A DNA stretch of 46,655 bases from Arcobacteraceae bacterium. GTDB lineage: Bacteria > Campylobacterota > Campylobacteria > Campylobacterales > Arcobacteraceae. This document shows positions 1 to 46,655 of the stretch, piece after piece; position 1 is the stretch's first letter; every line of letters begins with the position of its first letter. Location of the stretch: the NCBI GenBank assembly GCA_029934475.1, contig JAOZMC010000005.1, positions 1 through 46,655 of the forward strand. The letters run 5' to 3'. The notes beneath the pieces are model-generated. The model ran no database searches. It had not been told where the DNA came from and worked only from the letters and a program-made list of their open reading frames with translations. Position numbers and translations under genes: made by a program.

Positions 1-83
1 CCACCAAAAAACTCTTCTGGGTTTTTTATAGTAGATAGCCCGCCTGTAGATGTCATGATGATTTTGTTAGATTCAATCGACAA
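1..83 (-). CDS. Unidentified protein, N-terminal fragment cut by window edge
   Basis: Only about 27 codons are visible, reading off the left edge of the window. I place the start at a TTG at position 83 because an AAAGG ribosome-binding site lies about eight bases upstream of it; an ATG at 56 in the same frame has no such site. The gene would overlap the end of the kinase-like gene by 11 bases, which is the usual packing style here and suggests co-transcription with it. The visible residues include an S-T-G-G-L-S stretch. I do not recognise the family, and the frame itself is only modestly supported. Confidence 0.4.
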   Translation of the reverse strand, partial: MSIESNKIIMTSTGGLSTIKNPEEFFG

Positions 84-825
84 CTTCTATACCTTTGAGT
101 CGTTTTTTGAAATTTTTTCTGTCTTTGTTTTTTTGTGAGTAATATATCGCTTTTTGCACACAATATCTCTCGTCTTGGTTTGATATTTTTGCATATGCTT
201 TTGCCATAGTCGTCATATCGTCATCTTTTGCCCACAATTTTTCAAAATTTTTCAGTCGGTCGTCTAGGCTTAGAGCTTGAAACTTCATACGATTTATATC
301 TACTATCTTGAACTCATAGCCAGTTTGCGATTTTTTCACTAGCACATTGCCCGGACTTAGATCAAGATGCAAGATATTGTTTTCGTGTAGCTGATATACA
401 AACAAAGCATAAGCCTCAAATACTGCTTTTTTTTCTGGGAAGTTACTATTTGTCAGTGGTTTTCTTATAGTCCAGTCATACTTGAAATTTTCTGCTACAA
501 AATAGCTTTGGTCTATGAGTCCGTACTTTTTGAACTCTATATATCCTACAGCACTTGGTGCGAACTGCCCTATTTTTAAACTATTTACAAACGATTTTTT
601 AGCTTTGCTTGGTCTTAAAAATGTGTATATGATTTTGTTTATGATGTGTGGTATCTTAAACGACTTAACTACTAACCCTTTGTCTTCATATGCTATAAGT
701 TTGATCTGATTTCTAGCATCGTGCAGATAGTTGTCCGAGCTTTTGAAGGTATCTACTATGTTTAGTATCAAACTTTTTGGATATTTGTCCGATACTGCCT
801 TGTTTAATATGTTTTGATTTTGCAT
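73..825 (-). CDS. Lipopolysaccharide kinase (Kdo/WaaP)-like protein
   Basis: A 250-residue protein with the core of a small protein-kinase-like fold. Residues 153-160 read HLDLSPGN, matching the HxD catalytic loop with its downstream Asn, and VDIN at 175-178 fits the metal-binding D-x-N position. The Lys-rich N-terminal lobe lacks an obvious glycine loop, as is common in the Kdo/WaaP group. Members of that group phosphorylate sugars of the lipopolysaccharide core at the inner membrane face; the exact substrate here is unknown. It is transcribed away from the ftsAZ operon. The best promoter match ends only five bases before the ATG, so the mRNA may have almost no leader. A generic aminoglycoside-phosphotransferase-type kinase is the main alternative. 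Confidence 0.7.
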   Translation of the reverse strand: MQNQNILNKAVSDKYPKSLILNIVDTFKSSDNYLHDARNQIKLIAYEDKGLVVKSFKIPHIINKIIYTFLRPSKAKKSFVNSLKIGQFAPSAVGYIEFKKYGLIDQSYFVAENFKYDWTIRKPLTNSNFPEKKAVFEAYALFVYQLHENNILHLDLSPGNVLVKKSQTGYEFKIVDINRMKFQALSLDDRLKNFEKLWAKDDDMTTMAKAYAKISNQDERYCVQKAIYYSQKNKDRKNFKKRLKGIEVVD

Positions 826-830
826 CTGTT

Positions 831-851
831 ATTTTATCTAAATTATCTTAA
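831..851 (-). promoter_or_regulatory. Promoter of the kinase-like gene (divergent with the ftsAZ operon)
   Basis: On the minus strand this reads TTAAG, seven bases, then AGATAAAAT. It is nearly the same sequence as the oppositely directed promoter at 883-903. The -10 ends five bases from the start codon at 825, which predicts an almost leaderless transcript. This is inferred from sequence only. Confidence 0.5.
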
Positions 852-882
852 ATTTACCTATTTTTGCAATATATATTTTAAT

Positions 883-903
883 TTAAGACTATTTAGATAA
901 AAT
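883..903 (+). promoter_or_regulatory. Promoter of the ppiD-like/ftsA/ftsZ/mfd operon
   Basis: TTAAG at 883-887, a seven-base T-rich spacer, then AGATAAAAT ending at 903. The same arrangement recurs before several other genes in the window. It lies 23 bases before the start codon, which is preceded by an AAGGAG ribosome-binding site at 917-922. Confidence 0.6.
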
Positions 904-926
904 ACCAAAAACTTTCAAGGAGTGAT

Positions 927-2258
927 ATGATAACATGGATGCAAAGACACAAAAGTTGGCTAGTGATAACGATATGGATAAGCACGATAGCTTTTGTAGG
1001 AGCAGGGTTTGTAGGCTGGGGGTCGTATAACTACGGCAAAACAGGCGGCGATGTAGCAAAGGTGGGTGATGTGACTATCAGCTATCAAGATGTAAACGAA
1101 CAATACAACAGATTGTATTCTCAATACGCAGAGACATTTGGTGAGCAGTTCAACCAAGAAGTAGCAAAAAAGATCAAGCTAGAAACCACCGCTTACAACA
1201 GCACAGTTAGTAGCGCTCTTATGGTAAACTATGCTCAAGATTTGGGGTTGGTAGTTACCGACAAAGAGGTATCAAAAGAGTTAGTGAGATACGATGCCTT
1301 TATGAAAGATGGCAAATTTGATAAGGAGATATACATAAAAGTCCTATCACAAAACAGAAACAACCCCAAAGAGTTTGAACGAAAACTCAAACAAGATATA
1401 TTGATAAGAAAAGTCCAAGATATTTTCAACAAATTTACCAAAAACAGCGACAAAGAGATAGAGACTATCAGCACTATATATTCTATAAAGGATGATATAG
1501 ATATAAACATCATAAGTGCAAGCGATATACAAGTGGACAAAAATGACACAAAACTCAAAGACTACTGGGAGAAAAACAAACAACAATACCTATCAAATAC
1601 TAAATACAAAGCAAACATAAGCGAAGTAGCCATAGTAGATGGCGATGAAAAAAAGGCAAAAACAAAAGCACTCAAGCTGTTTATAGACCTCAAAAAAGCG
1701 AAACAAAAGTTTGAAAAAACTATACAGATAGACCCTACCGATATGGCGATAAGTGAAGATGATATCTCAAATATCCAAAAAGCCCAAAAAGACAAAGTGT
1801 TGAAGCCTATACAATCTGGCGACAAATTTATCATAGTCCAAGTGCTACAAACAATACAGCCAAAACCTTTGGCTTTTGCACAAGTCATAGAGGAGGTAGC
1901 TACAGCATACAAGCTGCAAGTCCTAGTCAAACAAAAAGCCCAAGAGAGCTTGGAAAACTTCAAAGGAACTAGCATAGGCAGTATAAATATGGACAAGTTT
2001 GAACCTATAGAGGGTCTAAGTGAGACACAAAGTCAAGCATTTTATAGCCAGATATTTACTAGACAAGATAAAAAAGGCATCATAGCAGTAGAGGACAAAA
2101 ACATAGTGTATCATATCAAAAAAAGCGTATTTGGACAGACAAGCTCGGCACAGACAAGAGATATAATATCACAAAAGCTAGACACTATCAAAGTAAATCT
2201 AGTCATGTCAAAGCTACTTGAAAATCTAAAAACCAAATACAAAGTAGTGCGATATTAA
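927..2258 (+). CDS. PpiD/SurA-type peptidyl-prolyl isomerase-like periplasmic folding factor
   Basis: A 443-residue protein with a single membrane-spanning segment at about residues 12-33 after a short positively charged N terminus. This is the PpiD architecture, anchored in the inner membrane with the bulk in the periplasm. The next roughly 150 residues resemble a SurA N-terminal chaperone domain (substrate-binding helices following a GDVTISYQDVNEQY-type strand and helix). A clear, conserved parvulin catalytic domain is hard to see, so it may act mainly as a chaperone for outer-membrane proteins. It is the first gene of an operon with ftsA (12-base gap). A gene of this type just before ftsA is a familiar arrangement in Campylobacterota. 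An AAGGAG site supports the ATG. Confidence 0.8.
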   Translation: MITWMQRHKSWLVITIWISTIAFVGAGFVGWGSYNYGKTGGDVAKVGDVTISYQDVNEQYNRLYSQYAETFGEQFNQEVAKKIKLETTAYNSTVSSALMVNYAQDLGLVVTDKEVSKELVRYDAFMKDGKFDKEIYIKVLSQNRNNPKEFERKLKQDILIRKVQDIFNKFTKNSDKEIETISTIYSIKDDIDINIISASDIQVDKNDTKLKDYWEKNKQQYLSNTKYKANISEVAIVDGDEKKAKTKALKLFIDLKKAKQKFEKTIQIDPTDMAISEDDISNIQKAQKDKVLKPIQSGDKFIIVQVLQTIQPKPLAFAQVIEEVATAYKLQVLVKQKAQESLENFKGTSIGSINMDKFEPIEGLSETQSQAFYSQIFTRQDKKGIIAVEDKNIVYHIKKSVFGQTSSAQTRDIISQKLDTIKVNLVMSKLLENLKTKYKVVRY

Positions 2259-2270
2259 AAGGAGAAATAT

Positions 2271-3626
2271 ATGAATATACCTAAACTTTCTATAGACATA
2301 GGCTCATCGTCAATCAGTGCCATAGTTGCAACCACCAACGACAATGGTGATATCAAAATACTAGGTCGTGGAGTTGCGAAGTCAGAGGGTATAAAAAACG
2401 GCGATGTAGTCAATATAGATCACTTAGCCGATGCTATAAGCCAAGCAGTCAAAGGTGCTAAGTCAAAGATAAATGAGACCATCACCAAAGCCATAGTCTC
2501 TGTATCTGGGTCATATATCAATACTCGCAGAGGCAACGGTACTATCATCATACAGACAGGACAAGTCAACAAAAAAGATATTAAAAAAGTATTTGATGTA
2601 GCACATCACAATGCCAACATAATACCAGAATATGTGATGATACATTTGTTGCCGATATCATTTAAAATCGATGATATAGAGATGGACACACCGCTCAATA
2701 TGACAGGCTCCCGACTTGAAGTAGATGCTAGCATCATCATAGCCAAAAAATCAGCTCTTACAAATATAGAAAGCTCCCTAAAGGTTTGTGGGCTGAGTGT
2801 CGAAAACTATGTGCTATCAAGCTATGCATCTAGCTTATCATCGGTCAGCGAAAAACAAAAAACTGACGGTTGTTGCCTCATAGATATAGGTGCTGGGTCT
2901 ATCGATATGGTAATACTACACAACAAAGCCGTGCTTTATAATATGTTTTTGCCTTTTGGGTCAAACCATATCACACAAGACCTAAGCGAAATGCTAGATA
3001 CTCACCTAGTCGCAGCAGAGTTGATCAAAAATCAATACGGCACCTTGACGCCTTATGATGACGATACAAATATAAAAGACGGCGAAGTAGAGATACCCAG
3101 CATAAGAGAAGGTGAAAAGGCTCACAATGTCACCAAAAAACATATTCAACTTATCGTCCATGCAAGAGTAGAAGAGATGTTGTTGATGGCGAAACAAAAG
3201 CTTGTCCAAAGTGAGATGGGTAGGTTTATAAGGTCTGGCATCGTTTTATCTGGTGGTATTTGCAAGATAGAGGGTATAGTGCATTTTGCCAAAAAAGTAT
3301 TTGAAAAGCAAGATGTGAATTTTGGCAAAACTAGTGAAAATATAGACAACGAATTTATAGACTTTAAAGATAGCTCAAATGCCACTATCATAGGTTTGTT
3401 GTATTATAGCTTAAACAAGATCAATGTATTTGAACTTGATTCCAAAAAAGAGCTAAAGTCAAGCTACGACAAGATAGACAAGCTAGAGATACAGCAGACG
3501 CAAAAGCTAGAAAATGTCCATCTGTCAAAACCAAACAACCGAAACACTATAAATATAAGCACGATACAAAAAGAATCAAACGAAACATTGAACAAAGTTA
3601 AAAGTATGCTAAAGGAGTGGTTTTGA
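2271..3626 (+). CDS. ftsA: Cell division protein FtsA
   Basis: A 451-residue actin-fold ATPase that tethers FtsZ filaments to the inner membrane. The phosphate-1 loop is at residues 7-14 (SIDIGSSS). A second nucleotide motif with LIDIGAGSID occurs near residue 205, and the adenosine-binding VLSGGICKIEG lies near 325. The extreme C terminus (KVKSMLKEWF) fits the amphipathic membrane-targeting helix of the family. An additional SHS2/1C-like region is expected around residues 85-165. A run of about 60 low-conservation, polar residues precedes the C-terminal helix as a linker. It is followed directly by ftsZ with a one-base stop/start overlap (TGATG), implying translational coupling. Confidence 0.96.
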   Translation: MNIPKLSIDIGSSSISAIVATTNDNGDIKILGRGVAKSEGIKNGDVVNIDHLADAISQAVKGAKSKINETITKAIVSVSGSYINTRRGNGTIIIQTGQVNKKDIKKVFDVAHHNANIIPEYVMIHLLPISFKIDDIEMDTPLNMTGSRLEVDASIIIAKKSALTNIESSLKVCGLSVENYVLSSYASSLSSVSEKQKTDGCCLIDIGAGSIDMVILHNKAVLYNMFLPFGSNHITQDLSEMLDTHLVAAELIKNQYGTLTPYDDDTNIKDGEVEIPSIREGEKAHNVTKKHIQLIVHARVEEMLLMAKQKLVQSEMGRFIRSGIVLSGGICKIEGIVHFAKKVFEKQDVNFGKTSENIDNEFIDFKDSSNATIIGLLYYSLNKINVFELDSKKELKSSYDKIDKLEIQQTQKLENVHLSKPNNRNTINISTIQKESNETLNKVKSMLKEWF

Positions 3627-4750
3627 TGGATAGTTTATTTAACATAAAAGACATAAAAGAGAGTTTGCCATCTGAGAAACTTGAGGGTAATTTTGCTAAA
3701 ATTACTGCCATCGGTGTAGGTGGTGGTGGGTGTAATATGATAAACCATATGATAGACCAAGGCATAGAAAAGATAGATCTAGTAGTAGCAAACACTGACC
3801 AACAAGTGCTAGATATATCAAAAGCACCGACAACTGTCCAGCTAGGGCGTGAGCTTACTAGTGGATTGGGTGCTGGTATGGATCCAGACAAAGGCAGAGA
3901 CTCTGCACTGGAAGCATATCAAGAGTTGCTTGAGTTGTTTAATGGTGCTGGCATAGTGTTTGTGGCAGCTGGTTTAGGCGGAGGCACTGGCACAGGAGCC
4001 GCTCCTATAGTAGCCAAAGCAGCCAAAGAATCAGGAGCATTGACAGTAGCAGTAGTCACCAAGCCGTTTAGCTGGGAAGGCAAAAAACGAGGCACACTAG
4101 CTAGTGTAGGACTAGAAGAGCTAAAAGAGGTCAGCGATTCTATCATCATAGTGCCAAACGATAGATTGTTGGAGATCGTAGATGCAAGTGTCGGTTTCAA
4201 AGATGCTTTTAAAATAGTAGACAATGTCCTGTATCAAGCGGTAAACGGTATGAGCGAAGTTATTTTGAATCACGGCAACGGCGATATCAACACAGACTTC
4301 GCCGATGTCCAACGAGTCATGAGACACAAAGGTATGGCACTCATGGGTATAGGCAAAGCCAAAGGCGAAGATGCTGTCATGAATGCTTTGCAAGATGCTA
4401 TAAACTCGCCTCTGCTAGACAAAATATCACTCTCTGGGGCGAAAGGTATGGTGATACATTTTCATATGCATCCAACTATCTCTATGCTAGAGATAAACAA
4501 TGTCATGACACAACTACACGAGACTTTGGATGGGACAACAGAGGTAATATTTGGGACGACTACAGACGATGAGCTAAACACAAACGAGATCAAGATAACC
4601 ATAGTGGCTACTGGATTTGATAACACTCCACACCATGGCGATATGGTGAAAAACAGTATATCAAATGAACCGATAGTTCAAAAAACAAATAGAAATCACT
4701 ACAATGTACCACCGCTTATGAGAGATTATAGTATCAAATACCAGCTATAA
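3626..4750 (+). CDS. ftsZ: Cell division GTPase FtsZ
   Basis: Tubulin-like GTPase that forms the division ring. A GVGGGGCN loop is at residues 30-37 and the tubulin signature GGGTGTG at 118-124. The synergy loop region follows, and a short C-terminal peptide (VPPLMRDY) serves as the FtsA-binding tail, degenerate compared with the usual version. I chose the ATG at 3626 because an AAAGGAG site at 3611-3617 is well spaced for it. A GTG at 3617, nine bases upstream, would fall on that site. This gives 374 residues, normal for the family. It is translationally coupled to ftsA, and mfd follows after one base. Confidence 0.97.
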   Translation: MDSLFNIKDIKESLPSEKLEGNFAKITAIGVGGGGCNMINHMIDQGIEKIDLVVANTDQQVLDISKAPTTVQLGRELTSGLGAGMDPDKGRDSALEAYQELLELFNGAGIVFVAAGLGGGTGTGAAPIVAKAAKESGALTVAVVTKPFSWEGKKRGTLASVGLEELKEVSDSIIIVPNDRLLEIVDASVGFKDAFKIVDNVLYQAVNGMSEVILNHGNGDINTDFADVQRVMRHKGMALMGIGKAKGEDAVMNALQDAINSPLLDKISLSGAKGMVIHFHMHPTISMLEINNVMTQLHETLDGTTEVIFGTTTDDELNTNEIKITIVATGFDNTPHHGDMVKNSISNEPIVQKTNRNHYNVPPLMRDYSIKYQL

Positions 4751-4751
4751 A

Positions 4752-7736
4752 GTGCCGTCAAACAAAGATATCCAAGCTTTAGCATATCATCATCTAGCCT
4801 CTAGTTTGAGCTGTGATGGTATAGTAGTAGCAGATCAAAAAGAGGCAAATATAGTCAAAGATGTGTGCCTTTTTTGTGGCTACGACACATATGTTTTGCC
4901 TGATTTTAGAGCAAACTATATGGATGATCTTTTATCATATACAACAGAACTCCAACAACTCACAACAGTATTGACAAAATACACAAAAAACAAAAAAACA
5001 AAAAAAATACTTATATCGCCTATTCGAACTATATCATACAAGCTACCTGTTGCTGATTGTTTTGAGACTTTGTCGCTAAACTTCGCACAGACCATCGACA
5101 CAAAAAACTTGAAAACCCAGCTATACCACTGGGGATACAGGTTTGTAGATATAGTGACAACCAATGGCGAGGTATCTATGAGAGGAGATATCATAGATAT
5201 ATTTGAGTTATCAAATGATACAGGATACCGTATATCACTTTTTGGCGATGAGATAGAGAGCATAAGAAGTTTTGATATCCAAAATCAAAAATCTTTTAAA
5301 GATGAGCTAGAAACCATAGAAATATTGCCGGCATTTTTGAGCCTAAATCAACAACAATACGAAAAGATAGATGTAAAAATAGAACAGATACAAAGCAACA
5401 ACTTCGTCAAAGATATTCACTCTTTGGGGTTTTGGTATTTGGGCGAACTGTCTCGTAGCTATATCACCAAAGAGACATATATATCATCAAAAGCAAAAGA
5501 TGAACTAGATGAAGTGTATATCATAGACGAAGCAAGACTACCAAAAAGCACTCTGTCTAGTTTGCCTACTTTTAAACAAACGACCGCCACAAAAAGCATT
5601 AAGCCAGACAATATAGAAGAGCTACTAGCTTTGCATACAGACAAAAAGACCACCATAATATCAAACAACCAAGCAAAGATAGAACGATATAAACTACACA
5701 ATCGTGGGTTTGACTATATTATCCAGCCATATATCGTAAATCTATTGAGTGCCGATAGGCTGATAATATCGCTAAATCAACACTATGTCCAAAGAAAAAG
5801 AAAAACCCCAACCATAGTGCTAGATGAGCTAAAACCCGGTGAGCTAGTAGTGCATGAGATACACGGAGTCGGTAAGTTTGAGAAAATCGACACTATAAAA
5901 GAGCTAGGAGCGACAAAGGATTATATCTGTTTGATATATCAAAACAACGACAAACTCCTCATACCTATGGAAAACATAGATATCATAGATAGATACATAG
6001 CAAACAGTGGCGACAGTGGTATACTAGATAAGCTAGGCAAAAAAAGTTTCTCCAAGCTCAAAGAAAAGGTGCGAGAAAAACTTTTTGATATAGCTTCAGA
6101 TATCATAAGCACAGCAGCCAAAAGAGAGCTGATCAAAGGTATATATATAGACACTAGCGGAGCGGAGCTTAAAAACTTTCAAACCAAAGCAATGTTTGAA
6201 TACACACAAGGACAAACACAAGCTATAGATGATATATTTGCCGATATTTCCAGCTACAAAGTCATGGATAGGGTGCTTAGTGGCGATGTAGGGTTTGGCA
6301 AGACAGAAGTAGCTATAAATGCCATGATAGCATCTGCCATAAGCGGATATCAAAGTGTATTGATAGCACCTACGACTATACTTAGCTCACAACACTACAA
6401 AACTTTCGAAAGTAGGTTTAGCACAGAGGGTTTCCGCATAGCCAGACTAGATGGCAAATCCACCACTACAGAAAAAAACAGTATCAAACGACAGCTACTA
6501 GATGGAGAGATAGATATGGTCGTAGGCACTCATTCGCTTTTAAATGTGAAGTTCAAAAATCTTGGCCTTGTGGTGCTAGACGAGGAGCATAAGTTTGGAG
6601 TCAAACAAAAAGAGAAGCTAAAGCTACTAGGCAAAAATATCCATATATTGAGCATGAGTGCCACTCCTATACCCCGCACGTTAAATCAAGCATTGTCAAA
6701 AGTCAAGTCCATAAGCACCCTACCACAACCGCCAAAAGATAGATTGCCAGTGAGGACATATATCAAAGAGTTTGACGAAAAAGCGATAAAAGAGATAATA
6801 TTGAGAGAAAAAAGACGAGCAGGGCAAGTGTTTTATATATACAACAATATCAAAACCATAAACTTCAAAAAGCAGTTTCTAGAGGAGCTGATAGATGGTA
6901 TCAAAGTCCAGACCATACACTCCAAAGTTCCGCAAAACCAAGCACAAAAAATACTAGAAGAGTTTTTAAATGGCGACACAGATGTATTGCTAGGCACTAC
7001 TATTGTAGAATCTGGACTTCATATACCAAATGCAAACACTATCATAGTAGATGGTGCCGATAGATTTGGTATAGCAGACTTGCACCAGCTACGAGGCAGA
7101 GTGGGCAGGAGCGAGACAGAGGGATTTTGCTATTTTTTCGTCCAAGACAAAGCCGATATCACACAGGATGCTACCAAACGACTTGTGGCTTTGCAGAGCA
7201 ACTCATATCTAGGAAGCGGACAAGCTCTGGCCTATCAAGACTTACAAATACGAGGCGGTGGCAATATACTAGGCACAGCCCAAAGCGGACATATCAAGCA
7301 TATAGGGTATTCGCTGTATCTCAAGATGCTAGAAGATGCCTTGAGTATATTGAGCCGACAAGAGATACAGACAGAAAAAACACAGCCAGTAGATATCAAG
7401 CTAAACATATCGGCATATATCGATAGTGGCACAGTAGGTTGCGACAGAGTGAGACTGGAGCTATATAGGCGGTTGGGGCGGTGTGGTGAAGTTGGGCAAG
7501 TGTATGATATATATGAAGAGATTGAAGATAGATTTGGCAAAGCAGATATATACACAAAGCAGTTTATAGAGTTAATCATCATAAAGATAAAGGCAAAAAG
7601 CAAAGGTATAAAACATATCATGAATTATGAAAAAAAGATCACCATAACCTACCACGACAGCACACAGCAAAGGCTCACAAGCGATAGCAAAGATGACAAA
7701 GATATACTTAAGTGTGTTTTGGATTATCTATCGTGA
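4752..7736 (+). CDS. mfd: Transcription-repair coupling factor Mfd
   Basis: A 994-residue ATP-dependent translocase that removes RNA polymerase stalled at DNA damage and recruits UvrA. The domain order is visible: a UvrB-like N-terminal region to about residue 300, the CarD-like RNA-polymerase-interaction domain from about 359 (PGELVVHEIHGVGKFE), a Walker A motif GDVGFGKTE near 511, the DEEH box near 610, helicase motif VI GRVGRSETEG near 782, and the C-terminal regulatory domain. It begins with GTG one base after the ftsZ stop. Its length is at the short end for Mfd, typical of Campylobacterota. Placement behind ftsZ gives one operon linking division and repair genes; functional linkage is not implied. 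Confidence 0.96.
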   Translation: MPSNKDIQALAYHHLASSLSCDGIVVADQKEANIVKDVCLFCGYDTYVLPDFRANYMDDLLSYTTELQQLTTVLTKYTKNKKTKKILISPIRTISYKLPVADCFETLSLNFAQTIDTKNLKTQLYHWGYRFVDIVTTNGEVSMRGDIIDIFELSNDTGYRISLFGDEIESIRSFDIQNQKSFKDELETIEILPAFLSLNQQQYEKIDVKIEQIQSNNFVKDIHSLGFWYLGELSRSYITKETYISSKAKDELDEVYIIDEARLPKSTLSSLPTFKQTTATKSIKPDNIEELLALHTDKKTTIISNNQAKIERYKLHNRGFDYIIQPYIVNLLSADRLIISLNQHYVQRKRKTPTIVLDELKPGELVVHEIHGVGKFEKIDTIKELGATKDYICLIYQNNDKLLIPMENIDIIDRYIANSGDSGILDKLGKKSFSKLKEKVREKLFDIASDIISTAAKRELIKGIYIDTSGAELKNFQTKAMFEYTQGQTQAIDDIFADISSYKVMDRVLSGDVGFGKTEVAINAMIASAISGYQSVLIAPTTILSSQHYKTFESRFSTEGFRIARLDGKSTTTEKNSIKRQLLDGEIDMVVGTHSLLNVKFKNLGLVVLDEEHKFGVKQKEKLKLLGKNIHILSMSATPIPRTLNQALSKVKSISTLPQPPKDRLPVRTYIKEFDEKAIKEIILREKRRAGQVFYIYNNIKTINFKKQFLEELIDGIKVQTIHSKVPQNQAQKILEEFLNGDTDVLLGTTIVESGLHIPNANTIIVDGADRFGIADLHQLRGRVGRSETEGFCYFFVQDKADITQDATKRLVALQSNSYLGSGQALAYQDLQIRGGGNILGTAQSGHIKHIGYSLYLKMLEDALSILSRQEIQTEKTQPVDIKLNISAYIDSGTVGCDRVRLELYRRLGRCGEVGQVYDIYEEIEDRFGKADIYTKQFIELIIIKIKAKSKGIKHIMNYEKKITITYHDSTQQRLTSDSKDDKDILKCVLDYLS

Positions 7737-8296
7737 CAAAGATTATAAGATATCTTATCACCGATAAAAGATATTATCAAGACAAAAAGCAGTTCAAAAA
7801 GGTTTTACATAAAAGCCTCAAAAAGCACAAACCATCATTTGTATGTTATAGAGACAAAAGCACAGATGATTTCTCACAATATGCCAGGATATTTGTAAAT
7901 AGTTGCAAAAAATATAGATATATAGACAAAATTTTATTAAATCAAAATTTTGTAGAAGCAAAAAAACAAAAGTGCGATGGAGTCCATCTGTCATCTAGCC
8001 AGTTTGGCCATATCACCAAAGCCAGACGACAAGGTTTATTTGTGACGATCAGTTGCCATACCCTAAATGATATAAAAAAAGCAAAAAACTCAAAAGCCAA
8101 TATGGTCACATATTCGCCACTGTTTAAAAGCCCAGACAAAGGAGTACCGCTAGGATTGTTTGCTTTGAAAAAGGCTATCAAGTTATACAACATACCTATT
8201 ATCGCTCTAGGTGGAGTGATCCAAAACTCCCATATATATAAGCTAAAAGCCACAAACACAGCAGGATTTGCTTCCATACGACATTTTTTTGGATAA
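7733..8296 (+). CDS. Thiamine phosphate synthase (ThiE/TenI) family protein
   Basis: A (beta/alpha)8-barrel protein of 187 residues. Recognisable parts are the opening strand YLITDKRYY, the HLSSSQF segment corresponding to the HLGQxD region, a YSPLFKSPDKG loop matching the GPIFxTxTK loop, and IIALGGV near the C terminus, the phosphate-binding strand. Several residues of true thiamine phosphate synthase are changed (for example HLSSSQ instead of HLGQED), so it may be a TenI-like thiazole tautomerase or a divergent ThiE. I start it at GTG 7733, overlapping the mfd stop by four bases. The in-frame GTG at 7712 would add residues lying before the conserved first strand. Confidence 0.75.
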   Translation: MTKIIRYLITDKRYYQDKKQFKKVLHKSLKKHKPSFVCYRDKSTDDFSQYARIFVNSCKKYRYIDKILLNQNFVEAKKQKCDGVHLSSSQFGHITKARRQGLFVTISCHTLNDIKKAKNSKANMVTYSPLFKSPDKGVPLGLFALKKAIKLYNIPIIALGGVIQNSHIYKLKATNTAGFASIRHFFG

Positions 8297-8298
8297 AC

Positions 8299-8319
8299 TT
8301 AAGGTTTCTTTGGTATAAT
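8299..8319 (+). promoter_or_regulatory. Promoter of icd
   Basis: TTAAG at 8299-8303, seven bases, then TGGTATAAT with a perfect TATAAT at 8314-8319. It lies 27 bases before the icd start. It separates icd from the preceding division operon. Confidence 0.7.
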
Positions 8320-8346
8320 TTCACACTTTAAAAAAAGGATGATTAT

Positions 8347-10515
8347 ATGTCAAAGATAATATGGACCAAGATAGATGAGGCACCAGCACTAGCAACCTAT
8401 TCGTTGCTACCGATTGTAAATGCATTTACAAAAAGCGCAGGAGTAGAAGTAGTAGTGAGTGATATATCACTAGCTGCCAGAGTATTAGCCTCTCAAGGCA
8501 AAGCGACAGATGAGTTAGCCCAGCTAGGCAATGTCGTGCTACAAGAAGATGGCAACATCATCAAGCTACCAAATGTATCGGCTTCGGTAGGTCAGCTGAT
8601 AGATTGTATCACAGAGCTTCGAGGTCAAGGGTTTGATATACCTGCATACCCAGAAGATCCACAAAATGACAAAGAAAAGAAAACAAAGTCAGCATATGCG
8701 GTGTGTCTAGGAAGTGCGGTAAATCCAGTCCTACGAGAGGGCAACAGCGACCGCCGAGCAGCCGATGCAGTCAAAAAGTTTGCTCAAAACAACCCACATA
8801 GACTCAATGCTATGAGTGAAAATTCTCGCTCAAGAGTAGAACATATGGACGGTGGAGACTTTTTCTCAAACGAACAGTCAGTAGAGTTACATAGCAACTC
8901 AAATGTCACCATAGAGCTAAACGGCAAATGCCTCAAAGAGCTCAACGATGTCCAAGACAAAGAGATAATAGATGGGACATTTATGTCTGTATCTGCTTTG
9001 CGGAAGTTTTATCAAGAGACTATAGATAGTGCAAAAAGCACAGACACTTTGTGGTCTTTGCACTTGAAAGCTACTATGATGAAGGTCAGCGATCCTATCA
9101 TGTTTGGTCATGCTACAGAGATATTTTTCAAAGAGGTGTTTGCTAAATACCAAGAGGAGTTTGATGCTCTAGGCTACAACTCAAATATGGGTCTAGGAGA
9201 CCTGTACAAAAAACTTGAAAATAGCGACAAAAAAGATGAGATAATCCAAGCTATAGAAGCCACATATGGGACACAACCCCGTATAGCTATGGTAGATAGT
9301 AGCAAAGGTATCACAAACTTACATGCCTCAAATGATGTCATTATAGATGCTTCTATGCCAGCAGCTGTAAAAACAGGCTGCAAGATGTGGAACAAAGATG
9401 ACAAAGCAGAAGATGTAGTATGTGTCATACCAGATAGCTCTTATGCTGTATTTCACAAAGCTATGGTCGACGACTGTGTAGCAAATGGTCAATATGATGT
9501 GACAACTATGGGCAATGTAGCAAATGTAGGGCTGATGGCACAAAAAGCAGAAGAGTACGGAAGCCACCCTACTACATTTGAGATAGGCGAAGCTGGGACT
9601 GTCCAGGTTAAACAAAACGGCAAAGTGCTTATGAGCCACGATGTCCAAGCTGGCGATATATGGCGGATGAGCCGAGTCAAAGATATACCGATACAAGACT
9701 GGGTGAGATTGGCAGTCCACAGAGCGAGATTGACTGGAAATCCTGCTGTATTTTGGCTAGACAAAAACAGAGCACACGATGCAAATATGATAAAAAAGGT
9801 AAAACAATACTTAAAAAACCACGACACAAGTGGGCTTGATATGCCTATCATGGATGTAGCATCGGCTACGAAATACACCAATGCACGAGTGAGAGAAGGC
9901 AAAGACACTATATCGGTTACTGGCAATGTCCTACGAGACCACTTGACAGATATGTATCCTATACTTGAGCTTGGAACTAGTGCCAAGATGCTATCTATAG
10001 TGCCACTCATCGCTGGTGGTGGGCTATTTGAGACTGGTGCTGGTGGCTCTGCTCCTAAACATGTGGATCAGTTTTTAGCCGAAGGACACCTACGATGGGA
10101 TAGTCTAGGAGAGTTTTTAGCTCTAGCAGAATCATTGCGAATGATAGGCAACAAAAAAGAAGATGCCAAACTTTCAGCACTGACCAAAGCACTAGATATA
10201 GCAAACAGTGGCTATCTTGACAATGACAAAGGACCTAGCCGTAAATGTGGCGAGGCAGACAACAAAGCCTCACACTTTTTTCTAGCATTGTATTGGGCAA
10301 ATGCATTAGCAAAAGGCGACAACAGCGAACTGTCTGCAAAGTTTGCTCCAGTAGCCAAAGCTTTGAGTGAAAATGAGAGCAAAATCATGGAGGAACTTCT
10401 AGCAGTAGAGGGACAAGCCGTAGATATTGGTGGGTATTATCATCCAGATGACAGCAAAGCCCAAAAAGCTATGCGACCATCTGCTACTTTAAATAGTATC
10501 ATAGATAACATATAG
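8347..10515 (+). CDS. icd: NADP-dependent isocitrate dehydrogenase, monomeric type
   Basis: A 722-residue cytoplasmic enzyme of the monomeric IDH class, which oxidises isocitrate to 2-oxoglutarate with NADP+ reduction. Diagnostic stretches include IIWTKIDEAPALATYSLLP at the N terminus, the NPVLREGNSDRRAA substrate-loop region near residue 120, and AGGGLFETGAGGSAPKHV near 560. The C terminus is also typical, with VDIGGYYHPD. The length matches the family (about 730-745). It stands alone in its own transcription unit with a good TATAAT promoter. A convergent transporter gene and a hairpin follow. Together with the fumarase genes it gives two TCA-cycle steps in the window. Confidence 0.97.
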   Translation: MSKIIWTKIDEAPALATYSLLPIVNAFTKSAGVEVVVSDISLAARVLASQGKATDELAQLGNVVLQEDGNIIKLPNVSASVGQLIDCITELRGQGFDIPAYPEDPQNDKEKKTKSAYAVCLGSAVNPVLREGNSDRRAADAVKKFAQNNPHRLNAMSENSRSRVEHMDGGDFFSNEQSVELHSNSNVTIELNGKCLKELNDVQDKEIIDGTFMSVSALRKFYQETIDSAKSTDTLWSLHLKATMMKVSDPIMFGHATEIFFKEVFAKYQEEFDALGYNSNMGLGDLYKKLENSDKKDEIIQAIEATYGTQPRIAMVDSSKGITNLHASNDVIIDASMPAAVKTGCKMWNKDDKAEDVVCVIPDSSYAVFHKAMVDDCVANGQYDVTTMGNVANVGLMAQKAEEYGSHPTTFEIGEAGTVQVKQNGKVLMSHDVQAGDIWRMSRVKDIPIQDWVRLAVHRARLTGNPAVFWLDKNRAHDANMIKKVKQYLKNHDTSGLDMPIMDVASATKYTNARVREGKDTISVTGNVLRDHLTDMYPILELGTSAKMLSIVPLIAGGGLFETGAGGSAPKHVDQFLAEGHLRWDSLGEFLALAESLRMIGNKKEDAKLSALTKALDIANSGYLDNDKGPSRKCGEADNKASHFFLALYWANALAKGDNSELSAKFAPVAKALSENESKIMEELLAVEGQAVDIGGYYHPDDSKAQKAMRPSATLNSIIDNI

Positions 10516-10519
10516 TCAA

Positions 10520-10559
10520 AAAATATTACAGACACAGAGCTAGAACTCTGTGTCTGTAA
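10520..10559 (-). terminator. Intrinsic terminator of the fumarase-transporter operon
   Basis: A perfect 14-base-pair stem (10526-10539 with 10546-10559) closes a six-base loop, CTAGAA. Read on the minus strand it is followed by TATTTTTT, a good U-tract, so it should end transcripts coming from the transporter gene. For icd on the plus strand the tail is A-rich, so termination in that direction would be weaker. Confidence 0.8.
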
Positions 10560-10570
10560 AAATATATTCA

Positions 10571-10602
10571 AGGTATCTCTAAAAAACTATATAGCTCATA
10601 GA
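10571..10602 (-). repeat. Second repeat module, copy A
   Basis: Read on the minus strand this contains TATGAGCTATATAG followed by TTTTTTAGAGATACC. It matches 38477-38508 on the plus strand at most positions. Both copies lie downstream, in the same orientation, of a GGTTC-containing repeat element. No coding sense is evident. Confidence 0.55.
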
Positions 10603-10642
10603 TACAGGAAACAAAATAAGCTATGGATATATGTTTTTAATG

Positions 10643-10666
10643 ACAGAACCTCCAAGTTAGACATCT
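10643..10666 (+). repeat. Intergenic GAACC-type repeat element, copy A
   Basis: ACAGAACCTCCAAGTTAG followed by ACATCT. It matches copy G at 41224 (ACAGAACCTTCTAGCTAG) at 15 of 18 positions and copy C at 21965. It overlaps the stop codon of the yjeH-like gene, and its 3' half is shared with the duplicated copy of that gene. Confidence 0.55.
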
Positions 10667-11847
10667 AGTCTTTGTCGCATACTCCACACAGCCCACAATC
10701 CAGCGAAAGTCCCCACAGCATAAACCATACTAAACCCTATGATATATATGATGATAGACAATACAACTACAGACAATATAGCTATGACTTTGTCTATCTT
10801 TTCAAACAGCACAGCTCCGCTCAATGCTACTAGAAAGTATATCAACACGAAAACACCGTTTGCATACATTATCAATCTCTCTATGCCTATGTTATAATAT
10901 ATTTTCATAGCAGTAGTCGTAGCTATAGTGATACATATGGCTACTAGAATCTGATGAAATGTAAGTGTAGGTTTGCTATAAGAATACAATATCCTAGTGA
11001 AACTAGCTACATATATATGCACTGCTATCAAACATATCAAAAACCCAACGATAGACAAAACAGTGCCACCATATACAGGCAAAATATCATCAAATATAGA
11101 TATAAGCGAGTGGATATTTGTAGTCTCATCTCCATACATACCAAACTTCAGCACAGCGAAACCTACAGCGGTATACAAGATACCCACGATGATGATACCA
11201 CTCATGGCTACTTTGGAAAAATCGCTTGGATTTTTGAACTCACTTGACATATGTGATATAGCCTCAATACCTACAAAACACCAAAACATAATACCCATAG
11301 TTGTGAGGAAACTACTATCAAAAGATTTCAACACTAAAGCAGTATCTTTTGATACAGCAGTATATGTGATGACACCAATGATACAAAGTATGACAAACAC
11401 CACAACTAAACTGATATTTGACGAGATAGAGAAGCGAAATTGGTTTAAAATATATATAATAAATATCATAAAAGCAGATGCCACAACAAGTGACAAACCG
11501 CCAAACAAAGAGGTCAAGTATGATGAAGCTATGACTATGACCACAGGCGGACCTATAGGTATGATAGACAGATAGATCAGTCCAACTGTTTTGCCTATAT
11601 TTTTACCAAATGCCTTTTGGATAAAATAGGCACTACCCTCAAAATGTGGATAAGTCTTGCCAAATATCCCAAAAGTATATGCTATAGGCAATATAGCGAA
11701 ACTTATCAAGACCCAAGCTAGTAGCGAGTTTGCTCCAGATATAGAAGCACCGATAGCCGGCACTATAAACACTCCAGAACCCAGCAGAGCTACTACGACT
11801 ACAGCTATGCCTTGAAATATATTTATATCTTTGGTGAGATTGTCCAC
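10657..11847 (-). CDS. yjeH: YjeH-like amino acid exporter, APC superfamily
   Basis: A 396-residue integral membrane protein with about 11-12 hydrophobic segments. The first holds LLGSGVFIVPA, the APC-superfamily substrate-binding turn. MFWCFVGIEAISHMSSEFKNP near residue 195 closely resembles the same region of E. coli YjeH, which exports methionine and branched-chain amino acids. Specificity is inferred by resemblance only. It follows the fumarase beta gene by 12 bases on the same strand, so it is probably the last gene of that operon, ended by the hairpin at 10520-10559. The last roughly 62 codons are duplicated, with more than 100 identical bases, at 21980-22166. Confidence 0.85.
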   Translation of the reverse strand: MDNLTKDINIFQGIAVVVVALLGSGVFIVPAIGASISGANSLLAWVLISFAILPIAYTFGIFGKTYPHFEGSAYFIQKAFGKNIGKTVGLIYLSIIPIGPPVVIVIASSYLTSLFGGLSLVVASAFMIFIIYILNQFRFSISSNISLVVVFVILCIIGVITYTAVSKDTALVLKSFDSSFLTTMGIMFWCFVGIEAISHMSSEFKNPSDFSKVAMSGIIIVGILYTAVGFAVLKFGMYGDETTNIHSLISIFDDILPVYGGTVLSIVGFLICLIAVHIYVASFTRILYSYSKPTLTFHQILVAICITIATTTAMKIYYNIGIERLIMYANGVFVLIYFLVALSGAVLFEKIDKVIAILSVVVLSIIIYIIGFSMVYAVGTFAGLWAVWSMRQRLDV

Positions 11848-11859
11848 TATATTGAGGTG

Positions 11860-12417
11860 CTATTTGACTTCAAACTTCTCTCTGCCTATTTGATACAAGT
11901 CGTTGTCGTGTGAGTCGTTTATCACGGTTACTGGAAAATCCACTACCTCTATCTGCCGCACTGCTTCTGGTCCTAACTCAGGGTATGCTATGATTTTAGA
12001 ACTTTTGATCTTTTTGCCTAGCAATGCCCCAGCTCCTCCTGTGGCTCCAAAATATATGGCACCGTGTTTGCTACATGCATCTCGCACTTCTTGGTTTCGT
12101 TTGCCTTTGCCTATCATACCCAAGCTTCCGTTTGCTATCATCGTAGGACTGTAGCTATCCATACGATAGCTTGTAGTTGGTCCCGCACTTCCTATGGGTT
12201 CACCAGGTTTAGCAGGTGTGGGCCCAACAAAATATATCACACTGCCTTTTATGTCAAATGGTAACTCCTTGCCCTGTGCTATCAAGTCGGTAAGCTTCTT
12301 GTGTGCTGCATCTCTAGCTGTGTATAGCTTGCCAGTTAGTAGCACAATATCACCAGATTTTAGCTGTCTTGTTTCTGTCTCATTTAGTGGTGTTGTCAAA
12401 TTGTATGTTTTGCTCAT
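11860..12417 (-). CDS. fumB: Class I fumarate hydratase, beta (C-terminal) subunit
   Basis: A 185-residue subunit of the iron-sulfur class I fumarase, which interconverts fumarate and malate. Typical features are GDIVLLTGKLYTARDAAHKK near residue 22, VGPTPAKPGEPIGSAGPTTSYRMD around 69-90, and TGGAGALLGKKI near 125. In E. coli FumA this is the C-terminal half of one chain; the split into two genes is common in Campylobacterota, archaea and Gram-positives. It follows the alpha subunit by nine bases with a shared promoter. L-tartrate dehydratase has the same subunits, but TCA-cycle context favours fumarase. The symbol is used loosely for the beta chain. Confidence 0.9.
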   Translation of the reverse strand: MSKTYNLTTPLNETETRQLKSGDIVLLTGKLYTARDAAHKKLTDLIAQGKELPFDIKGSVIYFVGPTPAKPGEPIGSAGPTTSYRMDSYSPTMIANGSLGMIGKGKRNQEVRDACSKHGAIYFGATGGAGALLGKKIKSSKIIAYPELGPEAVRQIEVVDFPVTVINDSHDNDLYQIGREKFEVK

Positions 12418-12426
12418 ATAAACTCC

Positions 12427-13278
12427 TTATATAGTTATGTGCGAATGTCTGCTACTGTGGCATTGGACATTGACCGATACTGGCAACGACGCTATATGAC
12501 AAGGGTTCGCCTCTATATGCACTGCTAACACAGTTTGAGTGCCACCCATACCCATAGCCCCTATGCCTAGACGGTTTAGCTCCTCTTTTATCTCTAGCTC
12601 CATATCTGCCATCTCTTTGTCGTCATTGATACTACCAATATCACGAAACAAAGCATGTTTGGATGATATACATGCCTTTTCAAAAGTTCCACCGATACCC
12701 ACTCCTACAGTCAATGGCGGACAAGGGTTGCCTCCAGCTTGAGAGATAACCTCTTTGACATAGTTTATGATACCCTCTTTACCTGCTGCTGGTGGGAAAA
12801 CTGTGGCTCTGGATACATTTTCACTGCCTCCACCTTTTGCTGCATATGATATATCTAGCTTATCGCCTGGTACCATATCAAAATGCACAATAGCAGGTAG
12901 ATTGTATCCTACTGTGTCTTTGAGGTTTGCTCGACTAAACGGCTCACATGTACTAGCTCGCAGATATGCCTCTTTGTATCCTGCTACAGTCGCTTCGTCC
13001 AGAGCATCTCGCAAGTTGCCTCCGACCACTTTGACCTCATCACCAATATCCACAAAAAACACTGCCAGACCAGTGTCTTGACAAAGTGGCCGTTGTTCAT
13101 CTTTTGCTATATCTGCATTTTCTAGTAGCTGTGCTAGCACCTCTCTGGCTACTTGCGATTTTTCATTTTTATATGCTTCTTGCAAAGCTTTGTATGCATC
13201 TGCTGGCAACACTGTGCCACATTTTATTATCATATTTTTGACTACTTTGACTATATCATCGTATTTTATCTCTCTCAT
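12427..13278 (-). CDS. fumA: Class I fumarate hydratase, alpha (N-terminal) subunit
   Basis: A 283-residue subunit carrying the [4Fe-4S] cluster. Three candidate cysteine ligands are visible: LCQDTG, GGNPCPPLTVGVG and ANPCHIASLP, in the usual order. KGGGSENVSRA is the conserved substrate-binding segment. I start it at ATG 13278 with an AAAGGA site seven bases upstream. A longer frame starting at 13305 would run through the likely promoter, with its -10 at 13296-13301. The gene leads a three-gene operon (alpha, beta, YjeH-like exporter). Its upstream sequence is formed partly by a duplicated fragment of clpB. Confidence 0.92.
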   Translation of the reverse strand: MREIKYDDIVKVVKNMIIKCGTVLPADAYKALQEAYKNEKSQVAREVLAQLLENADIAKDEQRPLCQDTGLAVFFVDIGDEVKVVGGNLRDALDEATVAGYKEAYLRASTCEPFSRANLKDTVGYNLPAIVHFDMVPGDKLDISYAAKGGGSENVSRATVFPPAAGKEGIINYVKEVISQAGGNPCPPLTVGVGIGGTFEKACISSKHALFRDIGSINDDKEMADMELEIKEELNRLGIGAMGMGGTQTVLAVHIEANPCHIASLPVSVNVQCHSSRHSHITI

Positions 13279-13295
13279 ATTTATCCTTTTTTTGT

Positions 13296-13316
13296 ATAAT
13301 ACCAAATCTAACTTAT
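13296..13316 (-). promoter_or_regulatory. Promoter of the fumarase operon
   Basis: On the minus strand it reads ATAAG, seven bases, then TGGTATTAT. The ATAAG and most of the spacer belong to the duplicated clpB 3' end; the -10 lies just beyond the homology. This suggests that the promoter was assembled on, or partly replaced by, duplicated DNA. Confidence 0.6.
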
Positions 13317-13413
13317 AGTTAGCTCTATTTTGTCATCTTTTATACAAAGGCGACTGTATCGCCGTCTGTTAGCTGGTCTTTAAGTATCTCATCGCTTACC
13401 TTGTATTCTACTA
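13304..13413 (-). pseudogene. Displaced fragment of the clpB 3' end
   Basis: On the minus strand this aligns with the last roughly 105 bases of clpB (41108-41219), including the stop codon region and several bases beyond. It differs at about 15 positions plus a one-base deletion that breaks the frame (clpB has TTTTGATATAAAAG, the copy TTTGTATAAAAG). The translated part keeps VSDEILKDQLTDGDTVAF, compared with LSDEILKDRLTDGGTVAF in ClpB. It sits exactly between the fabG-like stop and the fumarase promoter. It has no start codon and cannot make a product. Confidence 0.85.
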
Positions 13414-13418
13414 TACTG

Positions 13419-14129
13419 CTAGCCTCTACACATACCGCCACATATATTTAAAACTTGTCCTGTAGTATATGTGGCATCTACTGCCATAAAATATGTCGCC
13501 ACGGCTACTTCTTCTGGCTCGCCAAATCGTCCCATAGGTATATGTGATATTAGCTTCGATTGGTTTGGTATCTCTGCTATCATAGATGAGTTTATGACCC
13601 CCGGAGCTACTGCATTTACTCGGATATTGTATCTGGCTAACTCTAGGCTCAATGTCTTCGTCAGTGCTACTATACCACCCTTGCTAGCACTATAGTTTAC
13701 CTGTCCCGTATTGCCACAAATACCACTTATGGATGCTATGTTTACTATAGTTCCTGCTTTTTGTTTGATCATATTTGTAGCTATCGCTTTGGTCACAAAG
13801 TAGTTGCCGCCAAGGTTGGTATCTATGACATCGTTCCACTGCTCATCTGTCATAAAAAACAGCAGGTTGTCTCTAGTGATACCGCTACTGTTTATCAGTA
13901 TATCTACGCATAGATTTTCTAGTGAATTTTTGATAGCGGTTTTGTCTGTCATATCAAACTGTATCAGCTCGCCGTTTTTTATCTCCTCTAGCAACTTTTT
14001 GGCTTTTATGTGGTTTGTGTGGTAGTGGATATATAGAAAATACCCTCTACTAGCAAACAGCTTGGCTACTTGTGCACCTATATCTCCTGTAGCCCCTACG
14101 ACTAAAACTTTTTTAAGAGTATGTGCCAT
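13419..14129 (-). CDS. 3-oxoacyl-ACP reductase (FabG)-like short-chain dehydrogenase
   Basis: A 236-residue Rossmann-fold reductase. The cofactor loop is GATGDIG at about residues 12-18, the NSSG segment is near 80, and the catalytic Ser plus YSASK occur near 135-151. The N-terminal form GATGDIG followed by an IHYHTN segment resembles the ketoreductases of aryl-polyene clusters more than housekeeping FabG (GxSRGIG); this is an impression from memory. It overlaps the ammonia-lyase gene by 17 bases, so the two are probably made together. It likely reduces 3-ketoacyl-ACP with NADPH during polyene chain building. Housekeeping fatty acid synthesis remains possible. Confidence 0.85.
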   Translation of the reverse strand: MAHTLKKVLVVGATGDIGAQVAKLFASRGYFLYIHYHTNHIKAKKLLEEIKNGELIQFDMTDKTAIKNSLENLCVDILINSSGITRDNLLFFMTDEQWNDVIDTNLGGNYFVTKAIATNMIKQKAGTIVNIASISGICGNTGQVNYSASKGGIVALTKTLSLELARYNIRVNAVAPGVINSSMIAEIPNQSKLISHIPMGRFGEPEEVAVATYFMAVDATYTTGQVLNICGGMCRG

Positions 14130-15630
14130 CTTGGACTTTTTTGTATATATTTTGTATATCTATATCCATCCGCCTATCTTCGTATAGTGGCTTGGCTGTC
14201 TGTCTCGTCTGCTTGTATATATTTGCTAGATGTGGCGATACTTTGTCAGCTCCTCGTATATCCACCGCTTGAGCTAAGCCCAAAAATGCTATGGACAACA
14301 TATGATATAGCTCCGGCATCATCTTTGCGAAATCAAGTGCGGCTGTTGTGCCCATAGATACTTTGTCTTGGTTGAGCGACTCTGTGGGTCGTGAGTGTAT
14401 GGAAGCTGCCGTGGTGTTTTTGATGACATCGGCACTAAGAGAGCTTAAACTTATCTGCATAGCCTTGAAGCCGTGAAAATACGGCTGGGTCGTTAGCTTG
14501 AGATTTTCACCCAATCCACGGTTGAACTTATGGTCTACAAGTAGGGCAAACTCTTTGTCGAGTAGGTCGGCTAGGTTTGCCGCACATATCTTGAGTGTAT
14601 CCATAGCATGTGCCACATAACCACCAAAAAAGTTGCCTGATGTATATATAATCTCATTTTCTCCATCTATGAGTGGATTGTCATTTACACTGTTTATCTC
14701 TGTTTCTATCCAGTTTTTGGATATAGTCAAATTGTCTCGTATCACTCCTAGCACTTGTGGAGCACACCGCATACTATATGTGTCTTGTATGTTTAGATGG
14801 TTGTCGGTGAAAAATTTATCATATCGGTCATCTCGTCCATGTGTGAGTTTCGAGCCTTTTATCTTCTCTTTGATATTTTTAGCACAGCGGACTTGTCCTA
14901 CAAATGGTTTGCTATTGTGCACGAAATCACTCACAGGAGTATCGTCTGCTAGTAGCACTTCAAACATACCAGCTACGAAACTCTCCATAGAGTCCAATAT
15001 AGTCTCAAACTTCTCCACAGCATCTAAAGCGATAGCACTCATGATAGTCGTGCCGTTCATGATAGCTAGTGCTTCTTTGGGTTCAAATTCGTAGGGTTTT
15101 ATCTTTAACTTTTCATACACTTTTTCTGTAGGTAATATCTTCTCTTGATAATATACTTCTCTGTCACCTGCTATCACGGCGGCTATATATGAAAGCGGAG
15201 TTAGATCACCACTAGCTCCTACACTTCCTTGCGATGGTATCACTGGGATGATATCTTTTTCTACTAGCATCTGTAGTCGCCGTAGTAGCTCCATAGAGAC
15301 ACCAGATCTAGCTTTGCATAGCGATATCGTCCGCATGATTACAGCATATCTACTGACCCTATATGATAGATTTGTCCCTATACCACAGCCGTGAAAACGA
15401 TACAGATTTGTCTGTAGTTTTTTGGCATCTTCGTAGCTGACATAGTTTTTGCCACTGTCGCCATAGCCTGTCGTGATACCATATATCGGTTTGCCATCTT
15501 TTATGCTATCTATCATAAAGTTGTGGGCTTTGTCTATCTTGGCTACAAACTGCCAGTCGCTAGATATCTCTATCTGCTTTGCTTTTTGTATATCCTCTAT
15601 AGATATATTTTTTTCATCTATTGTCAGCAC
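14113..15630 (-). CDS. Aromatic amino acid ammonia-lyase (HAL/TAL/PAL family)
   Basis: A 505-residue lyase with the self-forming MIO cofactor: Ala139-Ser140-Gly141 within GSVGASGDLTPLS. A catalytic Tyr (position 50, IYGITTGYG) and an NDNPL segment near 310 are also present. The pair that helps set substrate choice aligns at Phe79-His80 (NLYRFHGCG), compared with Ser-His in typical histidine ammonia-lyase and His-Leu in Rhodobacter tyrosine ammonia-lyase. I therefore favour an aromatic substrate, but this is unproven. There are no hut genes nearby. It begins with GTG overlapping the rpiB stop and runs into a FabG-like gene. The pairing fits aryl-polyene or flexirubin starter-unit supply (4-coumarate). 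Confidence 0.85.
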   Translation of the reverse strand: MLTIDEKNISIEDIQKAKQIEISSDWQFVAKIDKAHNFMIDSIKDGKPIYGITTGYGDSGKNYVSYEDAKKLQTNLYRFHGCGIGTNLSYRVSRYAVIMRTISLCKARSGVSMELLRRLQMLVEKDIIPVIPSQGSVGASGDLTPLSYIAAVIAGDREVYYQEKILPTEKVYEKLKIKPYEFEPKEALAIMNGTTIMSAIALDAVEKFETILDSMESFVAGMFEVLLADDTPVSDFVHNSKPFVGQVRCAKNIKEKIKGSKLTHGRDDRYDKFFTDNHLNIQDTYSMRCAPQVLGVIRDNLTISKNWIETEINSVNDNPLIDGENEIIYTSGNFFGGYVAHAMDTLKICAANLADLLDKEFALLVDHKFNRGLGENLKLTTQPYFHGFKAMQISLSSLSADVIKNTTAASIHSRPTESLNQDKVSMGTTAALDFAKMMPELYHMLSIAFLGLAQAVDIRGADKVSPHLANIYKQTRQTAKPLYEDRRMDIDIQNIYKKVQDGTYS

Positions 15631-16061
15631 ATTTCATCCATGAGTTTGACTCTATTTGTGTGCCGTCCGCCCTCAAATTCGTATCTTAACCATGAGGACA
15701 ATATAGACTCCACCATAGCCTCGCCACTGATACGAGCACCCATACATAGCACATTTGCATCGTTGTGTTGTCTGGCAAGCCTGGCACTGGGTTCGTTGTG
15801 ACACAAAGCGGCTCTTATGTTTGTGATTTTGTTTGCAGCGATACTCATACCTATACCAGTGCCACATATCAACACGCCGTTTGAGTCTGGATTTTGAGAT
15901 ACAGCAGATGCTACCTTTTTGGCATATATGGGGAAATCAACCCTACTATCATCAAAACAACCCAAGTCCTCTACCTCATAACCTAGATCTACTAGATAGT
16001 TTATGACAAAATCTTTAAGCACTATACCTGCATGATCCACTCCTATGAAAAACTTTTTCAA
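15624..16061 (-). CDS. rpiB: Ribose-5-phosphate isomerase B
   Basis: A 145-residue sugar isomerase that interconverts ribose 5-phosphate and ribulose 5-phosphate in the pentose phosphate pathway. The signature GVDHAG is at 7-12, the catalytic Cys66 lies in LICGTGIGMSIAANK, and RQHNDANVLCMGARI forms the phosphate-binding region. It starts with TTG, which overlaps the lepB stop, with an AAAAAGGA site upstream. The ispG-folD-lepB-rpiB order is a Campylobacterota housekeeping string. Confidence 0.94.
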   Translation of the reverse strand: MKKFFIGVDHAGIVLKDFVINYLVDLGYEVEDLGCFDDSRVDFPIYAKKVASAVSQNPDSNGVLICGTGIGMSIAANKITNIRAALCHNEPSARLARQHNDANVLCMGARISGEAMVESILSSWLRYEFEGGRHTNRVKLMDEMC

Positions 16062-16840
16062 TATATTCCTTTTTCATGTTTTGTGGCCTTTGCTACATCG
16101 TTTTCTATAGTGTCTATAAACTTAAACATCCTGTTCCATCGTATCTGTTTGTTTATATCCCATGAAAAATATACAAACCAAGGCTTGCCGACTATGTATT
16201 TGTATGGCACAGTCCCCCAAAATCTACTATCGTTGCTGTGGTCTCTGTTGTCTCCCATCATGAAAAAGTTGTCATCTGGCACCTGTATAATAGGTGTTTC
16301 AAACAGCTCTGTATGTGGCGAATTTAAAGTAGTTATGCTCTTGTCATGGTGTATGCCTTTGTATCTTTTTTCATATGGAGCTACAACAAAAAGTTTCTCA
16401 TCTATGGTGATCTTCTCAAAATTTTTGAACCTTTTGTGCACATAGCTGTTGCCCTCTTTTGGGTGTAGGTGTAGCTTTTTGTCCTTGACAAACAGTATAT
16501 CGCCACCTGTCGCTACACATCGTTTGACATAATGCACTTTGGGTTCATGTGGATAACGAAACACTACTATATCGCCTCTTTGGGGTCTAGGTCCATCTAT
16601 CAAGTGTCCGTCACCATCAAAGTCTGGCAATACTTTTTGTTCTACCCACGGTATAGTAGGAGTCGGCACTCCGTAGCTGAACTTTTTGACAAACAACATA
16701 TCGCCTACTAGCATGCTGTTTTTCATGCTACCACTAGGTATCACAAAAGCTTGTGCTACAAAAAATATTATCATCAATACTATGACGACCGTGCCTGTCC
16801 AACTACTTGACCAACTATATAGCCATCTCAATTTATCCAT
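16058..16840 (-). CDS. lepB: Signal peptidase I (LepB)
   Basis: A 260-residue inner-membrane serine protease that removes signal peptides from exported proteins. One membrane segment covers about residues 15-34. The catalytic Ser38 is in IPSGSMKNSM, and the general-base Lys106 is in HYVKRCVATGGD. Box E, MGDNRDHSNDSRFWG, follows near residue 212. It overlaps folD by eight bases upstream and rpiB by four downstream. It is likely to be the enzyme that processes the exported proteins encoded elsewhere in this window. Confidence 0.95.
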   Translation of the reverse strand: MDKLRWLYSWSSSWTGTVVIVLMIIFFVAQAFVIPSGSMKNSMLVGDMLFVKKFSYGVPTPTIPWVEQKVLPDFDGDGHLIDGPRPQRGDIVVFRYPHEPKVHYVKRCVATGGDILFVKDKKLHLHPKEGNSYVHKRFKNFEKITIDEKLFVVAPYEKRYKGIHHDKSITTLNSPHTELFETPIIQVPDDNFFMMGDNRDHSNDSRFWGTVPYKYIVGKPWFVYFSWDINKQIRWNRMFKFIDTIENDVAKATKHEKGIY

Positions 16841-17684
16841 CTGTTTTCCTTTTTTTTGCTGATTTTATCGTATTTTCCAAAAGCATAGCTATAGTCATAG
16901 GACCAACTCCACCCGGAACTGGCGATATATAGGAGCATTTTTTTGATACTGCTTCGAAATCCACATCGCCAGTGAGACGACCATCGCTATCTTTGTTTAT
17001 ACCTATATCCACTACTACAGCACCATCTTTTATCATATCGGCGGTTATCAGCCCTATCTTACCTACTGCTACACATACTATATCGGCATCTATCGTGTGA
17101 GCTTTTAGGTCTTTTGTATGTATGTGGCATATCTCTACTGTGGCATATTCGTTTACAAATAGCGACATAAGTGGTTTGCCTACTATGTTCGATGCTCCTA
17201 CTATACAGACATTTTGTCCTTTTAGCTTTATGCTGTATTTTTTTAACAATTTTATCACACCATAAGGAGTAGCAGGTATGTAGCCATCTGTATTTAAGCT
17301 GATAGAGCCTATGTTAAACGGATGAAAACCATCTACATCTTTTTGTGGATTTATCGCTTGTATGATCTTGTTTTCATCTATATTGGCAGGAAGTGGAAGT
17401 TGCACCAATATCCCGTCTATGTTGTCGTTGTCGTTCATCATTTTGATCGTATCTACTATCTTTTGTTCGTTGATATTTGATGGCATCTTGTGTATTATAG
17501 AGTATATACCCACCATATCACATGCACGACTTTTCATATCTACATAGGTTTGACTGGCTATATCATCGCCTACTATTATGACCGCTAAACCCGGAGTAAT
17601 ATCCTGCTTTTTCAAAATCTCCGTCTGGATTTTGATATTTTGTTTTATCTCATTTGCTAGTGTTGTGCCATCAAGCAGTATCAT
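16833..17684 (-). CDS. folD: Bifunctional methylenetetrahydrofolate dehydrogenase/cyclohydrolase FolD
   Basis: A 283-residue enzyme that carries one-carbon units between 5,10-methylene-, methenyl- and 10-formyl-tetrahydrofolate using NADP. The catalytic YVDMKSRAC segment (family YxxxKxK-type) is near residue 50, the [10 protein letters not shown] motif near 95, and [12 protein letters not shown], the dinucleotide loop, near 160. [14 protein letters not shown] closes the C terminus. I start it at 17684, the second ATG, because AAAGGA is eight bases upstream. The ATG at 17693 directly abuts that site. It overlaps the ispG end by 14 bases. Confidence 0.95.
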
Positions 17685-18741
17685 AATTGTCATCCTTTAA
17701 CTTGTCTATCTCCACTAACAGTCGTGGTAGAAGTTCTTTTGTCGGTAGCTTTGCTACTATCTCGCCTTTTTTGATAATAAGCCCACTGCCCTTGCCGTAT
17801 GCTATAGCCACATCTGCTGATTTTGCTTCGCCTAGGGCATTGACTACACAACCCATAACCGATATATTCAGCGGTGTCTTGATATCTTTGGTGGCATGTT
17901 CTACTTGTGCTACTGCCGATACTAGGTCAGCCTCAAGTCTACCACAAGTAGGGCAAGATATTATATTTACACCATCTTTGACTATACCGCTGTCTTTTAA
18001 GATAGCTTTGGCTACTTTTATCTCCTCTTCTAGCTCTCCTGTCATAGAGACTCTCATAGTATCGCCTATACCATCTAGTAGTAAACTACCCAAAGCTATA
18101 GAGGACTTCACAGTGCTATGAAAACGGGTGCCAGCTTCCGTGACACCTATGTGAAAAGCATAATCCACAAGCGGTCGAAGTCCCCTATAAGCCTCCACAG
18201 TCCGCTGGACATCACTGGCTTTTAGGCTTACTTTTATATCTCGAAAATCTAGGTCTTCTAGGTATTTGATATTGTACAAAGCAGACTGGATCATACCTTT
18301 GGCAGTTTGTCCATATTTGTCCTCAAACTTTGACTCAAGCGAACCACAGTTCACCCCCACTCTCACAGGTATTTTAAACTCTTTGCATCTGTCGATTATG
18401 AGTTTGATCCTGTTTTTGTCGCCTATGTTTCCAGGGTTAAATCGCACAGCTTGCACATGTGGAGCTACTTCTAAAGCTAGACGATAGTTGAAGTGAATAT
18501 CGGCTACAATTGGCATAGAAGTTTGGCTACATATTTGCTTCAAAGCCACAGCACTAGGCATATCTGGCACGGCTACTCGCACTATATCGGCACCGCTAAA
18601 GTGCAGCAGTCGTATCTGTGCTATGGTGCCGGGTATATCCGTAGTCTTTGTCCAGGTCATACTTTGCACCGATATTGGGCTGTCGCCACCTATAGGCACA
18701 TCGCCTATGTGTAGCTTTCTAGTTTTTATTCGTTTTATCAT
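17671..18741 (-). CDS. ispG: 4-hydroxy-3-methylbut-2-enyl diphosphate synthase IspG (GcpE)
   Basis: Iron-sulfur enzyme of the non-mevalonate isoprenoid pathway, converting MEcPP to HMBPP. Opening residues [20 protein letters not shown] are typical. The [4Fe-4S] ligands lie in SCPTCGR and [11 protein letters not shown] of the C-terminal domain. I prefer the ATG at 18741 (356 residues). An in-frame ATG at 18759 sits in the probable -10 region and would add six residues not seen in the family. It heads the ispG-folD-lepB-rpiB-lyase-reductase operon and is divergent from the ribosomal alpha operon. Confidence 0.94.
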
Positions 18742-18749
18742 ATTTGTGG

Positions 18750-18770
18750 ATTTTATCATAAAATTATAAA
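18750..18770 (-). promoter_or_regulatory. Promoter of the ispG operon
   Basis: TGATAAAAT on the minus strand with an AT-rich upstream segment, ending about eight bases before the chosen ispG start. This implies a very short leader. The TTAAG part is degenerate here. Confidence 0.5.
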
Positions 18771-18822
18771 AATAGACACAAAATATGTAAATTTGTCAAA
18801 TTATGTCGTTTTGTGAGTTTGA

Positions 18823-18843
18823 TTCAGCTTGTTTAGATAAAAT
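18823..18843 (+). promoter_or_regulatory. Promoter of the alpha ribosomal operon
   Basis: TTCAG at 18823-18827, seven bases, then AGATAAAAT ending at 18843. It is followed by a leader of about 110 bases before rpmJ. Confidence 0.6.
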
Positions 18844-18956
18844 ACTAGTTCATTCTCAAACATAAAAGAAGTTTTTGTAGTCGCTTCATAGCAACTATAA
18901 AGAGTTGGTCGTAGAGATATTGCCTATTGAGATGAAAAAAACAGAAGGACAGAGAT
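18844..18956 (+). other. Leader of the alpha ribosomal operon, no gene seen
   Basis: About 113 bases between the promoter and rpmJ. None of the three forward frames gives infA, which commonly precedes rpmJ, or any other recognised protein. In E. coli the S4 protein represses its own operon by binding the leader. A similar role here is possible, but I could not establish a pseudoknot by eye. Confidence 0.35.
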
Positions 18957-19070
18957 ATGAAAGTGAGAGCTTCAGTGAAAAAGATGTGCGGTAAATGCAA
19001 GATCATCAAACGTAAAGGTGTAGTCAGAGTGATCTGCGAGACCAAAAAACACAAACAGAGACAAGGATAA
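18957..19070 (+). CDS. rpmJ: Ribosomal protein bL36
   Basis: A 37-residue large-subunit protein of the zinc-binding form: [15 protein letters not shown] at the N terminus supplies the first Cys pair (11 and 14), and Cys27 and His32 complete the site. The ATG has an AGGACAGAG region upstream. It is followed after three bases by rpsM. Confidence 0.95.
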
Positions 19071-19073
19071 AAT

Positions 19074-19442
19074 ATGGCAAGAATTGCAGGGACGGATCTC
19101 CCCAACAAAAAGAGACTAGAATATGCTTTGACATATATATTTGGTATAGGGCTTCATAGCTCACGGTTGATATTAAAAGCCACAGGTATAGACCCAAACA
19201 AACGAGCTAGTGAACTAACTAGCGAGGAGGCAGCATCTATACGAAACGAGATAGAGAAAAATTACACCGTAGAGGGTGATTTGCGAAAACAAACCGCTAT
19301 GAATATAAAGACTCTTATGGATCTAGGATCATATAGAGGCTTACGACACAGAGCTGGACTACCATGTCGTGGTCAAAAAACCAAGACAAATGCTAGAACC
19401 AAAAAAGGCAAGAAAAAGACAGTCGGTGCGGCTGCAAAATAA
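19074..19442 (+). CDS. rpsM: Ribosomal protein uS13
   Basis: A 122-residue small-subunit head protein that contacts the large subunit and P-site tRNA. It opens with [19 protein letters not shown], contains the helix-two-turns-helix region, and ends with the basic tail ([20 protein letters not shown]) that reaches the tRNA. It is the second gene of the alpha operon, preceded by an AGGATAA site. Ile codons are mostly ATA despite its high expected expression. Confidence 0.97.
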
Positions 19443-19451
19443 GGATAAAAG

Positions 19452-19844
19452 ATGGCAAAAAGAAAAATAACAAAGAAAAAAGCGCCCAAGAAAAATATAG
19501 CTGATGGTATAGTCCATATAGCAGCTACATTTAACAACACTATGGTCACTATCACAGACAACAGTGGCAATGCAATTGCATGGAGTAGTGCTGGAAACTT
19601 GAGTTTCAGAGGAAGCAAAAAGTCCACACCATTTGCGGCGACAGCAGCAGTAGAAGATGCAGTAGCAAAAGCAAAAGAACACGGCATACGAAATGTAGGT
19701 ATCAAAGTCCAAGGTCCAGGCTCTGGTAGAGATACTGCAGTCAAAGCTGTAGGAGCTATAGAAGGTATCAATGTAAAGTGGTTCAAAGATGTAACATCTA
19801 TGCCACACAATGGGTGTAGACCACCAAAACGAAGAAGAGTATAA
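19452..19844 (+). CDS. rpsK: Ribosomal protein uS11
   Basis: A 130-residue platform protein. Characteristic segments are [48 protein letters not shown] and the C-terminal [12 protein letters not shown]. It sits in standard order between rpsM and rpsD with an AAGGATAA site before it. The N terminus is lysine-rich, as usual for the protein. Confidence 0.98.
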
Positions 19845-19853
19845 GGAGCAAAT

Positions 19854-20480
19854 ATGGCAAGATGGACAGGACCAGTAGAGAGACTAGAAAGACGACTAAA
19901 TGCAGACTTAGGACTCAAAGGCGAAAGAAGACTCAGCGGTAAATCCGCTTTGGAAAAACGACCATATGCCCCAGGGCAACATGGACAAAAACGAGGCAAA
20001 CTTTCAGAATACGGACTACAACTTCAAGAGAAACAAAAAGCGAAGTTTATGTATGGTATATCAGAAAAACAGTTTAGAGGGTACTTCAAAGAAGCAGCGA
20101 GAAAAGACGGCAACACAGGTGAAAACCTCATATCGCTCATAGAGACAAGACTTGACAACATAGTATATCGTATGGGCTTTGCTACTACACGAGCTAGTGC
20201 TAGACAGCTTACATCACACGGACTTGTGCTAGTAGATGGCAAAAAGGTAGATATACCGTCATTTCAAGTCAAGATAGGACAAACCATAACTATAAAAGAA
20301 AAATACAAATCAAATGTCCAGATAGTTCGCGCTTTGGAGCTGACAAATCAGACTGGTATAGTGGATTGGGTAGAGGTAGATGTCACAAAAATATCTGGCA
20401 AACTTTCACGAGTCCCACAAAGAGAAGAGATAAAGATACCAGTAGAAGAGAGACTTATAGTAGAACTATACTCAAAATAA
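19854..20480 (+). CDS. rpsD: Ribosomal protein uS4
   Basis: A 208-residue assembly-initiating protein of the small subunit, and in E. coli the translational repressor of this operon. [17 protein letters not shown] is at the N terminus, the [11 protein letters not shown] segment near residue 36, and an S4 RNA-binding domain from about 99 ([12 protein letters not shown]) to 160. The zinc cysteines found in some uS4 proteins are absent. It is followed by rpoA after ten bases. Confidence 0.97.
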
Positions 20481-20490
20481 AGGAACAAAC

Positions 20491-21504
20491 ATGAGCAAAA
20501 ATAGATACTCTCTCATGACCGCAGAACATGTGGAAGTAGAAGAGTTAGACGAAAACAAAGCAAAAGTATCTGTATATCCGTTTGAAAGCGGACATGCTAT
20601 AACTCTAGCACACCCACTACGGCGAATACTTATGAGTAGTTCAGTGGGTTTCGCGCCCATAGCTGTCAAGATAGAAAATGTAGCACATGAATTTGACTCG
20701 CTCAAAGGTATGGTAGAAGATGCTGCACTGTTTATCTTAAATCTAAAGGCACTAAGATTTAAGATCAAAGATGAAAATATAGATGAAGTGACTGTGGATT
20801 ATAGCTTTGATAGAGCTGGGTCGATTACTGGCAAAGAGCTAGAAAATGCAGATATAGAAGTAGTAAATAGCGATATGCCACTAGCGACTATCAATGATAA
20901 ATGTGAGCTAAACTTTACTTTGGTGATACAAAAAGGCATAGCATATACTCCAAGCGAAGAGACCAAGGATATGGTAGCAGAGGAATTTATACCACTTGAT
21001 GCATTTTTTACACCTGTTCAAAATGTAGTATATGATATACAAAAAGTGTTAGTAGATGACAATCCAAACTTTGAGCGGATCAACTTTGTTATCAAAACAG
21101 ATGGTCAAATATCGCCTGTAGATGCTATGAAAGAAGCCGTAGCGACTATGAACAAACAGATGTCAGTATTTAACAAGATATTTCATCTGGACAAAATCAC
21201 TACGACAAAAGAAAATGACGACATAGCTATAGATACCAAAGTATTTATGCAAAGCATAAGTGAGCTAGAGCTATCTGCTAGAGGATTCAATTCACTAGAA
21301 AAAGCTGGGCTCAAATATGTAGGGCAGATAGCACTTATGAGTGATGTAGAGGTTGAAAATATCAAAAACTTAGGCAAGAAATCGCTGGACGAACTATCGG
21401 CTAAAATGAAAGAGCTAGGATATCCAATAGATGAGCCATTAGATGAGCTAGTATCGGCAACATTGAGAAAACAAATAGAAGAAACAATAGGCAAAAAGGA
21501 TTAA
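20491..21504 (+). CDS. rpoA: RNA polymerase alpha subunit
   Basis: A 337-residue protein. The N-terminal domain for dimerisation and assembly shows HAITLAHPLRRILMSS near residue 35. A short linker near 235-245 joins the C-terminal domain, whose helix-hairpin-helix (LELSARGFNSLEKAGLKYVG) contacts promoter UP elements and activators. The length is normal. The genome's promoters in this window lack a clear -35, so AT-rich contacts by this domain may matter; that is inference. Confidence 0.98.
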   Translation: MSKNRYSLMTAEHVEVEELDENKAKVSVYPFESGHAITLAHPLRRILMSSSVGFAPIAVKIENVAHEFDSLKGMVEDAALFILNLKALRFKIKDENIDEVTVDYSFDRAGSITGKELENADIEVVNSDMPLATINDKCELNFTLVIQKGIAYTPSEETKDMVAEEFIPLDAFFTPVQNVVYDIQKVLVDDNPNFERINFVIKTDGQISPVDAMKEAVATMNKQMSVFNKIFHLDKITTTKENDDIAIDTKVFMQSISELELSARGFNSLEKAGLKYVGQIALMSDVEVENIKNLGKKSLDELSAKMKELGYPIDEPLDELVSATLRKQIEETIGKKD

Positions 21505-21507
21505 AAC

Positions 21508-21858
21508 ATGAGACACAAGCACGGATATAGAAAACTAAGCAGGACAGCATCGCACAGAAAGGCACTGCTAGAAAATTTGACCATATCACTCATAGAGCAT
21601 GAGAAGATAGAGACTACAGTCCCAAAAGCCAAAGAGCTTCGGCGATATGTAGAGCGACTAGTCACCAAAGCAAGAGTAGGCACACCAAATGCCCACAGAC
21701 AAGTATTTGCAAAACTCCAATGCAAAGAAAGCACCAAAAAGCTAGTAAATGAGATAGCCACCAACTACAAAGAAAAACCAGGTGGATATACCAAGATTAT
21801 CAAGACAAGGATACGAAGGGGCGATGCTACACAGATGGCATATATCTCTTTTGTATAG
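21508..21858 (+). CDS. rplQ: Ribosomal protein bL17
   Basis: A 116-residue large-subunit protein near the exit tunnel, last gene of the alpha operon. [20 protein letters not shown] at the start and [22 protein letters not shown] at the end are family hallmarks. No U-tailed terminator follows. Instead a CTAG-rich repetitive block with a perfect palindrome begins directly after the stop codon. Confidence 0.97.
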
Positions 21859-21958
21859 AGACTAGAGACTGGTTTGCTGGAGACTGGTTTTCTAGTATCT
21901 AGTTGCTAGTAACTAGTTACTAGCAAGGCATGAGTGAGACAAGCTAGAGACTAGTAAA
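21859..21958. repeat. CTAG-rich direct repeats and a 24-base perfect palindrome
   Basis: Bases 21859-21902 hold near-identical direct repeats (AGAGACTGGTTTGCT, then GGAGACTGGTTTTCT). Bases 21903-21926 form a perfect 24-base palindrome around AACTAGTT. A further AGAGACTAG occurs near 21951. CTAG occurs about seven times in 100 bases. As RNA the palindrome would fold into a strong hairpin just after rplQ, but without a U-tract. No coding potential was found. Confidence 0.75.
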
Positions 21959-21964
21959 TTTAAA

Positions 21965-21990
21965 ATTGAACCCTCTGTGTTAGACATCTA
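21965..21990 (+). repeat. Intergenic GAACC-type repeat element, copy C
   Basis: ATTGAACCCTCTGTGTTAG followed by ACATCTA. It borders, and partly overlaps, the duplicated yjeH 3' end. The related copy A overlaps the 3' end of the intact gene. It also matches the inverted copies D/E and F in its GAACCCTCTG core. Confidence 0.6.
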
Positions 21991-22166
21991 CCTTTGTTGC
22001 ATACTCCCCACAGCCGACAATACAGCGAAAGTCCCCACAGCATAAACCATGCTAAACCCTATGATATATATGATGATAGACAATACAACTACAGACAATA
22101 TAGCTATGACTTTGTCTATCTTTTCAAACAGCACAGCTCCGCTCAATGCTACTAGAAAATATATTA
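21980..22166 (-). pseudogene. Duplicated 3' end of the yjeH-like transporter gene
   Basis: This aligns with 10657-10844. From about 22052 to 22157 the two are identical over roughly 105 bases. Near the 3' end of the gene there are scattered differences and one deleted base, which brings in an early TAG. The translated piece is the last membrane segments (ALSGAVLFEKIDKVIAILSV onwards). No start codon or upstream part of the transporter is present. The long identical run implies recent copying or gene conversion. It is non-functional as a transporter. Confidence 0.9.
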
Positions 22167-22285
22167 AAATAAATACACAGTGATAAGAGTCGCACCAGAT
22201 GGTATCTATCTGCACTGACGGTGTCTGCATAGGCACTACTGTTTTGATTTATTTTACCATAAAATTCTTATAAATATGATTTTGG
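22167..22285. other. Unexplained segment joined to the yjeH fragment
   Basis: About 119 bases between the break in yjeH homology and the end of the FkbM-type gene. The first 75 bases are richer in GC than the rest of the gap and look coding-like (forward frame VIRVAPDGIYLH before a stop), but I recognise no protein. It may be another displaced gene fragment whose source is outside the window. Confidence 0.4.
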
Positions 22286-23422
22286 CTATATTTTTGGTAT
22301 AAAATACATAACCGTCTCAAATATACCCTCCATATAGTGTCGGATATATATCTTGTAGCTATCATTTATGCTCAATATTTTTTGTGGTATCTTGTGCCAG
22401 TCATCGGCTTTGTGATAGATACAACAAGCTATCACAGGAGTATATCTAGCTATGGTTTGTGTAGCTCCGTCTATAGCATCTTGTTCTGCTCCTTCTATAT
22501 CTAGCTTTATGAAGTCTACCTTTTGCTTGATGATATTATCCAGTTTATCCACACAGACACTGGTCGCTCCGTCTCCATATAGAGCAGAAAACGACCTGTT
22601 TTCATCGAAATTGAGTGTCGCCTTTTTGTTGCATAGACCGATATTAATAAACTGGATGTTGGCTATATTTTTGAGCCTCTTTTTGGCTATGGTTATATTT
22701 TTTTTATTTGGTTCTAGTAGATATATCTTTTGGAAGTTTGGATAAATATTCACTACTTGCCTGGCTGTATCGCCGATATATCCGCCACCATCTACGAAAA
22801 CTATATTTGGCATATCTGGCAGTATAGTTTGGTCAAAATATTGTCCGCTGTAGTCGTTTGTAAATCCTCTCATAAACTTTATATCAAATGTGAGTTTGAA
22901 GTTGATAATCTTTTCAAATATCATTTTTGACTTCTCGTCTGCTAGTAGATGATATGTAGCCTCATATTTGTCACAATTGTTAGCAAAATCATCTGCAAAA
23001 TCAACCATAAAAGGTGGTGCTACTAGATCAAAAGTAGCAAACCTATAAAAGCTCGTGTAGTTTAGATTGTCTATACCCATATCGTCTAGCTTTTGTGCTA
23101 CTTCTAGCACACTTGCGGTAGATACCACTAGGACTATAGCATCTTTTGGTATATCGTCTATGTGTAATATGTTTTTATTTCTGGATGTTTGAACTCTGGT
23201 AAAATCATCCACAACTCCATCTACACGAACATATTTTTGTACCGATTTGGTGAACTTATTTACACCCAAAATATATTTTCGCACTTTGGTAGAGGATACA
23301 AAAAGCCGTGTGAGTTGTGCATCTTTTTGGTTGATATGGTCTGTGTTTGCTATATTTATATTATACACTATTGTATCTATATTTTGATTTTTGAGTTTTG
23401 ACACTAGATCTATTGGTCTCAT
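22286..23422 (-). CDS. FkbM-family SAM-dependent methyltransferase
   Basis: A 378-residue protein. The last 190 residues form a class I methyltransferase of the FkbM type: VDGGGYIGDTAR near residue 214 is the SAM-binding loop, the acidic residue of LLEPNKK near 240 closes it, and VDFIKLDIEGAEQDAI near 304 is the family signature. The first 180 residues are a separate region with a possible Rossmann-like SVLEVAQKLDDMGIDN segment, as in sugar- or glycan-modifying relatives. The probable role is O-methylation of a surface glycan; the substrate is unknown. Its 5' end overlaps the Fic-like gene by 62 bases, which is unusually long for this window. Confidence 0.8.
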   Translation of the reverse strand: MRPIDLVSKLKNQNIDTIVYNINIANTDHINQKDAQLTRLFVSSTKVRKYILGVNKFTKSVQKYVRVDGVVDDFTRVQTSRNKNILHIDDIPKDAIVLVVSTASVLEVAQKLDDMGIDNLNYTSFYRFATFDLVAPPFMVDFADDFANNCDKYEATYHLLADEKSKMIFEKIINFKLTFDIKFMRGFTNDYSGQYFDQTILPDMPNIVFVDGGGYIGDTARQVVNIYPNFQKIYLLEPNKKNITIAKKRLKNIANIQFINIGLCNKKATLNFDENRSFSALYGDGATSVCVDKLDNIIKQKVDFIKLDIEGAEQDAIDGATQTIARYTPVIACCIYHKADDWHKIPQKILSINDSYKIYIRHYMEGIFETVMYFIPKI

Positions 23423-23828
23423 CTGTCCTGGACTGTTCTATACAGACTATCATATCTGCAATCTTTTTGTAGCTATCTATAAAATAACCTACAAACAAAC
23501 CATGATCGCCAGTCTCATAATAGTCAACAATAGCTCGCAAATACTCTTTGGTATTTTTCTCAGCTGGGGTAAATATCAATTTACTGTATCTTTTGCCGTC
23601 TGCTGTTATGCCGTATTGTATCAAGATTTGGGTATCTAGCTTGTCATAAGTGCTGCCCTCTATTTGTGCAGATATGTGGATAAAATCCACTCCAAACTTA
23701 TCTATGTAGCTTTTGTTGGACAAAAAATTGGACAAAAATAGTTTGCTGCTTAACTCTGCTAAATAGTGTAGCTGCTTGGATGTAAATATGCTTGTTTTGT
23801 CCAAATAATCTGGGCTATATGTCGTCAT
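23361..23828 (-). CDS. Fic-like protein lacking the catalytic core
   Basis: A 155-residue protein. Residues 53-58, SAQIEG, match the inhibitory-helix motif (S/T)xxxE(G/N) of Fic AMP-transferases. The following QYGITADGKRYSK fits the next Fic_N segment. Residues 94-125 (EYLRAIVDYYETGDHGLFVG, then YFIDSYKK) resemble the region after the catalytic loop. The HxFx(D/E)GN(G/K)R motif that should lie between them is absent, so an in-frame internal deletion is likely. I start at ATG 23828, with AAAGGAG upstream. A longer frame to 23945 runs into the repeat element. It cannot catalyse AMP transfer by the usual mechanism. The family call is moderate. Confidence 0.55.
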   Translation of the reverse strand: MTTYSPDYLDKTSIFTSKQLHYLAELSSKLFLSNFLSNKSYIDKFGVDFIHISAQIEGSTYDKLDTQILIQYGITADGKRYSKLIFTPAEKNTKEYLRAIVDYYETGDHGLFVGYFIDSYKKIADMIVCIEQSRTDETNRSSVKTQKSKYRYNSV

Positions 23829-23902
23829 TGTTGCTCCTTTTGTATTGTATCTAAATATTCTTTGTGTTTGTGTGGTTTTGGTTTGGTTAACCATGAGTTC
23901 AA

Positions 23903-23940
23903 ATTGAACCATCTTATCGAGAATATTTGTTCCTTTTTTG
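23903..23940 (-). repeat. Inverted repeat, left arm (element copy D)
   Basis: On the plus strand this is TTGAACCATCTTATCGAG then AATATTTGTTCCTTTTTT. It is the inverse of 23996-24033, with a 20-base identical core (AGAATATTTGTTCCTTTTTT, when the right arm is reversed). Read outward it contains AAGGAACAA, like a ribosome-binding site, in front of the Fic-like gene. Confidence 0.75.
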
Positions 23941-23956
23941 TTCATATCTTTAAATA

Positions 23957-24033
23957 AAAGCTAAAATTTATTTAAAAATGCTATAATATCAAATAAAAAA
24001 GGAACAAATATTCTAGATCAGAGGGTTTGATTG
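23957..24033 (+). repeat. Long repeat: TATAAT promoter-like segment plus element copy E (right arm)
   Basis: Contains TATAAT at 23982-23987, an AAAAAAGGAACAAATATTCT segment and AGATCAGAGGGTTTGATTG. It aligns along about 75 bases with 41297-41373. Bases 23996-24033 also form the right arm of the inverted repeat with 23903-23940. It reads toward short gene remnants that precede mqnE. Confidence 0.7.
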
Positions 24034-24059
24034 TGATTTATGTATCATCAAAGCGATAG

Positions 24060-24164
24060 ATAAAAGTTGACAGCAAAGCTAAAATATATGCTTATGCAAC
24101 ACTAAAACACAATCAAAAGCCTGAAACATATATTAAAACACTAGATATGGAAAATGATTTTTAA
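24060..24164 (+). pseudogene. 3' remnant of an unidentified gene
   Basis: An open frame of 34 codons without a usable start until its last five codons, directly after an in-frame stop. The translation (AKIYAYATLKHNQKPETY, ending MENDF) is Lys- and Tyr-rich and looks like genuine protein sequence, so it is probably the tail of a lost gene. The family is not recognised. Its AT content is higher than that of the neighbouring core genes. Confidence 0.4.
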
Positions 24165-24222
24165 TTTAAAAGAAAAACTTAAAAATCTATTTGATATAAA
24201 TAGAACAAACAATACAGGATAA
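24154..24222 (+). CDS. Possible 22-residue peptide before mqnE
   Basis: ATG at 24154 overlaps the end of the remnant frame and gives MIFNLKEKLKNLFDINRTN then three residues. It ends five bases before the mqnE start. It could be a tiny leader peptide coupling translation into mqnE, or simply the end of the same decayed region. There is only a weak ribosome-binding site. Confidence 0.25.
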   Translation: MIFNLKEKLKNLFDINRTNNTG

Positions 24223-24227
24223 TATTG

Positions 24228-25256
24228 ATGACACAGACACCACGACTGGGATTTGACGAGGCACTTGCTTTATACGATATGGACTTGATACAGCTAGGAC
24301 AGATGGCGACAAAAGTTCGACGACAAAAGTATGGTAGCAAAACATTTTACAACATAAACAAACATATAAACCCCACAAATGTATGCAAAGATGTTTGCCA
24401 GTTTTGTAGCTTTAGTGCTAGTCGCAAAAATCCGCTCCAATACACTATGACACATGAGCAAATACTAGATGATATAGATAAAAGTATCAAAAATAGCATA
24501 GATGAGGTGCATATGGTATCTGCTCACAACAGCGATGTTTCGTTGGGTTGGTATATGGATATATTTGCCAAAATCAAAGCAAAACACCCCAAGCTACATA
24601 TCAAGGCTCTCACAGCAGCAGAGATACATTTTCTAAGTTGTCAGCACAACAAAACTTATAAGCAAATCATAGATATGATGTGTGACAGCGGAGTGGATTC
24701 TATGCCCGGAGGTGGAGCTGAGATATTTGATGAGACCGTGCGAAAACGAGTTTGTGGAGGCAAAGTTGGTAGTGAAGATTGGCTTAAAATTCATAAACTA
24801 TGGCATCAAAAAGGCAGAAAATCAAATGCCACCATGCTGTTTGGACACATAGAAAACAGGGAGCATAGGATAGACCATATGATGAGACTACGACACCTAC
24901 AAGACAGCACCGGTGGATTTAACTGCTTTATACCTCTAGTATATCAGACACAAAACAACTACCTAAACATAAAAGAACCTCTCACAGCAGTGGAGATACT
25001 CAAGACCATAGCTATATCTAGGTTGGTGCTTGATAACTTCGAACATATCAAAGCATATTGGGTGACATCTACTATCAAGCTAGCCTTAGTCGCTCAAGAG
25101 TTTGGAGCAGATGACCTAGACGGCACTATAGAAAAAGAGTCGATAAACAGTGCAGCAGGGGCACAAAGTAAAGACGGTATGAGACAAGATGAGTTTGTAG
25201 GTCTCATAAAAAACAGCGGATATGTGCCGACTAGACGAGATAGCTTATATAGCTAA
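24228..25256 (+). CDS. mqnE: Aminofutalosine synthase MqnE (radical SAM)
   Basis: A 342-residue radical SAM enzyme of the futalosine route to menaquinone, joining chorismate-derived 3-[(1-carboxyvinyl)oxy]benzoate to SAM to form aminofutalosine. The cluster motif is CKDVCQFC at residues 53-60. HIKALTAAEIHFL and MPGGGAEIFDETVRKRVC are characteristic of MqnE rather than of MqnC. I start at ATG 24228 with AGGA eight bases upstream; a TTG directly before it is less likely. It is convergent with dnaB (seven-base gap). It implies menaquinone-based respiration. Confidence 0.92.
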   Translation: MTQTPRLGFDEALALYDMDLIQLGQMATKVRRQKYGSKTFYNINKHINPTNVCKDVCQFCSFSASRKNPLQYTMTHEQILDDIDKSIKNSIDEVHMVSAHNSDVSLGWYMDIFAKIKAKHPKLHIKALTAAEIHFLSCQHNKTYKQIIDMMCDSGVDSMPGGGAEIFDETVRKRVCGGKVGSEDWLKIHKLWHQKGRKSNATMLFGHIENREHRIDHMMRLRHLQDSTGGFNCFIPLVYQTQNNYLNIKEPLTAVEILKTIAISRLVLDNFEHIKAYWVTSTIKLALVAQEFGADDLDGTIEKESINSAAGAQSKDGMRQDEFVGLIKNSGYVPTRRDSLYS

Positions 25257-25263
25257 AAACAAA

Positions 25264-26699
25264 CTATATACCACTTGGCATATCTATCTTGGTGATTTGC
25301 TCCGTATTAACCTGTCCTTCAAACTCACTGACTGTAGGTTGCGATCCTGTGTATTGATCTACAAATCTAGTTTTGTCTTTTTGAAATGTTAGCTTGACAG
25401 TGCCGGTGGGCCCATTTCGTTGTTTGCCTATGATTATCTCTGCTTCCTCTTCTTTTTTGCCTATAAACTTACTTTTATATACCTCGCCTTTGTCTTTGGC
25501 TGCTTTTTCTTTCCTCTTTTCTTCTCGCTCTTGATACACATCGTCACGATACACAAACATGATAATATCCGCATCTTGCTCTATAGCTCCTGACTCACGA
25601 AGATCGCTAAGCATTGGTCGTTTGTCTGGTCTGCTTTCTAGTACTCTGTTTAGCTGTGAGAGTGCCACTATGGGGATATTTAGCTCTCGCGCTAGCATCT
25701 TCAAGCCTCTACTTATCTCGCTTATCTCTAGGTGTCTGTCTTTGGTCGTGGTGCCGACCATCATCTGTAGATAATCAATCATAATCATAGATATATTGTT
25801 CTCCTTGTTTTGTGCTATTTTTCGCACTCTTGCACGAAGTTGATTTATATTTAGTACACCTCCATCATCTACCCACAGTTTCATACTGTTTAGCTCGTCA
25901 GTTGCTTTGCTCAGCTGTGTAAATTGTTTATCATTTAGCTTGCCCATCCGTAGGTCTTGGAGTGGTATAGATGTCCTGATACTTAGCATTCGTAGAAGTA
26001 GCTGATGGCTTGGCATCTCCAGTGAAAATACCACAACACCTTTGCCTGCTTCTATATTTTTAAGTAGCATATTGAGCATCAAAGCTGTTTTGCCCATAGA
26101 TGGTCGTGCTGCTATGATTATCAAGTCACCATCACCAAATCCTGTGGTAAGTTTGTCTAGCTCACGAAATCCTGTAGTCTCACCTATGAGATAGCTGTCG
26201 CCTTTGTTTTTCATAAGCTGTATATGATCCAAAGTCTCCTGCACCACTGTTGGCATATCTTTTATATCTACACTAGCTTGGTCTGTGCTGATCTTGTATA
26301 GTTCGTTTTGGACTATATCTAGCGACTGCGATGCTTTATTGTTTTCGTTTTCTACCTCTTTTTGTATCACTAGAGCAAGTGATGCTAGCTCTCTTTTGAC
26401 TGCACCATCTTTGATCTGTGTGATATATGCACCTATATTTGATATAGGATTTGATGAGATTATCTCTAGTAGCACCTCTTCATCTAGCTCTTTTTTGTCA
26501 GATTTTTGTCGTATAAACTCTTCATCTATAGGCATATTGTCGTTGTGTAGTTTTTGCATAATATCAAATATATATGCATGAGCTGGAAAATAGAAGTCTT
26601 TTGTCATTAATATGCCCAACACATCTTCTATAATATTGTCATCAAATATGATAGAGCTTAGCACCGCTCGCTCTATGTTTAGCTTATATACAGAGTCCA

Positions 26700-26700
<1 letters not shown>
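25264..26700 (-). CDS. dnaB: Replicative DNA helicase DnaB
   Basis: A 478-residue hexameric helicase. The N-terminal domain occupies about residues 1-105. The linker follows, then the RecA-like core with Walker A ARPSMGKTA at 198-206 and a SMIMIDYLQMM Walker B strand near 305. LSQLNRVLESRPDKRPMLSD and DLRESGAIEQDADIIMF are standard. No intein is present. A lysine/glutamate-rich insertion follows YRDDVYQEREEKRKEKAAKD near residue 390, longer than in many homologues. Its start codon overlaps the pyrH stop by one base. Confidence 0.97.
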
Positions 26701-27407
<707 letters not shown>

Positions 27408-27439
27408 CTATGATCCTTTGTTTGTCAAAAACTTTGTGT

Positions 27440-27460
27440 AGTTTATCCAAAAGAGTTTAA
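27440..27460 (-). promoter_or_regulatory. Promoter of pyrH-dnaB
   Basis: Minus strand TTAAA, seven bases, GGATAAACT, about 33 bases before the pyrH start. Confidence 0.5.
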
Positions 27461-27554
27461 AGCAATACAAAAATTTGATAATAAAATCACAATTAAAAAG
27501 AAACTCACGAGCAAAATTTGACTGCAAATGCTCAAGTCACACTAGATATAGAGA

Positions 27555-28130
27555 CTACAATATTTTTTGTATATTTTTTGTAATATCTTTTATGTCTGGG
27601 TTATTGAAAAAATCTTTTGTAGTTGTGATGATTTGTCCATTTTCGTAGCTGCTTTTTTTTGCGTAGTCTTTTGCAATATCTACTGGCACTTCCAAAGCTT
27701 TCAAAAGTTTTCCGTCATGGTTGAATATAACCACCACTAGATAATCAAACTTCCATGACCTTATCTTACCAAGGCTAGTAGCTGATAGTTTGTCTACTTT
27801 TCTTGCTTTGATTTGATATAGAGTCTCTTTGTTGTTTTTAGTTACTTTCATATCTGCACTTTTAAACGATGTTGGCAAAAGCTTACCACCATAAGATTTG
27901 GAAACTACATATTCTGAATACTCCGATAAAATATTTCTTGACCTGCCAAGCTCTTTGTGCAATTTGTTGCCTGCTTGATTGTAACTTAACCAAAGTTTAT
28001 TGATATGGTTTGTTTTGGCAGTTTCATCTTTGCTACGGCTATCGTTTACACTACTTGCATCTATTTGTGTGGCAAATACCGCCCACAACATTATCGCTGA
28101 CAAGAGCGAACCAAATTTTACAATTTTCAT
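27555..28130 (-). CDS. PD-(D/E)XK-like (DUF6998-type) nuclease domain protein with signal peptide
   Basis: A 191-residue protein. Residues 1-26 look like a Sec signal peptide (Lys, then a hydrophobic FGSLLSAIMLWAVF core, then IDAS). The rest resembles DUF6998-type restriction-enzyme-fold domains: LGRSRNILSEYSEY near 61-74, Asp93, then Gln106-Ile-Lys108 (YQIKARK), and IRSWKFDYLVVVIF near 123. This set fits an E...D...QxK nuclease active site. An AAAAAGGA site six bases before the ATG supports translation from 28130, so the signal peptide appears genuine. It lies beside a DNA methyltransferase gene with its own promoter. A periplasmic or secreted nuclease is my inference; the family call is from memory. 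Confidence 0.65.
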   Translation of the reverse strand: MKIVKFGSLLSAIMLWAVFATQIDASSVNDSRSKDETAKTNHINKLWLSYNQAGNKLHKELGRSRNILSEYSEYVVSKSYGGKLLPTSFKSADMKVTKNNKETLYQIKARKVDKLSATSLGKIRSWKFDYLVVVIFNHDGKLLKALEVPVDIAKDYAKKSSYENGQIITTTKDFFNNPDIKDITKNIQKIL

Positions 28131-28185
28131 ATTTTTCCTTTTTGTTAGATATTTTATATAAATACCTAATCTTTTTTTGTGCTGG

Positions 28186-28207
28186 ATTTTATCATATTAA
28201 ATTTAAA
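28186..28207 (-). promoter_or_regulatory. Promoter of the exported nuclease-like gene
   Basis: Minus strand TTTAAA-type element, spacer of seven to eight bases, then TGATAAAAT. It lies in the 106-base gap after the methyltransferase gene, so the nuclease-like gene can be expressed separately, with a leader of about 50 bases. Confidence 0.55.
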
Positions 28208-28236
28208 CTAACTTTGCTTTGTATAATTTGGACAAT

Positions 28237-29187
28237 TTATGATGAAAAATATACCTCGTTTATAACATCTCTGGCAAGTTTATAATCCAACCTTCGGCGA
28301 TATTTGTTGTCTGCTCGCATCCCTTTAAATGGTGTCAAAAATATATCACCTGTGCTTTCTCGTAGAGACGAGATAGTGTGGTTGAGCTGAACTATAAGTT
28401 TGTTTATATCTGCATCTATAGATATTCTTGTGATAGACCTAGAGCTGTGGCTCACTTTGTTTGTATCTATCAAGTCGCCGTCACAAAACTTGATAGATGG
28501 GGTTTTTGTGTTGTCTATAGCTATCAAGCCTAGCTTGCCTTGTTTGTCGTTAAATCTCATATTGGTTTTTTTTGTTGGGTTTGGTAGCTTATTTTTCAGA
28601 TCTTTCAATAAGCCCAAATATTTTTGATTGTCATAAACTTTTGTCGGTGTTGGGTTTTTGCTAAACAAAGCCAGACATACAGGGTGGTCTGTGTCATCAA
28701 ACATCTTTGTGTTCAATAAAATATAAGCAGACAATCTACTCAAAAATATATTTGCATTTATAAAAGAAGCCGGTATTATCGCTGCTACATAGTCGCAGTT
28801 ATCCAGACATTTCTCTAAGCTAAATTTATACATATCATCATATGTAGTAGCGGGATAATCTATATTTCGTCTTGAGGCAGAGTTTTGGGCTAGGTATGGT
28901 GGATTTGTAACACAAACTTTGTAGCCTGTAGGAAAATCTTTTAAAGTGTCTTGTCTTTGTATATTTTTGTTTTGTGGTTCTATATCAAATGATTTGAAAC
29001 TATTGCACAGTGATAAATTTTGCAACATTGTGATAAGATTGTTGGACCCTGCAAATGGTTCTAGTATCGTAGTGTTTGTGATATTACACTCACGACACCA
29101 CTCATCAAATGCTTGATTTTCAAAAGGATTATAAGATGTAAAGTATTGACCGTTTGCTCTTTTGTCATGATTGAATAGATTTACCAC
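28237..29187 (-). CDS. N6-adenine DNA methyltransferase, TaqI/Eco57I-like
   Basis: A 316-residue DNA methyltransferase with the gamma-class motif order: motif X GQYFT at 13-17, motif I ILEPFAGSNN at 41-50, acidic SFDIEP near 66-71, and catalytic NPPY at 95-98. It is short, so the C-terminal target-recognition region is small (about residues 190-316). It starts with GTG with GAAGG upstream. Next to a nuclease-fold gene it could form a type II restriction-modification pair, but that partner carries a signal peptide. As an alternative it may be an orphan regulatory methylase. The pair interrupts the core genes between pyrH and the rhomboid-lon string. Confidence 0.82.
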   Translation of the reverse strand: MVNLFNHDKRANGQYFTSYNPFENQAFDEWCRECNITNTTILEPFAGSNNLITMLQNLSLCNSFKSFDIEPQNKNIQRQDTLKDFPTGYKVCVTNPPYLAQNSASRRNIDYPATTYDDMYKFSLEKCLDNCDYVAAIIPASFINANIFLSRLSAYILLNTKMFDDTDHPVCLALFSKNPTPTKVYDNQKYLGLLKDLKNKLPNPTKKTNMRFNDKQGKLGLIAIDNTKTPSIKFCDGDLIDTNKVSHSSRSITRISIDADINKLIVQLNHTISSLRESTGDIFLTPFKGMRADNKYRRRLDYKLARDVINEVYFSS

Positions 29188-29209
29188 ACTATACCTTCGA
29201 TCTTTTTTG

Positions 29210-29226
29210 TATTATATCTAGTTAAG
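29210..29226 (-). promoter_or_regulatory. Promoter of the DNA methyltransferase gene
   Basis: Minus strand TTAACTAGATATAATAC, a good -10 with a TTAA-like element closer than in the other promoters of the window. It lies about 25 bases before the GTG start. Confidence 0.5.
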
Positions 29227-29243
29227 ATAAATTTTCCAAACTT

Positions 29244-29792
29244 TCAAATACTCAAGAACTTTTTTGTAGCAACTAGTCCTGCTATATACCCTATACCAAA
29301 CCCAGCAAGATGAGCATACCATGCGATATTTAGTCCCAACACCAAAGGCAAAAACGATATAGCGAGTATCCATATAGTCATGGGTCTGGTCTTGCTACTA
29401 TCGACACTGGCTACAAATCCTATCAACACAGATATCGCTCCAGATGCTCCTACTATGTTGTGGTCTGTCATATCAAAAGCATATATATAGCCAAAAGCCA
29501 AGATAGATGTAGCCACACCGCCTACAAAATACAACAAAAAGAAAACTCTTTTGCTATATGCTTGCTCTATGATATTGCCAAACTGAAAAAGTATCACCAT
29601 ATTCATGACAATATGTAGCAAACCTCCATGCATAAACATACTAGAGAGCGGTTGCCACCAAAAGTTGTATTGCACAAACATCATATTTAACCCAAACACC
29701 GCATAGCTGTTTTCATAATACTGCATAGATAGATATGCTAAACTAGACAAAAATACTACGATATTTGTCGTCGTGTATGTGCTACTTCTCAA
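29244..29792 (-). CDS. Rhomboid-family intramembrane serine protease
   Basis: A 182-residue protein with six hydrophobic segments, the minimal bacterial rhomboid core. The catalytic Ser117 is in GASGAI and His161 in AHLAGFGIG. HGGLLHIVMNM at 55-65 provides the conserved His60 and Asn64 of the active site. It cleaves membrane-embedded segments of unknown substrates. It overlaps the end of lon by 11 bases, so it belongs to the lon-bamD unit. Confidence 0.92.
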   Translation of the reverse strand: MRSSTYTTTNIVVFLSSLAYLSMQYYENSYAVFGLNMMFVQYNFWWQPLSSMFMHGGLLHIVMNMVILFQFGNIIEQAYSKRVFFLLYFVGGVATSILAFGYIYAFDMTDHNIVGASGAISVLIGFVASVDSSKTRPMTIWILAISFLPLVLGLNIAWYAHLAGFGIGYIAGLVATKKFLSI

Positions 29793-32127
29793 ATACTTTG
29801 TCCATCACCTCTAGTATAGTTTTAACTGGCGATATCTTGATATGTTGCAGCACCTCTTTTGGTATATCGTCTATGTCGTCTTGATAATTTTTGTATGGTA
29901 TCAGCACCTCTTTGACTCCTGCTTTGTATGCGGCTATGAGCTTCTCTTTGAGACCGCCTATTGGTAGCACATCGCCTTTGAGCGACAGCTCACCAGTCAT
30001 AGCTATGTTTTGCCATACTTTCACATCTTTTAATATAGAATAGATAGCTACTGCCATAGTGATACCAGCACTTGGACCATCTTTTGGTGTAGCTCCGCTA
30101 GGTATATGTATATGGAGATCGTAGCTGTTGAATATCGGTGTTTTTGTGCTGTTTTGTGTGCCATCTATGATAGTCTTGACGACAGTGTGCGATATCTTTG
30201 CTGACTCTTTCATGACATCGCCCAAACTTCCAGTGAGACTAAGCACTCCTTTGCCTTTGATCTTCGCAGCTTCTATCGTCAATGTATCACCACCCACTGC
30301 TGTCCAAGCTAGCCCACTCACTAAACCTATTTTGGCCGTATTTTCTGCTTTTTCTATCTTAAATATCGGTTTTTTGAGATATTTTTTGATATTTGTCAAA
30401 CCTATCTGCACTGGTTTGTTTTCTTTGAGCAACTCTCTAGCAACCTTCCTAAATAGTTTAGCAAAAACTCGCCTGAGATTTCGCACACCTGATTCTCTAG
30501 TGTAGTTGTCTATGATTGTCTTGATACAGTTTGGACTTATATGCACAGCATCCCGCTGAATGCCGTGGGTTTTTAGCTCCTGTGGAATAAGATAATTTAT
30601 AGCTATGTTGTATTTTTCGAGCGGTGTATAGCTACTAAGCCACACAAACTCCATGCGGTCTCGCAAAGCAGGAGGTATAGTAGAAGTAGTGTTCGCCGTA
30701 GCTATAAACAAACATCGACTCAGATCTATATCAAAGTTGAGATATAGGTCTTGGAAACTGCTGTTTTGTTCTGGGTCTAGCACTTCAAGCATCACAGAAG
30801 TAGGGTCGCCTTTGTGTCCTCGTCCTATCTTATCAATCTCATCTAGCACTACAACTGGGTTCATATTTTTTGCTCTCATGAGACCTTGGACTATCCGTCC
30901 GGGCATCGCTCCTACATATGTCCGTCTGTGACCTCGCAGTTCATTGACATCGTCAAGTCCGCCCAGAGCTATACGGACAAGCGACCGTCCTAGAGCTTTT
31001 GATATAGAGTTTGCCAGTGATGTTTTGCCTATACCCGGAGGACCTACAAAACAGACTATAGTGCCACTTTTGGTTCTAGTGTTGTGGTTTTGTTTGAACA
31101 GCTGTTTGACTGCAAAAAACTCCACTATCCTGTCTTTTGGTGCCTCTAGCCCAAAGTGGTCACGGTCTAGCTGTGTTTGTATCTCGTCTATGGATATATT
31201 TTTGTCGCTGTATTTGCCAAACGGTATATCAAACACATATTCCAAATATGTCTCTAGTAATGTAGTGTCTGGCTGGTCTTGGTGAAGTCTTGAGAGTCTT
31301 TGGGCTATCTTTTTGCACTCTTTGTAGCCATCTGCACTCATATGACTTTTGAGTTTTTTGAGTTTTTTGAGATTCTTTTTTTGTTTTTTTTGTTTGTCGC
31401 CACTTCCATCATCTAGTTTATTTTGTAAATTTTTTATCTGTTCTTTTATAAAATACTTTTCATTTGTGTTGTGTATCTTTCTATTTACTTCGTTTTGTAC
31501 TGTTTGTTGAAGTTTGAGTGCTTCTATTTGTTCGTTGATATATTCTACTAGCATAACTAGTCGTAACTCTATATCGGTTTGCTTGAACAGCACATACGAA
31601 GGTTTGATAGGTATAGTCAATACAGACGATATCAAGTCAGTAGTTCTACTGGGATCATCGTTGGTATTTATGGTGTTTATCAGATCTGTGGGAAATTTTT
31701 TGTTGAGTTTTGAGTATTTCAAGATAGCTATTTTGAGTATTTTTAGCATAGCATCTACACGGTCTTTGTCGTATCTTTTTTGCACTAGATGTGAGACAGA
31801 TAGTATGAGCGGTGAGCCTTTGACTATATCTGTCGTGGCACATTTGCCGACACCTTTGAAAAGTATTTTGACTTTGTTGTTTGGCATGGCTACTTTTCTC
31901 ATGATAGTGCCTACTACACCTACATCATAAAAGTTGTCGATTTTGTTGCTATTTAAACTTTTCTTGACTACGACTACTATAGGTGTATCGTGCTCGAGTG
32001 CGTAGTTGATAGAGTTGATATTTTGCTCATCTTCAAAAAATATAGGAGCTATCATAAACGGATACAAAAACAGATCGTCTATGATGATAGCAGGTAGATT
32101 TTGAGGTAGTTTTATATCATTTGTCAA
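29782..32127 (-). CDS. lon: ATP-dependent protease Lon (LonA)
   Basis: A 781-residue cytoplasmic protease. The N-terminal substrate-binding domain spans about residues 10-200. The AAA+ module carries Walker A GPPGIGKTS near residue 355 and Walker B VVLDEIDKIG near 420. The peptidase domain holds the Ser in KDGPSAGITMA near 680 and Lys in LKEKLIAAYKAG near 725, the catalytic dyad. The central coiled coil contains an unusually lysine-rich run (KQKKQKKNLKKLKKLK) near residue 245. It starts four bases inside the bamD end. It degrades misfolded and regulatory proteins. Confidence 0.96.
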   Translation of the reverse strand: MTNDIKLPQNLPAIIIDDLFLYPFMIAPIFFEDEQNINSINYALEHDTPIVVVVKKSLNSNKIDNFYDVGVVGTIMRKVAMPNNKVKILFKGVGKCATTDIVKGSPLILSVSHLVQKRYDKDRVDAMLKILKIAILKYSKLNKKFPTDLINTINTNDDPSRTTDLISSVLTIPIKPSYVLFKQTDIELRLVMLVEYINEQIEALKLQQTVQNEVNRKIHNTNEKYFIKEQIKNLQNKLDDGSGDKQKKQKKNLKKLKKLKSHMSADGYKECKKIAQRLSRLHQDQPDTTLLETYLEYVFDIPFGKYSDKNISIDEIQTQLDRDHFGLEAPKDRIVEFFAVKQLFKQNHNTRTKSGTIVCFVGPPGIGKTSLANSISKALGRSLVRIALGGLDDVNELRGHRRTYVGAMPGRIVQGLMRAKNMNPVVVLDEIDKIGRGHKGDPTSVMLEVLDPEQNSSFQDLYLNFDIDLSRCLFIATANTTSTIPPALRDRMEFVWLSSYTPLEKYNIAINYLIPQELKTHGIQRDAVHISPNCIKTIIDNYTRESGVRNLRRVFAKLFRKVARELLKENKPVQIGLTNIKKYLKKPIFKIEKAENTAKIGLVSGLAWTAVGGDTLTIEAAKIKGKGVLSLTGSLGDVMKESAKISHTVVKTIIDGTQNSTKTPIFNSYDLHIHIPSGATPKDGPSAGITMAVAIYSILKDVKVWQNIAMTGELSLKGDVLPIGGLKEKLIAAYKAGVKEVLIPYKNYQDDIDDIPKEVLQHIKISPVKTILEVMDKVFEK

Positions 32128-32789
32128 AAATGCCCCTCCTCAAACAACATCATATACCACGGAGTTTTGGCTTCTTTGTAGTCCTTGTTGTCGCTGGAGT
32201 TTTCCGCCTTTTTTTTATAAAACTTTTCCGCCTTTGGCTTGCCTATTCTTCCATATAGTTCAGATACACTGAGGTTAAACTGGTGTTGAGACATCTTGAG
32301 TCTAGTGTGCATATCGTTTGCTAGGTGTATATATATTGTATCTGGATACTCTTTGACAAACTGCTCCACTGCCATGACTGTTTCATCTAGTTTGGATTGT
32401 TGTCTATATCTGTGTAGCATAGAGTTGTATCCAGCTTTGAGTTTCAAAAAGCGGACATAGTCTATACTATCGCCTAGAGGATATGTCATGATATATTCAT
32501 CGGCATAGTAGTTTGCCATCTTGTATTGATCTTTGTTCATATGCATCTTGAGCAACAATATCATAGCAGGTTCTATATATAACGATCTTGAGTGTTCGCT
32601 ACGAAGTGATATGAAACTATCGTCAGCATCATCGAGATATGTTTTTGAGATATCTTTGAGTATTTTGTCATACCAATATACAGCTGGTTTGTTGTAGTTT
32701 TCTAAGTCATATTTTGGAGCACAGCCTAGCATCAAAGATACAACCCCTACCAAAAATAGATTTAACCCTATATTTAAAATATCTCTCAT
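32124..32789 (-). CDS. bamD: Outer-membrane assembly lipoprotein BamD
   Basis: A 221-residue lipoprotein of the BAM complex, which inserts beta-barrel proteins into the outer membrane. The lipobox is LMLGC with Cys23 as the lipidation site. The following residues form TPR-like helices (YWYDKILKDISKTYLDDAD, YADEYIMTYPLGDSIDYV, AVEQFVKEYPDTIYI). It overlaps lon by four bases. The lon-bamD neighbourhood is common in Campylobacterota. The PpiD-like protein encoded at 927 is a potential upstream chaperone for the same clients. Confidence 0.9.
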   Translation of the reverse strand: MRDILNIGLNLFLVGVVSLMLGCAPKYDLENYNKPAVYWYDKILKDISKTYLDDADDSFISLRSEHSRSLYIEPAMILLLKMHMNKDQYKMANYYADEYIMTYPLGDSIDYVRFLKLKAGYNSMLHRYRQQSKLDETVMAVEQFVKEYPDTIYIHLANDMHTRLKMSQHQFNLSVSELYGRIGKPKAEKFYKKKAENSSDNKDYKEAKTPWYMMLFEEGHF

Positions 32790-32796
32790 ATATCTA

Positions 32797-33726
32797 CTAG
32801 CCTAGATACGATATAGCACCGATACCAGCTATAGCACCGTCGCTTGCTGCACAAACTACTTGCTTGGGCGAATCAGCTCTTATGTCACCACAAGCAAAAA
32901 GTCCTGGAACTGAAGTTTGCATCTTGAGATCTACTATTATCTCGCCACTATCGTTTGTATCGCACAAAAATCCGCCATCGTCTTGTCTTAGAGGTTCGTT
33001 TAAAACATCTCGCCCTACAAATATAAATATACCTTGTAGCTTGAGCTTTTCTATACTATCTGTCTTTTTATTTTTGATATTGACTTGCGATACACCGCTG
33101 TCGTCTCCTATTATCTCATCTACTATCGTGTTGAAATATATCTTTATGTTTGCTAGTTTTTGTACTCTAGCTACAGTATTTGGCGATGCTCGAAACTTAT
33201 CGCCCCTATATGTCAAGTGCACCGTCTTGCAAATATGGCTTAAGTGTATCGCCTCTTCTAGTGCCGTATCACCGCCGCCTACTACTACGACTTCTTGATT
33301 TTTATAAAAAAACCCATCGCAAGTGGCACAAGTGCTGACACCCTTGCCAAAATACTTATCCTCGCCTTTTAGTCTCGCCTTTTTTGGCTTGGACCCTGTC
33401 GCCATGATGACGGTTTTTGCTGATATTTTTTCGCCGTTTGTTAGTGTTAAAGTGAAAATATCGCTTGATTTAACTATCTTTGCTACTTCGTTCATACTGT
33501 GTTTTAGACCAAATGCCTTTGACTGTTCTGGCCAGCTACTCATAAGCTCCATACCAGAGACTATCTCTTTTTGACCGGGGTAGTTTTCTATCTCACTACT
33601 TTGAGTTATCTGCCCTCCTGGTAATCCGAGCTCATACAAAACGACATCTTTCAACCCACCTCTAGTGGCATAAAGTCCAGCCGTCATACCAGCAGGACCT
33701 CCACCTATGATCGCTAAATCCAACAT
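32797..33726 (-). CDS. trxB: Thioredoxin-disulfide reductase
   Basis: A 309-residue FAD flavoenzyme that reduces thioredoxin with NADPH. The FAD loop is GGGPAGMTAGLYA at 8-20, the redox pair Cys133/Cys136 is in CATCDG, the NADPH loop VVGGGDTALEEA is near 147, and the C-terminal FAD contact ACGDIRADSPKQVVCAASDG is near 275. It lies downstream of trxA on the same strand, separated by 50 bases that contain a hairpin and a -10-like sequence, so it may be made both with trxA and on its own. Confidence 0.95.
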   Translation of the reverse strand: MLDLAIIGGGPAGMTAGLYATRGGLKDVVLYELGLPGGQITQSSEIENYPGQKEIVSGMELMSSWPEQSKAFGLKHSMNEVAKIVKSSDIFTLTLTNGEKISAKTVIMATGSKPKKARLKGEDKYFGKGVSTCATCDGFFYKNQEVVVVGGGDTALEEAIHLSHICKTVHLTYRGDKFRASPNTVARVQKLANIKIYFNTIVDEIIGDDSGVSQVNIKNKKTDSIEKLKLQGIFIFVGRDVLNEPLRQDDGGFLCDTNDSGEIIVDLKMQTSVPGLFACGDIRADSPKQVVCAASDGAIAGIGAISYLG

Positions 33727-33739
33727 ATTTTTCCTTTGT

Positions 33740-33768
33740 ATTTTATCTTCTGGGCAAAAGCCCAGAAG
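33740..33768 (-). promoter_or_regulatory. Intercistronic hairpin and -10-like sequence between trxA and trxB
   Basis: A perfect nine-base-pair stem (33747-33755 with 33760-33768) and four-base loop follow trxA. GATAAAATAC comes immediately after it on the minus strand, overlapping its base. The hairpin has no U-tract, so it is more likely to protect the trxA mRNA 3' end or lower read-through than to terminate fully. The GATAAAAT may start trxB transcripts. Confidence 0.5.
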
Positions 33769-33776
33769 AGACTCTT

Positions 33777-34094
33777 TTATATCAAAGAGTTTAACTTTTC
33801 AGCCAGTGCTTCTTTTGAAGAAGCTCCGATTTGTTCGTCTACTTTTTCTCCATCTTTCATGAATATGATAGTAGGTATGCTTCGCACTCCAAACTTCACA
33901 GATAACTCTTGTTGCTCGTCTGTGTTTACTTTGCATATCTTTGCTTTGCCATCAAACTCTACCGCTAGCTCATCTATAACTGGTGCTATCATCCTACAAG
34001 GACCACACCAAGGAGCCCAAAAATCCACCAAAGAAACACCACTGCTGGTTGTCTCGTCAAAATTATCTTCTGTTAATTCTATATATTTACTCAT
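33777..34094 (-). CDS. trxA: Thioredoxin
   Basis: A 105-residue thioredoxin with the active site WCGPC (Cys30, Cys33), the buried Asp of the VDFWAPW strand, and cis-Pro in RSIPTIIFMKDG near residue 72. It is a general disulfide reductant recycled by TrxB, encoded just downstream. Its leader contains a perfect 20-base-pair hairpin that ends 16 bases before the start codon. Confidence 0.96.
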   Translation of the reverse strand: MSKYIELTEDNFDETTSSGVSLVDFWAPWCGPCRMIAPVIDELAVEFDGKAKICKVNTDEQQELSVKFGVRSIPTIIFMKDGEKVDEQIGASSKEALAEKLNSLI

Positions 34095-34110
34095 ATTTTT
34101 CCTTTTTTAT

Positions 34111-34158
34111 AGCAACTCTAAAAATTGATATCCTTGTTTATCAATTTTTAGAGTTGCT
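34111..34158 (-). promoter_or_regulatory. 20-base-pair perfect hairpin in the trxA leader
   Basis: 34111-34130 pairs without mismatch with 34139-34158 around an eight-base loop. The -10 at 34168-34176 places the expected transcription start about at the first base of the stem, so the hairpin would form the 5' end of the trxA mRNA. Neither side carries a U-tract, arguing against a terminator. It may stabilise the message or be a mobile palindrome. Confidence 0.6.
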
Positions 34159-34167
34159 TTGTGTGCT

Positions 34168-34188
34168 ATTTTATCCAAATCAACTTAA
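34168..34188 (-). promoter_or_regulatory. Promoter of trxA(-trxB)
   Basis: Minus strand TTTAAG, seven bases, GGATAAAAT. This is one of the best matches to the arrangement shared across the window. Confidence 0.6.
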
Positions 34189-34209
34189 ACTATCTCAAAA
34201 AAAATTGAT

Positions 34210-35091
34210 TTATTTTAAATTTTGTTTTGAGTATATATCATATATTTTTTTTTCAAACTCAAACTTCAGTCTGTTTGCTTGAAGCATAAGTCGTGGAGCT
34301 TTTGTGTGTTTAAGTATGGTTTGCCTGTCTGCTGTTTTTGTCAAAATTTTGTCTGCTATGGTCTCATCTATACCATACAAAGTATCACCCAATATCGTGT
34401 GTCCTATGCTATCTAGATGGACTCGTATCTGGTGCTGTCTGCCTGTGGTTGGCATGGCTTTTATCTTGGTTGTATTTGTTGCTTTGTCATAAAAGATAGG
34501 CGACACAGTCGTGAGACTAGGCTTTCCGTCTGGATCTGTTTGCATTTTGATACCTATCAAGCTATCTGTGGCTTTTTGTATCGGTGAGTTTATCGTCATG
34601 GTTTTGTCTATCTTGCCAGAAACTATAGCTATGTATTCTTTGGTTATTTGTCTGTTTTCAAACATAGTTTTCAAAATAGTATCTGTGTGCTTGTCTATGG
34701 TAGCTATGACTAGTCCAGATGTGCCTGTGTCTATACGGTGAGCGGGATTTGCTCTATCTCCAAAGTGATATCGCACCTCATCTAACAAACAATACTTTGT
34801 GTCTCTTGAGGTAGGATGCACCATGATACCAGATGGCTTGTCAAATATAGCGAAAAATCTGTTTGAAAACAGTGGCTGTAGTCCTTTGGTTACTGGCTCA
34901 AACACAGCTATATCTACAAAGTTGGTTTTGAGCTTTTGTTTGTGTTTGATGTTGTTGCCAAACTCATCGTACACACGATTTTTAGCTATATATCTTTGTG
35001 CCACAGAGATAGGTAGTTGCACATCTTCTATCAAAAATTGTTGCACAAGTTTTTGTGCGACTGCTTTGTATCGTTTGAGTTGAAATGGCAT
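34210..35091 (-). CDS. RluA/RluD-family RNA pseudouridine synthase
   Basis: A 293-residue enzyme that isomerises uridine in rRNA or tRNA. An S4-like N-terminal segment (residues 15-60) is followed by the catalytic domain. The catalytic Asp121 is in HRIDTGTSGLV. FDKPSGIMVHP near 83-93, TGRQHQIRVHL near 217 and GDTLYG near 237 are family motifs. The target site cannot be told from sequence alone. It follows the lipoprotein gene and valS in the same direction with a six-base gap. Confidence 0.92.
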   Translation of the reverse strand: MPFQLKRYKAVAQKLVQQFLIEDVQLPISVAQRYIAKNRVYDEFGNNIKHKQKLKTNFVDIAVFEPVTKGLQPLFSNRFFAIFDKPSGIMVHPTSRDTKYCLLDEVRYHFGDRANPAHRIDTGTSGLVIATIDKHTDTILKTMFENRQITKEYIAIVSGKIDKTMTINSPIQKATDSLIGIKMQTDPDGKPSLTTVSPIFYDKATNTTKIKAMPTTGRQHQIRVHLDSIGHTILGDTLYGIDETIADKILTKTADRQTILKHTKAPRLMLQANRLKFEFEKKIYDIYSKQNLK

Positions 35092-35097
35092 CTGGGA

Positions 35098-35712
35098 CTA
35101 CAAGACCGACACCCCGTTTTTTCCAAAACTCTCTATAAGTTTGCCATCTATGTCGTATTTTCTTATATACAAAACCTCTTTTGCTTTGTCGTCTTTGCCG
35201 GCACATATGAGATAAAAGTTGTTTTGCTGATCTGTCGTTATCTGTCGTTTGCTCATGTCACTACATAGTCCAGACAGAACAATATGGTTTAGAGTTTTGT
35301 CCTCTCCATAAGACAGATCAGGCTGACCTGTCTTTGAAAACTTCCATATGATCACTTTTTTGTCTTTTGTCGATGTTGTTCCAGCTAGATAAACTCTGTC
35401 ATAATTGTCCACAAATATCTCGTTTAGGACGACTGTATTTATATCTATATAGCTACTGTTTCCAAGTGGTGGTTTGTCTATGATCTTGAGATAACCATAG
35501 TCATCTATAGTGTCGCCGTCTTTTGCAAACTTTATAATTTTTATGTATTTGCTTTGTTGTTCTTTGTTGTCTTTTAGAAGTTTCGCCATAAATATCGTAT
35601 TTTGTTTTTTGACACTTACCATATGGACTACTTCCATATCTTGCTTGACACTACACGAGCTCATAGCGAACACAACACCGCTTATCATTATATATTTTAT
35701 ATATTTTCTCAT
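35098..35712 (-). CDS. Lipoprotein with delta-60/beta-propeller-like repeats
   Basis: A 204-residue protein with a lipoprotein signal: basic start, hydrophobic MISGVVFAM, then SSC with Cys20 as the lipidation site. The mature part contains repeated blade-like units with tails such as GQPDLSYGEDKT and GKLIESFGKNGV. These resemble the delta-60 repeat (DUF5122, DxxFGxxGxV) of beta-propellers. Only about three units fit, so it is probably a partial propeller or one that oligomerises. Function is unknown. It overlaps the valS stop by four bases. Confidence 0.65.
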   Translation of the reverse strand: MRKYIKYIMISGVVFAMSSCSVKQDMEVVHMVSVKKQNTIFMAKLLKDNKEQQSKYIKIIKFAKDGDTIDDYGYLKIIDKPPLGNSSYIDINTVVLNEIFVDNYDRVYLAGTTSTKDKKVIIWKFSKTGQPDLSYGEDKTLNHIVLSGLCSDMSKRQITTDQQNNFYLICAGKDDKAKEVLYIRKYDIDGKLIESFGKNGVSVL

Positions 35713-38354
35713 ATTATATTCTCCATCTGTTTATCTATATTTTCTATATTTTTCTCTATAATAGCATATTTTTCTTTATTTTCGTCCAAAACTTTTTGTG
35801 GAGCATTGGCTATGAACTTTTTGTTGGACAACATGCCCTTGAGTTTGTCGTATTCTTTTGAGAGTTTGGCTTTTTGATTTTGGAGTTTTGTCTTGATTTT
35901 GCTCATATCTATATCGGCTGTCGGCACATATATTGTCATATCATCACTCACATCTACTACACTGTCTGCTATCTTTTCGCTGGTTAGCTCTATGCTTTGG
36001 ACTTTTGCTAGTTTTTGGATATATTTTTTTGCTACATCTATATCAAAATCTTTGTTTTTTGTCTCTATATATACTTTTGGCACGAGAGAGTTGCCCATAT
36101 CTATGTGAACTTTTGCTCGTCTTATAGCAGTGATGATAGTCTTGATGGTCTCAAAGCTTTCTTCTATTTGTTCATCTTTTGCTATATTTTTCTCATCTGG
36201 AAATGCCATGACCATAAGCGATGGGCTATCTTTTATATCTGTGCCGTTTAACCTATGATACAAATTGTCCGCAATAAATGGCATAAACACAGAGACTATT
36301 TTCAGTGTCTCTTTGTATATCGCACCTAGCTCTGCTATACTATCTTTGTCTGCTTTGCTGTATTCTATACCCCAATCACAAAACAAAGTCCATACGAAAC
36401 TATATAGACCAAGAGCCGCCTCGTTGAACTTGTAGCTATCTATTTGGACTTTGATATTTTTGACCGTCTTGTGTAGGGAGCTTTGTATATATCTACCTAG
36501 CGGTGTCTTGACCTCTATATCTTTTAGGTCCTCAAATCTGTCGTGATTTAGTAGCAGATAGTTTGTGGCATTGTATAACTTGTTTGTAAAGTTTCGAAAC
36601 TGTTCTAAGTTTTTGGGCCCTAGCTTTATATCTCGTCCTTGGACAGCTAAAAAACACAATGTAAACCGCACAATATCAGCAGAATGCTCCTCTATCATAT
36701 CAAGAGGATCTATGACATTGCCTTTGGACTTGCTCATCTTTGCTCCGTGTTCATCTCTCACAAGTGCATGCATATATATATCATCAAACGGAAGCTCTCC
36801 TGTGAAATACTCACTCATCATCATCATACGAGCGACCCAAAAAAACATAATATCAAACCCAGTGATTAAAAGCGAGTTAGGATAAAACTCTTTCATATCA
36901 GTATCGTTATATAGCTCGTGAAGTTTGCCAACGTTTTGCCAACCTAGTGGCGACATAGCCCACAGGGCACTAGAAAACCAAGTATCCAGCACATCGGGGT
37001 CTTGTGTGAGTTTGGTATGTTTACATTTAGGACAACACTCTGGATTGTCTTGTGTGGTAGCAAAAGTATGGCTACACTTATCACAATAAAACACAGGTAT
37101 CCTATGTCCCCACCAAAGTTGACGACTAATACACCAAGGTCTCAGCTCATCCATCCATGCTGTATAGGAGTTTATCCATCTACTAGGGTGGAAAAGCCCG
37201 CCACCATCTTTTGCACGGCTTTTGCTAAGTTTTTTTGTCTTTTCTATAGAGTTTGTAGCTACATCTTTGGATAGAAACCACTGTTTGGATATGTATGGTT
37301 CTACAATATTTTTGCATCTGTAGCACTTGCCTACTTGATGGATGTGTGGTTCTATTTTGTCTATGAAACCCTCTTTTGACAGTTCATCTACTATGCTTTG
37401 TCTAGCTTCTAGTCGCTCAAGTCCTGCAAACTGTCCGCAGTGTGAGTTCAATATACCCTTTTCATCAAATATCTTGACAAACTCTAGGTCGTGTCGAAGT
37501 CCAACTTCATAATCATTTGGGTCGTGTGATGGTGTCACTTTGACTATGCCAGTTCCAAACTTTATATCTACATAATCATCTGCTATGATTTTGATATGTT
37601 TGTTTATGAGTGGTAGTATCACCTCTTTGCCTACAAGCTTTTGATATCTTTTATCATCTGGGTGCACCATCAAGGCAGTATCGCCGAAATATGTCTCTGG
37701 TCTAGTTGTAGCGATAGTTACAAACCCGCCATCTACTAGAGGGTATTTGATATAATAAAGCTCTCCTGCTCTCTCTTCGTGTTCCACTTCTATATCGCTC
37801 AATGCCCCATCTTTGGTGCACCAGTTTACCATATAGTTGTCTTGAGTTATGAGACCATCATCAAAAAGTTTGACAAAGGTGCTTTTGACCGCCTCGCAAA
37901 GTCCGCTATCCATAGTAAACCGCTGTCGTTTCCAAGCTGGTGTGATACCTAGCTTTCTCATCTGATGCACTATCGCTTCGCCACTTTGCTGTTTTTGTAG
38001 GTAGGCACGGCTTATAAACTCTTCTCGTCCTATCTCGTCTTTTGTAGTGCCCTCGATTAGGAGTTGTTTTTCTACTATATTTTGGGTTGCTATACCTGCA
38101 TGATCGGTGCCGGGTTGCCACAAGGTCTTGTAGCCTGACATTCGTTTGTATCTAGTGATGACATCTTGCAAAGTAAATGTGAGAGCATGTCCTATATGTA
38201 AGCTCCCTGTGATATTTGGTGGAGGCATCATGAGCGAAAAGTATTTGCCCTGCTTTTGTATATCTTTGTTGCCATCTATCTCAAAGTAGCCTCTGCTTTC
38301 GCATAGTTTGTAGTAGTTGTCTTCTATTTTTTTTGCGTTGTATTTGTCGTTCAC
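35709..38354 (-). CDS. valS: Valyl-tRNA synthetase
   Basis: An 881-residue class I synthetase. The HIGH motif lies in PPPNITGSLHIGHAL near residue 44. The editing domain covers about 190-330 with TTRPETYFGDTALMVHP, the zinc-like cysteines CDKCSH and CPKCKH are near 420-440, and the KMSKS loop is KMSKSKGNVIDP near 535. The C-terminal coiled coil (QNQKAKLSKEYDKL) is the tRNA-contacting arm. Translation starts with GTG at 38354, six bases after AAAGG. It heads the valS-lipoprotein-pseudouridine synthase unit. Confidence 0.97.
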   Translation of the reverse strand: MNDKYNAKKIEDNYYKLCESRGYFEIDGNKDIQKQGKYFSLMMPPPNITGSLHIGHALTFTLQDVITRYKRMSGYKTLWQPGTDHAGIATQNIVEKQLLIEGTTKDEIGREEFISRAYLQKQQSGEAIVHQMRKLGITPAWKRQRFTMDSGLCEAVKSTFVKLFDDGLITQDNYMVNWCTKDGALSDIEVEHEERAGELYYIKYPLVDGGFVTIATTRPETYFGDTALMVHPDDKRYQKLVGKEVILPLINKHIKIIADDYVDIKFGTGIVKVTPSHDPNDYEVGLRHDLEFVKIFDEKGILNSHCGQFAGLERLEARQSIVDELSKEGFIDKIEPHIHQVGKCYRCKNIVEPYISKQWFLSKDVATNSIEKTKKLSKSRAKDGGGLFHPSRWINSYTAWMDELRPWCISRQLWWGHRIPVFYCDKCSHTFATTQDNPECCPKCKHTKLTQDPDVLDTWFSSALWAMSPLGWQNVGKLHELYNDTDMKEFYPNSLLITGFDIMFFWVARMMMMSEYFTGELPFDDIYMHALVRDEHGAKMSKSKGNVIDPLDMIEEHSADIVRFTLCFLAVQGRDIKLGPKNLEQFRNFTNKLYNATNYLLLNHDRFEDLKDIEVKTPLGRYIQSSLHKTVKNIKVQIDSYKFNEAALGLYSFVWTLFCDWGIEYSKADKDSIAELGAIYKETLKIVSVFMPFIADNLYHRLNGTDIKDSPSLMVMAFPDEKNIAKDEQIEESFETIKTIITAIRRAKVHIDMGNSLVPKVYIETKNKDFDIDVAKKYIQKLAKVQSIELTSEKIADSVVDVSDDMTIYVPTADIDMSKIKTKLQNQKAKLSKEYDKLKGMLSNKKFIANAPQKVLDENKEKYAIIEKNIENIDKQMENII

Positions 38355-38376
38355 ATATTACCTTTTTTTGTGTCGT

Positions 38377-38397
38377 ATTGTATCATAAGAAACTTAA
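38377..38397 (-). promoter_or_regulatory. Promoter of valS
   Basis: Minus strand TTTAAG, seven bases, TGATACAAT, about 23 bases before the GTG start. Confidence 0.55.
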
Positions 38398-38430
38398 AGT
38401 TGTGGTGAGTTTGAGATATTTGTGGTTATT

Positions 38431-38508
38431 TAATCAGATGGTTCATCTATCATCTGTTGTGTTGTGAACTGTTTTTATATGAGCTATAGAGGTTTTTAGA
38501 GGTGCCCT
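38431..38508 (+). repeat. Intergenic repeat, element copy B plus second module
   Basis: TAATCAGATGGTTCATC at 38431-38447 is related to copies D-F. At 38477-38508, ATATGAGCTATAGAGG followed by TTTTTAGAGGTGCCC matches the minus strand of 10571-10602. The two modules occur in the same relative order at both loci. The rest of the valS-clpB gap (38509-38592) holds nothing recognised. Confidence 0.55.
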
Positions 38509-38592
38509 AAAGCTATTTGGTCTCCTATTTCATTATCACTTGTTGCCTCACATGTTAAGTCGCTACTGGCTGTTTGTAAATTTAAAGTTTTT

Positions 38593-38616
38593 TTAAGTTA
38601 TTTATGATATTATAAT
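38593..38616 (+). promoter_or_regulatory. Promoter of clpB
   Basis: TTAAG at 38593-38597, then TGATATTAT at the usual seven-base distance and a perfect TATAAT at 38611-38616. There is no CIRCE-type inverted repeat, so if heat regulation exists it is not by HrcA at this site. Confidence 0.6.
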
Positions 38617-38638
38617 CCAAAATACAAAAAGGACAAAA

Positions 38639-41215
38639 ATGAAAAACATCATGGACAAACTTACCAACAATATGAGCGAGACTATATCTCAAGCAGTGTC
38701 GCTGTGCTTACACAACAAAACCCAAGAGATGATGCCAGTGCATATATATTGGGCTATGATAAACAGCACCAACTCTACACTCAACCAGGCACTCAACCGC
38801 CTAAACATTGATATCAAACCGCTAGAGCTTGAAGCGAAAAGTATGGCGGACAAACTACCCAAAGTCTCCACTATAGCCCAAGAAGATATCAAAATATCTC
38901 AAAACACAGCTAGGAGTTTAGAGCAAGCCGTAGCTCTCATGACTAGCTTGGGTGATAGTTTCGTAGCAGTTGATACATATATAATAGCTAACTTAGACAC
39001 AGCCACACACAAAGAGTTGTTTGGCAAATATGTAGACAGCTCAGAGCTTAAAAAAACTTTGCAAGCTATGAGAGGTGGCACAAAGATAGACAAAATAAGC
39101 AAGGACGAAAACTTAGAAAGTCTAGATAAATTTGGTATAAATCTAAACCAAAAGGCGATAGATGGAGAGCTTGACCCAGTCATAGGGCGAGACGAACAGA
39201 TAGACCGTATGATGCAGATACTTGTGCGAAAAACCAAAAACAACCCCATCTTGATAGGCGAGCCTGGCACTGGCAAGACCGCTATAGCCGAAGCACTTGC
39301 CAAAAAGATTGTAGACAAAGATGTGCCAACCTCACTGCTAAACAAAAAGGTGATAACACTAGATATGGGAGCACTCATAGCAGGAGCAAAATATAGAGGT
39401 GAGTTTGAAGATAGGTTAAAGTCCGTCATAGACGAGGTCAAAAAAGCAGGAGATATCATACTGTTTATAGACGAGATACATACTATCGTAGGAGCAGGAG
39501 CAAGTGAAGGCAGTATGGATGCAGCAAACATACTCAAGCCCAGCTTAGCTAGAGGCGAACTACACACTATAGGGGCTACTACACTCAAAGAATACCGAAA
39601 ATATTTTGAAAAAGACACAGCTATGCAAAGGCGATTTCAGCCTATAGTTGTGAGTGAGCCTACTATCAACGAAGCCTTGCAGATACTTCGTGGTATCAAA
39701 GACAAGCTAGAAACTTTTCATAACATATCTATAAAAGACAGTGCACTTGTCAGTGCTGTGAAATTGTCTGCTAGATATATTACCGATAGATTTTTGCCAG
39801 ACAAGGCTATTGACCTCATAGATGAAGCATCGGCACAGCTGAAAATACAGATACAATCGCAGCCAGAAAAGTTAAGTGCCACCAGTAGAACCATAAGCTC
39901 TCTCAAAGTGGAAAAAGAAGCACTCAAGATGGAACCAAACGAGACCAACGACAAAAGGATACAAGATATAGACAAGGAGCTTAGCGACTTAGATGAGTTG
40001 CACAACAAACTTCAAGCACAGTTTGAAAATGAAAAAGCGACATTTGACGATATAGCGAAACTTAAAAGCGACATAGACAGACAAAAAGAGTTAGCTACTA
40101 TAGCCAAACGGCAAAGCGAGTTTGAAAAAGCAGCGAAAATAGAATATGGAGAGATACCCAAACTACAATCAAACATAGACGAGCTAGAAAAAAAGTGGCA
40201 AACTATGCAAAAACAGGGCACACTACTTAAAAATTTTGTAGATGATGAGATGATAGCTAGTATAGTTGGTAAATGGACAAATATACCAGTATCAAAGATG
40301 TTAAGCAGTGAAAAACAAAAAGTCCTAGATGTAGTCAAAGTGCTTCAAAAAGATGTAGTAGGACAAGGCGATGCTGTAGAGGCTATAGGCAAAGTGATCA
40401 AGCGAAACAAAGCCGGACTAAGCAGTGCAAACCGTCCTGTAGGTAGCTTTCTGTTTTTGGGTCCAACTGGAGTAGGCAAGACACAACTAGCGAAAACTCT
40501 GGCTAAATTTTTGTTTGATACTCCTGATGCACTTATACGATTTGATATGAGTGAATATATGGAGAAACACTCCGTCAGTCGCCTAGTAGGAGCGGCTCCG
40601 GGATATGTAGGATATGAAGAGGGTGGACAGCTCACTGAAGCGGTCAGGCGAAAACCATATAGCATAGTGCTGTTTGACGAGATAGAAAAAGCCCACAAAG
40701 ATCTGTTTAATATCCTTTTACAAGTGCTTGATGATGGACGACTAACAGACAACAAAGGTGTGACGATAGACTTTACCAACACTATCATAATCTTGACTTC
40801 AAATATAGCTAGCGACAAGATAGTCACTATAGAGGACAAAGCCTTGCGAAAACAAGCGGTCAACGATGAGCTAAAACAGCACTTCAAACCAGAATTTATA
40901 AACAGATTGGACGACATAATCATATTTGACCAGCTAAGCCTAGAGGCTATTACCAAGATTGTTGATATACTTTTAGATGAACTTCAAGTTAAACTATCTG
41001 AAAAAAATATCACTCTAGTAGTCTCACAAGATATGAAAAACCACATAGCTCAAGCGGGATTTGACCCAGTGTATGGTGCTAGACCACTCAAACGAGCTTT
41101 GTATGATATAGTAGAAGACAGGCTAAGCGATGAGATACTAAAAGACCGGCTAACGGACGGTGGCACTGTTGCTTTTGATATAAAAGATGACAAAATAGAG
41201 TTAACGATAAGCTAG
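38639..41215 (+). CDS. clpB: Protein-disaggregating chaperone ClpB
   Basis: An 858-residue AAA+ disaggregase that works with DnaK. The N domain covers about residues 1-145. Nucleotide domain 1 has Walker A GEPGTGKT near 206 and an IDEIHTIVGAGA segment near 280. The middle coiled-coil domain spans about 400-525. Nucleotide domain 2 has Walker A GPTGVGKT near 610. The Arg-rich C-terminal VYGARPLKRALYD is conserved. An AAAAAGGA site precedes the ATG at 38639. Its last roughly 105 bases are duplicated in a decayed form at 13304-13413. Confidence 0.97.
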   Translation: MKNIMDKLTNNMSETISQAVSLCLHNKTQEMMPVHIYWAMINSTNSTLNQALNRLNIDIKPLELEAKSMADKLPKVSTIAQEDIKISQNTARSLEQAVALMTSLGDSFVAVDTYIIANLDTATHKELFGKYVDSSELKKTLQAMRGGTKIDKISKDENLESLDKFGINLNQKAIDGELDPVIGRDEQIDRMMQILVRKTKNNPILIGEPGTGKTAIAEALAKKIVDKDVPTSLLNKKVITLDMGALIAGAKYRGEFEDRLKSVIDEVKKAGDIILFIDEIHTIVGAGASEGSMDAANILKPSLARGELHTIGATTLKEYRKYFEKDTAMQRRFQPIVVSEPTINEALQILRGIKDKLETFHNISIKDSALVSAVKLSARYITDRFLPDKAIDLIDEASAQLKIQIQSQPEKLSATSRTISSLKVEKEALKMEPNETNDKRIQDIDKELSDLDELHNKLQAQFENEKATFDDIAKLKSDIDRQKELATIAKRQSEFEKAAKIEYGEIPKLQSNIDELEKKWQTMQKQGTLLKNFVDDEMIASIVGKWTNIPVSKMLSSEKQKVLDVVKVLQKDVVGQGDAVEAIGKVIKRNKAGLSSANRPVGSFLFLGPTGVGKTQLAKTLAKFLFDTPDALIRFDMSEYMEKHSVSRLVGAAPGYVGYEEGGQLTEAVRRKPYSIVLFDEIEKAHKDLFNILLQVLDDGRLTDNKGVTIDFTNTIIILTSNIASDKIVTIEDKALRKQAVNDELKQHFKPEFINRLDDIIIFDQLSLEAITKIVDILLDELQVKLSEKNITLVVSQDMKNHIAQAGFDPVYGARPLKRALYDIVEDRLSDEILKDRLTDGGTVAFDIKDDKIELTIS

Positions 41216-41223
41216 ATTTACAC

Positions 41224-41247
41224 AACAGAACCTTCTAGCTAGAAATC
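41224..41247 (+). repeat. Intergenic GAACC-type repeat element, copy G
   Basis: ACAGAACCTTCTAGCTAG followed by AAATC, eight bases after the clpB stop. It is the closest relative of copy A at the yjeH 3' end. Confidence 0.5.
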
Positions 41248-41296
41248 AAAACAGAAAATAGACCAAAGACAAAAAAACAAAATACAGACAAAAAAT

Positions 41297-41373
41297 GAAA
41301 GCTAAGATTTATCTAAAATACTACAATATCAAATAAAAAGGATTAAATTCTCTCAATCAGAGGGTTCAATTGG
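41297..41373 (+). repeat. Long repeat with promoter-like segment, element copy F
   Basis: Aligns with 23957-24033 over about 75 bases: GAAAGCTAAGATTTATCTAA, a TACAATATC in place of TATAATATC, AAATAAAAAGGA, then TCAATCAGAGGGTTCAATTG. Here the segment reads into sequence with no start codon, so it looks like a stranded promoter and leader. Confidence 0.7.
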
Positions 41374-41523
41374 TTAAAAACCGGTACTATTTTACGTGGA
41401 CATAATACTTTTTATATTTATATTTTCTATGAAATAGCTACTCACAAAACTCTTTTTGAACTCTTGTATTCAAATAAAATATCACTGATATATTTCTTTT
41501 CCTATCATCCTATTTTCTAATTT
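41374..41523. other. Gap between clpB and the CbpA-like gene, no intact gene
   Basis: The whole clpB to cbpA-like gap is 308 bases. Its left half holds copies G and F. Its right half is very AT-rich and includes an open forward frame of about 55 codons without a start codon (with FNWLKTGTILRGHNTFYIYI) that I do not recognise. No terminator hairpin was seen for either convergent gene. Confidence 0.4.
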
Positions 41524-42384
41524 TCATAACTTTTTTAGTTCGTCTTTCAAGCTCTCACTCATATCATCAAGTTTTGGTATGGTTATATTTGCCTGTAAAT
41601 ACAAGTCTCCGTAAGACGATGTCTGTCTATCTAGCAGTCCTTTGCCCTTGACACGAAATTTTTGACCCTGTTTTGTGTCTTTTGGCACAGTTAGGGTATA
41701 TCTCTTTTGTATAGTTGGTACTTCTATTTTGCCACCAAATATAGCCGTCTTGAGTGGTAGGTTAAACTTGAAAACTATATCATCATCCTCTTGGATATAG
41801 TCATCGCTAGGAGTTATGGTTATTTGTAATATCATATCACCAGTTCCCATATTTGTCCTCTTGCCTTTGCCTTTGGCTCGTATCTTCTGTCCGTGTCTTA
41901 TGCCTTGTGGTATCTTGATATCAAAGCTTTGGTTGTTTGTAGTTATACTTTTTTTGACCCCCATCATACTCTCTTCTAGCGATATATTTATGTTTGCATG
42001 TAAGTCTAGGTCAATATCTTGGGCAAATCCGCCACCAAAAGGCGAACCGCCAAATGATGCTCCGGCAAAACTGGCACCACCACCACCAGCAAACATACTA
42101 GCTAGTATGTCATCGAGATTTACTCCACTTCCTTGACTAGATGCGAAGTCATGGTAGCTTTGACCACCAAATATATTGTCGCCTTGCATATCGTATTGGG
42201 CTTTTTTCTTTTCATCGCCTAGTATCTCATATGCTCCGCTGATCTCTTTGAACTTCTCTTCTGCTTGAGGTGATTTGTTTATATCTGGATGATATTTTTT
42301 TGCCAGCTTCCTATAGGCCTTTTTTATCTGCTCTGGTGTGGCATTTTCATCTAACTCTAGCGTTTTATACATACTTTTTGACAT
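41524..42384 (-). CDS. cbpA: DnaJ-family co-chaperone, CbpA-like
   Basis: A 286-residue J-domain protein. HPD at 32-34 within KKYHPDINK stimulates DnaK. The Gly/Phe-rich linker covers about 85-125 ([19 protein letters not shown]). Two substrate-binding beta domains follow without the four-cysteine zinc repeats of full DnaJ, as in CbpA. It follows the penicillin-binding protein gene by eight bases. It is a likely partner for DnaK and ClpB. Confidence 0.9.
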
Positions 42385-42392
42385 AGTTATCC

Positions 42393-44360
42393 TTAAAAAA
42401 TTACAGGATCAAACTCTTGTGTCTGATCTCCATCATAAATAGCAGGTTCCATATATTCTGGTGGGACATTTGATTTTTTTGTAAATAAAAAATTTTGCCC
42501 TCTAACCTCCTGTGTAAATACTCCTTTGGGTCTCACAAAATACTTTTTGGTATTTGGGTGTTTTGCTAGCCATGCTTTCAAAAAATGCGAAAATACAGGT
42601 GCCGCCGTAGTGCCTCCTGTCTCACTTCGTCTCATAGGAGTGTTGTCGTCGTTGCCATACCATACCACCACTTGCACCGATGGACTATAGCCACAAAACC
42701 ATGCATCTATATTTTTGTTTGAAGTGCCTGTCTTTCCTGCTACTTGAAGTCCTGGTACTTTTGCTCTTCGCGCTGTGCCTTTGGTGACTACATCTCGCAA
42801 CATAGAGGTAGTCAGATACGCTTGAGCTTCGCTAAAATACTCTTTGGTCGTGGTGTTAAACTCTTTTGTCCTGCCGTCGTGTGTAGTGATATTCTCTATG
42901 AGATATGGCTTTATCATCTTGCCACCATTTGAAAACAGCGAAAACTTCTCGCTCATAGCTAGTGGCGATATACCGAAACTACCCAGCACTATAGAGAGGT
43001 CTCGTGGCACATTTTCAAAGCCAAACTTATCTAACTTTTTATACAATAGATCTATACCTATATCGGTAGCTAAGTTTATAGTCGCTAAGTTTCGTGAGTG
43101 TATCAAGGCATCATTGAATCGCACTACTCCTTTTTGCTTGTTGCCGTAGTTTTTTGGTGTCCATGCATCTTTGCCAGTTCCAAATGTCCTACTAATATCT
43201 ATGAGAGTAGAGACTGTGGAATATCCTAGATTTAAGGCTATTTGATACAAAAATGGCTTGACCGAGCTACCGGGCTGTCTTTTACTCTGTGTGGCTCTGT
43301 TAAACGAAGATTTCGCATAATCCACCCCACCCACTATGGCTAACACTTTTCCTGTCTTTATATCCATCGCTACTATGGCGCCGTTGATTTTTTTGGTTTT
43401 GCTTTTTTTGGTGCCGTGGTTCTTGTCTCTTTTGATGATATTGTCATATCCAAACTTCAGCGACTCCCTAGCCATCTGTTGTGTATCTAAATCTATTGTC
43501 AATTTTATCTTATATGCTTTTGTCCGCAGATCATCTATACCCATGAGTTCTAACTCTTTGATAGCTCTATCTACTACATACGGAGCTTTGTTTAAGCTCA
43601 AAGTATCGTTGTAAACCTTTGGCATAGATGCTATAGCTTGTTTAAATTCTGCTTTGTTTATCCAGCCTAGCTTGTCTAGCCGCCTGACAACATTGTTGGC
43701 ACGACTTATGTTGTGTTTGTAGTTTTTGGTAGGGTCATAAAATCTAGGCGACTTTGGTATGCCTACTAGCATGGCTATCTCTTTTATAGATAGCTCTCTT
43801 AGCTCTTTTTTGAAGTAGCCTTTCGATGCTGTTTTTATACCATAGTATCCGTGTCCAAAATAGACATGATTAAAATACCTCTCTAGTATCTCCTGCTTGG
43901 TGAGTATGGTCTCCAGCTCTATAGCTAGAAACATCTCTTTGGCTTTTCTGGTGAGCTTCTTTTCTCTTGTTAGTATGACTGTCTTTACTAGCTGTTGCGT
44001 GATAGTGCTTGCACCCTCTACAAAGCTCAAAGCCTTGACATCTTTCAAGATAGCACGGAATATTGCCTCAATATTTATGCCATTGTGTTCAAAAAATTGT
44101 GTGTCCTCTATAGCTATCAATGCTTCTGTGATCCTTGTAGGTATCTTGTCGAACTTGACATATAATCTATGGTGTTCTTCAAATATATTTGCTACAAGTT
44201 TGCCGTTAGTATCATAAAACTGTGTAGACATGTTTGGCTGATAATTTACCAGCTTGTCTAAGTCAAATTTTATCTCCAGATATATATAAAATAGCCAAGA
44301 GGCTATGCCTATGCCGACTATTATAGATATTGTTATAAAGTATTTTATAAATCTTTTCAT
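42393..44360 (-). CDS. Class A penicillin-binding protein (PBP1A-like)
   Basis: A 655-residue bifunctional peptidoglycan synthase. The membrane anchor covers about residues 6-28. The glycosyltransferase domain has the catalytic Glu in [13 protein letters not shown] near 87-92 and [11 protein letters not shown] near 116. The transpeptidase domain has the active-site Ser in [10 protein letters not shown] near 370, a SRN-type triad (IHSRNLA) near 425, and KTGTS near 560. It overlaps the ABC-ATPase gene start-to-stop by four bases and acts in the periplasm. Confidence 0.93.
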
Positions 44361-45022
44361 ATTTTCCTTTGAAATGTTGAGTTTATTAACTTTCTAGTAT
44401 AACTGTGTTGTGGTTGGTTTAGTACCTTGTCAGTCAAACCTTGCTCTACTATCAATCCATCTTTTAATACTGCTATTGTATCACAAAAAACTTTAGTTGT
44501 CTCAATATCGTGAGTTATATACAAAATACGGAACCCAAACTTACTTTGTAGCAGTTTTATCAGCTCCAATATCTCATCTCTTTTTGACCAATCCAGCGAA
44601 GTAGTAGGCTCATCTAGTATTAGCAACGATGGACTATCTACCATAGCCATAGCTATGACTACCCGCTGGAGTTGTCCGCCACTTAGTTGGGCTGGAAATT
44701 TATCCATAGTGTCCGTGTCTAGTTTGAGTATATTTAGCATATCTATCGCTTTTTGTTTATCACAAAAAAACTGCTCTTTTACACGGCTCATAGGACTCAA
44801 AGAAGTGAAAGGATTTTGTGGAACGAGTCGTATCTTGTCTATGTGACTTGTGTTTATATCTGTTGTCAAGTTATCTGGCACTATACCCACTATAGCTTTG
44901 GCTAGCAAACTTTTGCCACTTCCGCTTTGTCCTACTATGGCTATGGATTTATTGATATTAAATTTTACATCTAACAATATTTTATCACCGTTCTTTATAG
45001 CTATGTTGTAGATATTTATCAT
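44357..45022 (-). CDS. Orphan ABC transporter ATP-binding protein (OppD/DppD/NikD-like)
   Basis: A 221-residue ATPase. Walker A GQSGSGKSLLAKAIVG is near 32-47, the signature LSGGQLQRVVIAMAM near 113, and Walker B LLILDEPTTSLD near 133. VPQNPFTSLSPMSRV at the Q-loop and the ITHDIETTKVF switch are characteristic of peptide/nickel importers. No permease or binding-protein gene adjoins it. It is sandwiched between gpmI and a penicillin-binding protein with four-base overlaps on both sides. It is shorter than OppD (about 330), lacking the C-terminal extension. The role is unknown. Confidence 0.85.
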   Translation of the reverse strand: MINIYNIAIKNGDKILLDVKFNINKSIAIVGQSGSGKSLLAKAIVGIVPDNLTTDINTSHIDKIRLVPQNPFTSLSPMSRVKEQFFCDKQKAIDMLNILKLDTDTMDKFPAQLSGGQLQRVVIAMAMVDSPSLLILDEPTTSLDWSKRDEILELIKLLQSKFGFRILYITHDIETTKVFCDTIAVLKDGLIVEQGLTDKVLNQPQHSYTRKLINSTFQRKI

Positions 45023-46497
45023 ACTAGCGGTTCATCCATCTGTGGAGGTATATTTATGCCCATAAGTTTCAAAACTGTAGGGGCGATATGATTTAGTGAG
45101 CCATCTTTTATAACTTTGATATCTTTATCTATTACGAAACAAAACACATCTCCTACAGTGTGATTTGTCAATATATTGCCGTGTTCGTCTCTCATCTTTT
45201 CGCAGTTTCCGTGGTCGCTGGTGATGACCAAACTATAGTTTTTCTCTGTCGCTTTTGATATGATTTGTCCTAGACACTCATCTACTGTTTGGACTGCTTT
45301 TATGCCGGCTTTTAAGTTGCCTGTGTGACCTACCATATCGCCATTTGCAAAATTTACTATTATGAAGTCAATGTTGTCTGCTATACCATCTATCACGGCA
45401 CTGGCTACTTCGTGAGCGGACATCTGTGGCTTCTCATCATAACTATCTACTTTTGGAGAGTTTATCAGCACTCTGCTTTCACCTTGGTATGGCATCTCTA
45501 TACCGCCATTGAAGAAAAATGTCACATGAGCATATTTTTCTGTCTCTGCTGTGTGAAGTTGTGTCAAGTTGTGTCGTGATATTATCTCGCTTAATATATT
45601 TTGTGGTGGTTGCTTGTCAAATATTATAGGTATATTAAACTTGTCGTCATATTTTGTCATCGTGGCTATCTTTATATTTAAGCATTTTGTCGGAAATTTA
45701 TCGAAGCTTTTATCACTCATGGCACTGACAAACTGTCTCATTCTATCACTTCTGAAGTTTGTAAATATCACACATTGATCGTTTTTGATACCACTAAACC
45801 CATCAAAAGCGACAGGTGGTATAAGCTCATCGTGTATATCTTTGTCATAACAACTTTTGATATATTCGTTTATATTTTTGCTAGTTTTTGGTTTCGCTGA
45901 TACTATAGCATCATAACCTTTTTGCACTCTGTCATATCTGCTATCCCTGTCCATGGCAAAATAGCGCCCTCCTATGGTGGCTATGTTTATATTTTTGTCG
46001 TCTATGTTTTCTATTTGTTTGATATATGCCAGACAGCTTTGTGGAGCTACATCTCTGCCATCTGTTATTAGGTGTAGCCATATATTTTTGCCCTGTTTTA
46101 CTAGGCTTTTCGCTAGATATATGGTGTGGTCTATATGGGAATGCACTCCGCCATCGCTTAGTAGTCCCACTAGATGAACTGTGTTTGTATCTTTTGTAAT
46201 TTTTTTGATGGTATCATTTGTTATCAAACTATCGTCTGCTATAGCTTTGTCTATCTTGACTAGGTCTTGATATAGCACTCTACCAGCACCTATAGTCATA
46301 TGCCCTACTTCGCTATTTCCCATCTGTCCTACTGGCAACCCTACATGTGTGCCATAAGTTTTGATACGACTGTGTGGACAACTCTCAAACAGTTTGTCAT
46401 AAGTCGGTTTGGTCGCTAGTTTGAAAGCATTTGCCTCTATGCCATCATCTATACCTATACCATCGGTTATTATCAATACACATTTTTTTGTTTTCAT
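45019..46497 (-). CDS. gpmI: 2,3-bisphosphoglycerate-independent phosphoglycerate mutase
   Basis: A 492-residue dimanganese enzyme of glycolysis/gluconeogenesis interconverting 3- and 2-phosphoglycerate. The phosphoserine nucleophile Ser62 is in GQMGNSEVGHM. HSHIDH near 121 and TDGRDVAP near 148 bind substrate. NFANGDMVGHTGN and TSDHGNCEKM in the C-terminal half are metal-binding segments. It is the first of the gpmI-ABC-PBP-cbpA string and lies 20 bases behind an Rpn-like gene. Confidence 0.96.
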   Translation of the reverse strand: MKTKKCVLIITDGIGIDDGIEANAFKLATKPTYDKLFESCPHSRIKTYGTHVGLPVGQMGNSEVGHMTIGAGRVLYQDLVKIDKAIADDSLITNDTIKKITKDTNTVHLVGLLSDGGVHSHIDHTIYLAKSLVKQGKNIWLHLITDGRDVAPQSCLAYIKQIENIDDKNINIATIGGRYFAMDRDSRYDRVQKGYDAIVSAKPKTSKNINEYIKSCYDKDIHDELIPPVAFDGFSGIKNDQCVIFTNFRSDRMRQFVSAMSDKSFDKFPTKCLNIKIATMTKYDDKFNIPIIFDKQPPQNILSEIISRHNLTQLHTAETEKYAHVTFFFNGGIEMPYQGESRVLINSPKVDSYDEKPQMSAHEVASAVIDGIADNIDFIIVNFANGDMVGHTGNLKAGIKAVQTVDECLGQIISKATEKNYSLVITSDHGNCEKMRDEHGNILTNHTVGDVFCFVIDKDIKVIKDGSLNHIAPTVLKLMGINIPPQMDEPLV

Positions 46498-46517
46498 AAC
46501 TCTATTTACCTGTATGG

Positions 46518-46655
46518 TTATCTCAATTTTTCTATATCATCTATGCTAAGTTGTGTTATAGCAGATATGGTTTGGTCGTCCATGCCTTGTGATATAGCAG
46601 TCTTGGCTACTTTTTCCATAGTTTGCTCTATACCTTCTTTCATACCTTCTTTCAT
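46518..46655 (-). CDS. C-terminal end of an Rpn/PD-(D/E)XK transposase-like protein (partial)
   Basis: Only the last 45 codons are inside the window. They encode tandem MKEGMKEG units, then a helix and a final TISAITQLSIDDIEKLR. Repeated KEG units followed by a I-x-x-x-T-x-L-x-x-x-E-I-x-x-L-R tail are typical for Rpn-family recombination-promoting nucleases and PD-(D/E)XK putative transposases. The nuclease domain itself lies outside. It marks a possible mobile or accessory gene just upstream of gpmI. Confidence 0.7.
   Translation of the reverse strand: MKEGMKEGIEQTMEKVAKTAISQGMDDQTISAITQLSIDDIEKLR

Follow-up and report, generated by a model that had tools for sequence, protein, structure and literature searches.

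Does a restriction-type nuclease that carries an export signal form one system with the DNA methyltransferase encoded beside it, or does it act on its own, outside the cytoplasm? This question is raised by two adjacent genes in a stretch of 46,655 nucleotides (the whole of the DNA analysed, hereafter the window), which is contig C52 of an Arcobacteraceae genome of 1.52 Mb that is 97% complete. In the direction of transcription, the genes on the minus strand encode a Lon-like protease, a rhomboid protease, the methyltransferase, a 191-residue nuclease, PyrH, and a DnaB-like protein; the names Lon, PyrH, and DnaB reflect sequence appearance, and PyrH also has an amino acid kinase match in Pfam. 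The nuclease gene (27555..28130) and the methyltransferase gene (28237..29187) lie on the same strand (minus), 106 bp apart, and we recognised no further defence gene next to the nuclease in the window. Taken as a whole, we lean, with modest confidence, towards the explanation that the nuclease is an endonuclease of BisI descent that is exported and that its methyltransferase neighbour is an orphan.

The BisI family consists of stand-alone, 5-methylcytosine (5mC)-dependent nucleases; its members NhoI and Eco15I cut GCNGC when the cytosines are 5-methylated, and the catalytic Glu50, Asp, and QxK residues of NhoI are required for cleavage (PMC11347163). When the window nuclease was compared with the PDB sequences using phmmer, it matched NhoI (1.6e-11) and Eco15I (2.2e-11), and the PADLOC model mREase_II, which describes methyl-directed restriction enzymes, matched it at 7e-24. 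A Pfam scan returned DUF6998 just below the cut-off, one chance match, and nothing else. The AlphaFold2 model of the protein, built from a two-row alignment and with a pLDDT of 66–91 (ten-residue blocks) over residues 71–190 and below 50 for residues 1–49, matches NhoI with an E-value of 3e-12 and a TM-score of 0.77 by target length, and its best PDB matches are all NhoI or Eco15I structures (TM 0.72–0.79 to NhoI by target length). The preliminary description of this DNA had read an E...D...QxK nuclease from the letters and had named a structural match to PD-(D/E)XK enzymes as a test; both the residues and the fold were found. The predicted catalytic residues are Glu73 (27912..27914, minus strand), Asp93 at the PD position, which is AD here (27852..27854, minus), and Gln106-Ile-Lys108 at the (D/E)XK position (27807..27815, minus), which align with Glu50, Asp, and QVK/QIK of NhoI and Eco15I (PMC11347163). 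These catalytic residues (E73, D93, Q106, and K108), together with N66, R110, and R124, are invariant in the alignment of the first family set. N66 corresponds to Asn42 of NhoI, R110 to Arg84, and R124 to Arg101; in other words, the arginines of both the external (Arg84) and the internal (Arg101) methyl pockets are present.

By sequence, then, the window nuclease is a BisI homologue with a complete PD-(D/E)XK active site, as distinct from a member of the family by activity. It shares with the family (Pfam DUF6998, PADLOC mREase_II) the fold, the catalytic E/D/QxK residues, the equivalents of Arg84, Arg101, and Asn42, the helix preceding the core, and the habit of being a stand-alone gene at variable loci, whereas it differs in its export signal, in a Tyr-Glu pair at the motif for internal 5mC, and in a Gly at the equivalent of Ser98. 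Its nearest relative, with 51% identity, is found in another genome of the same genus, G039; between the two genes, the first, second, and third codon positions differ at 55, 28, and 70 sites over 145 codons, and the low count at the second position is as expected for genes under constraint.

The N-terminus of the window nuclease, MKIVKFGSLLSAIMLWAVFATQIDASS, was predicted to be a Sec-type signal peptide (residues 1–25; 28056..28130, minus strand), with MKIVK followed by a hydrophobic core at about residues 8–23 and a possible cleavage site IDA|SS after A25. This assignment is based on rules and sequence composition rather than on a trained predictor: the basic n-region, the hydrophobic core, and the small residue at –1 agree with a Sec signal, and the residue at –3 would be Ile. 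Elsewhere in the window, comparable N-terminal hydrophobicity behind basic residues is seen only in predicted proteins that look membrane-bound or exported, including signal-peptidase-like, lipoprotein, and penicillin-binding-protein-like ones (names given by sequence appearance, not by a family search). The convincing signal peptide and the good ribosome-binding site of the preliminary description are thus both upheld, the latter as AAGGA, 5 nt before the ATG (28136..28140, minus). In-frame starts (ATG/GTG/TTG) occur at codons 1, 10, 14, and 15 and next at codon 57. Because there is none between codons 15 and 57, a signal-free start never yields a protein that keeps the helix alpha0, and any product with this helix bears at least some of the hydrophobic stretch.

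The G039 homologue begins with MKIKKFSISCLITITLLMVTGCASK, a lipoprotein-type signal with the lipobox LMVTGC|A, and start codons are absent between codons 18 and 120. Its gene sits between genes for a Xer-type recombinase and an ABC-F-like protein, away from the methyltransferase gene. Directly upstream of it is a degenerate minisatellite with 7/14/21-bp periods (TGAGTGG/TAAGTTT) and a run of N (L003:1057-1302, G039:C13). Eleven further homologues, including one from the same order, were examined and carry no comparable export signal. Plasmid-borne relatives without a comparable hydrophobic N-terminus come from Vibrio, E. coli, Pantoea, Rhizobium, Sinorhizobium (a homologue whose start is not annotated), Phaeobacter, Burkholderia, Curtobacterium, and Frigoribacterium, and the relative in G502, a genome of another family in the same order, has no export signal either. 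Given signals in the window and G039 proteins and none in these 11, export looks real and confined to one uncultured Arcobacteraceae genus. The exported members known are two, both from metagenome-assembled genomes of this genus and with differing signal types.

That difference in signal type between the two N-termini might favour an ordinary cytosolic BisI-type defence enzyme, the N-terminus either anchoring a nuclease that stays inside or being an artefact of assembly or start-site choice, and work on the characterised BisI enzymes has treated them as intracellular restriction enzymes (PMC11347163, PMC8281217). However, export signals occur in two separate genomes, the basic residues ahead of the hydrophobic core favour an N-in, C-out orientation, the ribosome-binding site lies directly before the ATG, and codons 15 to 57 offer no other start. 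We consider a cytosolic enzyme unlikely, and we are highly confident of the nuclease identity together with its export signal. The combination had been described as not standard, and a restriction-type nuclease with an export signal was indeed not found in the open-access literature, where BisI or type IV enzymes that are exported did not turn up either (subscription papers were outside the scope).

The nuclease gene occurs in 2 of the 104 genomes of the family, both of this genus, and in samples of about 400 genomes each from the phylum, the order, and the class, comparable scores were obtained only for G000 and G502; the relatives in G300 and G338 are weaker and of a different kind. Exported relatives may also exist in other phyla. 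Pfam DUF6998 was tried as a search model and set aside as too weak, since it misses the window protein genome-wide, and its six matches in the phylum are to other proteins, none of which has an export signal. Phages gave no match, and viral contigs gave a single Eco15I-like protein only. Elsewhere, a BisI-like gene lies in an apparent integron cassette array (DUF3265, repeated VCR-like sequence) on the Vibrio alginolyticus plasmid NZ_CP046774.1 (L010:4901-5531), and another adjoins a gene for the Shedu immune nuclease on the conjugative plasmid p7 of Rhizobium sp. NLR16a (L036). The cytosolic relative in G502 (L044:1468-2349, G502:C5) has one internal TAA and an additional C-terminal stretch.

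NhoI contacts the internal methyl groups via His139-Val140, and the family motif at this position is (H/R)(V/I/T/M) (PMC11347163). In the alignment, this motif is missing from the window nuclease, where Tyr162-Glu163 (YE; 27642..27647, minus strand) replaces it. The same position holds YK in G039, YQ in G502, and HQ in the Vibrio cassette protein; HV or HT is found in the other homologues examined. The window, G039, G502, and Vibrio proteins form one group with support of 92/92, the order within the four not being settled by the tree, and the larger group that encloses them also takes in a small E. coli plasmid protein (support 98/97). Because the motif is missing in the exported proteins and in their two nearest cytosolic relatives, cleavage specificity may have been altered in all four. 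Its loss is common to the cytosolic Vibrio (HQ) and G502 (YQ) proteins and so is not a consequence of export; the loss probably preceded export or happened independently of it. The idea that export itself caused the loss of methyl-sensing was considered and is weakened by these same relatives.

The methyltransferase (316 aa) matches Pfam Eco57I, contains the motifs GQYFT, FAGSNN, and NPPY named in the preliminary description, and is of the N6-adenine type. The same description took the two neighbours for a type II restriction-modification pair, in which the methyltransferase would mark self DNA and the nuclease would cut unmarked DNA outside the cell, and their adjacency on one strand is in keeping with such a system. 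Comparison with related genomes tells otherwise. The METHYLTRANSFERASE orthologues in G039 (97% identity) and G037 (90%) have the same upstream neighbours. In G037, which has no BisI homologue, the stop of the methyltransferase gene overlaps by 1 nt the start of a gene for a different, 252-residue Tsp45I-like endonuclease (L008:5948-6706; G037:C6:47755-48510), which scores an E-value of 1.7e-5 against Pfam Tsp45I, 0.1 bits below the cut-off. This gene has disappeared from the window genome or been replaced there. In G039, the methyltransferase and the nuclease are on different contigs, so the pairing is absent from both genomes. The Tsp45I-like endonuclease is absent in G000, G038, and G039 at E 0.01 (the G039 contig ends at the methyltransferase), and no significant remnant of it was detected in the window by tblastn (best E 0.18). 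The window and G037 are similar at the DNA level up to the end of the methyltransferase gene and not beyond it, and the BisI-like gene is at a rearranged junction before pyrH, whose neighbours differ in G037 and G038. More distant methyltransferase relatives were seen in Brachyspira and on a Magnetospirillum plasmid, the one in Brachyspira catarrhinii being split into two overlapping frames (L009:1551-2497).

The G037 system thus has the same methyltransferase in the same gene neighbourhood, whereas its own endonuclease has no relation to the window nuclease and does not occur in the window genome; with this endonuclease beside the orthologue and gone here, the window methyltransferase is probably an orphan of a Tsp45I-like restriction-modification system, and we do not count it as part of the nuclease system. 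Moreover, since the nuclease family is stand-alone and cuts 5mC-modified DNA (PMC11347163), a methyltransferase of the m6A type, as its NPPY motif indicates, would not be its protecting partner. We therefore reject the pairing, and a single exported self-marking system is very improbable. Separate promoters, which had been proposed for the two genes, are not borne out: sigma-70-like matches number 10, against 9.7 expected by chance.

From these features, we infer how an exported endonuclease with an orphan neighbour would work: its actual export, its catalysis outside the cytoplasm, its target DNA, and its role. The signal peptide would direct the nuclease unfolded through Sec, so that the cell's own chromosome would be unexposed to the folded enzyme and protective methylation would be unneeded; the compartment would replace methylation as self-protection, with the membrane shielding the chromosome. 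In the periplasm, the nuclease would fold and dimerise, soluble in the window genome and lipid-anchored in the G039 relative, and would cut double-stranded DNA, either extracellular or coming into the cell from phages or by transformation. The neighbouring methyltransferase would be a leftover of the Tsp45I-like system whose endonuclease is still in G037.

A ComEC-family protein is encoded in the window genome, which makes DNA uptake plausible. The Dns-type DNases of Campylobacter are a family of DNA/RNA non-specific endonucleases. Those encoded by phage dns genes go with a lack of natural transformation, and extracellular DNase activity has been demonstrated for dns (PMC10893306). The dns/dns2/dns3 enzymes offer a functional parallel, as nucleases of variable elements in the same phylum with a proposed barrier function against foreign DNA (PMC10893306), whereas they are prophage-borne and experimentally tested, and the Pfam scan found no sequence relation between them and the window nuclease; what they share may be a role, not descent. 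A barrier to incoming DNA is the most likely role of the window nuclease, if somewhat short of an even chance. It may count against this role that incoming DNA is protected or passes through the periplasm too quickly. The main functional rival is that the exported nuclease serves mainly the turnover of nutrient or biofilm DNA; a periplasmic nuclease could serve scavenging, and in Campylobacter jejuni, biofilms are affected by extracellular DNases (PMC4372405). Against turnover, a site-specific dimeric enzyme of the restriction type would be ill suited to full degradation, and the BisI family is found on plasmids and in cassettes, with one member beside a Shedu defence gene; we regard turnover as rather unlikely. 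More tentative than the barrier role itself is the wider proposal that a restriction lineage left the cytoplasm, that export makes a protecting methylase, or dependence on modification, unnecessary, and that the enzyme acts outside the cytoplasm as a first line of defence against phage or transforming DNA.

What is unusual at this locus, and is upheld, is the exported restriction-type nuclease; the partnership with the methyltransferase is not. The BisI family itself is already known and normally intracellular, and the novel part is the export signal on a nuclease of this type. Restriction enzymes settle self and non-self through methylation or through a required foreign modification. Export would settle it by compartment, with the genome inside and the enzyme outside. 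If active, the protein would be a nuclease of the restriction type at work in the periplasm, and it would allow direct tests of what a BisI-type enzyme does with a diverged methyl-sensing motif when its own genome is out of reach.
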